The notes under the pieces are model-generated. The model was not told the origin of the DNA, made no database searches, and saw only the letters and a program-made list of their open reading frames with translations. Shown here piece after piece: positions 1 through 64,000 of a DNA stretch of 64,000 bases. The stretch spans positions 3,004,001 to 3,068,000 of the forward strand of contig NZ_CP021645.1 in the NCBI RefSeq assembly GCF_006384975.1. The letters run 5' to 3'. The first letter of the stretch is position 1. Each line of letters starts with the position of its first letter. A program made the position numbers and the translations under genes. The DNA is from Pseudomonas oryzihabitans. GTDB lineage: Bacteria > Pseudomonadota > Gammaproteobacteria > Pseudomonadales > Pseudomonadaceae.

Positions 1-1497
1 GACCTCGCCGCCGCCAGCACCAGCGACCAGGCCAAACTCCTGCAGGACTGGGCCGCCGCCCCCGAGCCTGCGCAACTGCCGGTGCTCCAAGCCCTGCAAG
101 ACGGCCGCTTCTACGTCGACGACGCCAAGCGGCCCTTCTACAAGACCGGCGACAGCTATACCGCCGCCGAGGGCGAAGCCACCGCCCCCACCGGCACGCC
201 CAAGCCGGTGCGCCTGAACAATCGCCTGCGCATCCTCATCGGCGCCGCCCAGGCCAGCGGTCAGCTGCTGTCCAGCGACGCCACCCAGCGCCTGGCCGCC
301 GCCCAGGCCCTGCGCCAGGAGGCCAAGCCCGAACAGCGCCCCTTCCTGGAGAAGCGCCTGCACGCCGAGGCCGATCAGCAGGTGAAAAATGCCCTGGCCG
401 CCGCCCTGGCCAACCTGCAGCTGAGCGATCCCGATCCCGCCGTACGCCTGGCCGCGGTGCGGCTGCTCGGCGAGTCCGGCGAACCCCAAGCCAAGCCCCG
501 CCTGCAGGCCCTGCTCGACCCCGCCGTGGAAGCCAACGAAGACGTCCGCAAGGCCGCCGCCACCGGCCTTGCCCAGGTGGAGCGCAAGCTGCTGCTGGGC
601 GATCTGCTCGGCCAGGCCTTCACCGGCCTGTCGCTGGGCTCCATCCTGCTGCTGGCCGCCCTGGGCCTGGCCATCACCTACGGCCTGCTCGGCGTCATCA
701 ACATGGCCCACGGCGAGATGCTGATGCTCGGTGCCTACGCCACCTATGTGGTGCAGTTGACCCTGCAACGCCTGGCCCCCGAATGGCTGGCCTGGTATCC
801 GCTGCTGGCGCTGCCGGTGGCCTTCGCCGTCACCGCCGCCATCGGCATGGCCCTGGAACGCACCGTGATCCGCCATCTCTATGGCCGGCCGCTGGAAACC
901 CTGCTGGCGACCTGGGGCATCAGCCTGATGCTGATCCAGGCGGTACGGGTGGTGTTTGGCGCCCAGAACGTGGAAGTGGCCAACCCGGCCTGGCTGTCCG
1001 GCGGTATCCAGGTGCTGCCCAACCTGCTGCTGCCGTGGAACCGGGTGATCATCCTCGGCTTCGTGGTCTTCGTGCTGATCCTCACCTGGACCCTGCTGAA
1101 CAAGACCCGCCTGGGCCTCAACGTGCGCGCCGTGACCCAGAATCGCAACATGGCCGCCTGCTGCGGGGTGCCCACCGGACGCATCGACATGCTCGCCTTC
1201 GGCCTCGGTTCCGGCATCGCCGGCCTCGGCGGCGTGGCCCTGTCGCAGATCGGCAACGTCGGCCCCGACCTCGGCCAGAGCTACATCATCGACTCCTTCC
1301 TGGTGGTGGTGCTGGGCGGCGTCGGCCAGTTGGCCGGCAGCGTGCTGGCCGCCTTCGGCCTGGGCATCCTCAACAAGGTCCTCGAGCCGCAGATCGGCGC
1401 CGTGCTGGGCAAGATCCTCATCCTCGGCCTGATCATCCTGTTCATCCAGAAACGGCCCCAGGGCCTGTTCGCCCTCAAGGGGAGGGTCATCGATTGA
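1..1497 (+). CDS. urtB: Urea ABC transporter permease UrtB (5' end outside window)
   Basis: Inner-membrane permease of the high-affinity urea importer (LivH-like family), working with UrtC, the ATPases UrtD and UrtE and the binding protein UrtA. The frame is open from base 1, so the gene starts upstream; the GTG at 82 is internal. About 498 residues are present. The first ~190 are soluble and HEAT-like, with repeated Asp-Pro-Ala-Val-Arg-Leu-Ala-type segments (bases ~420-590), as is usual for bacterial UrtB. From about base 600 hydrophobic helices begin, including GLLGVINMAHGEMLMLGAY, typical of branched-chain amino acid/urea permeases. The stop TGA at 1495-1497 overlaps the next start. Confidence 0.95.
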   Translation, partial: DLAAASTSDQAKLLQDWAAAPEPAQLPVLQALQDGRFYVDDAKRPFYKTGDSYTAAEGEATAPTGTPKPVRLNNRLRILIGAAQASGQLLSSDATQRLAAAQALRQEAKPEQRPFLEKRLHAEADQQVKNALAAALANLQLSDPDPAVRLAAVRLLGESGEPQAKPRLQALLDPAVEANEDVRKAAATGLAQVERKLLLGDLLGQAFTGLSLGSILLLAALGLAITYGLLGVINMAHGEMLMLGAYATYVVQLTLQRLAPEWLAWYPLLALPVAFAVTAAIGMALERTVIRHLYGRPLETLLATWGISLMLIQAVRVVFGAQNVEVANPAWLSGGIQVLPNLLLPWNRVIILGFVVFVLILTWTLLNKTRLGLNVRAVTQNRNMAACCGVPTGRIDMLAFGLGSGIAGLGGVALSQIGNVGPDLGQSYIIDSFLVVVLGGVGQLAGSVLAAFGLGILNKVLEPQIGAVLGKILILGLIILFIQKRPQGLFALKGRVID

Positions 1498-2573
1498 ACC
1501 AGCCACTCGCCCTCACCGCCGTGCAGAAGGTCGGCCCGCGCCTGAGCCTGGCCGTCCTCGGCCTGGTCCTCACCGGGCTGATCGCCCTGCCGCTGCTGTC
1601 CCTGCTGCCGGCCGACAACCCCTTCCAGGTCTCGGCCTACACCCTCACCCTGGCGGGCAAGATCCTCTGCTACGCCATCGTCGCCCTGGCCCTCGACCTG
1701 GTCTGGGGCTACGCCGGCATGCTCTCCCTGGGCCATGCCCTGTTCTTCGCCCTGGGCGGCTACGCCATGGGCATGTACCTGATGCGCCAGGCTGCCGGCG
1801 ATGGTCTGCCGCCCTTCATGAGCTTCCTCTCCTGGACCAGTTACCCCTGGTTCTGGGCCGGCACCGACCACTTCCTCTGGGCCCTATGCCTGGCGGTATT
1901 GGCGCCCGGCCTGCTGGCCCTGGTGTTCGGCTTCTTCGCCTTCCGCTCGAAGATCAAGGGCGTCTACTTCTCGATCATGACCCAGGCCCTGACCTACGCC
2001 GGCATGCTGCTGTTCTTCCGCAACGAGACCGGTTTCGGCGGCAACAACGGCTTCACCGGCTTCACCACCCTGCTGGGCTTTCCGGTGGCGGCCCAGGGCA
2101 CCCGCGCGGTGCTCTTCCTGCTCACCGTGGCGCTGCTGGTGGCCAGCCTCTGGCTGGGTTGGCGGCTGGCGCAGAGCAAGTTCGGCCGCATCCTCACGGC
2201 GATCCGCGACGCCGAGAACCGGGTGACCTTCTGCGGCTACGATCCGCGCGGCTTCAAGCTGTTCGTCTGGGTGCTCTCGGCGGTGCTCTGCGGCCTGGCC
2301 GGCGCCCTCTACGTGCCCCAGGTGGGCATCATCAATCCCAGCGAGATGGCCCCGACCAACTCCATCGAGGCGGCCATCTGGGTCGCCCTCGGCGGCCGCG
2401 GCAGCCTGATCGGCCCGGTGCTCGGCGCCGGTATCGTCAACGGCGCCAAGAGCTGGTTCACCGTGGCCTTCCCCGAGTACTGGCTGTTCTTCCTCGGCGC
2501 CCTGTTCATCGTCGTCACCCTCTACCTGCCACGCGGCGTGATCGGCCTCATCAACAAGGAGCGCGACGCATGA
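1494..2573 (+). CDS. urtC: Urea ABC transporter permease UrtC
   Basis: Second inner-membrane permease subunit (LivM-like) of the urea importer, 359 residues. The frame is open far upstream, but the chosen start is the TTG at 1494, which overlaps the urtB stop (TTGA). It is preceded by GGAGGG at 1481-1486 at good spacing, implying translational coupling. Several hydrophobic helices are visible, with the conserved segment LDLVWGYAGMLSLGHALFF near residue 70 and LCGLAGALYVPQVG near residue 265. It ends in the ATG-overlap with urtD. A rare TTG start tied to a stop codon is the only unusual point. Confidence 0.95.
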   Translation: MNQPLALTAVQKVGPRLSLAVLGLVLTGLIALPLLSLLPADNPFQVSAYTLTLAGKILCYAIVALALDLVWGYAGMLSLGHALFFALGGYAMGMYLMRQAAGDGLPPFMSFLSWTSYPWFWAGTDHFLWALCLAVLAPGLLALVFGFFAFRSKIKGVYFSIMTQALTYAGMLLFFRNETGFGGNNGFTGFTTLLGFPVAAQGTRAVLFLLTVALLVASLWLGWRLAQSKFGRILTAIRDAENRVTFCGYDPRGFKLFVWVLSAVLCGLAGALYVPQVGIINPSEMAPTNSIEAAIWVALGGRGSLIGPVLGAGIVNGAKSWFTVAFPEYWLFFLGALFIVVTLYLPRGVIGLINKERDA

Positions 2574-3415
2574 AAGCCGCCCCCGTTCCCCCGCTGGCCG
2601 CCGAGGTGCTCGATCCCGGCGTCGGTGGCGAAGCCAGTGGCCTCGGCCATCGCGCCGGCAAGGGCCTGGATACCCGCCACGGCACCATCCTCAGCCTGGA
2701 AGGCATCGAGGTCAGCTTCGACGGCTTCAAGGCCCTGCGCGACCTCAATCTCTACATCGGCGTCGGCGAACTGCGCTGCATCATCGGCCCCAATGGCGCC
2801 GGCAAGACGACGATGATGGACGTCATCACCGGCAAGACCCGTCCCGACCGCGGCAGCGCCTGGTTCGGCGAGACGCTGGATCTCACCCGCCTGCAACCGG
2901 TGCAGATCGCCCAGGCCGGCATCGGCCGCAAGTTCCAGAAACCCACGGTGTTCGAGGCCCTGAGCGTCTGGGAAAACCTGGAGCTGGCGCAGAAGACCGA
3001 CAAGTCGGTCTGGTCCAGCCTCCGCGCCCGGCTCTCCGGCATGCAGCGCGATCGCCTGGAAGAGGTGCTCACCACCATCCGCCTGCAGGAATCGCGTGGC
3101 CGCACCGCCGGCATGCTCTCCCACGGCCAGAAGCAATTCCTCGAGATCGGCATGCTGCTGGTGCAGGAGCCCCAGTTGCTGCTGCTCGACGAACCCGTGG
3201 CCGGCATGACCGACGCCGAGACCGAATTCACCGCCGAGCTGTTCAAGTCGCTGGTACCCAAGCACTCGCTCATGGTGGTGGAGCACGACATGGGCTTCGT
3301 CGGCAGCATCGCCGACCACGTCACCGTGCTGCACCAGGGCCACGTCCTGGCCGAAGGCTCGCTGGACCAGGTCCAGGCCAACGAACAGGTGATCGAGGTG
3401 TATCTAGGGCGCTAG
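2570..3415 (+). CDS. urtD: Urea ABC transporter ATP-binding protein UrtD
   Basis: One of two cytoplasmic ATPases energising urea import, 281 residues (LivG-like). Walker A is GPNGAGKTT near residue 75, the signature is LSHGQKQFLEIG, and Walker B is LLLLDEP followed by a switch His in VVEHDMGF. The ATG at 2570 overlaps the urtC stop (ATGA), so it is coupled. Residues 1-35 before the ABC core are a Pro/Ala-rich extension with no recognised domain. The next gene, urtE, is separated by 116 bases that contain a REP palindrome, unlike the tight upstream junctions. Confidence 0.95.
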   Translation: MKAAPVPPLAAEVLDPGVGGEASGLGHRAGKGLDTRHGTILSLEGIEVSFDGFKALRDLNLYIGVGELRCIIGPNGAGKTTMMDVITGKTRPDRGSAWFGETLDLTRLQPVQIAQAGIGRKFQKPTVFEALSVWENLELAQKTDKSVWSSLRARLSGMQRDRLEEVLTTIRLQESRGRTAGMLSHGQKQFLEIGMLLVQEPQLLLLDEPVAGMTDAETEFTAELFKSLVPKHSLMVVEHDMGFVGSIADHVTVLHQGHVLAEGSLDQVQANEQVIEVYLGR

Positions 3416-3437
3416 CGCCGCGCCGAATTGAACGCAT

Positions 3438-3500
3438 ATCGCGGCCATGGCGGTTCGCCGCTGCGACCGCTCCTACGTAGGAGCGGCCCATGGCCGCGAT
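3438..3500. repeat. REP palindrome inside the urt operon (copy A)
   Basis: Imperfect inverted repeat. The right arm 3477-3500 is the canonical 24-base arm beginning GTAGGAGCGGCCCATGG; the left arm 3438-3476 carries about 16 extra bases after ATCGCGGCCATGG. The arms meet with no loop at TCCTAC/GTAGGA. It lies between urtD and urtE and covers the upstream in-frame ATG at 3490, which argues that the real urtE start is further downstream. Confidence 0.9.
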
Positions 3501-3531
3501 GACCCAAACATTGCGCCCCACCGAGGCCCCC

Positions 3532-4230
3532 ATGCTCCAGGTCAACGAACTCCATCAATACTACGGCGGTAGCCACATCCTGCGCGGCCTGTCCTTCGAG
3601 GCCCCCATCGGCGAAGTCACCAGCCTGCTCGGCCGCAACGGCGTCGGCAAGACCACCCTGCTGCGCTGCCTCATGGGCCTGATCCCGGCCAAGCGCGGCA
3701 GCGTCACCTGGGACGGCCAAGACATCACCAGCCGCAAGCCGCACCAGCGCGTGCAAGCCGGCATCGCCTATGTGCCCCAGGGCCGCGAGATCTTTCCGCG
3801 TCTCACCGTCGAGGAAAACCTGCTCATGGGCCTGGCGCGCTTTCCCGCCCGGGAAGCCCGCGAAGTGCCCGAGTTCATCTACGAACTCTTCCCAGTGCTC
3901 CAGCAGATGCGCCAGCGCCGCGGCGGCGATCTCTCCGGCGGTCAGCAACAGCAACTGGCCATCGGCCGCGCCCTGGCCACCCGCCCGCGCTTGCTGATCC
4001 TCGACGAACCCACCGAGGGCATTCAGCCCTCGGTGATCAAGGAGATCGGCACCGTCATCGCCCATCTGGCCAAACGGGGCGACATGGCCATCCTGCTGGT
4101 GGAACAGTTCTACGACTTCGCCAGCGAACTGGCCGACAACTACCTGGTGATGTCCCGCGGCGAGATCGTCCAGCGCGGCCGGGGCGTCGACATGGAGGCG
4201 GAAGGAGTACGCGGGCTGGTAGCCATTTGA
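3532..4230 (+). CDS. urtE: Urea ABC transporter ATP-binding protein UrtE
   Basis: Second ATPase of the urea importer (LivF-like), 232 residues. Walker A is GRNGVGKTT, the signature LSGGQQQQLAIGRAL, and Walker B LLILDEPTEG. I chose the ATG at 3532, giving MLQVNELHQYYGG, the usual UrtE beginning. The in-frame ATGs at 3490 and 3499 lie in or at the edge of a REP palindrome and would encode a repeat-derived leader. In related genomes the urt genes lie near urease genes, which are not in this window. Expression relative to urtD may be affected by the intervening hairpin. Confidence 0.93.
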   Translation: MLQVNELHQYYGGSHILRGLSFEAPIGEVTSLLGRNGVGKTTLLRCLMGLIPAKRGSVTWDGQDITSRKPHQRVQAGIAYVPQGREIFPRLTVEENLLMGLARFPAREAREVPEFIYELFPVLQQMRQRRGGDLSGGQQQQLAIGRALATRPRLLILDEPTEGIQPSVIKEIGTVIAHLAKRGDMAILLVEQFYDFASELADNYLVMSRGEIVQRGRGVDMEAEGVRGLVAI

Positions 4231-4370
4231 GTCGAGGGCCGGGGCGATAATCGAACGCTTCCGGGTCCGCTTGGCGCGGGCCGATTGACGGAATTAACCA
4301 GCTGGTACATTTTTCTCTGCAACGCCGGGCGGTGCCTGCCCGGCAGAACAACAACAGAGAGAAAGTCACC

Positions 4371-4814
4371 ATGCCCTCCCGTCGTATCCTGGTGCTCAAT
4401 GGCCCCAACCTCAACCTGCTCGGCACCCGCGAACCCGCCACCTACGGCCACGAGACCCTGGCCGACGTCGCCCGCCTGTGCGAGCAGACCGCCCGCGAAG
4501 AGGGTTACGAGGTCGACTTCCGCCAGACCAACCACGAAGGCGAATTGCTCGACTGGATCCACCAGGCGCGCGGCGCCTACGCCGGGGTGGTGATCAACCC
4601 CGCCGCCTGGACCCACACCTCGGTGGCCCTGCGCGACGCCCTGGTGGCCAGCGAACTGCCGGTCTACGAGGTGCACCTGTCCAACGTGCATCGCCGCGAA
4701 GCCTTCCGGCATCATTCCTATGTCTCGGGCATCGCCGTCGGCGTCATCTGCGGCCTTGGCAGCCAGGGCTATCGCGCCGCCATCGCCGCGCTCATCGCAC
4801 ACCAGGGGAATTGA
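4371..4814 (+). CDS. aroQ: Type II 3-dehydroquinate dehydratase
   Basis: Converts 3-dehydroquinate to 3-dehydroshikimate, in the shikimate pathway or in quinate catabolism. The protein has 147 residues, the normal type II length. The N-terminal [13 protein letters not shown] and the downstream Tyr-Gly-His form the flexible active-site loop; [11 protein letters not shown] and [11 protein letters not shown] are the other substrate-binding segments. The ATG at 4371 follows a purine-rich AGAGAGAAAG; an upstream GTG at 4332 is in frame but lies in apparent leader. The gene for a quinate/shikimate dehydrogenase follows after 4 bases, so the two are probably co-transcribed for quinate use. Confidence 0.94.
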
Positions 4815-4818
4815 GTCC

Positions 4819-5673
4819 ATGACCGCACCCAAATCCGTCCTCGCCGGCCTGATCGGCGCCGGCATCCAGGCCTCGCTGACACCCGCCATGCACGAGCGCG
4901 AAGGCGACGCCCAGGGCCTGAGATACCTCTACCGCCTGATCGACCTGGACGCTCTCGGCCTCAAGGCCGACGCCCTGCCCGAGCTGCTGCAGGCCGCCCA
5001 GCGCACCGGTTTCACCGGACTCAACATCACCTTTCCCTGCAAGCAGTCGATCATCCCGCTGCTCGACGACCTCTCCCCCGAGGCGCGCGGCATCGGCGCG
5101 GTGAACACCGTGGTGTTGGCCGACGGCCGCGCCATAGGCCACAACACTGACTGCCTGGGCTTCGCCGAAGGCTTCCGCCGCGGCCTGCCGGACGTGGCCA
5201 AGCGCCTGGTGGTCCAGCTGGGCGCCGGCGGCGCCGGTAGCGCCGTGGCCCATGCCCTGCTCGCCGAGGGCGTCGACCAGCTGTTCATCTTCGACGTCGA
5301 GGCCGAGCGTGCCCAGATCCTGGTGGACAACCTGACCCGCCACTTCGGCCCCGGCCGCGCCGCGGTCGGCACCGACCGGGCCGCGGCAGTCGCCGCCGCC
5401 GACGGCCTGGTCAACACCTCGCCAGTGGGCATGGCCAAGCTGCCCGGTCTGCCGCTGCCGGCCGAGCTGCTGCACCCCGGCCTGTGGGTCGCCGAGATCA
5501 TCTACTTCCCGCTGGAAACCGAACTGCTGCGCCACGCCCGCGCCCTCGGCTGCCGCACCCTGGACGGCGGCACCATGGCCGTCTTCCAGGCGGTCAAGGC
5601 CTTCGAACTCTTCAGCGGCCGCACCGCCAACGCCGACCGGATGCAGGCCCACTTCGCCGAATTGCGCGGGTAG
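4819..5673 (+). CDS. Quinate/shikimate dehydrogenase, RifI-like class
   Basis: Shikimate dehydrogenase superfamily, 284 residues. The substrate-binding N-terminus reads SLTPAMHEREG, where biosynthetic AroE has an SRSP-type motif; the S-x-TP-x-MHE-x-E form is typical of quinate/shikimate dehydrogenases such as those of Corynebacterium. The catalytic Lys lies in NITFPCKQ. The dinucleotide loop GAGGAGSA is followed by LFIFDVEAERA: an acidic Asp at the end of the second strand favours NAD, where NADP enzymes carry Asn-Arg-Thr. It follows aroQ by 4 bases. Role in quinate catabolism is inferred; a second biosynthetic aroE should exist elsewhere. Confidence 0.85.
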   Translation: MTAPKSVLAGLIGAGIQASLTPAMHEREGDAQGLRYLYRLIDLDALGLKADALPELLQAAQRTGFTGLNITFPCKQSIIPLLDDLSPEARGIGAVNTVVLADGRAIGHNTDCLGFAEGFRRGLPDVAKRLVVQLGAGGAGSAVAHALLAEGVDQLFIFDVEAERAQILVDNLTRHFGPGRAAVGTDRAAAVAAADGLVNTSPVGMAKLPGLPLPAELLHPGLWVAEIIYFPLETELLRHARALGCRTLDGGTMAVFQAVKAFELFSGRTANADRMQAHFAELRG

Positions 5674-5681
5674 CGCGGTTG

Positions 5682-5746
5682 ATCGCGGCCATGGGCCGCT
5701 CCTACAGGCTCCGATATGCCCCGTAGGAGCGGCCCATGGCCGCGAT
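5682..5746. repeat. REP palindrome, left flank of the RAYT (copy B)
   Basis: Perfect 24-base inverted repeat: left arm 5682-5705, right arm 5723-5746 (starting GTAGGAGCGGCCCATGG), 17-base loop. It begins 8 bases after the quinate dehydrogenase stop and ends 17 bases before the RAYT stop, between convergent genes. The same arm recurs at copies A, C, D and E. Confidence 0.95.
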
Positions 5747-5763
5747 AATTTCCGCGCAACCAT

Positions 5764-6219
5764 CTACAGCCACACCGCATCCCAAAACGAATAATCACCC
5801 GCCCGCTTCACCAGCCCCGCCCGCACCGGATTGGCGACGATGTAGCGGGCCACCGCCTGCACATCCTCTTCGGCTCGTAGCGCATGGTCATGATAGGCCG
5901 GCGCCCACACAGCCCCTTTGGTATTGCGGATCGCATTGACCCGACGCGCGCTTGCCGACTTCAGGCGCAGGACCAACTCTTCCAGGCTGAAACACTCACC
6001 CAGCGAAACCAGCCAGTGAACGTGATCCGGCATCAACACCCAGGCAAGCAGCCTGGCGTCACCAAGCAAACGAGGGTCGTTGAAGGCACGAGCCGCCGTG
6101 CACGCCAAATGGAAATCGGCGAACAGTGCCTGACGTTCCACGGTCGTGGCGGTAAGGAGATACAGCTGGCCAGGCAGAGAAACCCGGCCCCTGCGTAGCG
6201 CCGCATGACGTGATGACAT
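5764..6219 (-). CDS. REP-associated tyrosine transposase (RAYT, TnpA_REP)
   Basis: Single-strand nuclease of the IS200/IS605 Y1 superfamily (Transposase_17), 151 residues. These proteins bind and cleave REP sequences and are thought to spread them. The HUH motif is His66-Val-His68 in MPDHVHWL; the likely nucleophile is Tyr126 in ARYIVANPVRAGLV; the C-terminus WDAVWL is characteristic. The start ATG at 6219 has AAGGA upstream. It is intact, a single copy in this window, and flanked by REP palindromes B and C. It is a domesticated chromosomal gene rather than a mobile IS: no IS ends are seen. Confidence 0.93.
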   Translation of the reverse strand: MSSRHAALRRGRVSLPGQLYLLTATTVERQALFADFHLACTAARAFNDPRLLGDARLLAWVLMPDHVHWLVSLGECFSLEELVLRLKSASARRVNAIRNTKGAVWAPAYHDHALRAEEDVQAVARYIVANPVRAGLVKRAGDYSFWDAVWL

Positions 6220-6254
6220 CGCTCGTCCTTGAGTGATGAAGACAATTAAGAGCT

Positions 6255-6318
6255 ATCGCGGCCATGGGCCGCTCCTACAGTAATGCTTGAGACTGTAGGA
6301 GCGGCCCATGGCCGCGAT
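6255..6318. repeat. REP palindrome, right flank of the RAYT (copy C)
   Basis: Perfect inverted repeat with 26-base arms, 6255-6280 and 6293-6318, and a 12-base loop. It lies 35 bases upstream of the RAYT start and 9 bases beyond the ygiQ stop, so it could also act as an mRNA 3' hairpin for ygiQ or sit in the RAYT promoter region. Confidence 0.95.
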
Positions 6319-6327
6319 CAAAAGATC

Positions 6328-8595
<2,268 letters not shown>

Positions 8596-8707
8596 GGCAG
8601 CTTCCGGGAAAGGGGTATTTTGGAGGGCGCGCAGAATAGCACAAAAAATGACCAATTCAGCCCCCGGACATCGATTGCCTTTGGCTATCGGCGGTGGCTC
8701 TGGCCCG

Positions 8708-8803
8708 CCCTCACCCCAACCCTCTCCCAGGGGGAGAGGAGGCAAAAGCACCCCGCGTACCTGCTCTTCCCCCTCTCCCTCAGGGAGAGGGCCGGGGTGA
8801 GGG
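8708..8803. repeat. Palindromic intergenic repeat of the CCCTCACCCC class
   Basis: Inverted repeat with arms 8708-8728 (CCCTCACCCCAACCCTCTCC...) and 8783-8803 (GGGAGAGGGCCGGGGTGAGG...), plus an inner pair CTCTCCC/GGGAGAG. It lies in the ~290-base divergent region between ygiQ and aroP. Such elements are widespread in gammaproteobacterial genomes. Its sequence differs entirely from the REP family around the RAYT. Confidence 0.85.
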
Positions 8804-8884
8804 AAAGCCCACGCCGCGGCCTGACTCGACAGGAGTGCTACCATAGCCCCCCGCTCCCTCCCCACCACCGAGACACCCCCGTCC

Positions 8885-10261
8885 ATGTCCCAGCCCCAAC
8901 CCGCCGCCGGCCAGTTGCAGCGCGGCCTGAAGAATCGTCACATCCAGTTGATCGCCCTCGGCGGGGCCATCGGCACCGGTCTGTTCCTCGGCTCGGCCGG
9001 GGTGCTCAAGTCGGCCGGCCCGGCGATGATCCTTGGCTACGCCATCGCCGGCTTCATCGCCTTCCTGATCATGCGCCAGCTCGGCGAGATGATCGTCGAG
9101 GAGCCGGTGGCCGGTTCCTTCAGTCACTTCGCCAGTCGCTACTGGGGGCGCTTCCCGGGCTTTCTCTCCGGCTGGAACTACTGGGTGCTCTATGTACTGG
9201 TGGGCATGTCGGAACTCACCGCGGTGGGCAAGTACGTGCAGTACTGGTGGCCCGAAGTACCGACCTGGGCCAGCGCCCTGGTGTTCTTCGTACTGGTCAA
9301 CGCCATCAACCTGTTCAACGTGAAGGCCTTCGGCGAGACCGAATTCTGGTTCGCCCTGATCAAGGTGGTGGCCATCCTCGGCATGATGGCCTTCGGCCTC
9401 TGGCTGCTGATCAGCGGCGCCGGTGGCCCCGAGGCCTCAGTGAGCAACCTCTGGAGCCATGGCGGCTTCCTGCCCAACGGCTGGAGCGGCCTGTTCGCCG
9501 TGCTGGCGATCATCATGTTCTCCTTTGGCGGGCTGGAGCTGGTGGGCATCACCGCCGCCGAAGCCGACCAGCCGCGCACCGTCATCCCCAAGGCCATCAA
9601 CCAGGTGGTCTGGCGCATCCTGATCTTCTATGTCGGCGCCCTGACCATCCTGCTCTCGCTGCACCCCTGGGACGAACTGGTGCGCAGCATCGGCGCCGGC
9701 GGTGACGACTACGCCGGCAGTCCCTTCGTGCAGACCTTCGCCCTGCTCGGTAGCGACACCGCCGCCAACCTGCTCAACTTCGTGGTCCTGACCGCGGCGC
9801 TGTCGGTCTACAACAGCGGCGTCTACTGCACCAGCCGCATGCTCTACGGCCTGGCCGAGCAGGGCGACGCCCCGCGCGCCCTGCTGCGCACGAACCGCAG
9901 CGGGGTGCCGCTGCTGGGTATCGCCGTGTCCTCGGCTGTGACCCTGCTCTGCGTGCTGGTCAACTACCTGCTGCCGCAGAATGCGCTGGAGCTGTTGATG
10001 TCGCTGGTGGTGGCCTCGCTGGTGATCGCCTGGGCGCTGATCAGCCTGACCCACCTGAAATTCCGCGCCGCCCAACGCCAGGCCGGCCGGACCTCGCACT
10101 TCCCGGCGTTCTGGTCGCCCTTCGCCAACTGGCTGTGCCTGGCCTTCGTCGGCATGATCCTGGTGCTGATGCTGCGCATCCCCGGCATCGCCGTGTCGGT
10201 CTATGCCATCCCGGTGTGGCTGGCCTTCCTGTTCCTCTGCTTCAAGCTGCGCCGAGGCTGA
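8885..10261 (+). CDS. aroP: Aromatic amino acid permease, AroP type
   Basis: Inner-membrane amino acid/proton symporter of the APC superfamily, 458 residues with about 12 hydrophobic helices. The N-terminal [19 protein letters not shown] and [17 protein letters not shown] are nearly those of E. coli AroP, and [15 protein letters not shown] is also shared. Likely substrates are Phe, Tyr and Trp. The start ATG at 8885 follows the palindromic repeat region. Convergent with the glucosyltransferase gene across a REP cluster. Related PheP or proline-specific permeases are the main alternatives, but the similarity favours AroP. Confidence 0.9.
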
Positions 10262-10303
10262 TCGCACCTGGCTCTCTCGCAGGCCGATGTTGGCTTGACG
10301 CCT

Positions 10304-10407
10304 TTGATCGCGGCCCGATGCGGCCGCTCCTGTCAGGCAAACTATCGCGGCCACGGGCCGCTCCTACAAGGGTGTCTGTACCCGTAGGAGCGGCCCATGG
10401 CCGCGAT
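10304..10407. repeat. REP cluster: half element plus full palindrome (copy D)
   Basis: A decayed half REP at about 10305-10334 (ATCGCGGCCCGATGCGGCCG) precedes a near-perfect full palindrome with arms 10344-10367 and 10384-10407. It lies between the convergent aroP and glucosyltransferase genes. Confidence 0.92.
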
Positions 10408-10432
10408 AGCCCAACGGGCGTAGCCAAGCCTT

Positions 10433-10463
10433 GTTGGGCTTCGCTTCGCTCAGCCCAACCTAC
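10433..10463. repeat. Second short repeat family, GTTGGGCTTCG...CCCAACCTAC
   Basis: Short inverted repeat GTTGGGCTTCG / CAGCCCAACCTAC directly after REP copy D. The same word pair occurs twice, in opposite orientation, at 56719-56809, so this is a distinct dispersed repeat that accompanies REPs in both places. Confidence 0.8.
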
Positions 10464-10464
10464 C

Positions 10465-11946
10465 CTACTCGAAGGGTATCCACGGCGGCCGCGGCTTCAT
10501 GATGATGCAGCCGTCCTCGCCCACCGCCCAGATGTCATAGTAAAGATTGTCCACCAGCCGTACCCCGGCACCGGGGACGGCCACGCGCTGGGTGCAGCTG
10601 TCGCTGTCGGCATCGTCGATCACCCCCAGATCCTGCAGGCGCTCGGCGATCATGAAGTTGCCCGGCGACAGGCCGAGGATGAAGGGCAGCACCGGCAATT
10701 GTTCGAGCGTCCGGTGCGCCAGGGGCAGCCAGGTCGCCTCCAGCGGTCCGCCGGTCCAGAGAATGCGCTTGAACTGGCGCAAGCGGGGATCGCTGCTGAG
10801 ATCGTGGCGCAGCTCCTGCACGAGTTCGCGCTCGAAGGTCTTTTGCGCGGACAGCACCTGGCCATAGGCATAGGCCAGCGACAGCATCCACAGCAGCGGC
10901 AGGATCACCAGCCACTCCAGACGCGGCACCAGCCGTTCCAGCAGGTCGTGGGCGAGCAGCAGGCCCAACATCAGCACCACGGCCATTCCCGTCAGGGTCC
11001 GCGCCTCGAGGATGAAATCGCGGAACAGCAGGGTGATGCCGGCCACGCAGAGCGCCAGCACCGGCAGGGTCGCGCCGTACAGCAGCAGCACTGGCTGCGC
11101 GCGACGACCATAGGCGCGCGCATAGGTCAGCGCACCCAGCCCGTAGCCCAGGGCGGCCAGAGCGCCAAAGATGATCCACAGCCAGGTATTGCCGGGCGTC
11201 AGCAGCAGCTCGACGCAGTGCAGGACCTCGCCCAGGCGCTGCCAGAGGATCGGCAGCAGGTCGGCGCCCAGCCCGGCATGACGATCGGTGGTCACCAATT
11301 GGTAGGCGGTCAGATAGTAGAACAGCGTGCCCAGCAGCAGCTGCACGACCTGGCGCAGCACCAGGCGCAAGAGCCGCTCCGGCGACACGCGCCGCTGCAC
11401 CCCGCGGATCAGCTCCAGGCCACAGAGCGCAATGAAGACGTTGAGCGCCACCTGGTAGAAGGCGATGGCCGCCGCCAACAGGATCGCCGGAGCCAGCAGC
11501 GTCACCAGGGTATGGCGACTGCGGAACAGCACCGCATAGATCACCGCAACCAGGCTCAACGCCATGGCCGGGCCGTCGTACTGATAGGTCAGATTGCCCA
11601 GCCAGAACGGCGAGAACCATAGCGGCAGGATGGCCAGGCACTGGGTCGGGCGCGGTGCGCCGAAGTAGTGCCGCGCCAGGTCGGTCAAGGCCCAGGCCGC
11701 GGCGACACTGGCGATCAACAGCGGCAAGGGAAAGATGTTGAGGGTCGTACCGCTGAAGGTCAGCAGCCGATAGAACATCTCGGTGAGCACGCGCCCCTGC
11801 TGACGCCATTCCAGACCGTTCTGCAACTGGATGCGCCAGTTGTCGTCGACATAGGGAAAATCGGCGAGGATGAACGGCAAGACGAACAGCAGGATGGCAA
11901 GCAGAAAGAACAGGCGGGTCTGTAGCGGGGTCAACGTCCGATTCAA
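10465..11946 (-). CDS. GtrII-like membrane glucosyltransferase
   Basis: Polytopic inner-membrane protein of 493 residues, about ten hydrophobic helices, and a soluble C-terminal region of ~120 residues. Near the N-terminus, FPYVDDNWRI supplies the Asp-Asp and Arg typical of GT-C fold glycosyltransferases, and LTYQYDGPAMAL resembles the YQYD element of GtrII-type O-antigen glucosyltransferases. These usually transfer glucose from undecaprenyl phosphate to surface polysaccharide on the outer face of the membrane. No gtrA flippase or gtrB synthase is nearby, so it is an orphan or depends on genes elsewhere. The family call rests on motif and topology only. Confidence 0.7.
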   Translation of the reverse strand: MNRTLTPLQTRLFFLLAILLFVLPFILADFPYVDDNWRIQLQNGLEWRQQGRVLTEMFYRLLTFSGTTLNIFPLPLLIASVAAAWALTDLARHYFGAPRPTQCLAILPLWFSPFWLGNLTYQYDGPAMALSLVAVIYAVLFRSRHTLVTLLAPAILLAAAIAFYQVALNVFIALCGLELIRGVQRRVSPERLLRLVLRQVVQLLLGTLFYYLTAYQLVTTDRHAGLGADLLPILWQRLGEVLHCVELLLTPGNTWLWIIFGALAALGYGLGALTYARAYGRRAQPVLLLYGATLPVLALCVAGITLLFRDFILEARTLTGMAVVLMLGLLLAHDLLERLVPRLEWLVILPLLWMLSLAYAYGQVLSAQKTFERELVQELRHDLSSDPRLRQFKRILWTGGPLEATWLPLAHRTLEQLPVLPFILGLSPGNFMIAERLQDLGVIDDADSDSCTQRVAVPGAGVRLVDNLYYDIWAVGEDGCIIMKPRPPWIPFE

Positions 11947-12208
11947 GGTTCCGCTCCCTGGCGGCGAACGAAGTACCTGCGGTATTCACCGGCAGGAGTT
12001 ACAGGCTGACCGACCAGGCACCTGCCCGGCCGGTCGGGTTCGGCTCGAACGACTGACGAAGCCGCTCAGCGCAGCTGATGATGGCACCGAACGCAGGGCC
12101 CGGACCATCCCAGTCTCGCCCCTCGTCTGGAACAGACTCTACCAGGTCGCTTTTTGCCCCTGGCCTGGGAGGTCCAGCGCCGGGAGCCGCTCTAGCAAGA
12201 GCCTTGCA
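11947..12208. other. Intergenic stretch between the glucosyltransferase and ddl genes
   Basis: 262 bases upstream of the GtrII-like gene and downstream of ddl (both minus strand). It should hold the promoter of the glucosyltransferase gene. I see no convincing ORF with a ribosome binding site, no REP copy and no clear terminator hairpin. Confidence 0.5.
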
Positions 12209-14616
<2,408 letters not shown>

Positions 14617-14668
14617 GCGCAGGTCTTGGGCCCCCATTGCGGGCGGCGAAATGATTTTCGAACGGCAG

Positions 14669-14710
14669 AAAAGACAAAGGGCACGTCACTGCCTTCGCAA
14701 TGACGTGCCC
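14669..14710 (-). terminator. Terminator or attenuator between rplI and dnaB
   Basis: Ten-base perfect stem (GGGCACGTCA / TGACGTGCCC, 14701-14710 with 14679-14688) with a 12-base loop. In the minus-strand transcript it is followed by TTTGTCTTTTC. Its position could reduce read-through from the ribosomal genes into dnaB. Confidence 0.7.
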
Positions 14711-14765
14711 GATTGTCGGCAGACAAACGCTGGGGCGCAAGTCCGCCAGTCAGGCGACGGCGCGC

Positions 14766-15212
14766 TTATTCAGCGACGACGACGACCTTGACGGTAGCTT
14801 CGACGTCGGTGTGCAGGTGCACTTCGATGTCGTATTCGCCGGTGTTACGCAGCGCGCCGTTGGGCAGGCGAACTTCGCTCTTGTCCAGCTCGACGCCAGC
14901 GGCGCTGACGGCTTCGGCGATGTCGCGGGTGCCGATGGAACCGAACAGCTTGCCTTCGTCGCCAGAGTTGGCAGCGATGGTAACGGTCAGTTCAGCCAGC
15001 TTGGCGGCACGGGCGTCGGCCTGAGCCTTCTTCTCGGCAGCCTGCTTCTCGAGCTCGGCGCGACGAGCTTCGAAAGCCTCGACGTTGGCAGCGGTAGCTG
15101 CGGTGGCCTTGCCCTGCGGCAGCAGGAAGTTACGGGCGTAGCCGCCCTTGACGTTCACTTTGTCGCCCAGGTTGCCCAGGTTGGCGATCTTTTCCAGCAG
15201 GATGACATCCAT
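14766..15212 (-). CDS. rplI: 50S ribosomal protein L9
   Basis: Large-subunit protein that binds domain V of 23S rRNA, 148 residues, standard length. The N-terminal [19 protein letters not shown] and [13 protein letters not shown] are diagnostic; a long Ala/Lys-rich connecting helix (residues ~41-75) joins the two lobes. It is 20 bases downstream of the membrane protein gene in the rpsF-rpsR operon. A hairpin follows before dnaB. Confidence 0.97.
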
Positions 15213-15232
15213 TGAGTCTTTCCTCTTAACTT

Positions 15233-16123
15233 TTAACCTTCACCGTCCGTCGGGCCCTGCGGCTCTTGCGCAGACCGCCCACGGAAATCGAACACGCTAT
15301 CGATCACAGCCAGAATCACCAACAACGGATAGATCAACTGCCCGAACAGCAACAGCGTCACGTACAGCCCCACCAACCAGAATCCCGCCAGGCGCTTGAC
15401 CGCCACCAGCCCATGCAACAGGGCGATGCCGGCAAAGGCCAGCGGCACGCTGCACAGCGGGGTCAGCAGGCCAAGCCCACTGCCCAGGTTCGGCGCCAGC
15501 ACCAGCAGGGCCAGCAGGCCGAGCGCGATGGCCGGACGCAAACGCAGGACCCGGAACTCGCGACCGAACCCCTGAGGGTTGTACAGCGCCGCCTGCCAGT
15601 AGCGCCCTAGCATCAGGCACAGCAGGCAGGTGATCTGGAAGAACGCCGCCATCAGGCCGGTCAGCACGGGCAGCAGCAACTGCTGCAACTGCGCCTGCTT
15701 TTCCGGCGGCAACTGCGCCATGTTCGGGCCCAGTACCTGGGGCAACATCTGGCGGATGGTATCTGCCAGTTCGTTGATACCCTCGGCGTAGACCTGTCCC
15801 AGCACCAGGGCGAAGACCAGCCCCAGGGGGACGCTGGCCAACAACACCCGCGTCCAGGACAGACTCTGGCGCAATATGGCCGCCAGCAGCGTCGAACCCA
15901 GGACCACCAACAGGATGCTGGCATCGCCCCAGTACAACCAGAACAATGCTGGCAGCAGGGCCCAGACCAGCACTCCGGCCGCCGCGGCAGGTCCCCGGCG
16001 CAACAGCACCAGGCTGCCACCGGCAGCGGTCATCCAGTACAGCAGCGGCACGACCGCGCCCAATACCACCACCAGGGTGGCCTGGGTACGCCCGCGCATG
16101 ATGAACTCAGCCAGAGGCCGCAT
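15233..16123 (-). CDS. DUF2232-like integral membrane protein in the rpsR-rplI gap
   Basis: Inner-membrane protein of 296 residues with about eight hydrophobic helices and no soluble domain. A gene of this kind lies between rpsR and rplI in Pseudomonas (PA4933 in P. aeruginosa, as I recall), and the family is often listed as DUF2232/YybS-like. No catalytic motif is visible. Arg at residue 10 follows the alternative start Met9 (16099); the ATG at 16123 is used here. The position inside a ribosomal protein operon suggests growth-linked expression; function is unknown. Confidence 0.8.
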
Positions 16124-16158
16124 GCCGTGTTTATCCGTTATCCGTGCTCAGGCGTCGA

Positions 16159-16389
16159 TCAACGACCGTGGCTGTCGGTGTAGGGCAGCAGGGCCAGGTA
16201 ACGGGCACGCTTGATGGCGGCGCCCAGCTGACGCTGGTACTTGGCCTTGGTGCCAGTGATACGGCTCGGGACGATCTTGCCGGTTTCGGAGATGTAGGCC
16301 TTCAGGGTGTTGAGATCCTTGTAGTCGATCTCTTTCACGCCTTCGGCGGTGAAACGGCAGAACTTACGACGACGGAAGAAACGTGCCAT
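16159..16389 (-). CDS. rpsR: 30S ribosomal protein S18
   Basis: Small-subunit platform protein that pairs with S6, 76 residues. It starts [17 protein letters not shown] and contains the basic [18 protein letters not shown] segment that contacts 16S rRNA. It follows rpsF by 26 bases. In several bacteria the S6:S18 pair also binds the rpsF leader to repress its own operon; a candidate leader hairpin is present here upstream of rpsF. Confidence 0.98.
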
Positions 16390-16415
16390 GACAATGATTC
16401 CTCGCTAGATCCAGA

Positions 16416-16826
16416 TTACTCGGCGCTGTCGACGTCGTCGGAGCTACCATCGGCAGACTCGGACTCGGCAGGACGCTCGCGACGCTCGCGACGCTCGTTG
16501 CGGTTTTCTTCGGCCTTGAGCATCTCGGACTGACCGGTGACGGCCTCGTCACGGCGCAGGATCATGTTACGGATCACGGCGTCGTTGTAGCGGAAGTTGT
16601 CTTCCAGCTCGGCCAGGGCCTTGGCGCTGCACTCGATGTTCATGAGTACGTAGTGAGCCTTGTGAACGTTGTCGATGGCGTAAGCCAGCTGACGACGGCC
16701 CCAGTCTTCCAGGCGATGGACTTTGCCACCGTCTTCTTCGATAGCCTTGGTGTAGCGCTCGACCATGCCGCCCACCTGTTCGCTCTGGTCCGGATGAACC
16801 AGGAACACGACTTCGTAATGACGCAT
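16416..16826 (-). CDS. rpsF: 30S ribosomal protein S6
   Basis: First gene of the operon, 136 residues. [18 protein letters not shown] and the central [22 protein letters not shown] are characteristic. The C-terminal ~35 residues are an acidic/Arg-rich tail (Glu-Arg-Arg-Glu-Arg, then Ser-Asp-Asp), common in Pseudomonas S6. In E. coli the C-terminus is glutamylated by RimK. The start ATG at 16826 has AAGGAG upstream. Confidence 0.97.
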
Positions 16827-16895
16827 TTAATGCTCCTTACGGGTTGCAGCCTGCCGCGGAAACGCGGTCAGGCAAGGAGTGAATAGTTCGGATGA

Positions 16896-16930
16896 CTTGC
16901 CCCGCGGAGTACGGACGTACTCCAGGCAAG
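16896..16930 (-). promoter_or_regulatory. Candidate S6:S18-binding leader hairpin of rpsF
   Basis: In the minus-strand transcript, CTTGCC pairs with GGCAAG (16925-16930 with 16896-16901) and GGAGTAC pairs with GTACTCC (16917-16923 with 16906-16912) around a 4-base loop. An asymmetric bulge holds CCG-containing sequence (TCCGCGG). It lies ~70 bases upstream of rpsF. The known S6:S18 autoregulatory motif is a hairpin with a CCG-bearing bulge, so autogenous control is plausible. The match is by eye only. Confidence 0.55.
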
Positions 16931-17008
16931 GGGCAGCATTCTAGAGAAGGGCGCCCGAGGGCGCAACCGCACAGCTGGCCGGCGCGACCGCCGGCCAGCT
17001 CTGACGCC

Positions 17009-17383
17009 TCAGCGTTGCACGTCGGCCAGGGCCTGGCGGATCTTGTTCAGGTCGTAGGGCTTGATCAGCACCCCGACCCGCTCTTCCATACCCGGCTCGG
17101 GCTCGAAGGCGTAACCGGAGGCGACGACGATGCGCAGCGCCGGATCCATCGCCAATGCACGCCGCGTCAACTCGATACCGGACATGCCACCCAGGCCGAT
17201 ATCGGTGAACAGCACATCGTGCTCACGTTGCGGCAGCAGCTCCAAGGCGGCCTCCGCGGAGGCGACGGCCGTGACCTGATGATCCAGCTCTTCGATGACT
17301 TCCGTGGTCAGCATGCGCAGCGTGGCGTCGTCCTCGACGAGCAACACTCGCAAGCCTACCGGCTCTTGGATCTCCTGACTCAC
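17009..17383 (-). CDS. Stand-alone response regulator receiver protein
   Basis: Single CheY-like receiver domain, 124 residues, no output domain. The acidic pocket is Glu17-Asp18-Asp19, the phospho-acceptor is Asp61 in VLFTDIGLGGMSG, the switch Ser is Ser89 (VVASGY) and the conserved Lys is Lys108 (KPY). All key residues are intact, so it can probably be phosphorylated. No histidine kinase is adjacent; the partner may be a hybrid kinase elsewhere. Close in type to the receiver domains of PAS-hybrid kinases. Confidence 0.88.
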   Translation of the reverse strand: MSQEIQEPVGLRVLLVEDDATLRMLTTEVIEELDHQVTAVASAEAALELLPQREHDVLFTDIGLGGMSGIELTRRALAMDPALRIVVASGYAFEPEPGMEERVGVLIKPYDLNKIRQALADVQR

Positions 17384-17516
17384 GCGGGCATCCTCTCGTT
17401 AGCAGCGCTCGCTCCGGGATTCCGAGCGGCGAGCCTGACATTCTGCGGACCGAAGCGCGATTCGTATAGTGCGATACGCACCAAAGCAGCGCCTAGGCGT
17501 TTCATCATGTTCACGT

Positions 17517-18266
17517 TCAGGGCGCGGAGCCTCGTCTTTGCCGTACCGCCTCGAACAGGCAGATACCCGTCGCCACCGATACGTTGAGACTGCTAACGCT
17601 GCCCGCCATGGGCAACCGCGCCAGATGGTCGCAGTGCTCGCGGGTGAGGCGGCGCATGCCCTTGCCTTCGGCCCCCATGACCACTACCGTCGGCCCACTC
17701 ATGTCGACATCGTAGATGTCCTGCGTCGCCTCGCCGGCGGTGCCGACGATCCAGAGGCCGCGCTTCTGCAGCTTTTCCAGGGTACGCGCCAGGTTGGTGA
17801 CCGCCACCAGGGGCAGCACCTCGGCGGCCCCGCAGGCTACCTTGCGCACCACCGCGGTCAGGGTGGCGGACTTGTCCTTGGGCACGATCACCGCCAGGGC
17901 TCCCGCTGCATCGGCGCTACGCAGGCAGGCGCCGAGGTTGTGCGGATCGGTCACGCCATCCAGCACCAGCAGCAGCGGCGGCCCCTCGGCCCGGTCGAGC
18001 AATTCCTCGAGCATGGCCTCGCCCCATACCTGGCTGGGACTGACCTGGGCCACCACGCCCTGATGCACGCCCTCGGCGAGCTCGTCGAGCAGGGCACGGG
18101 GCTTGGTCTCCACCGCCAGCCGCTGGCCAGCGGCCAACTCCAACAACGCCTGGACACGCGGCTCCTGCCGCCCCTCGGCGATCCAGAGCTGCTTCACGCG
18201 CCGCGGATGGAAGCGCAACAGCGCCTCCACGGCATGGATACCGTAGACGGTTTCCAGCTGACTCAT
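17517..18266 (-). CDS. rlmB: 23S rRNA (guanosine-2'-O-)-methyltransferase RlmB
   Basis: SpoU-family enzyme methylating G2251 (E. coli numbering) of 23S rRNA, 249 residues. The N-terminal YGIHAVEALLRFHPRRV is the substrate-binding domain; the C-terminal SPOUT knot shows LDGVTDPHNLGACLRSADAAG, VVVMGAEGKGMRRLTREHCD and SVSSLNVSVATGICLFE. The ATG at 18266 overlaps the rnr stop (ATGA), so the pair is co-translated. Confidence 0.96.
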   Translation of the reverse strand: MSQLETVYGIHAVEALLRFHPRRVKQLWIAEGRQEPRVQALLELAAGQRLAVETKPRALLDELAEGVHQGVVAQVSPSQVWGEAMLEELLDRAEGPPLLLVLDGVTDPHNLGACLRSADAAGALAVIVPKDKSATLTAVVRKVACGAAEVLPLVAVTNLARTLEKLQKRGLWIVGTAGEATQDIYDVDMSGPTVVVMGAEGKGMRRLTREHCDHLARLPMAGSVSSLNVSVATGICLFEAVRQRRGSAP

Positions 18267-21067
18267 GCGTCACCCTTGGGGCGCGACTGGCCCTTGCGAT
18301 GGGGCTTTTTCGCCTTGGCTGCCGGCTTGGCCTGGCCTTCGACCTTGGGCTTGCCTGCCGATTTTTTCTTGGCGGCAGCGGCCTTGGCCTTCTTGACCTT
18401 GGCTTCCACCGCGGCAGCGCCTTCGGCAGCCGCACCCTGGGCCTGACGCGCCGCTGGAGCGGTACGGGCCTTGGCCGTGGCACTGGCCTTGCTCTTGCCG
18501 ACCTTGCCCTGGGCGCTGCTGGTCTTGCCTTGACTGCTGGTCTTGTCCTGGCTGCCGGCCTTGCTCTGGCCGCCGGACTTGCCCTTGGCCTTGGGCTTGG
18601 CGCCTTCCACCTTGGCTTCCGCCAGCAGGGCCTGCTTCACCGCGCGGCTGCGCTTGACGTCGGTATTGCCCAGCAGCTTGTCAGCCTGCTCCAGCAGTTC
18701 CGGCGACACCGAGGTAGCCGGTGCTTCCGGCGTCGGGGCGACGGCTTGGTCTTCCGCGGGCGCTTCGCGACGGCGACCGCGACTGTCACGCTTGCGGCGC
18801 GGCTCGCGCTCTTCGCGCACCCGCGGCGCGCCGGCACTGGCCGGCAGGACGAAATCGATCTTGCGCTCGTCCAGGTCGACCCGCGCCACCACCACCTCGA
18901 GGGGATCGCCCAGGCGATAGCTGCGCCCGCTGCGCTCGCCGGAGAGGCGATGGTGGACGCTGTCGAAGTGGTAGTAGTCGTCCGGCAGCGCGGTGACGTG
19001 CACCAGGCCCTCGACGAAGACCTCGGACAACTCGACGAACAGGCCGAAACCGGTCACCGCAGTGATGACGCCGGCATAGGTCTCGCCGACGCGATCCTTC
19101 ATGAATTCGCACTTGAGCCAGTTGGAGACATCCCGCGTGGCTTCGTCGGCGCGGCGCTCGGTCATGGAGCACTGCTCGCCAAGTTGATCCAGACGCAGTT
19201 CGTCGTAGGGATAGATCCGCGCCTTGGGCATGCTCGCCGCACCGGCGCGCTTGACGTGCTTGGTCTCCAGCTTGGAGCGGATCACGCTGCGAATGGCGCG
19301 ATGGATCAACAGGTCCGGATAACGGCGGATCGGCGAGGTGAAGTGGGTATAGGCCTCGTAGTTGAGACCGAAGTGCCCGTTGTTGTCCGGGCTGTAGACC
19401 GCCTGGCTCAGGGATCTGAGCATCACCGTCTGGATCAGCCGGAAGTCCGGACGCTCACGGATCTGCTGCAGCAGCGCCTGGTAGTCGGATGGCACCGGAT
19501 TGGCCTTGCCCTTGGTCAGCGACAGGCCCATCTCACCGAGGAACTGGCGCAGGTTGGTCTGCTTTTCCAGGGGCGGCGCGTCGTGTACCCGATACAGGGC
19601 GGGAACCTTGTGCTTCTCGAGGAACTTGGCGGTGGCCACATTGGCGCACAGCATGCACTCCTCGATCAGCTTGTGGGCATCGTTGCGCTGGGTCGGGCGG
19701 ATCTCGGAGATCTTGCGGTCGGCGCCGAAGACGATGCGCGTTTCCTGGGTCTCGAAATCGATGGCGCCGCGCACATGGCGGGCAGCCAGCAACACCTTGT
19801 ACAGCGCATAGAGCTGCTCGAGATGCGGCACCACGTCGCCCAGCTGCTTGCGCAACTGCTTGCCTTCGGCCGACTTGGGCTGCTCCAGCACCGCCGAGAC
19901 CTTGTTGTAAGTCAACCGCGCATGGGAGTGGATGACCGCCTCGTAGAACTGGTAGCCGGTCATGCGGCCGGAAGCGGCGATGGTCATCTCGCAGACCATG
20001 GCCAGACGATCCACCTGGGGATTGAGCGAGCAGAGGCCGTTGGAGAGCGCCTCCGGCAGCATGGGAATCACCCGCGCGGGGAAATACACCGAGTTGCCAC
20101 GTTTTTCCGCCTCGGCGTCCAGCGCCGAGCCGACCTTGACGTAGTGCGAGACGTCGGCAATGGCGACATACAGCCGCCAGCCGCCAGACTTCTTGGCCTC
20201 GGCATAGACGGCGTCGTCGAAGTCACGGGCGTCCTCGCCATCGATGGTGACGAAGGGCAACTGGCGCAGATCGATGCGCTTCTGCTTGTCCTTCTCCTCC
20301 ACCTCGGGCTTGAGCTTGGCGGCTTCCTTCTCGACGGCCTTGGGCCACTCGTTGGGGATGTCGTAGCTGCGCAGGGCGACTTCGATCTCCATGCCCGGCG
20401 CCATGTAGTCGCCGAGGATCTCGACCACTTCACCCTGGGCCTGGCGGAAGGTGGTAGGCCATTCGTCGATGCGCACCTGCACGAACTGGCCATGGGCGGC
20501 ACCGCCGTGCTTGCCTTCGGGCACCAGCACCTGCTGACCGATCTTGGGATTGTCCGGCACCACGTAGGCCAGCCCGCTCTCCTGGAAGAAGCGCCCGACC
20601 AGGGATTCGTGGGCACGGCTGACCACCTCGACCAGTCCACCTTCACGGCGACCGCGGCGGTCATGGCCGGCCACCCGCGCGAGGGCGATGTCGCCGTCGA
20701 ACACCAGGCGCATCTGTGCCGGGCTGAGGAAGAGGTCGTCGCTGCCGTCGTCGGGGATCAGGAAACCGAAGCCGTCACGATGGCCGGCGATGCGGCCACG
20801 CACCAGATCCAGCTTGTCGATGGGGGCATAGGCACCGCGGCGGGTGTAGATGACCTGGCCATCACGCTCCATGGCGCGCATGCGGCGGCGCAGGGCTTCG
20901 AGCTGGTCTTCGGTAGTGAGGCCGAATTCCTCGGCGAGCTGCGGCCGCGTGGCCGGAGCGCCGCGGTCGGCGAGGTGAGCCAGAATGAGTTCGCGGCTCG
21001 GAATGGGGTTGTCGTACTTTTCCGCTTCCCGGGCGGCCTCGGGATCGAGGGATTGCCAATCGGCCAT
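18263..21067 (-). CDS. rnr: Ribonuclease R
   Basis: Processive 3'-5' exoribonuclease that degrades structured RNA, 934 residues. Order: N-terminal winged helix (~20-85), cold-shock domains (~90-240), RNB catalytic domain (~265-600; DGEDARDFDDAVYAE holds the metal-binding aspartates), S1 domain (~650-735), then a very long Lys/Ala/Ser-rich tail (~740-934). E. coli RNase R is 813 residues, so the excess is this basic low-complexity tail, which probably binds RNA or ribosomes. Overlaps rlmB by four bases. Confidence 0.96.
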   Translation of the reverse strand: MADWQSLDPEAAREAEKYDNPIPSRELILAHLADRGAPATRPQLAEEFGLTTEDQLEALRRRMRAMERDGQVIYTRRGAYAPIDKLDLVRGRIAGHRDGFGFLIPDDGSDDLFLSPAQMRLVFDGDIALARVAGHDRRGRREGGLVEVVSRAHESLVGRFFQESGLAYVVPDNPKIGQQVLVPEGKHGGAAHGQFVQVRIDEWPTTFRQAQGEVVEILGDYMAPGMEIEVALRSYDIPNEWPKAVEKEAAKLKPEVEEKDKQKRIDLRQLPFVTIDGEDARDFDDAVYAEAKKSGGWRLYVAIADVSHYVKVGSALDAEAEKRGNSVYFPARVIPMLPEALSNGLCSLNPQVDRLAMVCEMTIAASGRMTGYQFYEAVIHSHARLTYNKVSAVLEQPKSAEGKQLRKQLGDVVPHLEQLYALYKVLLAARHVRGAIDFETQETRIVFGADRKISEIRPTQRNDAHKLIEECMLCANVATAKFLEKHKVPALYRVHDAPPLEKQTNLRQFLGEMGLSLTKGKANPVPSDYQALLQQIRERPDFRLIQTVMLRSLSQAVYSPDNNGHFGLNYEAYTHFTSPIRRYPDLLIHRAIRSVIRSKLETKHVKRAGAASMPKARIYPYDELRLDQLGEQCSMTERRADEATRDVSNWLKCEFMKDRVGETYAGVITAVTGFGLFVELSEVFVEGLVHVTALPDDYYHFDSVHHRLSGERSGRSYRLGDPLEVVVARVDLDERKIDFVLPASAGAPRVREEREPRRKRDSRGRRREAPAEDQAVAPTPEAPATSVSPELLEQADKLLGNTDVKRSRAVKQALLAEAKVEGAKPKAKGKSGGQSKAGSQDKTSSQGKTSSAQGKVGKSKASATAKARTAPAARQAQGAAAEGAAAVEAKVKKAKAAAAKKKSAGKPKVEGQAKPAAKAKKPHRKGQSRPKGDA

Positions 21068-21098
21068 CAGTCTGGGGTTACCTTCTATGTCTAGGTTC

Positions 21099-21115
21099 GG
21101 TAGGAGCAGCCATGG
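21099..21115. repeat. Decayed single REP arm upstream of rnr
   Basis: GGTAGGAGCAGCCATGG shows the REP arm with GGCC reduced to GCC and no partner arm. It lies between rnr and the tRNA-Leu genes. Confidence 0.55.
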
Positions 21116-21187
21116 AGCCTATTGAAACGTGAAAACAGCGCAATAGTTAGCCTGGCATGCTCAATAAAATATTTTTCGCAGCAGGGG

Positions 21188-21216
21188 TTTACAAGCAAAC
21201 GACCCCTGAGTAAAGT
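21188..21216 (+). promoter_or_regulatory. Probable sigma-70 promoter of the tRNA-Leu genes
   Basis: TTTACA at 21188-21193, a 17-base spacer and TAAAGT at 21211-21216, followed by a GC-rich stretch (GCCGCCCC) that fits a stringently controlled stable-RNA promoter. The first tRNA starts 63 bases downstream. Confidence 0.65.
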
Positions 21217-21279
21217 GCCGCCCCACGACGCCGTGAGCAGTTGCGACGTCGGAGACGATGAGCGATCATCGCATTGAGT

Positions 21280-21366
21280 GCCCAGGTGGCGGAATTGGTA
21301 GACGCACTAGGTTCAGGTCCTAGCGGTGGCAACACCGTGGAAGTTCGAGTCTTCTCCTGGGCACCA
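21280..21366 (+). tRNA. tRNA-Leu (anticodon CAG), first copy
   Basis: 87-base class II tRNA with encoded CCA. The acceptor GCCCAGG pairs with CCTGGGC, followed by ACCA; the anticodon arm is CTAGG-TTCAGGT-CCTAG, giving anticodon CAG, which reads CUG, the dominant Leu codon in this high-GC genome. The long variable arm CGGTGGCAACACCG is typical of tRNA-Leu, and the T loop TTCGAGT is normal. Confidence 0.97.
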
Positions 21367-21402
21367 CTCATTATAGTCGATCGATTTGCAGATCGGTCGA
21401 CG

Positions 21403-21427
21403 AAAAGCCGGCGATAGCCGGTTTTTT
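21403..21427 (+). terminator. Rho-independent terminator after the first tRNA-Leu
   Basis: CCGGC-GATA-GCCGG stem (21408-21421) with A-rich left flank and TTTTTT at 21422-21427. Confidence 0.75.
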
Positions 21428-21478
21428 AATCCCAAGACCCGCAAGGGCACTGGGAAGCGATCAGAAGTCGCACTGCAG

Positions 21479-21565
21479 GCCCAGGTGGCGGAATTGGTAG
21501 ACGCACTAGGTTCAGGTCCTAGCGGTGGCAACACCGTGGAAGTTCGAGTCTTCTCCTGGGCACCA
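21479..21565 (+). tRNA. tRNA-Leu (anticodon CAG), second identical copy
   Basis: 87 bases, identical by eye to the copy at 21280, including anticodon CAG and CCA. The 112-base spacer differs from the upstream leader, so only the tRNA itself is duplicated. A terminator separates the two, so it may have its own promoter or depend on read-through. Confidence 0.97.
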
Positions 21566-21599
21566 ATACCAAGCGTACGATCCCTGATCGGACGCACAG

Positions 21600-21625
21600 A
21601 AAAAACCGGCTTCGGCCGGTTTTTT
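21600..21625 (+). terminator. Rho-independent terminator after the second tRNA-Leu
   Basis: Perfect stem AAAAAACCGGC-TTCG-GCCGGTTTTTT with a UUCG tetraloop. Its symmetry lets it also serve the convergent chemoreceptor gene. Confidence 0.9.
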
Positions 21626-21653
21626 CTTGCCTGCGAAAAAGCGCAGCCCGCCG

Positions 21654-23588
21654 CTACGCCTTGAACTGCCCCAGACTACTGCGCAATTGCGCCGCCAATT
21701 CCGCCAGGGTACGCCCGCCCCTGGCGGTAGCCGCCATGGATTCGGCCGCCTTCAGCGCCTCGCCATGAATGATCTCGACCCGCTGGCGCACCGCGGCGGC
21801 GCCTTCGGCCTGGCGTTGCGCCGCCTGGGCAGCCGTGCTCATGCTGGCATGCACCTGATCCACCGCGCGATGGACATCCTGCTGGATGCGATTACTGTCA
21901 CGCAACACGGCCAGGCCACTACCCGCCTGCTGCCGGGCCTCGCCGATGGCTGCCACGGCTTCGCGTGCACCCTCTTGCAGGCCGGCGATGTGGGCACGAA
22001 TGCTGCCGGTCGACTCCTGGGTCTTGCTAGCCAGGGCGCGGACCTCGTCGGCGACCACCGCGAAACCTCGACCACTCTCGCCGGCTCGCGCGGCCTCGAT
22101 GGCGGCGTTGAGCGCCAGCAGGTTGGTCTGCTCGGCGATGCCGCGGATCACGTCCAGCACCACCTCGATCTGCTCGCTCTGCCCCGCCAGCCGCTCGATC
22201 ACCTGGGCACCCGACTCGACCTGGGTCACCAGGCCCTCGATGCCCTGAGCCACCTGGTTGGCGATCCGGGCGCTGCTCTGGGTGGAGCTGCGAATGGCTT
22301 CTACCTGCTGCAGAGCGCCCTGCATGGCAGCGCTTTCGCCTTGCGCCTCTTCGGCGATGCCGGACAGGGCTTCCAGACTGCGCGACACCTCCTCACGCTG
22401 CCGCTGAGCAGCCGCCTCGGCCGCGGCACTGCTCCCCGCCAGACCACGAATCTCCTCACCGGTGCGCTCGGCGACCCGATGCGCCTCGCTCACCAGCGGC
22501 TGCAGCTTGGCGATGAAGCGATCGACCGCACCGCCGAGCGCCTGGATCTCGTCGCCCTGACCGAGATTAAGCCGCCGGGTCAGATCGCCCTCCCCTGCCG
22601 CCAGGTCATCCAGCGCCCGCTGCAGCACCGCGATCCGGCGCAACACCCGCTGCCCCAGCACCAGGGCCACCGCCACCACCATGACCACGCCGACCAGAAT
22701 CAAGCCCAGGGCGATCTGCCAGCGCAACGCCGACGCCATGGCGGCCACCGTCTCGCCCGCGTTGCGACTCATCGCCAGGGCGACCTGACGGGTGCCTTCC
22801 AGCCGGCTGGACAGGGTCGCGGCGCTGCCCTTGGCCGCCTCCGCCACGCTGGCGGACACCAGGCCGCCGGCATCGTCGATCAGGGTCTTGAAACGCTTAT
22901 CCAACTCGGCGCCGGTCCGGGCGATGGACTGGGTGGAAAACCCCACCACCACCTTGCCGATCTCCACGCCATTGGGACTGATGGAGGCATCCACCCGGTA
23001 CACGGAAGGATCGCGGGTGGCCGCATCGAGCACCTTGGCCAGGGCCCCTTCTCCTTGGCCCGCCGCGAGCAGACGAGAGACACGCTCATCCTGACGGTTG
23101 AGATAACGCGTCAGGTTCTGGCCTTGAGCATCCTGGAACACCACGAAGAGTACGTCGGGATTGTTCTGGGCACGCCGGGCCAGATCGGACAGCGCCGGCA
23201 CATCGGCATCCCACATGGCCTTGGGTGAGACACCCGCCAGCAGCTCCGCCAGATTCTGCGCATTGCTCTTCAGGGTGTCGGTCAGGGTATCGCCTACCTG
23301 CTGCCGCTCACGAGCCAGCCGCTGCTCCAGCCCTTCCGCCAGCCGGGTACGCGTCTGCCCCGCCAGTTCGGCGAGACTGCCATCCACCTCGCCACCGGCC
23401 TGCCGCAGGGTCTCGGCCAGTCGCTCGGATTCACCGGAAAGACGCTGCGCCAGCCCCAGCTGCAGGTCCCGTACCGCGCCCTGGGTCAGCCATACCGCCA
23501 AGGCGACCTGGATGACCACCGCCAGCAAAAGACTGATGAATACCGGCAGCAGCAGACGACTGCGCAGCAGCGAAAAGAGGAACGACAT
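21654..23588 (-). CDS. Methyl-accepting chemotaxis protein
   Basis: Inner-membrane chemoreceptor, 644 residues. TM1 ~8-32, a periplasmic sensor region of ~250 residues, TM2 ~285-310, HAMP, and a cytoplasmic signalling domain with the hairpin tip [20 protein letters not shown] and [15 protein letters not shown]. The sensor region contains two apparent alpha/beta segments (around [20 protein letters not shown]) and may be a Cache-like domain; the ligand is unknown. Start chosen at 23588 ([11 protein letters not shown]), preceded by CTGGAG, rather than six codons upstream. Monocistronic. Confidence 0.92.
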
Positions 23589-23737
23589 GGAAATCTCCAG
23601 CGGCAAATGACGTTACAGGCTGTCGGCCAACTCCGAGCGAGCTGGAGCGATAGTGATCAGTTGTCGTAGCAATATGCTGGCCATTTTGGACCAATGGCCA
23701 TTCCAGAGCACCGGTCGTCATGGGTGCCTCCAGAAAG

Positions 23738-23766
23738 CGAAAAGCCCCGCGAGGCGGGGCTTTTCG
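23738..23766 (-). terminator. Rho-independent terminator downstream of purA
   Basis: Stem GCCCCGC-GAG-GCGGGGC (23744-23760) flanked by AAAA and TTTT, so it is nearly symmetrical. It lies 22 bases beyond the purA stop. Confidence 0.88.
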
Positions 23767-23787
23767 GGATGCATCCTTTTAGCGCAC

Positions 23788-25131
<1,344 letters not shown>

Positions 25132-25161
25132 TCACGTTCACCCGGATGCCAGATCCGGTGC

Positions 25162-26349
25162 TTAGGAATTCAAGGGCACCACGACCCAGGCGCCCTGCTG
25201 CTCGACCAGACGGCGGTCGCAGCCGGCGCTGCGCAGCTGGCTTTCGCCCTCGAGGCTGGTGGCCTGGACCACCCGCTCACCGCGGGCCCGCAGGTCACGC
25301 ACGAGCTGCCAGAGTACCGGCGAATGCCCGGCCGGCGCCCAGATCCCGCGGCGCGGCTCCTCGAGCACGGCGGTGCCCAGCTCGACGAGGGTTTTCAGAT
25401 CGGTGGAGAAGCCGGTGGCGGGCCGCGACCGGCCGAAGTCGGCGCCGATGTTGTCGTAGCGTCCGCCCTGGGCGATGGACTGGCCGGTACCCGGGACGAA
25501 GGCCGCGAAGACCACGCCGGTGTGGTAGTGATAACCACGCAGCTCGCCCAGATCGAAATACAGGGGCACGTTCGGGAAGCGGCTCTGCAAGGACTCGGCC
25601 AGGGCGACCAGTTCATCCAGCGCCTGCATCACCGCCTCGGGCGCACCAGCCAGGCGCTGCCGGGCATGGTCGAGCACGGAGGCATCACCACTCAGTTCGA
25701 CCAGGGCGCGCAGCCAGCCACGCTCGGCCGCGGGCAGGGCCGCGGTCAACTCATCGATCTCATCGACGGCCTTGCGTTGCAGGGCATCGAACAGCGTCTG
25801 CTCGCCAGCACCGGACACACCGGCAACCTGGCACAGACCGCGATAGATGCCGACATGGCCGAGGTCCATATGCACATCGGGCACCTGGGCCTGCTCGAGC
25901 ACGTCGAGCATCAGGCTGATGACCTCGAGATCCCCTTCGCTGCCCGGCACGCCATAGAGTTCGGCGCCGACCTGAATGGGACTGCGCGATGTCGACAAGG
26001 CCCGCGGCCGGGTATGCAGCACGCTGCCGGCATAGCACAGGCGGCTCGGACCATCGTGCTTGAGGCTGTGGGCGTCCATGCGCGCGACCTGGGGCGTGAT
26101 ATCGGAGCGGAAACCCATGAGGCGGCCGGAGTTGGGATCGGTCACCTTGAAGGTGCGCAGCTCCAATTCCTGAGCCGCGCCGGTGAGCAGCGATTCCAGA
26201 AATTCCAGGTGCGGGGTGATGACGAACTCGTAGCCCCAGCAGTGGAACAGCTCCAGCACCCGCCGACGGGCACCTTCGATGCGCGCCGCGTCAGGCGGCA
26301 GGATTTCCTCGATACCGTCAGGCAGCAGCCAGCGGTCTACCGTAGCCAT
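25162..26349 (-). CDS. hisZ: ATP phosphoribosyltransferase regulatory subunit HisZ
   Basis: HisRS-like paralogue that activates the short-form HisG in histidine biosynthesis, 395 residues. The class II synthetase fold is recognisable ([51 protein letters not shown]), but the C-terminal anticodon domain of true HisRS is absent. Start taken at 26349 ([15 protein letters not shown]); the 7 upstream in-frame codons are not family-like. hisG is not in the window. Confidence 0.95.
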
Positions 26350-26504
26350 TAGGCCTCTTCTCCATGTCATGGATCGGCACGCGGCTACCGAGGTCGGCGC
26401 TGGAGACTTCGCGAGGAAGTCCGGCCGCCGGATCGAGCCGCTCTGCCGTGGATTGCTACCCGGATCAGCCAGGGCGTCGCCCTTCCACGGGTTTCGTACG
26501 GACG

Positions 26505-26530
26505 CAAAAAAGCCGGGGATGGCCCCGGCT
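26505..26530 (-). terminator. Rho-independent terminator after hflC
   Basis: Stem AGCCGGGG-ATGG-CCCCGGCT (26511-26530) followed in the minus-strand transcript by TTTTTT. It separates the hfl operon from hisZ-purA. Confidence 0.88.
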
Positions 26531-26606
26531 GATTCATGATAACACGAAAAAATCGGCGATCGGGGATGAACGACGAGCGAAGTCTAGCTGCCGTTCATCC
26601 CGTTCT

Positions 26607-27476
26607 TCACTGCCCAGGGTTCTGGAAATACTTGAAGAAATCGCTCTTCCCATCGAGTACCAGCACATCGCTCTTGCTGGAGAAGCTGGAGCGATAGGCT
26701 TGCAGACTCCGATAGAAGGAGAAGAACGCCGGATTCTTCGAGTAGGCCTGGGAGTACACCTGGGCCGCCTGGGCGTCACCGGCACCGCGCGCTTCCTCAG
26801 CCTGGCGATAGGCTTCGGCGAGGATCACGCGGCGCTGACGATCGGCGTCGGCACGGATGCCCTCGGCCAGCTCGCGACCCTTGGCCCGATGCTCGCGGGC
26901 TTCCCGCTCGCGCTCGGTGCTCATCCGCTCGTAAACGCTGCGGCTGACTTCCTTGGGCAGGTCGATGGCCTTGATGCGCACATCCACCACCTCGATGCCC
27001 AGCTCCTGGTTGGCCATGCGATTGAGCGACGCGGTCAGGTCGCCGACCATCGAATCGCGCTCGCCAGACACCACCTCGCTCAGGGTACGACGCCCGAACT
27101 GGTCGCGCAGCCCGGACTCCAGACGACGCAGCAGGCGCTCGTCGGCGATCTGCTTGAGGCCAGAAGTCGCCGTGTAGTAGCGCTCGGGGTTGGCGATACG
27201 CCACTTGGCGTAGGCGTCCACCATCACCGCCTTCTTCTCCAGGGTCAGGAATCTCTGGGTCGGGGTGTCGAGGGTTTGCAGGCGGGCATCGAACTTGCGC
27301 ACCCGGTTGACGTAGGGAATCTTGAAGTGCAGGCCGGGCTCCAGATTGGGCTCGACCACGCGACCGAAGCGCAGCATGACGGCGCGATCGGTTTGCTTCA
27401 CCACGAACAGACTGCTCCAGGCACCGAGACCCAGCAGGACCACGACGATCAGCGCGGCCAGTGATTTATTGCTCAT
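26607..27476 (-). CDS. hflC: Protease modulator HflC
   Basis: SPFH/Band-7 protein that forms, with HflK, a membrane cage around FtsH and modulates its proteolysis, 289 residues. One N-terminal TM helix (LAALIVVVLLGLGAWSSLFVV) is followed by the SPFH domain and an Ala/Glu/Arg-rich coiled coil (~185-245) ending FFKYFQNPGQ. It overlaps the hflK stop by one base (TGATG). P. aeruginosa has, as I recall, a small DUF2065 gene between hflC and hisZ; I do not see one here. Confidence 0.96.
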   Translation of the reverse strand: MSNKSLAALIVVVLLGLGAWSSLFVVKQTDRAVMLRFGRVVEPNLEPGLHFKIPYVNRVRKFDARLQTLDTPTQRFLTLEKKAVMVDAYAKWRIANPERYYTATSGLKQIADERLLRRLESGLRDQFGRRTLSEVVSGERDSMVGDLTASLNRMANQELGIEVVDVRIKAIDLPKEVSRSVYERMSTEREREAREHRAKGRELAEGIRADADRQRRVILAEAYRQAEEARGAGDAQAAQVYSQAYSKNPAFFSFYRSLQAYRSSFSSKSDVLVLDGKSDFFKYFQNPGQ

Positions 27477-28663
27477 CAGCGGCTCTCCCTGGTACGCGTT
27501 TCGGTGGACTGCGGCAGATTGCGAATGACCGAGGCGGCCGTATCGCTGGACGCCGCCGGGGCGGCACCACTGCTGATGGCCGACGTCGGCGCCGGCGCAC
27601 GGTTCTGCATCAGCTTGTCGAGCGGCAGATAGAGCAGGTTCTGACCGGGCTGACCGGTGATCAGCACCTTGCTCGACTGGCCGAGCACCTCCTGCATCGT
27701 CTCGATGTACAGACGCTCGCGGGTCAACTGCGGATTGGCCGCGTACTGGACTGCCAGCTGGCTGAAGCGCGAGGCATCACCCTGGGCACGGGCGACGACT
27801 TCATCGCGGTAGCCATTGGCTTCCTCGATGATGCGCTGGGCCGCACCGCGAGCCTCGGGAATGACGCCGTTGGCATAGGCCTCGGCCTGGTTCTTCTCGC
27901 GCTGCTCGTCTTCCCGGGCGCGGATGACGTCGTCGAATGCTTCCTGGACTTCGCGCGGCGCCGAGGCGCTCTGGATGTTCACCTGGGTTACGGTGATGCC
28001 GGTGCCATAGCTGTCGAGGATGCGCTGCAGACGCTCGCGCACCTGGGTCGCCACCTGCTCGCGACCGTCGGTGAGCAGCTGGTCCATGGTGGAAGAGCCG
28101 GCGACATGGCGCAGGGCGCTGTCGGTAGCCTGCTGCAGACTGACCTCGGGCTGATCGACGTCGAGGACGAAGTCCTTGAGGTTGGTGATGCGGTACTGGA
28201 CCGTCAGCGGCACCTCGACGATGTTCTCGTCCTGGGTCAGCATGGCGCCCTGCTTGCTGTAAGCGCGCTCACGCGTGACGTTTTCCTGGTACTTGGTCTC
28301 GAACGGCGGGAAGTAGATGTTCAAGCCAGGACCGACGGTCTCGTAGTACTTGCCGAAGCGCAGGATCACTGCCTGCTCCTGCTCGTCCACCACGTAGACA
28401 GCGTTGTATAGCCACAGCGCCGCGAGCAGCAGCAGGCCGAGCAGGATCAGGCTCTTGCCGCCGCCTGAACCGAGGCTATCGCCGCCACTGCCACCGGAGC
28501 GCTTCTTGCCGCCGACCAGGCGATTGATACGGTCTTGAAACTTGCGCAGGGCTTCGTCGAGGTCCGGAGGACCCTTGCGTCCACCATTGCCACCGCCGCC
28601 ACCGTTGCGTCCGCCCCAGGGGTCTTGATTATTCGAGTTGCCACCGGGCTCGTTCCAAGCCAT
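27476..28663 (-). CDS. hflK: Protease modulator HflK
   Basis: Partner of HflC, 395 residues. It has a Gly/Asn-rich N-terminal tail (~1-75), one TM helix (~80-100, SLILLGLLLLAALWLYNAVYV), the SPFH domain and a coiled coil. Start set at 28663 (MAWNEPGGNSNNQDPWGG), the conserved HflK beginning with GGGAGAG upstream, rather than 27 codons earlier. Downstream of hflX by ~100 bases. Confidence 0.96.
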   Translation of the reverse strand: MAWNEPGGNSNNQDPWGGRNGGGGGNGGRKGPPDLDEALRKFQDRINRLVGGKKRSGGSGGDSLGSGGGKSLILLGLLLLAALWLYNAVYVVDEQEQAVILRFGKYYETVGPGLNIYFPPFETKYQENVTRERAYSKQGAMLTQDENIVEVPLTVQYRITNLKDFVLDVDQPEVSLQQATDSALRHVAGSSTMDQLLTDGREQVATQVRERLQRILDSYGTGITVTQVNIQSASAPREVQEAFDDVIRAREDEQREKNQAEAYANGVIPEARGAAQRIIEEANGYRDEVVARAQGDASRFSQLAVQYAANPQLTRERLYIETMQEVLGQSSKVLITGQPGQNLLYLPLDKLMQNRAPAPTSAISSGAAPAASSDTAASVIRNLPQSTETRTRESR

Positions 28664-28761
28664 AGCGCTCTCCCTACTGATAACGCGAAAACGCGCCGAA
28701 ATGGCGCGTCGACCAATGCTACCGGATGGTCCCCGCCCGAACAAAAGCGCCGAGCAGGGGT

Positions 28762-30066
28762 TTATTGCAAAACATGTTGCTGGATAAAGACTTCCGGCTC
28801 TTCACCGGCCCGGCTGAGCAGTCGATTGAGTTCGGCGCGGGGTACTCGTACAGACAACAGGATGTTGCCTTCGTCGTCGTGGTCATCGCTTTGCACCACG
28901 CCCAGGTCGAACAATTGCGCCCGCAGGCGAGCATAGCGTTGCGGGAGGCGCAGCACCCCAACGAAAAGATCCTCACCGAGCAGCTCGGCGATGGCCTGAC
29001 CGACCAGCTCCAGTCCCTGGGCATTGCGTGCCGATACCCAGACCCGGATCGGGCGACCGGTCTCGTCGTCACGCTGGATATGGGGCTCGACCCCGTCGAG
29101 CAGATCGATCTTGTTGTAGACCTCCAGCATCGGCAATTCGTCCGCGCCGATTTCATGCAAGACCGCCTCGACCTGCTGGATCTGCAACTGGCGATCCTCT
29201 TCGTGGGCATCGATCACGTGCAGCAGCAGGTCGGAGTTGCTGGATTCCTCCAGCGTCGCGCGGAAGGCTTCCACCAACTTGTGCGGCAGGTGGCGGATGA
29301 AGCCTACCGTGTCAGCGAGCACGATCGGCCCCAGATCCGGCAGCTGCAAACGCCGCAGGGTAGGATCGAGGGTCGCGAACAGCTGATCAGCCGCATAGAC
29401 GGTGGATTCGGTGAGACTGTTGAACAGGGTGGACTTGCCGGCGTTGGTATAGCCGACCAGGGAGACCGCGGGGATCTCGGCGCGACGGCGGCCGCGGCGT
29501 GCCTGTTCGCGCTGGCTCAGCACCTTGTCCAGGCGCTGGCGGATCTGGCGGATCCGTATCCGCAGCAGCCGGCGGTCGGTTTCCAGCTGGGTTTCACCCG
29601 GACCACGCAGGCCGATACCGCCCTTCTGGCGTTCGAGGTGGGTCCAGCCGCGAACCAGCCGGGTGCTCATGTGCTCGAGCTGGGCGAGTTCCACCTGTAG
29701 CTTGCCCTCGTGGGTGCGGGCACGCTGGGCGAAGATGTCGAGAATCAGACCGGTACGATCCAGCACGCGGCACTCGAAGGCTTTTTCGAGGTTACGTTCC
29801 TGACTGGGCGTGAGGTCGTGATTGAAGATGACCAGGTCGGCTTCGTTGGCGTGCACCTGATCGTGCAGCTCCTCGACCTTGCCGGTACCGATGAGAAAAC
29901 GCGCGGTCGGCTGGCTGCGGTTCACCGTGACGAATGCCACGGTTTGCGCCCCCGCCGACCGCGCGAGTTCGAGAAACTCCTGAGGATCTTCGCGCGCCTC
30001 GGGATGCAGGCCTTCTAAATGGACCAGAATGGCCCGCTCACCGCCTTCATGACGCTCGAAGAACAA
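28762..30066 (-). CDS. hflX: Ribosome-associated GTPase HflX
   Basis: GTPase that splits stalled ribosomes under stress, 434 residues. The N-terminal nucleotide-binding-like domain is followed by the G domain with G1 GYTNAGKST, G3 DTVGFIRHLP and G4 NKIDLL; GIGLRGPGETQLETDRR precedes it. The start is a TTG at 30066, supported by AGGAG seven bases upstream; the protein begins (M)FFERHEGGERAILVHLE as in other pseudomonads. It lies 20 bases after hfq. Confidence 0.95.
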   Translation of the reverse strand: MFFERHEGGERAILVHLEGLHPEAREDPQEFLELARSAGAQTVAFVTVNRSQPTARFLIGTGKVEELHDQVHANEADLVIFNHDLTPSQERNLEKAFECRVLDRTGLILDIFAQRARTHEGKLQVELAQLEHMSTRLVRGWTHLERQKGGIGLRGPGETQLETDRRLLRIRIRQIRQRLDKVLSQREQARRGRRRAEIPAVSLVGYTNAGKSTLFNSLTESTVYAADQLFATLDPTLRRLQLPDLGPIVLADTVGFIRHLPHKLVEAFRATLEESSNSDLLLHVIDAHEEDRQLQIQQVEAVLHEIGADELPMLEVYNKIDLLDGVEPHIQRDDETGRPIRVWVSARNAQGLELVGQAIAELLGEDLFVGVLRLPQRYARLRAQLFDLGVVQSDDHDDEGNILLSVRVPRAELNRLLSRAGEEPEVFIQQHVLQ

Positions 30067-30086
30067 CAGGGCGCTCCTCTTGTGAT

Positions 30087-30332
30087 TTATTCGCTATCCG
30101 ACTCGCTCGTCTCAGAGCTGGGCAGACGGACCGGACGGCTCGGCACCACGGTGGAGATCGCGTGCTTGTAGACCATCTGGCTGACGGTGTTCTTGAGCAG
30201 GATCACGAACTGGTCGAAGGACTCGATCTGACCCTGCAGCTTGATGCCGTTGACGAGGTAAATGGAAACCGGAACGCGCTCTTTACGCAGGGTGTTCAGG
30301 TAAGGGTCTTGTAGCGAATGCCCTTTTGACAT
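30087..30332 (-). CDS. hfq: RNA chaperone Hfq
   Basis: Sm-like hexameric RNA chaperone for small RNA-mRNA pairing and Crc-linked catabolite repression in Pseudomonas, 81 residues. It has the full Sm1 ([21 protein letters not shown]) and Sm2 ([14 protein letters not shown]) motifs; the N-terminal [18 protein letters not shown] gives the proximal and rim residues. The short C-terminal tail is acidic/Ser-rich. It lies between miaA and hflX, the classic order. Confidence 0.98.
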
Positions 30333-30417
30333 CGTGTCGCTCTCCTAAGAAATGAAAATATGCTCTGGCGACATGCCAGCTTCCGCTGCCCACCATGGAC
30401 ACGCGGACAAAAAACGA

Positions 30418-31398
30418 TCAGCTGCGGTGCGATATGGAGACGCCGGCGAGGCATTTCAAGATCCGTGGCAGATTGTCACAGGCCAGGCTGTCGAACGTCT
30501 GCGCGGCGGGCCAGCCACGCAACCAGGTCAACTGCCGCTTCGCCAACTGCCGCGTCGCCGCGATACCACGCGCCACCATTTCTTCCCGCGTACATTCCCC
30601 GTCGAGGAACTCCCAGACCTGACGATAGCCCACGGATCGCATGGAGGGCAGACCCAGATGCAGATCGGCACGGTCACGCAAGGCTGAGACTTCGCCGACG
30701 AGGCCCTGTTCCAGCATCAGCTCGAAGCGCTCGGCGATCCGCGCATGGAGCACGTCGCGACGACCGGGCGCCAAAATCAATTGGACGACAGTATAGGGCA
30801 ATTGTGTCTGGGGCGCGCCGTTGGAATCGGTATTGGCACGCATTTGCAGCGCGCGGTGCTCGGTCATCGAGCGGCCACTGACGCGAAACACCTCCAGGGC
30901 CCGCAGTAGACGCTGGGGGTCGTTGGGGTGGATGCGCGCGGCGGACACCGGATCGACCTCGGCCAGCAGCCGATGGATCTCGCCCCAACCGGCCTGGGCC
31001 GCCAGCGCCTCGATCTCGGCGCGCACCGCGGGATCGGCGCTGGGCATGTCGGCCAGGCCTTCGAGCAGGGCCTTGAAGTAGAGCATGGTGCCGCCCACCA
31101 GTAGGGGAATGCGTCCGGCCGCGGTGATCTCGGCCATGGCGGCCAGGGCATCGGCACGAAATTCAGCGGCGGAATAGCTTTCCGCCGGATCGCGGATATC
31201 CACCAACCGGTGCGGATGGGCCGCCAGCAACTCGGCGCTGGGCTTGGCGGTGCCTATGTCCATGCCGCGATAGATGAGCGCCGAATCCACGCTGATCAGC
31301 TCGATGGGCAGCAGTTGCGCCAGTTCGATGGCGAGATCGGTCTTGCCGGACGCGGTCGGCCCCATGAGGAAGATGGCGGGCGGCAGGGGGGCGGTCAT
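30418..31398 (-). CDS. miaA: tRNA dimethylallyltransferase MiaA
   Basis: Adds the dimethylallyl group to A37 of tRNAs reading UNN codons, 326 residues. The P-loop [11 protein letters not shown], the segment [18 protein letters not shown] and the anticodon-binding [12 protein letters not shown] region are characteristic. It follows mutL by 43 bases and precedes hfq by 85 bases; the latter gap may hold an hfq promoter, as in E. coli. Confidence 0.97.
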
Positions 31399-31441
31399 GA
31401 TGAATTCTCGAAGGGCGCCGCGCGAGGGCGCGGCGGGACGG

Positions 31442-33340
31442 TCAACGACCGCGCAGGAAGAGTTTATCCAGGTCGTCCAGACTGAGCTGGGCCCAGGTGG
31501 GACGACCGTGGTTGCACTGGCCGCTGCGCTCGGTGGTTTCCATGTCGCGTAGCAGGGCGTTCATCTCCGGCAGGGTCAGCCGCCGGTTGGCCCGTACCGA
31601 GCCGTGGCAGGCCATGGTCCCGAGCAATTCGTTCAGGTGCGCCTGGATACGGTCGCTGGTGCCGTACTCCAGCAGATCGGCGAGTACGTCCTGCACCAGC
31701 CGCGCGGCCTGGGCCTGCTTGAGCAGCGCGGGAATCTGGCGGATCGCGAGGGTCTCGGGAGCGAGGCGCTGCAATTCGAAGCCGAGACGCTCGAACCACT
31801 GGCCATGCTCTTCGGCGCAGTCGGCCTCGCGCTCGCTGACCGCCAGGGACTCGGGCACCAGCAGCGGCTGGCCGCGCAGGCCTTCGCTGGCCATGGCGAC
31901 CTTGAGGCGCTCGTAGGTGATGCGCTCGTGGGCGGCGTGCATGTCCACCAGGATCAGCCCCTGGGCGTTCTCGGCCAGGATGTAGATGCCCTTGAGCTGG
32001 GCCAGGGCGTAGCCGAGCGGCGGCACGTCGCCCTGCTCCGCCGGCAAGGGCGCAGGCTCGGCGCCCTCCGGCAGCGGCGCGAAGAAGGTCTTGTAGGCGT
32101 TCTGGACCTCGGCCACGGGCGCCCCGGAATAGGGCTGTGGCGTGGGACTGTAGCGTGGGGCGCCACCCGAGCCGCCGCCACTAGCGAAGGGCTGGGCAGG
32201 CGGCGCAGGGCTGTCGTGCAGCACGGCAGCGGCCAGGCGCATCTCGCCCTGGGGACCGAATTCGCCCGCGGCCGGACCGCTCAGCGGCGCTGGAGTGGTA
32301 GGCGCCACCACGGCGAGCTGGTCGTCCGGACGGATATCGCCCAGGGCGCGATGCAGGGTGCCGTAGAGGAAGTCGTGCACCTGGCGGCTGTCGCGGAAAC
32401 GCACCTCGTGCTTGGTGGGATGGACGTTGACGTCCACCGTCGCCGGGTCCAGTTCGAGGAACAGCACGAAGGCCGGATGGCGACCGTTGTAGAGAACGTC
32501 GCGATAGGCCTGGCGCACGGCGTGGGCGACCAGCTTGTCACGCACCATGCGGCCGTTGACGTAGAAGTACTGCAGATCGGCCTGGCTACGCGAGAAGGTC
32601 GGCAGGCCCACCCAGCCCCAGAGACGCAGGCCGCCGCGCTCGATGTCCACCGGCAGCGCCTGTTCGAGGAAGGCCGGACCGCAGACCGCGCCGACCCGTC
32701 GTCCCTGGCTCTGGGGGTCACTCGCCGGATGCAGGGCGAGGACGCTCTTGCCGTTGTGGCGCAGGTGGAAGCCGACGTCGAAGCGCGCCAGCGCCAGGCG
32801 CCGCACCACTTCCTGCAGGTGATCGAATTCGGTCTTTTCGGCGCGCAGGAACTTGCGCCGCGCCGGGGTATTGAAGAAGAGGTCGCGCACCTCCACCGAG
32901 GTGCCTTGGGGATGGGCGGCGGGCTGTACCCGGGGCTGCATCTCGCGGCCCTCGGTTTCCACCTGCCAGGCCTGGTCTTCGCCCAGGTGGCGCGAGGTCA
33001 GGGTGAGGCGCGACACCGAACTGACCGAGGCCAGGGCTTCACCGCGAAAGCCCAGGCTGGCGACGCTTTCCAGTTCGTCCAGGTGGTAGATCTTGCTGGT
33101 GGCGTGGCGCGCCAGGGCCAGGTGCAGGTCATCCGCCGGGATGCCATGGCCATCGTCGCGCACCCGCAGCAACTTGACGCCGCCCTGCTCCACCTCGACG
33201 TCGATGCGTCGGGCACCGGCGTCCAGGCTGTTCTCCAGCAACTCCTTGGCCACCGAGGCCGGTCGTTCGACCACCTCGCCGGCGGCGATCTGGTTGGACA
33301 GCCGCGGACTGAGCAGTTGGATGCGCCGGGGTTCAATCAT
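31442..33340 (-). CDS. mutL: DNA mismatch repair protein MutL
   Basis: GHKL-ATPase mismatch-repair mediator, 632 residues. N-terminal motifs [20 protein letters not shown] (I), [11 protein letters not shown] (II) and [14 protein letters not shown] (III) are intact. A Pro/Gly/Ala-rich linker (~345-440) leads to the C-terminal dimerisation domain. In many pseudomonads this domain carries [12 protein letters not shown], seen here, rather than the full DQHA(X)2E(X)4E endonuclease motif; the Met substitution leaves nuclease activity uncertain. It overlaps the amiB stop by 8 bases. Confidence 0.96.
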
Positions 33341-34763
33341 TGCTGGCCGCCAGTTCGTGGGTGGGAATGGTCAAGACCTGGCCGGAACGGATGCGGTCGC
33401 TTTTTAGCCGGTTGGCGGCACGCAGGGTGGACAGGTCGACGTCATAACGGCGGGCGATCAGGCTCAGGCTTTCACCGGGCTGCACCCGATGCTGGTCGGC
33501 GCCCCGCACGTTGCCAACCTTGCCACCCCGCTGCTCCCGTTGCCAGGCCAGATAGGTGCCTGGCGGCGGCCGGTGCTGGAAGTATTGCACGATGCCGGCC
33601 TGGATCTGCCGGGCGAGCAGCCCCTGGTGCGCCGGACTGGCGAGCTTGGCCGATTCGTTGGCGTTGGTGATGAAGCCGGTCTCCACCAGGATCGAGGGGA
33701 TGTCCGGCGACTTGAGCACGACGAAACCAGCCTGTTCCACCCGCGAATGCAGCAGTTTGGTAGCGCGCCCGACCTGGCCGAGGATGGTCTGGCCGACCTC
33801 CAGGCTGGAGGCCACGGTGGCGGTCATGGACAGGTCCAGGAGCACGCCGGCGAGCATGGGATCCTTGTTGTCCAGGGCATCGGAGACGCCGCCGACCTGG
33901 TCGGAGCGGTTTTCCGCATCGGCCAGCCAGCGCGCGGCCTCGGAGGTGGCGCCGCGCTGGGACAGGGCGAAGACGGTGACACCCTCGGCGCTGGCGCTGG
34001 GCGCCGAGTCGGCATGGATGGAGATGAACAGGTCGGCGCCCTTCTTGCGGGCGATGATCTGCCGCTGGCGCAGCGGGATGAAGTAGTCGCTGGTACGGGT
34101 CAGCTCGGCGCGGAAGCCCTTCTGCCGGTTGAGATTGGCCTGCAACTGCTTGGCGATGGCCAACACCACGTTCTTCTCGTACAACCGGCCGCGGCCGATG
34201 GCGCCTGGGTCTTCACCGCCATGGCCGGGGTCGATCACCACCACCACGTCGCGCTTGCCACTGGGAACGGCCGGCAGGCGCGTCGCCGGCTGGGCCGGGG
34301 TCACCGGAGTGGCCGGCAGGTTGGGGGTGACGGTGGCCGGGATGTCACTGGTGGCCGGATCGGTGCCCTGGTCGTAAAGGTCGACCACCAGGCGATTGCC
34401 ATATTCCTTGTTGGGCGCCAGGGTAAAGCTCTTGGGCGTCAGGGCACCCTTGGTGTCCAGCACCAGGCGCACCTCGCCGGGCGAGCGCTGGGCCGCCCGC
34501 AGGCCGGTGATGGGAGTATTGCGCAGCGGCTTTTCGCTCAACCCACCGGCGAGCTGGGCGCCGGACAGGTCGATGACGATGCGATCCGGGGCACTGAGGG
34601 TGAAGACGCTGGCCTTGACCGGACCGGTGAGGTCGAACACCAGCCGGGTGTTGTCGGGCGCACGCCAGACGCGCATGCCCTTGATCTGGGTGGCGGCCAG
34701 CAGCTGACTGCTGAGGATCAACAACAACAGGCCGAGTCCCGACCTGAGAAAACGCTTGCGCAT
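33333..34763 (-). CDS. amiB: N-acetylmuramoyl-L-alanine amidase AmiB type
   Basis: Periplasmic septal peptidoglycan amidase, 476 residues. Signal peptide ~1-24 ([15 protein letters not shown]), AMIN domain ~27-130, linker, catalytic Amidase_3 domain with zinc ligands in [22 protein letters not shown] and the catalytic VETGFITN, and a C-terminal LysM repeat ([18 protein letters not shown]). Start at 34763 (MRKRFLRSG); the 52 upstream in-frame codons overlap the tsaE gap and lack a signal. The catalytic domain would be activated by EnvC-like factors. Confidence 0.95.
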
Positions 34764-34854
34764 GCCTGCGACCGTATAGCTGGAGAACGAAGGATCAGCG
34801 CCTAAGACTGTCTGAAAAGTCGCCGACTGAGCGCAGGCATCTTTCGAACGAGCC

Positions 34855-35316
34855 TTAAGGCGCGAGGGCGGCGCACCAGGCCTCGCCGTGAACACCTTGG
34901 CCAACCAGGCGCAGGTCACGGCCGTCGGCGCGTGGCGTAATGGTAATGTCCAGGTCCGGCTTTGGCAAAAAGCCCTGGCCGCGCTCGGGCCATTCCACCA
35001 GGCACAAGGCCTCGGGTGTGAAGTAGTCGCGAATCCCCATGAATTCCAGCTCTTCCGGATCGGCCAGACGGTAGAGATCGAAGTGATAGACCGCGCCGCT
35101 GGTCAGTTCATAGGGCTCGACCAGGGTAAAGGTGGGACTCTTGACCGCCCCGGCGTGACCAAGACCACGCAGTATGCCGCGCGACAGGGTGGTCTTGCCG
35201 GCCCCCAGATCGCCGTGCAGATAGAGCACGCCGCGACCGCTACTGGCCTGGGCCAGGCGGGCACCGAGGGCGTACATGGCGGTTTCGTCGGCGGCGTGCA
35301 GGGTCAGTTCAGGCAT
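34855..35316 (-). CDS. tsaE: tRNA t6A synthesis ATPase TsaE
   Basis: P-loop ATPase required with TsaB, TsaC and TsaD for threonylcarbamoyl-A37 in tRNA, 153 residues. Walker A is [26 protein letters not shown] and [15 protein letters not shown] are family hallmarks. The start ATG at 35316 lies inside the 3' end of nnr, a 13-base overlap, so the frame is much longer than the gene. Downstream ends 91 bases before amiB. Confidence 0.96.
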
Positions 35317-36791
35317 GGCTGGAGTTCCTCGAGCAACTGGCTGGCGACCGGGGGCAGATCGCTGGCGGCGAGACCGCGGCCCTGGCGACCCAGCTCGGCG
35401 CCGGCCCGCCCGTGCAGCCAGGCGCCCAGGCAGGCGGCTTCGAAGGGTGGCAGGCCCTGCCCCAGCAGGGCGGCGATGATACCGGTGAGGATATCCCCCA
35501 GGCCACCGGTAGCCATCGCCGGATGCCCTTCGCCGCACAGCGCCATGCGGCCGTCCGGATGGGCGATCAGGGTGCCGAAGCCCTTGAGCAGGGCCACGCC
35601 GCCGTAGCGCCGGGCCAGTTCGCGGGCGCTGCCGGGACGATCGGCCTCGATGTCCTTGATCGACACAGCGAGCAGTCGCGCCGCCTCGCCCGGATGGGGC
35701 GTCATCACCCAGGGCCCGCGTGGCGCCTCGATCACGCCAGCGGCCAGCAGGTTGAGGGCATCGGCGTCCCATACCTGAGTCGTCTCCAGGGTCGCGGCAG
35801 CGCTCGCCAAGGCCCGCCCCCAGGCACCCTGCCCCAGCCCCGGACCGACGGCCAGCACATCGGCCTTCTTGGCCAGCTCCAGCACGGCGAAACTGGAATG
35901 CACGCCGGCGACCATGACCTCGGGGCGCCGAGACAGCACCGCACTGACGTTGGATGGCCGGGTCGCCAGGCTGAGCATGCCGGCGCCGCAGCGCAAGGCC
36001 GCCTCGCTGGTCATGATGGCTGCGCCACCGGTGCCTTCATCGCCGCCGATCACCAACAGGTGACCGTATTGCCCCTTGTGGGCATTGAGCGGTCGCTTGG
36101 CCAGGCGTGGCAGGTTGCCGGGCGCCAGCCGCTGGGCGGTGGCGTGGGCGGGATTCTGCGGTTCCTCCATCAACGGCTCGAACACCAGGCTGCCGACGTG
36201 ATCCGGCCCCTTGCCGGTGAACAGGCCGAGCTTGAGGCCGATGAAGGTGATGGTCAGATCGGCGCGCACCAGGGCGCCTGCCGCGGCCCCGGTATCGGCG
36301 TCCAGTCCGGAAGGCAGGTCGATGGCCACCACCGGCAAGTCACTGGCGTTGATCCGTTCGATGGCCGTGGCATAGGGCTCACGTGCCGCCCCCTTGAGCC
36401 CGGTCCCCAGCAGGGCATCGACCACGACTCCCTCCAGTGGCGCATCCGCGCGCCAGGGCTGGATATCCACCCCGGCGGCCAGGGCTTCGGCATGGGCCAA
36501 GGCGGCATCGCCGCCGAGCCCGGCCGGGTCGGCCAGGTACCAGACCCGCGCCTGCCAACCGGCCTTGCGCGCCAGGCTGGCGACCAGATAGCCGTCACCG
36601 GCATTGTTGCCCGCACCCGCCAGCACGCAGAGCGACCCGGCATGGGGCCAGCCATGGCGCAACGAGCGCCAGGCCGCAGCGGCGGCGCGGCGCATCAACT
36701 CGAGGCCGGGCAGGCCACCGGCGATGAGTTGGGCGTCGAGATCCCGCACCTGCTGGGCGCTGTAGAGCTGGAACGGCAGTTCGTCGTGCAT
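35304..36791 (-). CDS. nnr: Bifunctional NAD(P)HX epimerase/dehydratase
   Basis: Repairs hydrated NADH and NADPH, 495 residues. The N-terminal NnrE domain (~1-215) has [13 protein letters not shown] and [11 protein letters not shown]; the C-terminal NnrD domain (~230-495) has [29 protein letters not shown] and [18 protein letters not shown]. Start at 36791 ([11 protein letters not shown]); a 16-codon upstream extension is less likely. Divergent from queG across 62 bases and overlapping tsaE downstream, as in E. coli and Pseudomonas. Confidence 0.96.
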
Positions 36792-36853
36792 GCTGGGAAA
36801 GCCTCCGGAGTCTGGCAAAATAGGCGGCCCTCCTGCCATGCGCCTTCCTGTCG

Positions 36854-37918
36854 ATGTCCGCTGTCGCCCTCGATCTCGCCGCCCTGGCCGACCTCATCAA
36901 AACCTGGGGTCGGGAATTGGGATTTCAGCAGACCGGCATCGCCGGCCTGAATCTGGCACGTCACGAGGAACATCTGGAGCGCTGGCTGGCCGCCGGTTTC
37001 CATGGCGAGATGGACTATATGGCCGCGCACGGCAGCAAACGTTCGCGACCGGCCGAACTGGTGCCCGGCACGCTCAGGGTGATTTCCCTGCGCATGGATT
37101 ACCTGCCCGGCGATACCCGCATGAGCGAGCGCCTGGCGGACGGTGGCGCCGCCTACGTCTCGCGCTACGCCCTGGGCCGCGACTACCACAAGCTGATCCG
37201 CAAGCGCCTGCAGCACCTGGCCGAGCGCATCCAGGGCGAGATCGGTCCCTTCGGCTACCGCGCCTTCGTCGACAGCGCGCCGGTGCTGGAAAAAGCCATC
37301 GCTGAACAAGCTGGCCTGGGCTGGATCGGCAAGAACACCCTGGTGCTCAACCGCAAGGCGGGCAGTTGGTTCTTCCTCGGCGAACTCTTCGTCGACGTGC
37401 CCCTGCCGGTGGACGAGCCCACGCCACGCGACCACTGCGGCACCTGCCGTGCCTGCCTGGACATCTGCCCCACCCAGGCCTTCGTCGGCCCCTATCAGCT
37501 CGACGCCCGCCGCTGCATCTCCTACCTGACCATCGAGTTCAAGGGCTCCATTCCCCTGGAGCTGCGCCCGCTGATCGGCAACCGGGTGTTCGGTTGCGAC
37601 GACTGCCAATTGGTCTGCCCCTGGAATCGCTTCGCCAAGCCTACCGCCGAAGGCGACTTCCAGCCGCGCCATAGCCTGGACAGCGCCAGCCTGGCCGAGC
37701 TCTTCCGCTGGACCGAAGCCGAATTCCTCAGCCGCACCGAAGGCTCACCGCTCCGCCGCGCCGGCTACGAGCGCTGGCTGCGCAACCTGGCGGTGGGCCT
37801 GGGCAATGCCCCGACCAGTATCCCGGTAGTGGAGGCGCTGAAGCTGCAGCGTGACCATCCCTCACCACTGGTACGCGAGCATGTGGAATGGGCACTGGAG
37901 CGGCATGCCCAGGACTAG
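36854..37918 (+). CDS. queG: Epoxyqueuosine reductase QueG
   Basis: Cobalamin and two-[4Fe-4S] enzyme for the last step of queuosine synthesis in tRNA, 354 residues. Ferredoxin motifs CGTCRACLDICPTQAF and CDDCQLVCPW are intact; the catalytic Asp lies in YRAFVDSAPVLE and the C-terminal region is HEAT-like. It overlaps the convergent TRIC-like gene by four bases. Confidence 0.96.
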   Translation: MSAVALDLAALADLIKTWGRELGFQQTGIAGLNLARHEEHLERWLAAGFHGEMDYMAAHGSKRSRPAELVPGTLRVISLRMDYLPGDTRMSERLADGGAAYVSRYALGRDYHKLIRKRLQHLAERIQGEIGPFGYRAFVDSAPVLEKAIAEQAGLGWIGKNTLVLNRKAGSWFFLGELFVDVPLPVDEPTPRDHCGTCRACLDICPTQAFVGPYQLDARRCISYLTIEFKGSIPLELRPLIGNRVFGCDDCQLVCPWNRFAKPTAEGDFQPRHSLDSASLAELFRWTEAEFLSRTEGSPLRRAGYERWLRNLAVGLGNAPTSIPVVEALKLQRDHPSPLVREHVEWALERHAQD

Positions 37919-38529
37919 TGGGGCTCGTCGTCGTACCTAAAGGTCGGCATCTGCCAATTGAATCTGAGCGCCAGCAGGCGCAGCAGCAAGCCGGCGCTGA
38001 GGGTTATCAGCAGCGCCTGCTCCTCGCTCAGACACTGGCGGCAGAGCAGGTAGCAGCCGGCGGAAAGCACCGCCACGCTGGCGTAGAGTTCGCGCCTGAG
38101 GATCAGGGGGACGTCGTTGCAGAGGATGTCGCGCAGGATGCCGCCACAGGTGCCGGTGAGGGTACCGCTGACGATGACGATGACCGGACTCAGGCCCATC
38201 TCCAGGGCCACCTGGCAGCCGATCACGGTGAAGGCGACCAGACCCAGGGCATCGAGTACCAGGAACAGCTGGCGCAGATGGCGCATGACCCGAGCGATGG
38301 CCACGGTGGCCAGGCCAGCGCCAGCGGTGAGCGCCAGGTACTCCGGATGCTTGACCCAACCGAGCGGGTAGTGCCCGAGCAGGACGTCGCGCACCGAGCC
38401 GCCGCCCAGGGCGGTGACGCTGGCGATCAGCGCCACGCCGAACAGGTCCATGCCACGCCGCCCGGCTGACAGGGCGCCGGTCATGGCCTCGGCGGTGATG
38501 GCCACCAAGTAGAGGATGGACAGCAGCAC
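37915..38529 (-). CDS. TRIC-like trimeric cation channel (UPF0126/YicG)
   Basis: Inner-membrane protein of 204 residues with six to seven helices in two Gly-rich repeats: ASVTALGGGSVRDVLLGHYP and SGTLTGTCGGILRDILCNDVP. This tandem G-G-x-x-R-D pattern is the glycine-rich family signature; bacterial homologues form trimeric potassium-permeable channels. Physiological role is undefined. It is 13 bases beyond orn in the same direction, so co-transcription is likely. Confidence 0.9.
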   Translation of the reverse strand: MLLSILYLVAITAEAMTGALSAGRRGMDLFGVALIASVTALGGGSVRDVLLGHYPLGWVKHPEYLALTAGAGLATVAIARVMRHLRQLFLVLDALGLVAFTVIGCQVALEMGLSPVIVIVSGTLTGTCGGILRDILCNDVPLILRRELYASVAVLSAGCYLLCRQCLSEEQALLITLSAGLLLRLLALRFNWQMPTFRYDDEPH

Positions 38530-38542
38530 GGATGCCGGGCCG

Positions 38543-39091
38543 TCAGACCTTGATGAAGTGCTCGCGGTAGTGGCGCAGCTCGGCGATGGAGTCGCGGATG
38601 TCGTCCAGCGCCAGGTGGCTGCCGCTCTTCTTCACGCCGTCGCGGACGTGGGGCGCCCAGCGCGCGGCCAGCTCCTTGAGGGTGGAGACGTCCAGATTAC
38701 GGTAGTGGAAGTAGGCTTCCAGCTCCGGCATGCGGCGATAGAGGAAGCGACGATCCTGGCAGATGCTGTTGCCGCAGATCGGCGACTTGCCCTTGGGTAC
38801 CCACTGCCGCAGGAACTCCAGGGTCAGGGCCTCGGCCTGGGCGGTGTCGATGGTGCTTTCACGCACCCGCTGAGTCAGCCCCGAGCCACCGTGCTGACGG
38901 GTATTCCACTCGTCCATGCCGGCCAGGACCTCGTCCGACTGGTGGATGGCCAGCACCGGTCCCTCGGCCAGCACATTGAGATCGCTGTCGGTGACGATGG
39001 TGGCCATCTCGATGATCACGTCCCGATCCGGATCCAGGCCGGTCATTTCCAGGTCGATCCAGATCAGGTGCTGCGGATTGGGGGTGGTCAT
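38543..39091 (-). CDS. orn: Oligoribonuclease
   Basis: DEDDh exonuclease degrading 2-5-mer RNAs, including pGpG from c-di-GMP turnover; 182 residues. [18 protein letters not shown] supplies the first Asp/Glu pair, and the C-terminal [14 protein letters not shown] gives the final His and Asp. It fits functionally with the c-di-GMP genes at 47-51 kb, because pGpG accumulation feeds back on c-di-GMP levels. Usually divergent from rsgA in Pseudomonas; here a methyltransferase gene lies between. Confidence 0.97.
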
Positions 39092-39141
39092 GGTGAACTC
39101 CTTGATGAAGGCGCCAGTGTAGCAGTGCGCCTGCCGCTCAC

Positions 39142-39912
39142 CTACCGACGCCAGAGCAGCAGACGGCTGCCGCGTAGGTCACCCACTTCGTGGACGGCAT
39201 CCGCCGGCTGCCCAGGAATCTCGAAGGTATTGCTGATCAGCCAGCTGCCGGCGCGCAGTTCCTGGCGAGCCTTCTCGCCCAGACGCGGCATGGGCGCCGG
39301 CGAGAGAAAGCAGTAGACGACCTCGAACTCGCCCAGCTCCATCCGCCAGAGGTCGCGATAGCGCACCTGGCAGTTGCGCCGCGGCAGGCAACGCAGCCAG
39401 GCCAGGGCGAAACTCAGCGGTGCCGTCTCCACACCGACGAAACTGGCCTGCGGAAAGCGCCGGGACAGATCGACCAGGGTGTCGCCAAGGCCGCAGCCGA
39501 GGTCGACGAACCTGAAGGTCGGCTCCCGCTCGGCGAGCAGCCCGGCCAGCCGATCGCGGGTCTGGCGGCCGGTGAGATAGAGCGGTACCCGCTCGCGCAG
39601 GCTGTTCCAGTTCAGCAGGAGCAGCAGCAGGAAGCCCAGCGCGGCGATGCCCGCCGAGAGGCCGCGCCCGCTGACCAGATAGAGCGCCGGGGCGAACAGC
39701 AGGTTGATGAACACCCACCAGCGCGCCAGCCCGAGCAGTTCGCCTAGCAGGGCCGCCAGCACTGCCTGTAGGCAAACCAAGGCCAGCAGCGAGGGGCGTT
39801 GGCCGGCGAAGCTGGCCCAAAGCCGCAGACCGACGACGGCGACCACCAGGGCGGCCAACTGCACCAATACGGCCAGCAACAAGGGATAGCGCGAGGCGAG
39901 ATGGGCCAGCAT
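39142..39912 (-). CDS. Membrane-anchored class I methyltransferase
   Basis: 256 residues: about four N-terminal hydrophobic helices (~1-110), then a Rossmann methyltransferase domain with SAM motif [18 protein letters not shown] and motif II-like SFVGVETAP. The substrate is unknown; a membrane-fixed enzyme could act on lipids, quinones or membrane-associated factors. The start ATG at 39912 is followed by [13 protein letters not shown]. It lies between orn and rsgA, 50 bases upstream of the orn start on the same strand. Confidence 0.82.
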
Positions 39913-40006
39913 GGCGGCTCCAGGGCGACGAGGTGCGCCAAGTTTAGGTAATCCGCGAGAGGCGGCCAATGCTAGACTCCTCGCCCCTGAAACCCGCGGA
40001 CATCCC

Positions 40007-41029
40007 ATGGCCAAACGCCACCTGACCCGTCGCCAGAGCTGGCGGATCGAGAAAATCCAGACCGAGCGCGCCGCCCGCGCGGAAAAACGCGAGTCGAAGC
40101 TGATCGAAGAGCTCGAGGGCGGCGACCTGGGACCGGAACAGCAGGGCCAGGTGATCGCCCATTTCGGCGTCCAGGTGGACGTGGAAGATGGTGACGGCCA
40201 GCTGCAGCGCTGCCATCTGCGCGCCAATCTGCCGACCCTGGTCACCGGTGACCAGGTGGTGTTCCGCGCCGGCGTCCAGGGCAATGGCGTCATCGTCGCC
40301 CAATTGCCACGCCGCTCGGAGATCTGCCGGCCGGACATGCGTGGCCAGCTCAAGCCGGTGGCGGCCAACGTCGATCGCCTGGTGATCGTCTTCGCCCCGC
40401 TGCCCACGCCCCACGCCAATCTCATCGACCGCTACCTGGTGGCAGCCGAGCACGCCGGCATCCAGCCGTTGCTCCTGCTCAACAAGGCCGACCTGATCGA
40501 CGAGCACAACGGCCCGGCGCTGGATGAATTGCTGGGCATCTACCGCGAACTGGACTATCCGCTATTGGAGGTCTCGGCCCACAATGGGCTGAGCATGGAC
40601 CAACTCAAGAGCGCCCTGGACGAGCACGTCAGTGTCTTCGTCGGTCAGTCGGGCGTGGGCAAGTCGTCGCTGGTCAACGCCTTGCTACCCGGTGTCGATA
40701 CGCGCGTCGGTCCGTTGTCGGAGTTGACCGGAAAGGGCACCCACACCACCACCACCGCACGGCTCTTCCACTTTCCCGATGGCGGCGATCTGATCGACTC
40801 GCCCGGCATCCGCGAATTCGGCCTGAGCCACGTCAGTCGCGACGATGTCGAGGCGGGTTTCAAGGAATTCGGCGACTATCTGGGCCACTGTCGCTTCCGC
40901 GACTGCCAGCACGAGCGCGAGCCCGGTTGCGCCCTGCTCGCCGCCCTGGAACGCGGCGACATCCATCCGCAGCGGATGGCCAGCTATAGGCATATCCTGG
41001 CTAGCCTGGAAGGCGAGCCGCGCTACTAG
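40007..41029 (+). CDS. rsgA: Small ribosomal subunit biogenesis GTPase RsgA
   Basis: Circularly permuted GTPase in late 30S maturation, 340 residues. After an N-terminal basic stretch and OB fold, the motifs appear in the order G4 (NKADLID), G1 ([12 protein letters not shown]), G3 ([10 protein letters not shown]); the C-terminal zinc knuckle is C-x4-C-x-H-x5-C ([15 protein letters not shown]). Start at 40007 ([15 protein letters not shown]). Its TAG stop lies inside the left end of an inverted-repeat element that begins at 41028. Confidence 0.96.
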
Positions 41030-41215
41030 AGCCTGTTAAAAGGCTGCTGCGCGTCGGCCAAACGGCGTTGAAAAGCCCCTGGATCGCCAGCCCGGCCGGA
41101 ATGCTCATTTACCATCTGTAAACCCGAGCGCGGGTCCGATCCGCTTCCTCAGGTCTTTTCGCGGGGCCGCCCAGGCCTTGTTTGGCTCTAGCTCGCGAGC
41201 CTTTTAATAGGCTCT
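41028..41215. mobile_element. MITE-like element bounded by 18-base inverted repeats
   Basis: 188 bases bounded by AGAGCCTGTTAAAAGGCT (41028-41045) and its near-exact reverse complement at 41198-41215 (17 of 18 bases). No coding capacity; the interior includes CATTTACCATCTGTAAAC. The left repeat begins within the rsgA stop codon. Size and ends fit a non-autonomous miniature inverted-repeat element. No second copy is present in the window to prove mobility. Confidence 0.6.
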
Positions 41216-41220
41216 CTAGA

Positions 41221-41248
41221 GAAAACGCCGGGCTCGCCCGGCGTTTTC
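41221..41248. terminator. Bidirectional terminator between rsgA and the nitroreductase gene
   Basis: GAAAACGCCGGG...CCCGGCGTTTTC symmetrical hairpin with a 4-base loop, 5 bases past the nitroreductase stop and suited to end both convergent transcripts. Confidence 0.88.
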
Positions 41249-41253
41249 TTTTA

Positions 41254-41853
41254 TTAGCCGAAGACGCGGAAGCGCTCGGCGTCGTCCATGAAGGTCTTCT
41301 CGGGGAAGTCACCCTCGTTGGAGCCGAAGGGCATCTGGGCGCGCAGGTGCCAGGTGTCGGGCAGCTGCCACTCGGCGGCGGCCAGGGCGTCGGGCAGCGG
41401 ATTGTAGTGCTGCAGGCTGGCGCCGATGCCGGCGTTGGCCAGGGCCGTCCAGACCGAGAACTGGGCGATGCCGCTGGCCTGTTCCGACCAGATGGGGAAG
41501 TTGTCGGCGTAGGAGGGATACTGGTCCTGCAGCGCGGCGACAACGTGGCGGTCCTCATAGAACAGCACGGTACCGGCACCGGCGGCGAAGCTGTTGATCT
41601 TGCCCTCGGTGGGGGCGAAGGACTCGGCCGGCACGATCTGCCGCAGGGCCTGCATGACGAAGCCCCAGAACTTCTCGCTCTCGGCGCCGAACAGGATCAC
41701 CGCGCGCGAGCTCTGGGAATTGAAGGCGGAGGGCGACAGCTTGACCGCGTCCTGGATCAGCGTGGTGACCTGGTCCTGGGCCAGCGGCAGGTTCTTGCCC
41801 AAGGCGTACTGGCTACGACGGCGCTTGATGGTGTCGATAAAGGCGTTGCTCAT
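41254..41853 (-). CDS. Nitroreductase family protein, Frm2/Hbn1-like
   Basis: FMN-dependent nitroreductase-fold protein, 199 residues. IKRRRSQYALGKNLPL gives the N-terminal phosphate-binding Arg/Ser of the fold; SPSAFNSQSSRAVILFG and NFPIWSEQASGIAQFSVWTAL match the subgroup with yeast Frm2/Hbn1, linked to lipid signalling and oxidative stress. Start at 41853 (MSNAFIDTIKRRR) with CTTCCGATG context (GGAAGG region upstream). Natural substrate unknown. Confidence 0.88.
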   Translation of the reverse strand: MSNAFIDTIKRRRSQYALGKNLPLAQDQVTTLIQDAVKLSPSAFNSQSSRAVILFGAESEKFWGFVMQALRQIVPAESFAPTEGKINSFAAGAGTVLFYEDRHVVAALQDQYPSYADNFPIWSEQASGIAQFSVWTALANAGIGASLQHYNPLPDALAAAEWQLPDTWHLRAQMPFGSNEGDFPEKTFMDDAERFRVFG

Positions 41854-42014
41854 CGGAAGGCTCCTGCAGAGGTCGGAGATCGAGAGACCGCGCGCCAGGG
41901 CGCAAGGTGCCCGATCGATCATGAAACCTCTGCAGCATAGCGAGCCAGCCGCGCGCCAACGGACGAAAAAACCGAACGCTGGCAGCGAATTTTCCTATCT
42001 ATCGCCGTGATCGC

Positions 42015-43184
42015 TCAGGGTTTGCTCTGGATCACGCCCGCATCGAAGGCATTGACCTGCTGCTTGAACGCCGCGTTGTTGATGGGCTGCGCCAGATTGC
42101 CAGTGGCGGACACACTCCCACTGGAGACCCCGCCACGATTGGCACCCGGTGCCCCCTGGGCGGGCGCCGCGGACGGACCATTGTTACTGTTGCGCCCCTC
42201 GATGGCCTGCAGGGCCTTCTTGGTCAGCACGATGATGTCGATGCGCCGGTTCACCGGGTTGAGCGGATGCTCACGATCAAAAGGCGCGGAAGCCGCATAG
42301 CCGACGATCCGGGCTACCTGCTCGTCCGGATAACCACCGGCTTCCAGGGCGCGCCGCGCCGCGTTGGCCCGACCGGCGGACAGCTCCCAATTGCTGAAAT
42401 CGCCCTTGCCGACGTAACGCGCGGCATCGGTATGGCCACTGATGCTGATCTTGTTCGGTACCTGGCGAATGGTGTCGGCCATGGCCAGCAGGATGTCCTC
42501 GAAATACGGCTTCAGCCGCGGGCTGCCCGAGTCGAACATCGAGCGATTATCGGCATCGACGATCTGGATGCGCAGGCCGTCCTGGGTGATTTCCATCAGG
42601 ATCTGGTCCTTGAACTTCTGCAGTTCCGGATTCTCCTTGATCTTGTTCTGCAACTCCTGCAGCAGCAGCTCCAGGCGCTGCTTCTCGACCTGCTCGGCGA
42701 TCTTCTCCGCCTGGCTGGCATCCATCTTCTGGGCCTGGCTCGGATCCTTGTTCTGATCCTTCTGCGCCGCCGCATTCGGTTGGCGATCCGGTGAGGTGTC
42801 CGGGGACTGGGTCGGATCGGGCTGCACCCGGTTGGACTCGTTGGGATCGGCACGCTCCTGCATGTCCGGGTTGACCTTGTTCTGGGTCGAATCCGGCTGT
42901 GCCTGGATCTCGGGATTCAGGGTCCGGTCAGGTGCGGGCGTCGGGGTGCCACCCAGGTCGATGACATAGGGACTGGCGCTTTCGGTGAAGCCGATCGGGT
43001 CCTGGAAGTAGCCGGCGATGGCCTTCTTCTGCTCCGGCGTGGCCGAAGACATCAGCCAGAGCACCAGGAAGAACGCCATCATGGCGGTAGCGAAGTCGGC
43101 GAAAGCGATCTTCCAGGCGCCGCCGTGGTGACCGGCGGCGCTCTTCTTGACGCGCTTGACGATAATCGGCTGGTTGTTGTCCAT
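42015..43184 (-). CDS. motB: Flagellar stator protein MotB
   Basis: Stator subunit anchoring the motor to peptidoglycan, 389 residues. A single TM helix (~28-48) begins with the proton-binding Asp30 in AFADFATAMMAFFLVLWLMS. A long Gln/Pro/Asp-rich periplasmic linker (~75-150) and coiled segment lead to the OmpA-like domain (ISISGHTDAARYVGKG, NRRIDIIV). The C-terminal ~60 residues are Gly/Ser/Asn-rich. The ATG overlaps the motA stop by one base. Confidence 0.96.
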   Translation of the reverse strand: MDNNQPIIVKRVKKSAAGHHGGAWKIAFADFATAMMAFFLVLWLMSSATPEQKKAIAGYFQDPIGFTESASPYVIDLGGTPTPAPDRTLNPEIQAQPDSTQNKVNPDMQERADPNESNRVQPDPTQSPDTSPDRQPNAAAQKDQNKDPSQAQKMDASQAEKIAEQVEKQRLELLLQELQNKIKENPELQKFKDQILMEITQDGLRIQIVDADNRSMFDSGSPRLKPYFEDILLAMADTIRQVPNKISISGHTDAARYVGKGDFSNWELSAGRANAARRALEAGGYPDEQVARIVGYAASAPFDREHPLNPVNRRIDIIVLTKKALQAIEGRNSNNGPSAAPAQGAPGANRGGVSSGSVSATGNLAQPINNAAFKQQVNAFDAGVIQSKP

Positions 43185-44035
43185 CAGCTGCCCCGCATCG
43201 CCTGCTCGAGTTCACTGAAGGAGGGGCGATGCGCCGGGAACAGCACCTTGCGGCCGAACTCCACGGCGACGGTGGGCGGCATGCCGCTGGCGGCGGCCAC
43301 CAGGCAGGCCTTGATGGCCTCCAGCACGTTGAGTTCTTCCTTGGCATCGTGCTCGAGGCAGGTCGCCAGCGGACCGAAGAAGCCATAGGCCGCAAGAATA
43401 CCGAGGAAGGTCCCCACCAGGGCCGCACCGACGTGGCCGCCGATGGCTGCCTGGTCGCCCTCGCCGAGCATGCCCATGGTGATCACGATACCCAGTACCG
43501 CGGCGACGATCCCGAAGCCGGGCAGGCCGTCGGCGACCCGCGACACGGCATGGGAGGGGTGCTCCAGCTCTTCCTTGATGCCGGCCAGCTCCATGTCGAA
43601 CAGGCCTTCCAGCTCGTGGGGCGCCATGTTGCCGGACGACATCAGCCGCAGGTAGTCGGCGATGTAGGCGGTCATCTGCTCGTCTTTGATGATGTTCGGA
43701 TACTTGCTGAAGATCGGACTGGCCTTGGGATCTTCCACGTCCGCTTCGATGGACATCATGCCCTCGCGGCGACTCTTGTTGAGGATTTCGTAGAGCAGCT
43801 TGAGCACGTCCATGTAGAACGCATGGGTGAAGCGATTGCCGAACATCTTCAGCGACTTCTTGAACACCTGCATGAAGGTGCTGCCCGGGTTGGCCTGCAA
43901 GAAAGCGCCCAACGCCGCGCCGCCGATGATCAGCACCTCGAGCGGCTGGATGATCGCGGCGATCTTGCCATGCGCGAGGATGTAGCCGCCGAGGACAGCC
44001 GCGAATATCACGATGATGCCGATGATTTTTGCCAT
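43184..44035 (-). CDS. motA: Flagellar stator protein MotA
   Basis: Proton-channel subunit of the stator, 283 residues, four TM helices (~3-22, ~33-50, ~170-190, ~200-222). The cytoplasmic loop holds charged residues that contact FliG; PGFGIVAAVLGIVITMG and GALVGTFLGILAAYGFFGPLA are the conserved TM3/TM4. In pseudomonads it serves swimming beside MotCD. Upstream there is a sequence resembling a FliA promoter. Confidence 0.96.
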   Translation of the reverse strand: MAKIIGIIVIFAAVLGGYILAHGKIAAIIQPLEVLIIGGAALGAFLQANPGSTFMQVFKKSLKMFGNRFTHAFYMDVLKLLYEILNKSRREGMMSIEADVEDPKASPIFSKYPNIIKDEQMTAYIADYLRLMSSGNMAPHELEGLFDMELAGIKEELEHPSHAVSRVADGLPGFGIVAAVLGIVITMGMLGEGDQAAIGGHVGAALVGTFLGILAAYGFFGPLATCLEHDAKEELNVLEAIKACLVAAASGMPPTVAVEFGRKVLFPAHRPSFSELEQAMRGS

Positions 44036-44098
44036 GGTTGGGAATACTGTGTGCGCTAGAGGAAAGTAAACCGGGGGGATACAGCCTTCACGCCCCCT

Positions 44099-44125
44099 TT
44101 ATCGGACCTGGTGTCCGGGACTGAA
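44099..44125 (-). promoter_or_regulatory. Candidate FliA (sigma-28) promoter of motAB
   Basis: On the minus strand, TTCAGTCC (44118-44125), 11 bases, then TCCGATAA (44099-44106). Against the consensus TAAAGTTT-N11-GCCGATAA the -10 matches 7 of 8 and the -35 matches 4 of 8. It would start transcription about 55 bases upstream of motA. It sits at the left edge of the divergent HDOD gene leader. Confidence 0.5.
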
Positions 44126-44158
44126 GGCCTTTCATCACATTTCAAGGCAGCCCGTCGT

Positions 44159-45676
44159 ATGTCCAGCCGCCCGAACAACCTAGAGGAATGGGTCAAGCTC
44201 CTGGAGGGTGTGCGTTTACCTATCGCGATCACCACCCAGGAGCGACTGAGGCGCAGTCTAGCCGACGGACGGTTGGCCTTGCATGAGATTGCCGAAAGGC
44301 TCTGCGAGTCACCTCCGCTGGCCTTGGCGCTCTTGCGCGAGGCCAATCGGGGCCACACCAGCCTTGGCGATCCCGCGGCCAGTCTCGAGGCGGCGCTCGG
44401 GCGCGTCGGGCTGGGCCCGGCGGAATACCTGGTCGCGCGCCAGCCCTCAATGCCCGAGGACAGCCTGCCACTGCCACTACGCCAGCTGTGCCTGGTCAGT
44501 CAGCACGCCATGACCCTGGGCCTGGGCCTGTTCGGTGTACCCCTGGCACGACTGTGGCCGGATATCCGCCTGGCCTCCCTGCTCTTTCTGGCGCCGCTCT
44601 GGCCGCTGATCACCCGCTACCCGGAATTGTTCGAGGAATGGGAGCGCCGGGTACTAGCCGAAGGCGAACCGGCGCCGAAAGTCGAGCGCGACCTGCTGGG
44701 CGTATCGGCCGTGCGCCTCTGCGAGGCGCTGGCGCGCCATTGGCAGCTACCAGACTGGATCGTGGATGGCTATCGCCTGCTGGACCAGGATCGCCGGCAA
44801 CTGGTCAAGGCGTTGCATATCGCCCACGCCGACGACCCGCTCGAACAACAACAACGCCTCGACGAAGATCCCGATCTGCGCCGTTGGCTGACCCACCCGG
44901 GCAACACCATTCTGTTGGCCAACGGTCTCGCCCTGGCCAGCCACCAGGGCTGGGACGGTCCCCACACCCTGCGTTGGCAGCGTTTCAGCGCCCTCTATCT
45001 GCAATTGCCGCTGGCGCGGGTGCAGAGTCGCAGCCACGAATTGGCGGTACAGGACGCCCAGCGCCATGCCCGCCCCGGCCTCTGGCACCCCGCCGAGGGG
45101 CTGCTCTGGCCGCCGGGCGAGCGACGCCTGCGGCCGGTCCCCAAAGTTCAGGTGGCCGCTGAAAGCCAGGCGCAGCGTTGGCGCGGCCTGTGCGAGCAGA
45201 TGCTGCACACGCCCAGCGCCTTCGCTACCCTGCCGCAGCTGTTCGACTGCGCGCGCCAGGCCCTGGTGGCCTGCGGCCTGCCGCGCCTGCTCTTGCTCAC
45301 ACCCGACCGCAACGGCCAGAAGGGCAACGTCCAGCTGCACCACGGACTGGACGAAGCCGTCGGTCTACAACTGGAGATCGCCAACCAGCCGCTCCTGGCC
45401 AAGCTGTTCGGCAGCCCCGGCCAACTGCGTATCGACGCAACCAACCGGGCGCGCTTCGCGCCGCACCTGCCCAAGGATCTGCGGCGACTGTTCGCCAACG
45501 AACGCCTCTGGCTGCGCAGCTTGGGCTTCGGCGAGCGGGTGGTCCTGCTGGCCGTGCTGGATAGCGAGCTGGAGCCGGCCGACCCCCGCCGCACCGCAGC
45601 CCTGGACAAGACCTTCACCTGCATCGAGCGGGCCATCGGTACCTTCGCCAATCGCCCCAGAGCACGGCCGACCTGA
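44159..45676 (+). CDS. HDOD domain protein divergent from motAB
   Basis: 505 residues. The N-terminal half (~10-200) resembles an HDOD output domain (LPIAITTQERLRRSLADG, the repeated helical LALALLREANRGHTSLGDPAAS), a signalling module related to HD phosphohydrolases but usually without their metal ligands. The C-terminal half (~340-500) looks like a GAF-type alpha/beta domain (ALVACGLPRLLLLTPDRNG, LGFGERVVLLAVLDSELEP). ATG at 44159 with AAGG upstream chosen over a GTG at 44111. Same position as PA4955 in PAO1, as I recall. Partner unknown. Confidence 0.75.
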   Translation: MSSRPNNLEEWVKLLEGVRLPIAITTQERLRRSLADGRLALHEIAERLCESPPLALALLREANRGHTSLGDPAASLEAALGRVGLGPAEYLVARQPSMPEDSLPLPLRQLCLVSQHAMTLGLGLFGVPLARLWPDIRLASLLFLAPLWPLITRYPELFEEWERRVLAEGEPAPKVERDLLGVSAVRLCEALARHWQLPDWIVDGYRLLDQDRRQLVKALHIAHADDPLEQQQRLDEDPDLRRWLTHPGNTILLANGLALASHQGWDGPHTLRWQRFSALYLQLPLARVQSRSHELAVQDAQRHARPGLWHPAEGLLWPPGERRLRPVPKVQVAAESQAQRWRGLCEQMLHTPSAFATLPQLFDCARQALVACGLPRLLLLTPDRNGQKGNVQLHHGLDEAVGLQLEIANQPLLAKLFGSPGQLRIDATNRARFAPHLPKDLRRLFANERLWLRSLGFGERVVLLAVLDSELEPADPRRTAALDKTFTCIERAIGTFANRPRARPT

Positions 45677-45733
45677 CGTCTGGCTACTAACCTCGGTACA
45701 CTTGATCCTCTTCGGACCGACGGGAAATCCGCA

Positions 45734-46543
45734 ATGCCCTTTTCCGCCCTGCCCCTGGTGATCGAACCCGCCGATCTCGCGGCGCGTCTGGACGCGCCCG
45801 AGCTAATTCTGGTGGACCTCAGCAGTGCCGCCCACTATGCCGAAGGGCATCTACCCGGTGCGCGCCACGTCGCGCCCGCCCGGACCCAATTGGGGACCAA
45901 GCCGGCGCCCGGCCTGCTACCCGCCCAGGCGGACCTGGAGCAGCTGTTCGGCGAATTGGGCCAGCGTCCCGAGGCCGTCTACGTGGTCTATGACGACGAG
46001 GGCGGCGGCTGGGCCGGTCGGTTCATCTGGCTGCTGGACGTCATCGGCCACGCCAACTATCACTATCTCAACGGCGGCCGCCAGGGCTGGATCGCCGCCG
46101 GCCTGCCGCTGGTGACCGACGTCTCCGCCCCGGTAGGCGCCCCCGTTGCCTTGACCCTCCACGACGAGCCCACCGCCACCCGCGCCTACCTGCAGAGCCG
46201 GCTGGGCGCCGAGGACCTGGCGATCTGGGACGCCCGCGGCGCCGACGAATACCGCGGCGAAAAGGTACTGACCGCGCGCGGCGGCCACATCCCCGGGGCG
46301 ATCAACTTCGAATGGACGGCGGGCATGGATCGCGAGCGCCAATTGCGCATCCGCGAGGACCTGGCCGCCGAACTCGAACGCCTGGGCATCACCCGGGACA
46401 AGGAAATCGTCACCCACTGCCAGACCCACCACCGATCCGGCTTCACCTATCTTGCGGCCAAGGCCCTGGGCTACCCGCGGGTGAAGGCCTATGCCGGCTC
46501 CTGGGGCGAATGGGGCAATCACCCCGACACGCCCATCGAATGA
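45734..46543 (+). CDS. rhdA: Thiosulfate sulfurtransferase (rhodanese) RhdA
   Basis: Two-domain rhodanese transferring sulfane sulfur, 269 residues. The active-site loop is CQTHHRSG with catalytic Cys229 in the C-terminal domain, the loop of Azotobacter vinelandii RhdA; the N-terminal domain is inactive, with Asp (YDDEGGG) in place of Cys. P. aeruginosa RhdA contributes to cyanide detoxification. Followed by psd after 16 bases. Confidence 0.95.
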
Positions 46544-46559
46544 TCGCCAAGGACACGTT

Positions 46560-47468
46560 ATGAAAGTGCAAGATCGACTGTTCATCCTGGCCCAGCACCT
46601 GCTGCCCCACCACCTGCTGTCACGGGTGATCGGCGGCTTCGCCGAGTGCCACGCCCCCTGGTTCAAGAACCGGCTGATCCGTTGGTTCGTGCGCCATTAC
46701 GATGTGGACATGCGCCAGGCACTTGTGGAAGAGCCCACCGCCTACGAGAACTTCAACGCCTTCTTCACCCGCGCCCTCAAAGCCGATGCCCGGCCACTGC
46801 CGGCCGAGCCCGGCGTGGTGGTCAGCCCCAGCGATGGCGCCATCAGCCAGCTCGGGCGCATCGAGCACGGGCGCATCTTCCAGGCCAAGGGCCACAGCTA
46901 CAGTCTGCTGGAACTGCTCGGCGGCGACGGCCTGCGTGCCGCACCCTTCATGGGCGGCAGCTTCGCCACCATCTACCTATCGCCCAAGGACTATCACCGG
47001 GTGCACATGCCGCTCACCGGTACCCTCAAGGAAATGATCTACGTGCCCGGGCGGATCTTCTCGGTCAACCAGCTCACCGCCGAGAACGTACCCGAGCTGT
47101 TCGCCCGCAACGAGCGGGTGGTCTGCATCTTCGACACCGCCGTGGGCCCCATGGCCGTCATCCTGGTCGGCGCCATGATCGTCGCCAGCATCGAGACGGT
47201 CTGGGCCGGCCTGGTCACGCCGCCCAAGCGTGAACTCAAGACCTTCGCCTACGACGAAGCGGCCCGTGCCCCCATCGAACTGCGTACCGGGGACGAGCTG
47301 GGCCGCTTCAAGCTGGGCTCCACCGCCATCGTGCTGTTCGGACCCGACGCGGTGAACTGGTCCGCTGAACTCGGCGCCCTGTCGACCGTCAACATGGGGC
47401 AATTGCTCGGGGTGCCGGCCGTGCCAGCCCCCTTGACCACCGTTACCGAGCCGGAGCCTCTCGCCTAA
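46560..47468 (+). CDS. psd: Phosphatidylserine decarboxylase proenzyme
   Basis: Makes phosphatidylethanolamine at the inner membrane, 302 residues including a C-terminal extension of ~25 residues. The self-cleavage site is LGST with Ser254 becoming the pyruvoyl group; [11 protein letters not shown] and YHRVHMP contain the catalytic Asp and His residues. Start at 46560 ([13 protein letters not shown]) with AAGGA upstream; it lies 16 bases after rhdA. Confidence 0.96.
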
Positions 47469-47512
47469 GATGCGCGGTTCATTGCCCATCGAAACAGGAG
47501 TACGGGCGGCAC

Positions 47513-49300
47513 ATGGATAGCAAAAGGCCACAGCTCATGTTGCGGGTCCCGACGCCCGATCAACGCAGCCTGACGTTCTGTGACGCCACGCCAGCCGGCC
47601 TGAAACGCTGGCTGGACCAGTTGCCGCGCGCCAAGCTGGGCGAATTCGCGCGGCTGCTCTACCAAGGCCTGCTCGAACTCAATCGCCTGATCCTGACACC
47701 GGAAGCGCGCCTGCGCCTGCTCGAAGCCCTACGCCCGGACGTGCAGCGCGTCTGCCAGCAACTCGAGCGCCATGTGTTCAACCAGGCCATAGTGCTCGAC
47801 GAGCGCTCGCGCAAGGTCGCCAATCTCTGTCAGGCACTGCAGAACCTGCTGGCCGCCGGCTACAAGCTGATCGTGGTCGAGGAAAGCGAGCGCGGCGAAC
47901 GCAACACCCTGCTGGCTACCGCCATCCAGCGCGCGCTACGCGCCCTGTTCGGTCCGCTGATCAGGGCCGCGCAACTCTACACCCCTGTGCACGACAACCT
48001 GTGGCTGGAGCTGCACCAGCTCTATCGCCTCGCCGTCACCAGCGGCCTGCACACCCAGAAGATCCGTGACGAACTCCTGCCCGGTGACGGCAACCAGACC
48101 ATCACCCAAGCCTACAGCGCCGCCCTGCTGTTCGGCGCCGCGCGCTGCAATCAACTGCGCCAGAGCCATATCGCCCAGTTGACCCTGCATCTGGATGACT
48201 GGGCCGGCCTGGTTCGCCTGCAGGGACCGGAGCAGACCGGCACCCTGATGGTGGTGGCGCCCCAGATCGATGCGCCGCCACGCTATCGCTCGCTGCTGCG
48301 CGAAGCCAACCTCAGCGGTCTGCTGGGCCTCGCCCCGCAGGCGCTGGTGCAGGCCATCGAAGACTATCTGGCCCTGGCTCCGGAGCAGCGACCGCGCGCG
48401 CGCCTGCCGGTGCATGGCGATCTGTCCCTCGATCTCTTGCAACACCTGGTCGGCGCCTGGGGCCAGGAGGCGGATCGTGCCTTCCAGCGCATGCCCGGCA
48501 ACGGCCAGGTGCAGGTCTGCATCGGCATGAGTGCCCTGCACTATCAGCTCGCGGGTGGCCAGGCCTTCGCCGAGACGCTGCAACAGGCCGCGGCCCAGGT
48601 ACCGGAACCCTTCGCGCCCAAGCCCAAGGAAGATGTCTGGTCGCTCGCCTTCGATGCCGATACGCGCACCTCGGACACCTTGGAGTGGGATGCTGGCGCG
48701 CTGGAAGAAATCCACTACGACGTCCTGCCAGGCGAGGGCGATTCCGCCAGCCCCGCCTTTCCGATCCATAACGTACAGGTGGTCAACCACAGTCCGGGCG
48801 GCTATTGCCTGAGCTGGAGCGGCGAGGTGCCCGAACAACTGCAGGCGGGTGAATTGCTCGGTGTGAAACTGCCCGAGGACCACAATTGGGGACCCGCCGT
48901 GGTGCGCTGGGTCCGCCAGGTACCCGGCAGCGGCACCCAGATGGGCGTCGAATTGCTGGCTCCCACCGCCCGCCCCTGCGGCTTGCAACTGCTGCGCAAG
49001 GCAGAACAGAACAGCCAATACCTGCGCGCCCTGCTGCTGCCCGAGATCAAGGCCATCGACCAGGCCCCGACGCTGATCGCACCGCGCCTGCCCTTCCAGG
49101 AAGGCAGCAAGGTGCAGATCAATCAGCAAGGCGTCGAGCAGCGCGGCATGCTGGATCGGCGCCGCAGCATGACCGTGAGTTTCAGCGTGTTCGAATATCA
49201 CCTGCTGGAGCAGGCCAGCGCGCAACCGGCCGGCTCGCCGTCCGGCAGTGGTGGGGGACGCCAGGAGGAAGACTTTGACTCCCTGTGGAAGTCTCTGTAG
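47513..49300 (+). CDS. PilZ-like domain protein upstream of fimX
   Basis: 595 residues. A large helical N-terminal part (~1-400) has no domain I recognise. The segment ~418-490 (HNVQVVNHSPGGYCLSW...) resembles a PilZ domain: the N-x-S-x-x-G element is present, but I see no clear R-x-x-x-R before it, so c-di-GMP binding is doubtful. Start at 47513 (MDSKRPQLMLRVP) with AGGAG at 47496. Gene order psd-PilZ-fimX matches PA4957-PA4959 as I recall, suggesting a role in FimX or pilus/flagellar signalling. Confidence 0.75.
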   Translation: MDSKRPQLMLRVPTPDQRSLTFCDATPAGLKRWLDQLPRAKLGEFARLLYQGLLELNRLILTPEARLRLLEALRPDVQRVCQQLERHVFNQAIVLDERSRKVANLCQALQNLLAAGYKLIVVEESERGERNTLLATAIQRALRALFGPLIRAAQLYTPVHDNLWLELHQLYRLAVTSGLHTQKIRDELLPGDGNQTITQAYSAALLFGAARCNQLRQSHIAQLTLHLDDWAGLVRLQGPEQTGTLMVVAPQIDAPPRYRSLLREANLSGLLGLAPQALVQAIEDYLALAPEQRPRARLPVHGDLSLDLLQHLVGAWGQEADRAFQRMPGNGQVQVCIGMSALHYQLAGGQAFAETLQQAAAQVPEPFAPKPKEDVWSLAFDADTRTSDTLEWDAGALEEIHYDVLPGEGDSASPAFPIHNVQVVNHSPGGYCLSWSGEVPEQLQAGELLGVKLPEDHNWGPAVVRWVRQVPGSGTQMGVELLAPTARPCGLQLLRKAEQNSQYLRALLLPEIKAIDQAPTLIAPRLPFQEGSKVQINQQGVEQRGMLDRRRSMTVSFSVFEYHLLEQASAQPAGSPSGSGGGRQEEDFDSLWKSL

Positions 49301-49340
49301 CTTCAATGGATTGTCGTTATCGCCAAGGTGCGAGTAGACC

Positions 49341-51410
49341 ATGGCTGCCGAATACAGTGCGATCCGTCTGTTGCTGCTCGAAACATCGCAGAACGAGGCG
49401 GAGCGCCTGGTCAGCCTCTTCCGCAATGCCGGTCGCGCAGCGCGGGCCCACCGCCTCGCTGACCCTGCCGGACTCGATGAGCTCCTGAGCCAACATTGGG
49501 ACCTCGTCATCCTCGCGCCCGCGGCAGAGGATTTTGACACCCAGGCCGCCCTGAAACGTCTGCGCATGCGGGCGCCCCAGCTCGCGGTGATCCAGCGCGT
49601 ACCGCCCGCCGATCCCGAAGCGGTGGTGAACGCCCTGCGCCAGGGTGCGCGGGATGCCATCGCCAGCGACAATGACGAACACCTGCTGCTGGCCTGTCTG
49701 CGTGAACTGGGCAATCAGGCCGAACGCCAGGAATGTCGCCGTCTGACCCAGGCGCTGGCCGAGGCGGAACAGCGCTGCCAACTCCTGCTGGCCAATGCGG
49801 TAGACGCGGTCGCCTACGTTCACGACGGCATGCACATCCATGTCAACTCGGCCTATGTGGAGCTGCTCGGCTACCCCTCCGCCGACGACCTGGAGATCAC
49901 CCCGCTGATGGACCTGATCGCCGCGGCCGACCAGCCGGCGTTGCGCGATGCCTTCCGCCAATTGCGCGACGATCCCAATGCCCGCGAATTGAGCTGCCAG
50001 TGCGTCCGTCACGATGGCAGCCTGCTGGCGGCCCAGTTGCGCCTGACCCCGGCAATCTACCTCGACGAGCCTTGCGTACAGCTGCAAGTCCGCGAGGAGC
50101 GCGTCATCGACGTCTCCTTCGAGGAACAGCTACGCGAGGTGCGCTTCCAGGACACCCTGACCGGCCTGATCAATCGGGGCCGCATGCTCGAACTGCTCGA
50201 AGAGGCCCTGGAAAGCGCGCGACTCGGGACTCCGGCCAGCTTCGCCTACCTGACCATAGACCGTTATCCGACGTTGCTGGCGGAACTCGGCATCGGCGCC
50301 ATGGATGAATTGCTGGTGACCCTGGCGGAACGCCTGCGCGAGCATTTCGGCACCCTGGTGACCCTGGCACGCTTCGCCGACGACGCCTTCGCCGCCCTGC
50401 TGCCCCAGCCCGCCGACACGACCCTGGACAACGCCTTCGAGCGGCTGCTCGGCCGCCAGGAACGCCAAGCGCTGACAGTTGCGGGGCGTGCTTTGGTCGT
50501 CAGCTATTCCATTGGCGTGGTCGCGCTGGACAGCCACGCCAAGAGCGCCGGTGATCTGGTGGACCGCGCCCACCGGTGCGCACGTCAGGTCGCCCAGCGC
50601 GGCGGCAACGCCAGCAAGCGCTACGATCCGGCGGAAGAACTGGCCGCCGCCGCCAACCGTGGCAACCTCGTCGCCATGGTCAAGCAGGCCTTGCAGCAAA
50701 ACAGCTTCCGCTTGCTGTTCCAGCCGGTGATCGGCCTGCGCGGTGGCAGCTACGAGTACTACGAGGTGCTGCTGCGGCTGATCAATCCCCAGGGCGAGGA
50801 AGTCTCACCGACCGAATTCGCCCTTACCGCCCGCGACAGCGGCCTGAGCGGCCAGATCGATCGCTGGGTGATCCACCAGGCCGTGCGGCAGCTGGGCGAA
50901 CACCGCGCCCGCGGCTATGGTACGCGCATCTTCGTCCACCTATCCGGCGCCACGCTGGGCGATCTGGAGTTACTGTCCTGGTTGGACAAGACGCTGCAGA
51001 CCCAGGGCCTGGAGGCCGAGGCGGTGATCTTCCAATTGGCCGAGGAAGAGGTGCTGGCCAATCCAGAGCAGGCCCTGGCCATGGTCCAGCGCCTACGGCG
51101 CCAGGGCCACCAGATCACCTTCAGCGGTTTCGCCGGCAGCGCGCAGCCGCTGGCGGCGCTACGCCTGGTGGTGCCGGACTACGTCAAGCTGTCCAGCACG
51201 CTGATCAAGGATCTGGCGCAGCCCGAACACCAGGCCCGCCTCAAGGCCCTGGTCGCCGAGCTGAGCGAGCAGAACGTCCTGGCCATCGCCCCCTTCGTCG
51301 AAAGCGCCAGTGTCCTGGCGCAGCTGTGGCAGGTCGGGGTGCACTTCATCCAGGGCTACTACCTGCAGGAGCCCAGCCAGGCGATGGACTACGAATTCCA
51401 GGCCGAGTAG
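49341..51410 (+). CDS. fimX: FimX-like degenerate GGDEF/EAL regulator
   Basis: 689 residues: degenerate receiver (~8-125), PAS (~145-255), GGDEF (~265-430), EAL (~440-689). The catalytic GGDEF signature is replaced by FADDA at 345-349, and the EAL motif reads EVL at 475-477 (YYEVLLRL), so neither synthesis nor hydrolysis is expected. P. aeruginosa FimX, with the same pattern, binds c-di-GMP through its EAL domain and controls type IV pilus assembly at the cell pole. Start ATG at 49341. Convergent with serB across REP copy E. Confidence 0.82.
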   Translation: MAAEYSAIRLLLLETSQNEAERLVSLFRNAGRAARAHRLADPAGLDELLSQHWDLVILAPAAEDFDTQAALKRLRMRAPQLAVIQRVPPADPEAVVNALRQGARDAIASDNDEHLLLACLRELGNQAERQECRRLTQALAEAEQRCQLLLANAVDAVAYVHDGMHIHVNSAYVELLGYPSADDLEITPLMDLIAAADQPALRDAFRQLRDDPNARELSCQCVRHDGSLLAAQLRLTPAIYLDEPCVQLQVREERVIDVSFEEQLREVRFQDTLTGLINRGRMLELLEEALESARLGTPASFAYLTIDRYPTLLAELGIGAMDELLVTLAERLREHFGTLVTLARFADDAFAALLPQPADTTLDNAFERLLGRQERQALTVAGRALVVSYSIGVVALDSHAKSAGDLVDRAHRCARQVAQRGGNASKRYDPAEELAAAANRGNLVAMVKQALQQNSFRLLFQPVIGLRGGSYEYYEVLLRLINPQGEEVSPTEFALTARDSGLSGQIDRWVIHQAVRQLGEHRARGYGTRIFVHLSGATLGDLELLSWLDKTLQTQGLEAEAVIFQLAEEEVLANPEQALAMVQRLRRQGHQITFSGFAGSAQPLAALRLVVPDYVKLSSTLIKDLAQPEHQARLKALVAELSEQNVLAIAPFVESASVLAQLWQVGVHFIQGYYLQEPSQAMDYEFQAE

Positions 51411-51453
51411 CGGCGATATGGCGATCCTGACTGACCGCAGGAGCCACTACCTT

Positions 51454-51516
51454 ATCGCGACCATGGGCCGCTCTTACAGGCTCGATGTAACCGTAGGAGC
51501 GGCCCATGGCCGCGAT
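51454..51516. repeat. REP palindrome between fimX and serB (copy E)
   Basis: Arms 51454-51477 and 51493-51516, 15-base loop. Two changes in the left arm (ATCGCGACC, CTCTTAC) relative to the perfect right arm. It lies between convergent genes. Confidence 0.94.
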
Positions 51517-51524
51517 AAGGCGTT

Positions 51525-52679
51525 TCAGCCGCGGGTGTGGCGGTCTTCCACACCCAATAGATAGAGCACGCCATCGAGCCCCAGCACGCTCACCGACTGC
51601 CGGGCCGACTGGCGTACCAGCGGCTTGGCGCGAAAAGCCACGCCAAGACCAGCCAGGGCCAGCATCGGCAGGTCATTGGCACCGTCACCCACGGCGATGG
51701 TCTGGTCGAGTTCCAGGCCTTCGCGGCTGGCCAGCTCGCGCAGCAGGTCCGCCTTGCGTTGGGCGTCGACGATGGGCTCCACAGCCCGACCGGTCACCTT
51801 GCCCTCGACGATCTCCAGTTCGTTGGCATAGACGTAGTCGATGCCCAGCCGCGCCTGCACCTGACGGGCGAAATAGGTGAAGCCACCGGAGAGAATGGCG
51901 GTCTTGTAGCCCAGGCGTTTCAATTCGGCGAACAGCCGCTCGGCGCCCTCGGTCAGGCGCAGCTGGGCACCGATATCCGCGAGTACCTCTTCCGACAGCC
52001 CCTGCAGCAGCGCCATGCGCTCGGTGAAACTGGCGCGGAAGTCGATCTCGCCGCGCATGGCGCGCTCGGTGATGGCCGCCACCCGCTCGCCGATGCCGGC
52101 CGCCTTGGCCAGTTCGTCGATGACCTCCGCCTGGATCAGGGTGCTGTCCATGTCGAACACCGCCAGCCGACGATGCTGGCGCTGCAGATCGTCGGGCTGC
52201 CAGCCGAGATCGGCCCGGCCCTCCTGGGCCAGGGCCAGCAGCGCCGCGCGAAACGCTTCGGCATCGCGCGGCTCGCCAGTGACGCTCAGCTCCAACGCAG
52301 CGCGCTCGGTGGCGCCCGGCTCGCTCAGGGTACGCACGGCCTGGATGGTCAAGCCCTGCTGGGCACAGAGTTCAGCCACGGGCGCCAACGGCAGGTCCGC
52401 CAGGCAGCGGCCCATCAACGTCAGCACGTGCGGCTGGCCAGGTTCCGCCGCCGGCTGCACCAGGGGCGCGACCTGCAAGCCTAACGCCTGCAGCGCCGCG
52501 GCCAAGGGTTCACCGGCTGCGGCCGGACTGACCAGCAAGGTCAGACTCGTCTCCGCGCCCAAGCCGCGCTGTTGCAGGGCTTCCAGGCGGGCGCCGACCG
52601 CCGCCAGGGTCTGCTGGAGGGCCGCCAGTCCGCCGGCGGGCAGCCTACCCATGGCCTGGAGTCCGATAACGTCTTGCAT
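51525..52679 (-). CDS. serB: Phosphoserine phosphatase SerB with N-terminal ACT region
   Basis: Final step of L-serine synthesis, 384 residues. The HAD phosphatase motifs are FDMDSTLIQAE (nucleophile Asp), SGGFTYFA and GDGANDLPML; the N-terminal ~170 residues are ACT-like. That ACT extension is typical of Pseudomonas SerB. Start at 52679 (MQDVIGLQAMG) with AGGGG upstream. Divergent from the AhpA/SMP-type gene, the same pairing that E. coli shows for serB and ytjB (smp). Confidence 0.95.
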   Translation of the reverse strand: MQDVIGLQAMGRLPAGGLAALQQTLAAVGARLEALQQRGLGAETSLTLLVSPAAAGEPLAAALQALGLQVAPLVQPAAEPGQPHVLTLMGRCLADLPLAPVAELCAQQGLTIQAVRTLSEPGATERAALELSVTGEPRDAEAFRAALLALAQEGRADLGWQPDDLQRQHRRLAVFDMDSTLIQAEVIDELAKAAGIGERVAAITERAMRGEIDFRASFTERMALLQGLSEEVLADIGAQLRLTEGAERLFAELKRLGYKTAILSGGFTYFARQVQARLGIDYVYANELEIVEGKVTGRAVEPIVDAQRKADLLRELASREGLELDQTIAVGDGANDLPMLALAGLGVAFRAKPLVRQSARQSVSVLGLDGVLYLLGVEDRHTRG

Positions 52680-52867
52680 GGCGATCCCCTTGACGAAAAG
52701 CGCGCAGTCTACCTTTTCGCTCGAGCGGTGCCGAGCCGTGGCCGCCGGCTGGCGGCGGGAGCCCACCGCCGGCCTCTTTTGCGGGCAAGGACCCGCATTC
52801 GCCGTTTTCGCCCCCCCACCCGCTGGTTATACTTGCCGCACACTTTTTATCCAAAGAAACGATTTCT

Positions 52868-54370
52868 GTGACCCGCCCCGCGACCGTCAAGCCCGATAAT
52901 TTCTTCCTGCTGATCTACCGAGCCCTGCGCCAGCGTCGTGTGCCGGTGGCCTTGCGCATCGTTTCCCACAGTCTGCTCCTGGTCGCCGCCGCCCTGGTGA
53001 TCTATGCCGGCATTATGAGCGTGCAATTCCGCCATGCCATGCAGCAGCAGGCCGACGCCGTCGGCCAGAGCCTGGTGACCCAGACCGCCAACTCCGCCGC
53101 CGAATTGCTGGTGGCCAACGACAACCTCAGCCTCAACGTGCTGCTGAGCAATCTGGCGCGCAATCCGCTGGTCGCCCATGCCGCGGTCTACAGCCCCGAC
53201 AACCGGGTGCTGGCCGAATCCGGCACCCGCCCGAGCCAGGGTCTGCTGACCGCCACCGACGGCATCTACAGCACGCCGATCCGCTTCCAGGATGTCACCG
53301 CCGGTCAGGTCCGCCTGGCGCTGGACATGAATCAGTTCCAGCAGCCGATGATGATCAGCCTGCAGAACATGGGCCTGCTCGGCCTCATCCTCCTGGCGCT
53401 GACGCTGATCCTCAGCCTGCGCCTGGGTCGGCAGCTGTCCACTCCGCTGCTGGAGCTGCGCGTCTGGCTACGGGATCCCGACGATCCGGCGCCGGGCGCC
53501 GGGCGCCTCGACGAACTGGGCGACCTCGCGCGCCAGCTGCAGAGCCGGCTGGTACCGCCCAAGCCGCCCAAGGCGGAAACCGCCGAAGACGACGATCCCT
53601 TCGCCGATGAGCAGGGTGGCCTCAGCGTCAAGCCGCCGCCCGCGCGCAAGGCCGCCAGCGCCAAGCCGGCCGCCCGCAAGCCGGTCGCGGCGGCGCAGCC
53701 GGAAGCTGACGAACTGGACGCCGACGCCTTCGCCGACCTGGTCCCCGACTCCTTCACCGAACCGCCGGCCACCCCGGCTCCGGCGATACCCACCGAGCCC
53801 GACATCGTCACCTCCGCCGTATTGGCGATCCAGCTCGGTGCCCAGGACCAGCTCAGCCGGCTGCCACGCAGTCGCCTCGAACAGTTGCTCGAACGCTATC
53901 GCGACTGCCTACAGCAGGCTACCGAGCTCTACGACGGGGAATTGCACACGCTCAAGGACGGCGGTAGCCTGATCCTCTTCCACGAGCGCAGCGATGACGA
54001 CGACTACCTGACTCGCGCCCTCTGCTGCGGCGAGATCATGCGTGCCCTGGGTCACGCCCTGCAGGTGGAAGTGGTCGGCAGCGGTGCAACCCTGCAGCTG
54101 CAGTTGGGTCTGACCCAAGGCGAACGACTCGCTGGCCTGGAGCTTGCCCAATTGCTGGACAACACCACCGTACGCAATGCCCAGGCGCTGAGCCGCCACA
54201 GTCGCAACCTGCTGCTGGTCGAGCAGAGCATCGCCGAGGACGAACTGCTGCGTAAGCGCGCCCGTATCCGCACCATCGCCAGCCCGGCCGGTGCCAGCTG
54301 CGTGGAGCGCCTTCTGGAACCCTACTCCGCGACGCTGGAGCGTCATCTGGTCCGGCTCGAGGCGCGTTAA
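52868..54370 (+). CDS. AhpA/SMP-type two-TM protein with cyclase-like C-terminus
   Basis: 500 residues. TM1 ~32-51, an extracytoplasmic region ~52-165, TM2 ~168-185; this half resembles the SMP/YtjB/AhpA family found beside serB in E. coli. A Pro/Ala/Glu-rich linker (~228-312) leads to residues ~313-455 whose strand-helix pattern (SAVLAIQL..., LLERYRDCLQQATELYDGELHTLKDGGSLILFH) resembles a class III nucleotide cyclase fold without the metal-binding aspartates, so probably a degenerate sensor domain. GTG start at 52868. Followed 21 bases later by the MORN/caspase-like gene, likely one operon. Confidence 0.7.
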   Translation: MTRPATVKPDNFFLLIYRALRQRRVPVALRIVSHSLLLVAAALVIYAGIMSVQFRHAMQQQADAVGQSLVTQTANSAAELLVANDNLSLNVLLSNLARNPLVAHAAVYSPDNRVLAESGTRPSQGLLTATDGIYSTPIRFQDVTAGQVRLALDMNQFQQPMMISLQNMGLLGLILLALTLILSLRLGRQLSTPLLELRVWLRDPDDPAPGAGRLDELGDLARQLQSRLVPPKPPKAETAEDDDPFADEQGGLSVKPPPARKAASAKPAARKPVAAAQPEADELDADAFADLVPDSFTEPPATPAPAIPTEPDIVTSAVLAIQLGAQDQLSRLPRSRLEQLLERYRDCLQQATELYDGELHTLKDGGSLILFHERSDDDDYLTRALCCGEIMRALGHALQVEVVGSGATLQLQLGLTQGERLAGLELAQLLDNTTVRNAQALSRHSRNLLLVEQSIAEDELLRKRARIRTIASPAGASCVERLLEPYSATLERHLVRLEAR

Positions 54371-54391
54371 AGCGCCCGCCGGACCCCACCT

Positions 54392-55930
54392 ATGCGCGCC
54401 CTCCTGCTCCGTCTCGCCTTCGCCGCTCTCCTGCTGGTGGCCTCTGTCACCCAGGCGGCGCCCAACGTGAGCACCGTGAGGCTGCCCGATGGCGGGATCT
54501 ACACCGGCGAGATCGTCAGTGGCCTGCTCAACGGCAGCGGTCGCATCGAATGGCCCAACGGCAACTGGCTCAAGGGCCGCTTCAAGGACGGCCTGGCCGA
54601 GGGACCCGGCGAACAGCAATTCGCCGACGGCACCTACTACCAGGGCACCTTCCGCCGCGGCCTCTATCATGGCCAGGGCAATCTGATCAGCAGCAGCGGC
54701 TGGGAATATCACGGCAGCTTCGTCAACGGCCGCATGCAGGGCCAAGGCTCCAAGCTCGACAGCGACGGCACCCAGACCATCGGCACCTTCAACGACGGCC
54801 ACCTCAATGGCGTCGGCCAATGGCAGGAACCGGGTGGCGACCGCTACGACGGCGAATTCGTCGACGACCAGTTCGAGGGAGCCGGTGTCTATCGCAGCGC
54901 TGGCGGCGATCTCTGGCGTGGCCGTTTCTCCGCTGGCGAGCTGACCGGCAATGGTGAATTCGTCGGCGACGACGGTAGCCAGTACCACGGCGGCTTCCGC
55001 AACTGGAAATTCGACGGCCCAGGCGTGCTCACCAACAACGATGGCAGCGTCTACCGGGGCAATTTCGCCGACGGCGTCTACGCCGGCATGGGCGTGCTGA
55101 CCCGCGTCGACGGTCAAGTCGAACGCGGTCTCTGGGAAGGCGGCAAGCGCATCCGCGATGATCAGGGCCAGTACATCGCCGATCCCCTGGAGCTCACCTT
55201 GCTCGACGAGGGCAAGATACTGGACCGGGAACTGCAACAGGTCCCGGCCTCCACGCCCGCCCCCGAACTCTACGGCCTGGTCCTGGCCGGCGATGGCAAC
55301 CAGGGTGTGTTCCAGCGCGAAGCCAACTACGTCGCCAACTTCATGACCACCACCTGGGGCGCGCGTGACGTCATTCGCCTGATCAACGCCAAGAACTTCC
55401 GCAGCGATCACCCACTGGCCACCCGCGAGAATCTCTACCAGAGCATCCAGACCCTGGCCCAGCGCACCGGTCCGGAAGACCTCATCGTCCTCTACCTGAC
55501 CAGCCACGGCTCGGCGGACCACCAATTGGTGCTCGACCAACCCGGGCTGGATCTCTCCAGCCTGCCGGCGGCGGAACTCGGGCGCCTGCTCGCGCCCCTG
55601 CGCGGCCGGGATAAGGTGGTCATCGTCTCCAGTTGCTACAGTGGCGGCTTCATCCCCCAACTGCAGGACGACCACACCATGGTGATCACCGCCTCCAAGG
55701 CCGATCGCACGTCCTTCGGCTGTACCGACGAAGCCGACTTCACCTATTTCGGCCGTGCCCTGTTCGGCGAAGCCTTCCAGCACACCGACGATCCCGAGCA
55801 GGCCTTCCAGCGCGCCCGCGAAACCGTCGCCGTACGCGAGAAGGCCGAGGGTTTCGATCCTTCCGAGCCGCAGATCTGGGCCCCGCCCGCCGTGCTGCAG
55901 AAATGGCGCGCCTGGCGCGCGAGTCGCTGA
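54392..55930 (+). CDS. Exported MORN-repeat protein with C13/caspase-like peptidase domain
   Basis: 512 residues with a signal peptide (~1-22, LLLVASVTQAA). Nine MORN-type repeats run from ~37 to ~245 (pattern Y-x-G-x-F-x(2)-G-x(3)-G-x-G), followed by a peptidase-like domain. YLTSHGS gives His372 and VIVSSCYSGGF gives Cys415, the His/Cys dyad of legumain/caspase-fold (clan CD) peptidases. Cys415 is followed by Tyr-Ser-Gly-Gly-Phe, as in the family. It would act in the periplasm or outside. Substrate unknown; no partner pro-domain is seen. 21 bases after the AhpA/SMP-type gene. Confidence 0.82.
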   Translation: MRALLLRLAFAALLLVASVTQAAPNVSTVRLPDGGIYTGEIVSGLLNGSGRIEWPNGNWLKGRFKDGLAEGPGEQQFADGTYYQGTFRRGLYHGQGNLISSSGWEYHGSFVNGRMQGQGSKLDSDGTQTIGTFNDGHLNGVGQWQEPGGDRYDGEFVDDQFEGAGVYRSAGGDLWRGRFSAGELTGNGEFVGDDGSQYHGGFRNWKFDGPGVLTNNDGSVYRGNFADGVYAGMGVLTRVDGQVERGLWEGGKRIRDDQGQYIADPLELTLLDEGKILDRELQQVPASTPAPELYGLVLAGDGNQGVFQREANYVANFMTTTWGARDVIRLINAKNFRSDHPLATRENLYQSIQTLAQRTGPEDLIVLYLTSHGSADHQLVLDQPGLDLSSLPAAELGRLLAPLRGRDKVVIVSSCYSGGFIPQLQDDHTMVITASKADRTSFGCTDEADFTYFGRALFGEAFQHTDDPEQAFQRARETVAVREKAEGFDPSEPQIWAPPAVLQKWRAWRASR

Positions 55931-56019
55931 GTGCCACTCTTGCCAGTGCCCCTGACGAACAACCGGAACGCCTGCGGTCCAATTCGGCATGAGCGGCCGC
56001 CGCTACCTAGGAGAGCCCC

Positions 56020-56661
56020 GTGTACCTGACGCCCCAGCATGCCCTCATCGCCGGCGCCACTGGCCTGACCGGTGAACACCTGCTCGATCGTCTCCTCAAC
56101 GAGCCGACGGTACCGCGGGTGTTGGCCCCGACGCGCCGCCCGCTGGCGGAACACGCCCGCCTGGACAACCCGGTCGGCGATCTCAACAGCCTGCTACCCA
56201 CGCTGCAGGGCCCGCTGGACGTGGCCTTCTGTTGCCTGGGCACGACCCTGAAGCAGGCCGGGTCCGAAGCGGCCTTTCGCGCGGTGGACTTCGGCCTGCC
56301 GCTGGCGGTGGGCCAACGCGCCCTGGAACTGGGTGCCCGCCACTACGTGGTAGTCAGCGCCATCGGTGCCGATCCGCAGTCCTCGATCTTCTACAACAGG
56401 GTCAAGGGTGAACTGGAGGAGGCCTTGCGTGGCCAAGGCTGGACACAATTGACCCTGGCGCGGCCATCCCTGCTGATCGGTCAGCGCCAGGAAGAGCGAT
56501 TGGGTGAACGCCTCGCCGCGCCCCTGTCGCAATGGCTACCGGGCAAATGGCATGGTATCGAAGCCACGGTCCTGGCCCGCGCACTGTGGCGCCTGGCCCT
56601 GGAAGAAAGCCAGGGCGTCCGGGTGGTGGAGTCGGACGAATTGCGCAAGCTGGGGCGCTGA
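56020..56661 (+). CDS. Atypical SDR/NAD(P)-binding protein (HTATIP2/YraR-like)
   Basis: 213 residues with an N-terminal Rossmann motif [17 protein letters not shown]. Segments [46 protein letters not shown] (a Tyr/Ser-x-Lys-like site, YNRVKG) and [15 protein letters not shown] are typical of the atypical SDR group related to HTATIP2. GTG start at 56020 with AGGAG upstream; no closer ATG. Substrate unknown. Convergent with the LysR gene across a repeat-rich gap. Confidence 0.85.
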
Positions 56662-56693
56662 AGGCTCACGCGACGCCGCCGAAACGAAACCAC

Positions 56694-56834
56694 AGCGCGG
56701 CCGCTCCTACGGACCACTGTAGGTTGGGTTGAGCGCAGCGAAGCCCCAACATTCCTCGGGTGCCGGCAATGTTGGGCTTCGACGATAGAGCCGTCTCAAC
56801 CCAACCTACGCCCCGTCGCCGCCATGGCCGCGAT
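56694..56834. repeat. Nested repeat: split REP around an inverted GTAGGTTGGG element
   Basis: Half REP arm GCGCGGCCGCTCCTAC at ~56696-56710 and half REP arm GCCATGGCCGCGATC at ~56820-56834 flank an inverted repeat with arms 56719-56750 (GTAGGTTGGGTTGAGCGCAG...) and 56771-56809 (...CTCAACCCAACCTAC). The inner element is the second repeat family also at 10433-10463. It looks like one repeat inserted into the loop of the other. Confidence 0.8.
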
Positions 56835-56892
56835 CCTTTCTGGATACACCCGCGCCGATATCGCGAGCGCAACCAGGCAATGTCCCTCGTTC

Positions 56893-57828
56893 TTACGCCG
56901 GCCTTGCCAGCACCATCTGATCGGCTTCCTGCACCAGCCAATCATGCAGGGCGCGCAGCCGTGGATCAGCCAGGGCGCCCTGGGCATAGAGCAGCATGTA
57001 TCTCTTCTGCGCCGGCACCGCACGGCCGAACGGCGGAATCACCAGCACGCCACGCGCCAGTTCGTCGGTGATCAGGGCGCGCCGGGCGATGGCCACGCCC
57101 ATGCCGGCAATGGCCGCCTCGATGGTCAGGTGATTGCGATTGAAGGTGTGCCCGCGCCGGACATCCAAGGCGGGTGCGCCGATGCTGGCGAGGTAGAACT
57201 CCCACTCGGCGTATTCATAGCTGCCGCGCCAGGCGGTGATGTCGTGCAGCAGCGGATAGAACTCCAGATCCTCCGCGCGCTCCAGCGGCGGTCGCCCCTG
57301 CAGCAGGCCCGGCGCACAGACCGGAAAGATCTCTTCTTCCATCAACGGTGTCGAGGCCAGCCCGGGATAGCTGCCGTCGTTGAGGTCGATGGCCAGATCG
57401 AATTCACCCTCGCGCAGCGACCAGCTGCTGTCTTCGGCCACCAGCCGCAACTGCAGGTCCGGAAAGCGCTCCTGCAGCAGCGGCAAACGCGGCGTCAGCC
57501 ATTTGCCGAGGAACGAGGGAATCGACCTGAGCCGCACCACCCCGCCGAATTGCCCGGCATTGAGCCGCCGCAACTCGGCGTCGATCAGCCCATAGGCCTG
57601 ATTCAGGGTGGTCGCCAACCGCTGCCCCTCGGCGGTCAGTTCCAGGCCGCGGGCCACGCGATGGAACAGCTTGAAGCCCAGGCGCTCTTCCAGCTGGCGC
57701 ATCTGCTGGCTGATGGCCCCCGGCGTCACATGCAGCTCTTCGGCGCAGCGCGTGAAGGAGAGATGTCGGGCGGCGCAGGCGAAGACCTGCAGCCAAGCCT
57801 GGGTTTGGGCGTTGAGGATCCGGCTCAT
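56893..57828 (-). CDS. LysR-type regulator divergent from sdaA (GcvA/AmpR-like)
   Basis: Transcription regulator, 311 residues. Winged helix at ~10-65 with TRCAEELHVTPGAISQQMRQLEERLGFKLFHR, the form typical of the GcvA/AmpR branch; the C-terminal two-lobed co-inducer domain occupies ~95-300. It is divergent from sdaA across ~126 bases that contain an inverted repeat CTAA-N8-TTAG, so control of serine deamination is probable. Inducer unknown. Confidence 0.88.
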   Translation of the reverse strand: MSRILNAQTQAWLQVFACAARHLSFTRCAEELHVTPGAISQQMRQLEERLGFKLFHRVARGLELTAEGQRLATTLNQAYGLIDAELRRLNAGQFGGVVRLRSIPSFLGKWLTPRLPLLQERFPDLQLRLVAEDSSWSLREGEFDLAIDLNDGSYPGLASTPLMEEEIFPVCAPGLLQGRPPLERAEDLEFYPLLHDITAWRGSYEYAEWEFYLASIGAPALDVRRGHTFNRNHLTIEAAIAGMGVAIARRALITDELARGVLVIPPFGRAVPAQKRYMLLYAQGALADPRLRALHDWLVQEADQMVLARPA

Positions 57829-57840
57829 CGATGAGTTCCG

Positions 57841-57856
57841 CTAAAGGATCGCTTAG
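57841..57856. promoter_or_regulatory. Candidate operator for the LysR-type regulator
   Basis: CTAAAGGATCGCTTAG, an inverted repeat CTAA-N8-TTAG lying 12 bases upstream of the LysR start and ~100 bases upstream of sdaA. GcvA-branch regulators favour CTAA-type half sites. Confidence 0.45.
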
Positions 57857-57954
57857 AAGCTTTCGTTTGTGCGAGAGGGCGGCTAATCACCACTATGAGC
57901 CATCCGCCGGCACCCTGTCTGGCGCCCATTCAAGCTCACCTTGGGATTATCGTC

Positions 57955-59331
57955 ATGGCCATCAGCGTCTTCGACCTGTTCAAAATCGGCGTGGGTCCGT
58001 CCAGCTCCCATACCGTGGGACCGATGCGGGCCGGTGCCCTCTTCGCCCAGCGCCTGGTCGACGAAGGCCTGCTGGAGCAGGTCAAGCGCGTCGAGGTGCG
58101 CCTTTACGGCTCGCTGTCGGCTACCGGCGTCGGCCATGGCACCGATCGCGCCACCCTGATCGGCCTGATGGGCGAATGGCCGGACCGGGTCGACCCCGCC
58201 GCCGTGGAACCGCGAATCGAAGTCCTGCGCAACGAGCGCAAGCTAATGCTCGCCGGTACCCAGCCGATCAATTTCGATTGGCAGGAAGACATGCTGCTGC
58301 TGGACGAGAACCTGCCCTACCACCCCAATGCCATGACCCTGACTGCCTTTGGCGCCACCGGTGAAGTGGCCGAAGCCACCTACTACTCCGTCGGCGGCGG
58401 CTTCGTGGTGGACGCCGAGCAGGCCGCCAGCGGCGTACTGGACAGCGACACCACCGAATTGCCCTACGAATTCTCCAGCGGCGCCGAGCTGCTGCACCTG
58501 TGCCGCAGCCATGGCCTGGGCGTAGCCGAACTGATGCTGGCGAACGAAAAGAGCTGGCGCTCCGAGGAAGAGATCCGCAGTGGTCTGTTGCGCATCTGGA
58601 ACGTCATGCGCGAGTGCGTCGATAACGGCCTGCGCAACGAAGGCATCCTGCCCGGTGGCCTCAAGGTACGTCGGCGCGCCGCACGCCTGCACCAGAGTCT
58701 GCAGGCCATCGGCAAGCCCAACGTCATCGGCTCCACCCTTTCCGCCATGGAATGGGTCAACCTCTTCGCCCTGGCGGTGAACGAGGAAAACGCCGCCGGC
58801 GGACGCATGGTCACCGCCCCCACCAACGGTGCGGCCGGCATCATCCCGGCGGTGCTGATGTACTACATGAAATTCAACCCCGACGCCTGCGACGACGACG
58901 TGGTGCGCTTCATGCTCGCCGCCGCCGCCGTTGGCATCCTGTGCAAGAAGAACGCTTCCATCTCAGGGGCCGAAGTAGGCTGCCAGGGTGAAGTCGGTTC
59001 GGCCTGCGCCATGGCCGCCGCCGGCCTCGCTGAGGTGCTGGGGGCCAGCCCCGCGCAGCTGGAAAACGCCGCCGAAATCGGCCTGGAACACAACCTGGGC
59101 CTGACCTGCGACCCAGTAGGTGGGCTGGTGCAGGTGCCCTGCATCGAGCGCAACGCCATCGCCGCGGTCAAGGCGATCAACGCCGCCCAGATGGCGCTAC
59201 GGGGCGACGGCGAACACTTCATCTCCCTCGACCAGGTGATCCGCACCATGAAGGAAACCGGCGCGGACATGCACGACAAATACAAGGAAACCTCGCGCGG
59301 CGGCCTGGCGGTTACCTTCGTGGAGTGTTGA
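57955..59331 (+). CDS. sdaA: L-serine dehydratase (L-serine ammonia-lyase)
   Basis: [4Fe-4S] enzyme turning L-serine into pyruvate and ammonia, 458 residues, the single-chain form. [22 protein letters not shown] is the N-terminal signature; cluster Cys residues lie in [16 protein letters not shown] and [15 protein letters not shown]. Start at 57955 ([12 protein letters not shown]); an upstream in-frame ATG at 57895 falls in the LysR-sdaA regulatory gap. Confidence 0.95.
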
Positions 59332-59394
59332 GTCGGTCTTGACGAAAGCGGAGCGGATTGTCGAGAGTCGGGCTTTGCCATCAAAGGAATGCCC

Positions 59395-59871
59395 ATGAGC
59401 CTCGAATCCGTCCGCCAGCATCTCGCCCTTATCGCGCCTGACCTCGAGGTCGTCGAGGCGCAGACCAGTACTGCGACCGTAGCCCTGGCTGCAGCGGCTC
59501 ATGGCGTGGAGCCGGGACGGATCGCCAAGACCCTGGGTTTGAAGGTGGGCGATCAGCAACTGCTGCTGGTCGCACGGGGCGATGCCCGGCTGGATAACCG
59601 CAAGCTGAAGGCGACCTTCGGTGGCAAGGCCAAGCTGCTCGATGCCGCCACCGTGGAAGGCCTTACCGGGCACCCGGTGGGGGGTGTCTGCCCCTTCGGA
59701 CTGGCCACGCCGCTGCCGGTCTATTGCGATGTGTCCATCAAGGCCTTCGACGAGGTGCTACCGGCGGCGGGCGCCACCCATAGCATGGTGCGCCTCACGC
59801 CGGAGCGGCTGGCGGCCCTGACCGAGGCGCGCTGGGTGGATGTCTGCGAATTGAGCGATCAGCGCAGCTGA
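59395..59871 (+). CDS. YbaK/EbsC-family aminoacyl-tRNA deacylase
   Basis: Prolyl-tRNA editing-like fold, 158 residues. The conserved Lys lies in GRIAKTLGLKV, and GGKAKLLDAATVEGLTGHPVGGVCPFGLA contains the GxxPGG(V)-like loop. Likely hydrolyses mischarged tRNA; the specific substrate is not readable from sequence. ATG at 59395 chosen over the ATG six bases upstream because AAAGGA at 59383-59388 then has normal spacing. It overlaps the small membrane gene's 3' end on the opposite strand by 13 bases. Confidence 0.9.
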   Translation: MSLESVRQHLALIAPDLEVVEAQTSTATVALAAAAHGVEPGRIAKTLGLKVGDQQLLLVARGDARLDNRKLKATFGGKAKLLDAATVEGLTGHPVGGVCPFGLATPLPVYCDVSIKAFDEVLPAAGATHSMVRLTPERLAALTEARWVDVCELSDQRS

Positions 59872-59987
59872 TCGTTCTTCTCCACGTCGCGGCGGTCCTT
59901 GTTCAGGACGACGCAGGCGTAGTAGCCACTGCCGAGCAGGATGAGTGCGAGCAGGCTGAAGAGAATCATGAAGATACCATCGTCCAT
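59859..59987 (-). CDS. Small single-TM membrane protein, 42 residues
   Basis: ATG at 59987, stop at 59859. The protein begins MDDGIFMILFSLLALILLGS, a TM helix from about residue 5 to 28, then a charged cytoplasmic tail with Asn-Lys-Asp-Arg-Arg-Asp and Glu-Lys-Asn-Asp. A strong GGAGG lies 6 bases before the ATG, and the gene is followed by the convergent YbaK-like gene, which it overlaps by 13 bases. Short, hydrophobic with a basic/acidic tail, it resembles known bacterial small membrane proteins that attach to larger complexes. I do not recognise a family. Confidence 0.72.
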   Translation of the reverse strand: MDDGIFMILFSLLALILLGSGYYACVVLNKDRRDVEKNDQLR

Positions 59988-60132
59988 GGCTGCCTCCGTG
60001 GGATGCCAGAAAGGGATGGATAAAGCTTAGGCTTCCGGGCGCCAGTGTTACAGCAGCAGGTAGACACATGAAAAACCGGATCAGATGGCCGGTGCCTCGC
60101 TATAGTGAGGGTCTCCCCTGCCCCGGCCCCGC

Positions 60133-61536
60133 ATGAAGCGCTACGAGAAATTCGCCGACCAGCTCGCCACCCTGATGACCACCGGCGTCCTCACGCCCGG
60201 TGAACGCCTGCCGTCGGTACGCAGCGCCAGCCGGACCCATGGCATCAGCCCGTCCACGGTGTTCCAGGCCTATTACCTGCTGGAAAGTCGCGGGCTGATC
60301 GAGGCGCGGGAACGTTCCGGCTATTTCGTCCGCGAACCCGCGCGGTCGCACGACGCGGCACCAGTGCTGGCGCCGCTGGAAGGCACCGAGGTGGCGGTGA
60401 GCGACCTGGTGTACTCGGTGCTGCAATCCTTGCAGGACCCGGACATCGTGCCCTTCGGCTCGGCCTTTCCCAGCCCGGATCTCTTTCCCCTGGCACGGTT
60501 GGCCCGCAGCATGGCCCATGGCCTGCGCGACCTGCCCGCCCACGACCTTACCGCCTACGTCACCCCCGGGCACCCCGAGCTGCGCCGACAGATCGCCCGG
60601 CGCTATGGCCTGGCCGGGATGCCCGACGTCGGTGAAGAACTGGTGATCACCCATGGCGCTCTGGAAGCCCTCAACCTGGGGCTGCAGAGCCTGACCCGGC
60701 CCGGCGATCTGGTGGCGGTGGAAAGCCCGGCCTTCTACGCCAGTCTGCAGGTGCTGGAGCGGCTGCAACTCAAGGCGGTGGAGATTCCGGTCGATCCCGA
60801 ACGCGGCCTGAACGTGGATGCCTTGGCAGAGGCCCTTGGCCGTCTGCCGATCAAGGCCTGCTGGTTCATGAGCGGCCTGCAGAATCCCACCGGAGTCAGT
60901 CTCGACGACCGCGCCCAGCAGCGACTCTACGGCCTGCTGCAACGCCATCAGGTGCCACTGCTGGAAGACGACGTCTACGCCGAACTCTACAGCGGCAGCG
61001 AACCGCATCGACCGATCAAGCGCTTCGACAGCGAAGGCCTGGTGCTGCACTGCGGCTCCTTTTCCAAGTGCCTGGCGCCCGGCTACCGCATCGGCTGGAT
61101 CGCCGCCGGACGCCAGGCCGGCGCCGTCGCCCGGCTGCGCCTGATGACCACCATCACCCCCTCGATGCCGGCCCAGGCCGCCCTGGCGGATTATCTGCAG
61201 CACGGTGGCTACGATCGCCATCTGCGCCGGCTGCGGCTGGCTCTCGACCGCCAGCGCCAGGCCATGCTGGCTGCGGCGCGCCGCTATTTTCCCGCGGAAA
61301 CCAGGATCAGCCGGCCCCAGGGCGGTTACTTCCTTTGGTTCGAGCTGCCCGCTCAGGTGGACAGCCTGGCGCTCTATCGTCAGGCCCTGGCCGAGGGCAT
61401 CAGCCTGGCGCCGGGGCCGATCTTTTCCGCGCAGCAGGGCTTTCGCCACTGCATCAGACTCAATTGCGGGCCCCCCTGGGACGCGCGCAGCGAGGCGGCC
61501 ATGGCCACGCTCGGTGAGTTGCTGAAGGCGTTCTAG
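60133..61536 (+). CDS. MocR-type GntR/aminotransferase transcription regulator
   Basis: 467 residues. N-terminal GntR winged helix (~5-68, LPSVRSASRTHGISPSTVFQAYYLLESRGLIE) joined to a fold-type I PLP aminotransferase-like domain (~100-467). The PLP Lys is in GSFSKCLAPGYRIGW; LQNPTGVSLDD, DVYAEL and RLNCG (carboxylate-binding Arg) are present, so PLP and an amino-acid-like effector probably bind. Regulated targets are unknown; MocR proteins often control vitamin B6 or amino acid genes. Convergent with the YceK-like gene, with a 4-base overlap. Confidence 0.92.
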   Translation: MKRYEKFADQLATLMTTGVLTPGERLPSVRSASRTHGISPSTVFQAYYLLESRGLIEARERSGYFVREPARSHDAAPVLAPLEGTEVAVSDLVYSVLQSLQDPDIVPFGSAFPSPDLFPLARLARSMAHGLRDLPAHDLTAYVTPGHPELRRQIARRYGLAGMPDVGEELVITHGALEALNLGLQSLTRPGDLVAVESPAFYASLQVLERLQLKAVEIPVDPERGLNVDALAEALGRLPIKACWFMSGLQNPTGVSLDDRAQQRLYGLLQRHQVPLLEDDVYAELYSGSEPHRPIKRFDSEGLVLHCGSFSKCLAPGYRIGWIAAGRQAGAVARLRLMTTITPSMPAQAALADYLQHGGYDRHLRRLRLALDRQRQAMLAAARRYFPAETRISRPQGGYFLWFELPAQVDSLALYRQALAEGISLAPGPIFSAQQGFRHCIRLNCGPPWDARSEAAMATLGELLKAF

Positions 61537-61829
61537 AGGCCGCCCCGCACGCTGCCACGTCCACCAATGGCGGCCGGCAGGGACAGCGGTAGCAGCAGGG
61601 TGTCGAGCAGGGCGCTGCCAGGCAGATCCAGCGCCGGCCAAGCCGGGGCTTCGGCGCCGAAGCGCTCTTGGGCGCAGCAACCGCCCTGCAGGGCATAGAG
61701 ATCCAGCCGGGTACCGGCATAGACCACCGGCGCACCGGGCTTGGCCGCGTCCAGGGTGCGCGCCGTGGCGCAGCCGCCGAGGGCCAGGACGGCCATCAGC
61801 AGCAGGCCGAGGCGCGAGGCCTTAGTCAT
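61533..61829 (-). CDS. YceK/YidQ-family lipoprotein
   Basis: 98 residues with a lipoprotein signal ending LALGGC (Cys20). The remainder, including [14 protein letters not shown] and [23 protein letters not shown], resembles the YceK/DUF1375 family of small lipoproteins of unknown function, typically [16 protein letters not shown]. It overlaps the ubiX stop by 8 bases. Confidence 0.85.
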
Positions 61830-62457
61830 CGTTGCCGGACAGGTGATGTTCGCCCCAGCGCGGCAGCATGTCCTGGGGGATGCCCAGGGTGTTGAGGATG
61901 CGCGCTACCACGAAGTCCACCAGATCGTCGAGGGTCTGCGGCTGGTGGTAGAAGCCAGGCGAGGCCGGCAGGATGGTCACCCCCAGGTTGGACAGCTTGA
62001 GCATGTTTTCCAGGTGGATGCTGGAAAACGGCGACTCGCGCGGCACCAGGATCAGTTGCCGGCGCTCCTTGAGGGCCACGTCGGCGGCGCGCTCGATGAG
62101 GTTGTTGCTGGCCCCGGTGGCGATGGCCGAAAGGGTGCCGGTGGAACAGGGGCAGACCACCATGGCCGCAGGGGCACTGGAGCCGGAGGCTGGCGGCGCC
62201 ATCCAGTCGCTTTGGCCGAATACCCGCACCTGGCCGGGGGCCGCGCCGGTGTATTCAGTCAGAAAGGCCTGCATGGCCTGGGGCTTGGGCGGCAGAACCA
62301 CGTCGGTCTCGGTGGCCATCACCAGCTGTGCGGCCTTGGAGATGAGGAAGTGCACCTCGCGCTCTTCCTGCACCAGGCAGTCCAGCAGGCGCAGGCCGTA
62401 CTGGGAGCCGGAGGCGCCGGTCAGCGCCAGGGTGATACGTTCCGGGCCGGCCATCAT
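61822..62457 (-). CDS. ubiX: Flavin prenyltransferase UbiX
   Basis: Makes prenylated FMN, the cofactor of UbiD decarboxylases, 211 residues. [19 protein letters not shown] (flavin-binding), [28 protein letters not shown] and [19 protein letters not shown] are family hallmarks. Start at 62457 overlaps the mpl stop, so it is coupled to mpl; the yceK-like lipoprotein follows. Mpl-UbiX adjacency is common in Pseudomonas. Confidence 0.96.
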
Positions 62458-63809
62458 GCCTGCCCCAGGGCAGCGGCCAGCTTGCCATGCAGGCCGCCGA
62501 ACCCGCCGTTACTCATGATCACCACATGGGTGGGTCCGTCCAGCTCGGCCTTGACGCGTTCGATGATGGCCTCCAGGGAGTTACAGACCACGGCGGGCAC
62601 GGCGCAGGCCTCAGCGGTCCCGGCCAGGTCCCAGCCCAGATTCGGCGGGGCGTACCAGACCACGCTGTCGGCACCGGTAACGCTGTCCGGCAGACCGTCA
62701 CGATGGGCGCCCAGCTTCATGGAATTCGAGCGCGGTTCGATCACGGCGATGATGCGCTCGCGGCCGACCCGGGCGCGCAGCCCCTGCAGGGTGGTGGCAA
62801 TGGCGGTCGGGTGGTGGGCGAAATCGTCGTAGACGGTCACGCCCTTCACCTCGGCGACCTTCTCCATGCGCCGCTTCACGCTGCGGAATGAGCTCAGGGC
62901 GGCGACGCCCAGGCTCGGCACCACGCCCACGTGACGGGCCGCGGCCAGGGTGGCCAGGGCATTGGCCACGTTGTGCTGGCCGGTCAGCTCCCAGGCCACG
63001 GTGCCCTGGACTTCACCAGCGAACAGCACCTCGAAGCGCGAGCCGTCCTCGGCCAGCAGGCGCGCCTGCCATTGGCCGCCTTCACCAGTGGTCTGCACCG
63101 GGGTCCAGCAGCCCATCTGCAGCACCCGCACGAGAGCGGTCTCGGCAGTGGGATGGATGATCAGACCGCTGCTAGGGATGGTCCGCACCAGGTGATGGAA
63201 TTGCCGCTCGATGGCTGCCAAATCCGGGAAGATGTCCGCGTGATCGTATTCCAGGTTGTTGAGGATGGTGGTGCGCGGCCGGTAGTGGACGAACTTGGAT
63301 CTCTTGTCGAAGAAGGCGCTGTCGTATTCGTCGGCTTCCACCACGAAGAAGGGCGTACCACCCAGGCGCGCGGAAATGCCGAAATTCTGCGGCACCCCAC
63401 CGATGAGAAAGCCCGGACTCATGCCGGCGTGCTCCAGCACCCAGGCCAGCATGCTGGTGGTGGTGGTCTTGCCATGGGTCCCGGCCACTGCCAGCACCCA
63501 ACGGCCCTGCAGCACATGCTCGGCCAGCCACTGGGGGCCGGAGACATAGGGCAGCCCCTTGTCCAGCACGTATTCCACCGCCGGATTGCCGCGCGACAGG
63601 GCGTTGCCGATCACCAGCAGGTCCGGCGCGGGGTCGAGTTGCGCCGGATCGTAGCCCTGGGTCAGCTCGATGCCCTGGGCTTCCAGCTGGGTGCTCATAG
63701 GCGGATAGACGTTGGCATCGGAGCCAGTCACGCGATGGCCGGCTTCCTTGGCCAGCACCGCGAGCGACCCCATGAAGGTGCCGCAGATACCGAGGATGTG
63801 GATGTGCAT
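62454..63809 (-). CDS. mpl: UDP-N-acetylmuramate:L-Ala-gamma-D-Glu-mDAP ligase Mpl
   Basis: Murein-tripeptide recycling ligase, 451 residues, cytoplasmic. Mur-ligase features: N-terminal [27 protein letters not shown] loop [29 protein letters not shown] and the C-terminal [18 protein letters not shown]. It returns recycled tripeptide to the cell-wall pathway, which in pseudomonads influences AmpR-controlled beta-lactamase. It starts the mpl-ubiX-lipoprotein operon. Confidence 0.96.
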
Positions 63810-64000
63810 GACAGGTGGGCTCCGCTACAGAATTGAACGGCGGCAAGGTTAGCACGGGGGGCCAGAGTGCCGGCGCGCTAGCCGTCGCGGATGCTCCCGT
63901 GTAACGGTCGCGAAGTCGCCACGAACTTCGATTAGAGTGCGATAAGCATCACGGCTCTCCGGATGCCTTTGCATCTTCGTCGGTACGTTCGCCTTAACGA
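63810..64000. other. Upstream region of mpl at the window end
   Basis: 191 bases. The stretch should hold the mpl promoter. I see no ORF with a convincing start, no REP copy and no terminator hairpin. Confidence 0.4.

Follow-up and report, generated by a model that had tools for sequence, protein, structure and literature searches.

A MORN-repeat protein with a legumain-fold C13 domain in Pseudomonas oryzihabitans, read as a probable exported peptidase of the cell envelope

One gene in the window analysed here (the whole 64,000-nt stretch of Pseudomonas oryzihabitans contig NZ_CP021645.1, positions 3,004,001 to 3,068,000) encodes a protein in which nine MORN repeats are joined to a Peptidase_C13 domain, and Pfam, the predicted fold and an alignment to legumain all support the prediction, made in a preliminary description of this DNA, of a clan CD peptidase that is exported and whose catalytic dyad is plausible. 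By analogy, we read it as an envelope-maintenance peptidase rather than as a toxin or a death module. Following its presumed export to the periplasm, a MORN beta-solenoid arm would carry the legumain-fold catalytic domain; in most relatives, a lipid on the N-terminal cysteine probably anchors this arm to the membrane, and the arm itself would most likely dock or dimerise the enzyme on an envelope partner. The His372/Cys415 dyad would then cleave one or a few envelope proteins in the service of envelope maintenance, and loss of the protein would be expected to weaken the envelope. The maintenance role is drawn by analogy from Abrp of Acinetobacter baumannii, the product of a C13 peptidase gene whose deletion is described as raising membrane permeability and drug susceptibility (PMC10203620, PMC8003822). 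Largely because both the cleavage of envelope proteins and the weakened envelope on loss come from analogy, our confidence in the chain as a whole, that of an exported C13 cysteine endopeptidase with a docking or dimerising MORN arm, is evenly balanced. The gene, its parts and its two neighbours are as follows.

52868..54370, plus strand: upstream neighbour, a 500-aa SMP_2-domain protein, lineage-specific, with a 21-base gap to the peptidase gene (Pfam, named loci)
54392..55930, plus strand: MORN-C13 peptidase gene, 512 aa (ORF, Pfam, homologues, predicted fold)
54392..54457, plus strand: predicted signal peptide, residues 1-22, with a putative cleavage site (hydropathy, sequence)
54443..54445, plus strand: Ser18, where most relatives have the lipobox Cys (N-terminal comparison)
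54497..55117, plus strand: nine 23-aa MORN repeats, residues 36-242 (Pfam, period, predicted fold)
55184..55237, plus strand: linker helix, residues 265-282 (predicted structure)
55259..55927, plus strand: Peptidase_C13/legumain-fold domain, residues 290-512 (Pfam, predicted fold)
55505..55507, plus strand: His372, catalytic by alignment to legumain
55634..55636, plus strand: Cys415, catalytic by alignment to legumain
55721..55723, plus strand: Cys444, the other invariant cysteine, after beta5 and before the helix that follows it (alignment, predicted structure)
56020..56661, plus strand: downstream neighbour encoding an oxidoreductase-like NAD(P)-binding protein, the gene that usually follows the peptidase in Pseudomonas (Pfam, named loci)

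The reading frame, strand and coordinates of the preliminary description proved exact, and the signal peptide that it predicted agrees with a single hydrophobic segment at residues 1-24, followed by TQA-AP. Its nine MORN units also stand: the period is exactly 23 aa throughout (first glycines at residues 39, 62, 85, 108, 131, 154, 177, 200 and 223), and the tandem repeats, a Pfam MORN match (PF02493, E=4e-22) and a predicted solenoid mark a genuine MORN repeat protein. The motif quoted for these units, Y-x-G-x-F-x2-G-x3-G-x-G, fares less well, however, as it fits strictly in just three of the nine, or four if another aromatic residue may replace Tyr, with the other five being looser. His372 and Cys415 do lie in the SHG (LTSHGS) and SSCYSGG contexts reported for them. 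The structure prediction is confident and places nothing C-terminal to the catalytic domain; it contains a clan CD core with the His after beta3 and the Cys after beta4, and neither the absence of such a core nor an impossible His/Cys arrangement, the two findings named beforehand as fatal to the idea, was encountered. On the opposite strand, a long ORF (53909-55990) overlaps the gene and is presumed to be a shadow ORF due to high GC content.

Assignment of the catalytic half to family C13 is clear-cut, with the Peptidase_C13 profile (PF01650) matching at E=8e-30 and scoring 104.7 bits where 22.8 would suffice. The protein does not qualify as a metacaspase or caspase by the family C14 profile (PF00656), scores 40.2 bits with the EACC1-associated caspase model (NF047832) against a curated cut-off of 140, and gives only a weak caspase match in PADLOC (best 11.7 bits, E 0.026), short of an anti-phage assignment; its two neighbour genes match no PADLOC model at E 1. 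An alignment of 121 MORN-type proteins, made up of the window copy and the best-scoring 120 of 2217 homologues and thus leaning towards intact copies, has His372, Cys415, Arg309, Glu310, Asn332, Ser441, Phe442 and Cys444 in every member and Ser at position 413 in 120. Likewise, the 120 best-scoring hits of the C13 profile search all retain the dyad and Cys444, this list being biased to intact copies for the same reason. Cys444, as invariant as the catalytic Cys in all aligned C13 proteins, could act as a redox switch in the oxidising periplasm.

Specificity is harder to read from the alignment. The S1 residues of legumain are described as Asp231 together with Ser216, Arg44 and His45 (PMC4357240), and the profile alignment, which takes in the Ser216/Asp231 part and stops short of the Arg44/His45 region, sets Ser216 against Ser441 and Asp231 against Arg455, a position that varies among homologues. 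Legumain thus differs in having Asp at this S1 position, whereas the MORN-C13 protein has Arg there, along with its N-terminal MORN arm and its bare C-terminus, and judging by these residues it is not filed as an asparaginyl endopeptidase. A P1 specificity borrowed from legumain was rejected, as the S1 residues align only in part. Position 310, in alpha1, is Glu throughout the MORN-type alignment (121 of 121) and either Glu or Asp in every one of the 121 proteins of a wider set (window copy included), and such an acidic residue might favour basic P1 residues. The legumain fold also bears on the alternative that survives best, namely, that the protein is a transpeptidase rather than a hydrolase and links an envelope protein to another molecule, much like the GPI transamidase subunit or the plant asparaginyl ligases, which share the fold. 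Legumain hydrolases and metacaspase 4 match equally well, however, so the fold cannot separate the two activities, and we consider transpeptidation possible but rather unlikely.

The means by which the enzyme is held in place appears to differ between the window copy and its relatives. A lipobox was identified in 77 of 80 named loci, 67 by script and ten by reading the listed N-termini (L027, L052, L056, L058, L061, L066, L067, L071, L082 and L093); in the 67 found by script, the lipobox Cys is followed by Gly (54), Asp (10) or Ala (3), and the exceptions among the 80 are L022 (LATC), L026 (no Cys) and L059 (LCAC). Within the P. oryzihabitans-like loci L001-L010, nine of ten carry the Cys, two of them as LATC. 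The window copy reads LVAS and does not qualify as a bacterial lipoprotein; because Ser replaces the lipobox Cys, a soluble periplasmic protein is predicted, in contrast to most of the family, and Ser18 would be a natural lipoprotein-to-soluble change. The locus L002, 98% identical to the window copy, retains Cys where the window copy has Ser18 (54443-54445).

It had been proposed that the MORN repeats tether the peptidase to the membrane, and this part of the preliminary description is not supported. Given the lipobox in 77 of 80 loci, a lipid is the likelier anchor in most relatives, and trypanosome MORN1 is described as failing to bind lipid vesicles, in a paper that presents MORN repeats as dimerisation modules (PMC7725318). 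Nevertheless, phosphatidylethanolamine co-purified with MORN1 in the same work, so MORN repeats may, by analogy, make some contact with lipid. The MORN1 proteins of Trypanosoma, Toxoplasma and Plasmodium differ from the present protein in being eukaryotic and made of repeats, without a peptidase.

Arm length, by a loose repeat pattern, ranges from about 5 to 13 repeats; the window copy has 9, most named relatives have 10-13, and two have 8. The unnamed MORN-C13 proteins of other Pseudomonas otherwise resemble the window copy in their domains, domain order and dyad, and most of them differ in combining 10-13 repeats with a lipobox Cys where the window copy combines 9 with Ser. It is conceivable, if fairly doubtful, that the protein is a Gram-negative envelope sentinel, in which a MORN arm, anchored by lipid and able to evolve in length, keeps a legumain-type enzyme at a given distance from the membrane and in which docking or dimerisation of the arm triggers the enzyme to cleave, or transpeptidate, a single envelope protein. 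Such a sentinel would constitute a regulated bacterial C13 protease or ligase system with a logic comparable to that of site-1 proteases.

Gene order around the peptidase is conserved in Pseudomonas and invites a different reading, in which the protein is a cell-death executioner acting with an adjacent holin-like LrgAB. The cluster names used here (maoC, lrgA, lrgB, ubiX and mpl) are ones that we assigned on reading the sequences. By our own gene caller, which misses some genes, a MaoC-like dehydratase is next upstream in 58 of the 80 named loci, an NAD(P)-binding oxidoreductase is next downstream in 63, and lrgA (53 loci) and lrgB (43 loci) are called in divergent orientation from the maoC/MORN-C13 pair. 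In many Pseudomonas relatives, the oxidoreductase adjoins the MORN-C13 gene with ubiX/mpl further downstream, and ubiX or mpl is still found downstream in three of four named loci of the P. oryzihabitans group. Attractive as this gene order is, co-retention of the peptidase with lrgAB fails in both directions. Five family genomes (L180-L184) lack the peptidase but have lrgAB and the oxidoreductase (62-67% identity) in the corresponding slot, a MaoC-like gene being found in one of them and none in the other four. The window's genome, on the other hand, has the peptidase, and its relatives of lrgB and maoC are only 37-38% identical and lie far from the MORN-C13 gene. In ten MORN-type loci of other families, for which gene calls are sparse, no lrgAB match was found. 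The peptidase has therefore been lost by itself and retained in the absence of lrgAB, which counts against a death module, and we regard this reading as improbable.

The oxidoreductase, which looks cytoplasmic, shows a different pattern, being present in 24 of 24 family genomes that have the peptidase. Of 12 family genomes lacking the peptidase, the five just mentioned keep the oxidoreductase, and seven have none or weak matches. Dependence of the oxidoreductase on the peptidase is ruled out by those five genomes; the loss pattern is neutral on a link of the peptidase to the oxidoreductase, and such a one-way link may exist, given the 24 genomes in which both occur. In the window, the two neighbours were checked with Pfam, and the oxidoreductase falls just under the family cut-offs. 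No terminator-like site was found on the plus strand between the three genes in a promoter and terminator scan whose counts are near the shuffled level. Among 20 loci from other families, those of MORN type share no gene beyond the peptidase, with gene calls sparse in several; L169 and L175 (no MORN) share three genes, L168 and L169 share one, and L164, L168, L169, L173 and L174 each show a single match to a Pseudomonas neighbour cluster. Elsewhere in the window, a gene at 47513-49300 that precedes a GGDEF/EAL gene encodes a 595-aa protein that neither Pfam nor NCBIfam matches at E 0.1.

The MORN-C13 gene is under purifying selection in both halves: in 45 pairwise comparisons of ten close copies, the median dN/dS is 0.044 for MORN, 0.061 for the linker and 0.072 for C13. 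The tighter constraint on the MORN half would suit an enzyme-dead scaffold in which the arm is the working part, but branches that had lost activity would be expected to drift, and the dyad, Ser441 and Phe442 are kept throughout the 121-protein alignment, drawn as it is from the best-scoring list, making a scaffold distinctly improbable. Of 8000 candidates scored, 2217 were homologues, and both Pfam domains are present in all of the best 120 listed; together with the low dN/dS and the confident fold, this puts the combination of MORN and C13 in 54392-55930 far beyond chance. Among the NCBI names for these homologues are 'C13 family peptidase' and also 'caspase family protein', and the architecture is thus already catalogued in databases and no discovery of the present analysis.

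MORN-C13 proteins occur in many Pseudomonas species, including P. aeruginosa and P. putida, and the named loci nearest to the window copy belong to the P. oryzihabitans group (92%). A match was found in 29 of 57 genomes of relatives, 24 of them among the 36 within the window's family, and, since 12 of those 36 are without it, the gene is not essential there. More broadly, PF01650 was found in 39 of 369 genomes of a class sample and 62 of 398 of a phylum sample (window's genome included), and, of a further 29 loci taken from that class sample, nine carry at least five MORN-like units by the loose pattern. A 38-row tree of catalytic domains, in which deep branches are weak, was used to ask whether the fusion had a single origin; the MORN label needs 3 changes on it, whereas 500 shuffles averaged 11.1 and none went as low.

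The preliminary description knew of no characterised bacterial protein of this kind, and none was found in a search of open-licence PMC papers. The sole MORN-type member met in those papers is PA4016, which appears in an unconfirmed screen for worm killing and in a single proteome table; we take it to be the probable P. aeruginosa orthologue, with a gene order that matches locus L030 of P. aeruginosa PA7. An invariant active site across many Pseudomonas species, set against almost no literature, marks a conserved, catalogued and unstudied enzyme. In the screen, PA4016, which adjoins PA4015 and PA4017, was hit by an insertion that attenuated Caenorhabditis elegans killing in an exoU-deleted strain, while a second insertion, in the wild type, did not; it was dropped as a virulence gene, with the authors leaving open an effect in the exoU-deleted background (PMC3406104). 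The proteome table lists PA4016 among envelope proteins (PMC7835679). A toxin, as the preliminary description had also suggested, or an interbacterial or host-directed effector might be argued from this one appearance in a virulence screen and from the secreted virulence peptidases described in clan CD (PMC4357240), but the second allele killed like the wild type (PMC3406104), the gene is chromosomal and sits in a conserved Pseudomonas context, both halves are under purifying selection, the PADLOC match is weak, and the genes on either side in the window match the SMP_2 and NAD(P)-binding families rather than immunity or secretion genes, leaving this reading the least credible of all. The surveillance role that the preliminary description named beside the toxin may still apply.

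Returning to envelope maintenance, the nearest functional parallel is Abrp, which is likewise assigned to C13 and has an envelope permeability phenotype; the likeness rests on descriptions in reviews, the available text of which does not mention MORN repeats, and Abrp may have another architecture. In the available text of a survey of prokaryotic caspase homologues, the words MORN and C13 are absent (PMC3501461). Other bacterial C13 proteins place the same kind of enzyme on a different mount. By hydropathy, 12 of 15 MORN-less C13 proteins have 4-6 predicted transmembrane segments before the catalytic domain, nine of these having five (the 12 being L102, L108, L111, L114, L119, L120, L123, L124, L149, L151, L153 and L156); of the remainder, two have one hydrophobic segment and one has none over threshold. 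Transmembrane C13 proteins such as L102, L108 and L111 thus share a homologous catalytic domain with the MORN-C13 proteins (31-42% identity over 13 compared), and differ in having some five transmembrane segments where the latter have MORN repeats. A plan in which either a MORN arm or a membrane domain is joined to the same catalytic core makes a testable proposition of C13 substrates in the bacterial envelope. In L102, L108, L119 and L120, Pfam names the C13 part alone, and the membrane half is thus an unnamed domain.
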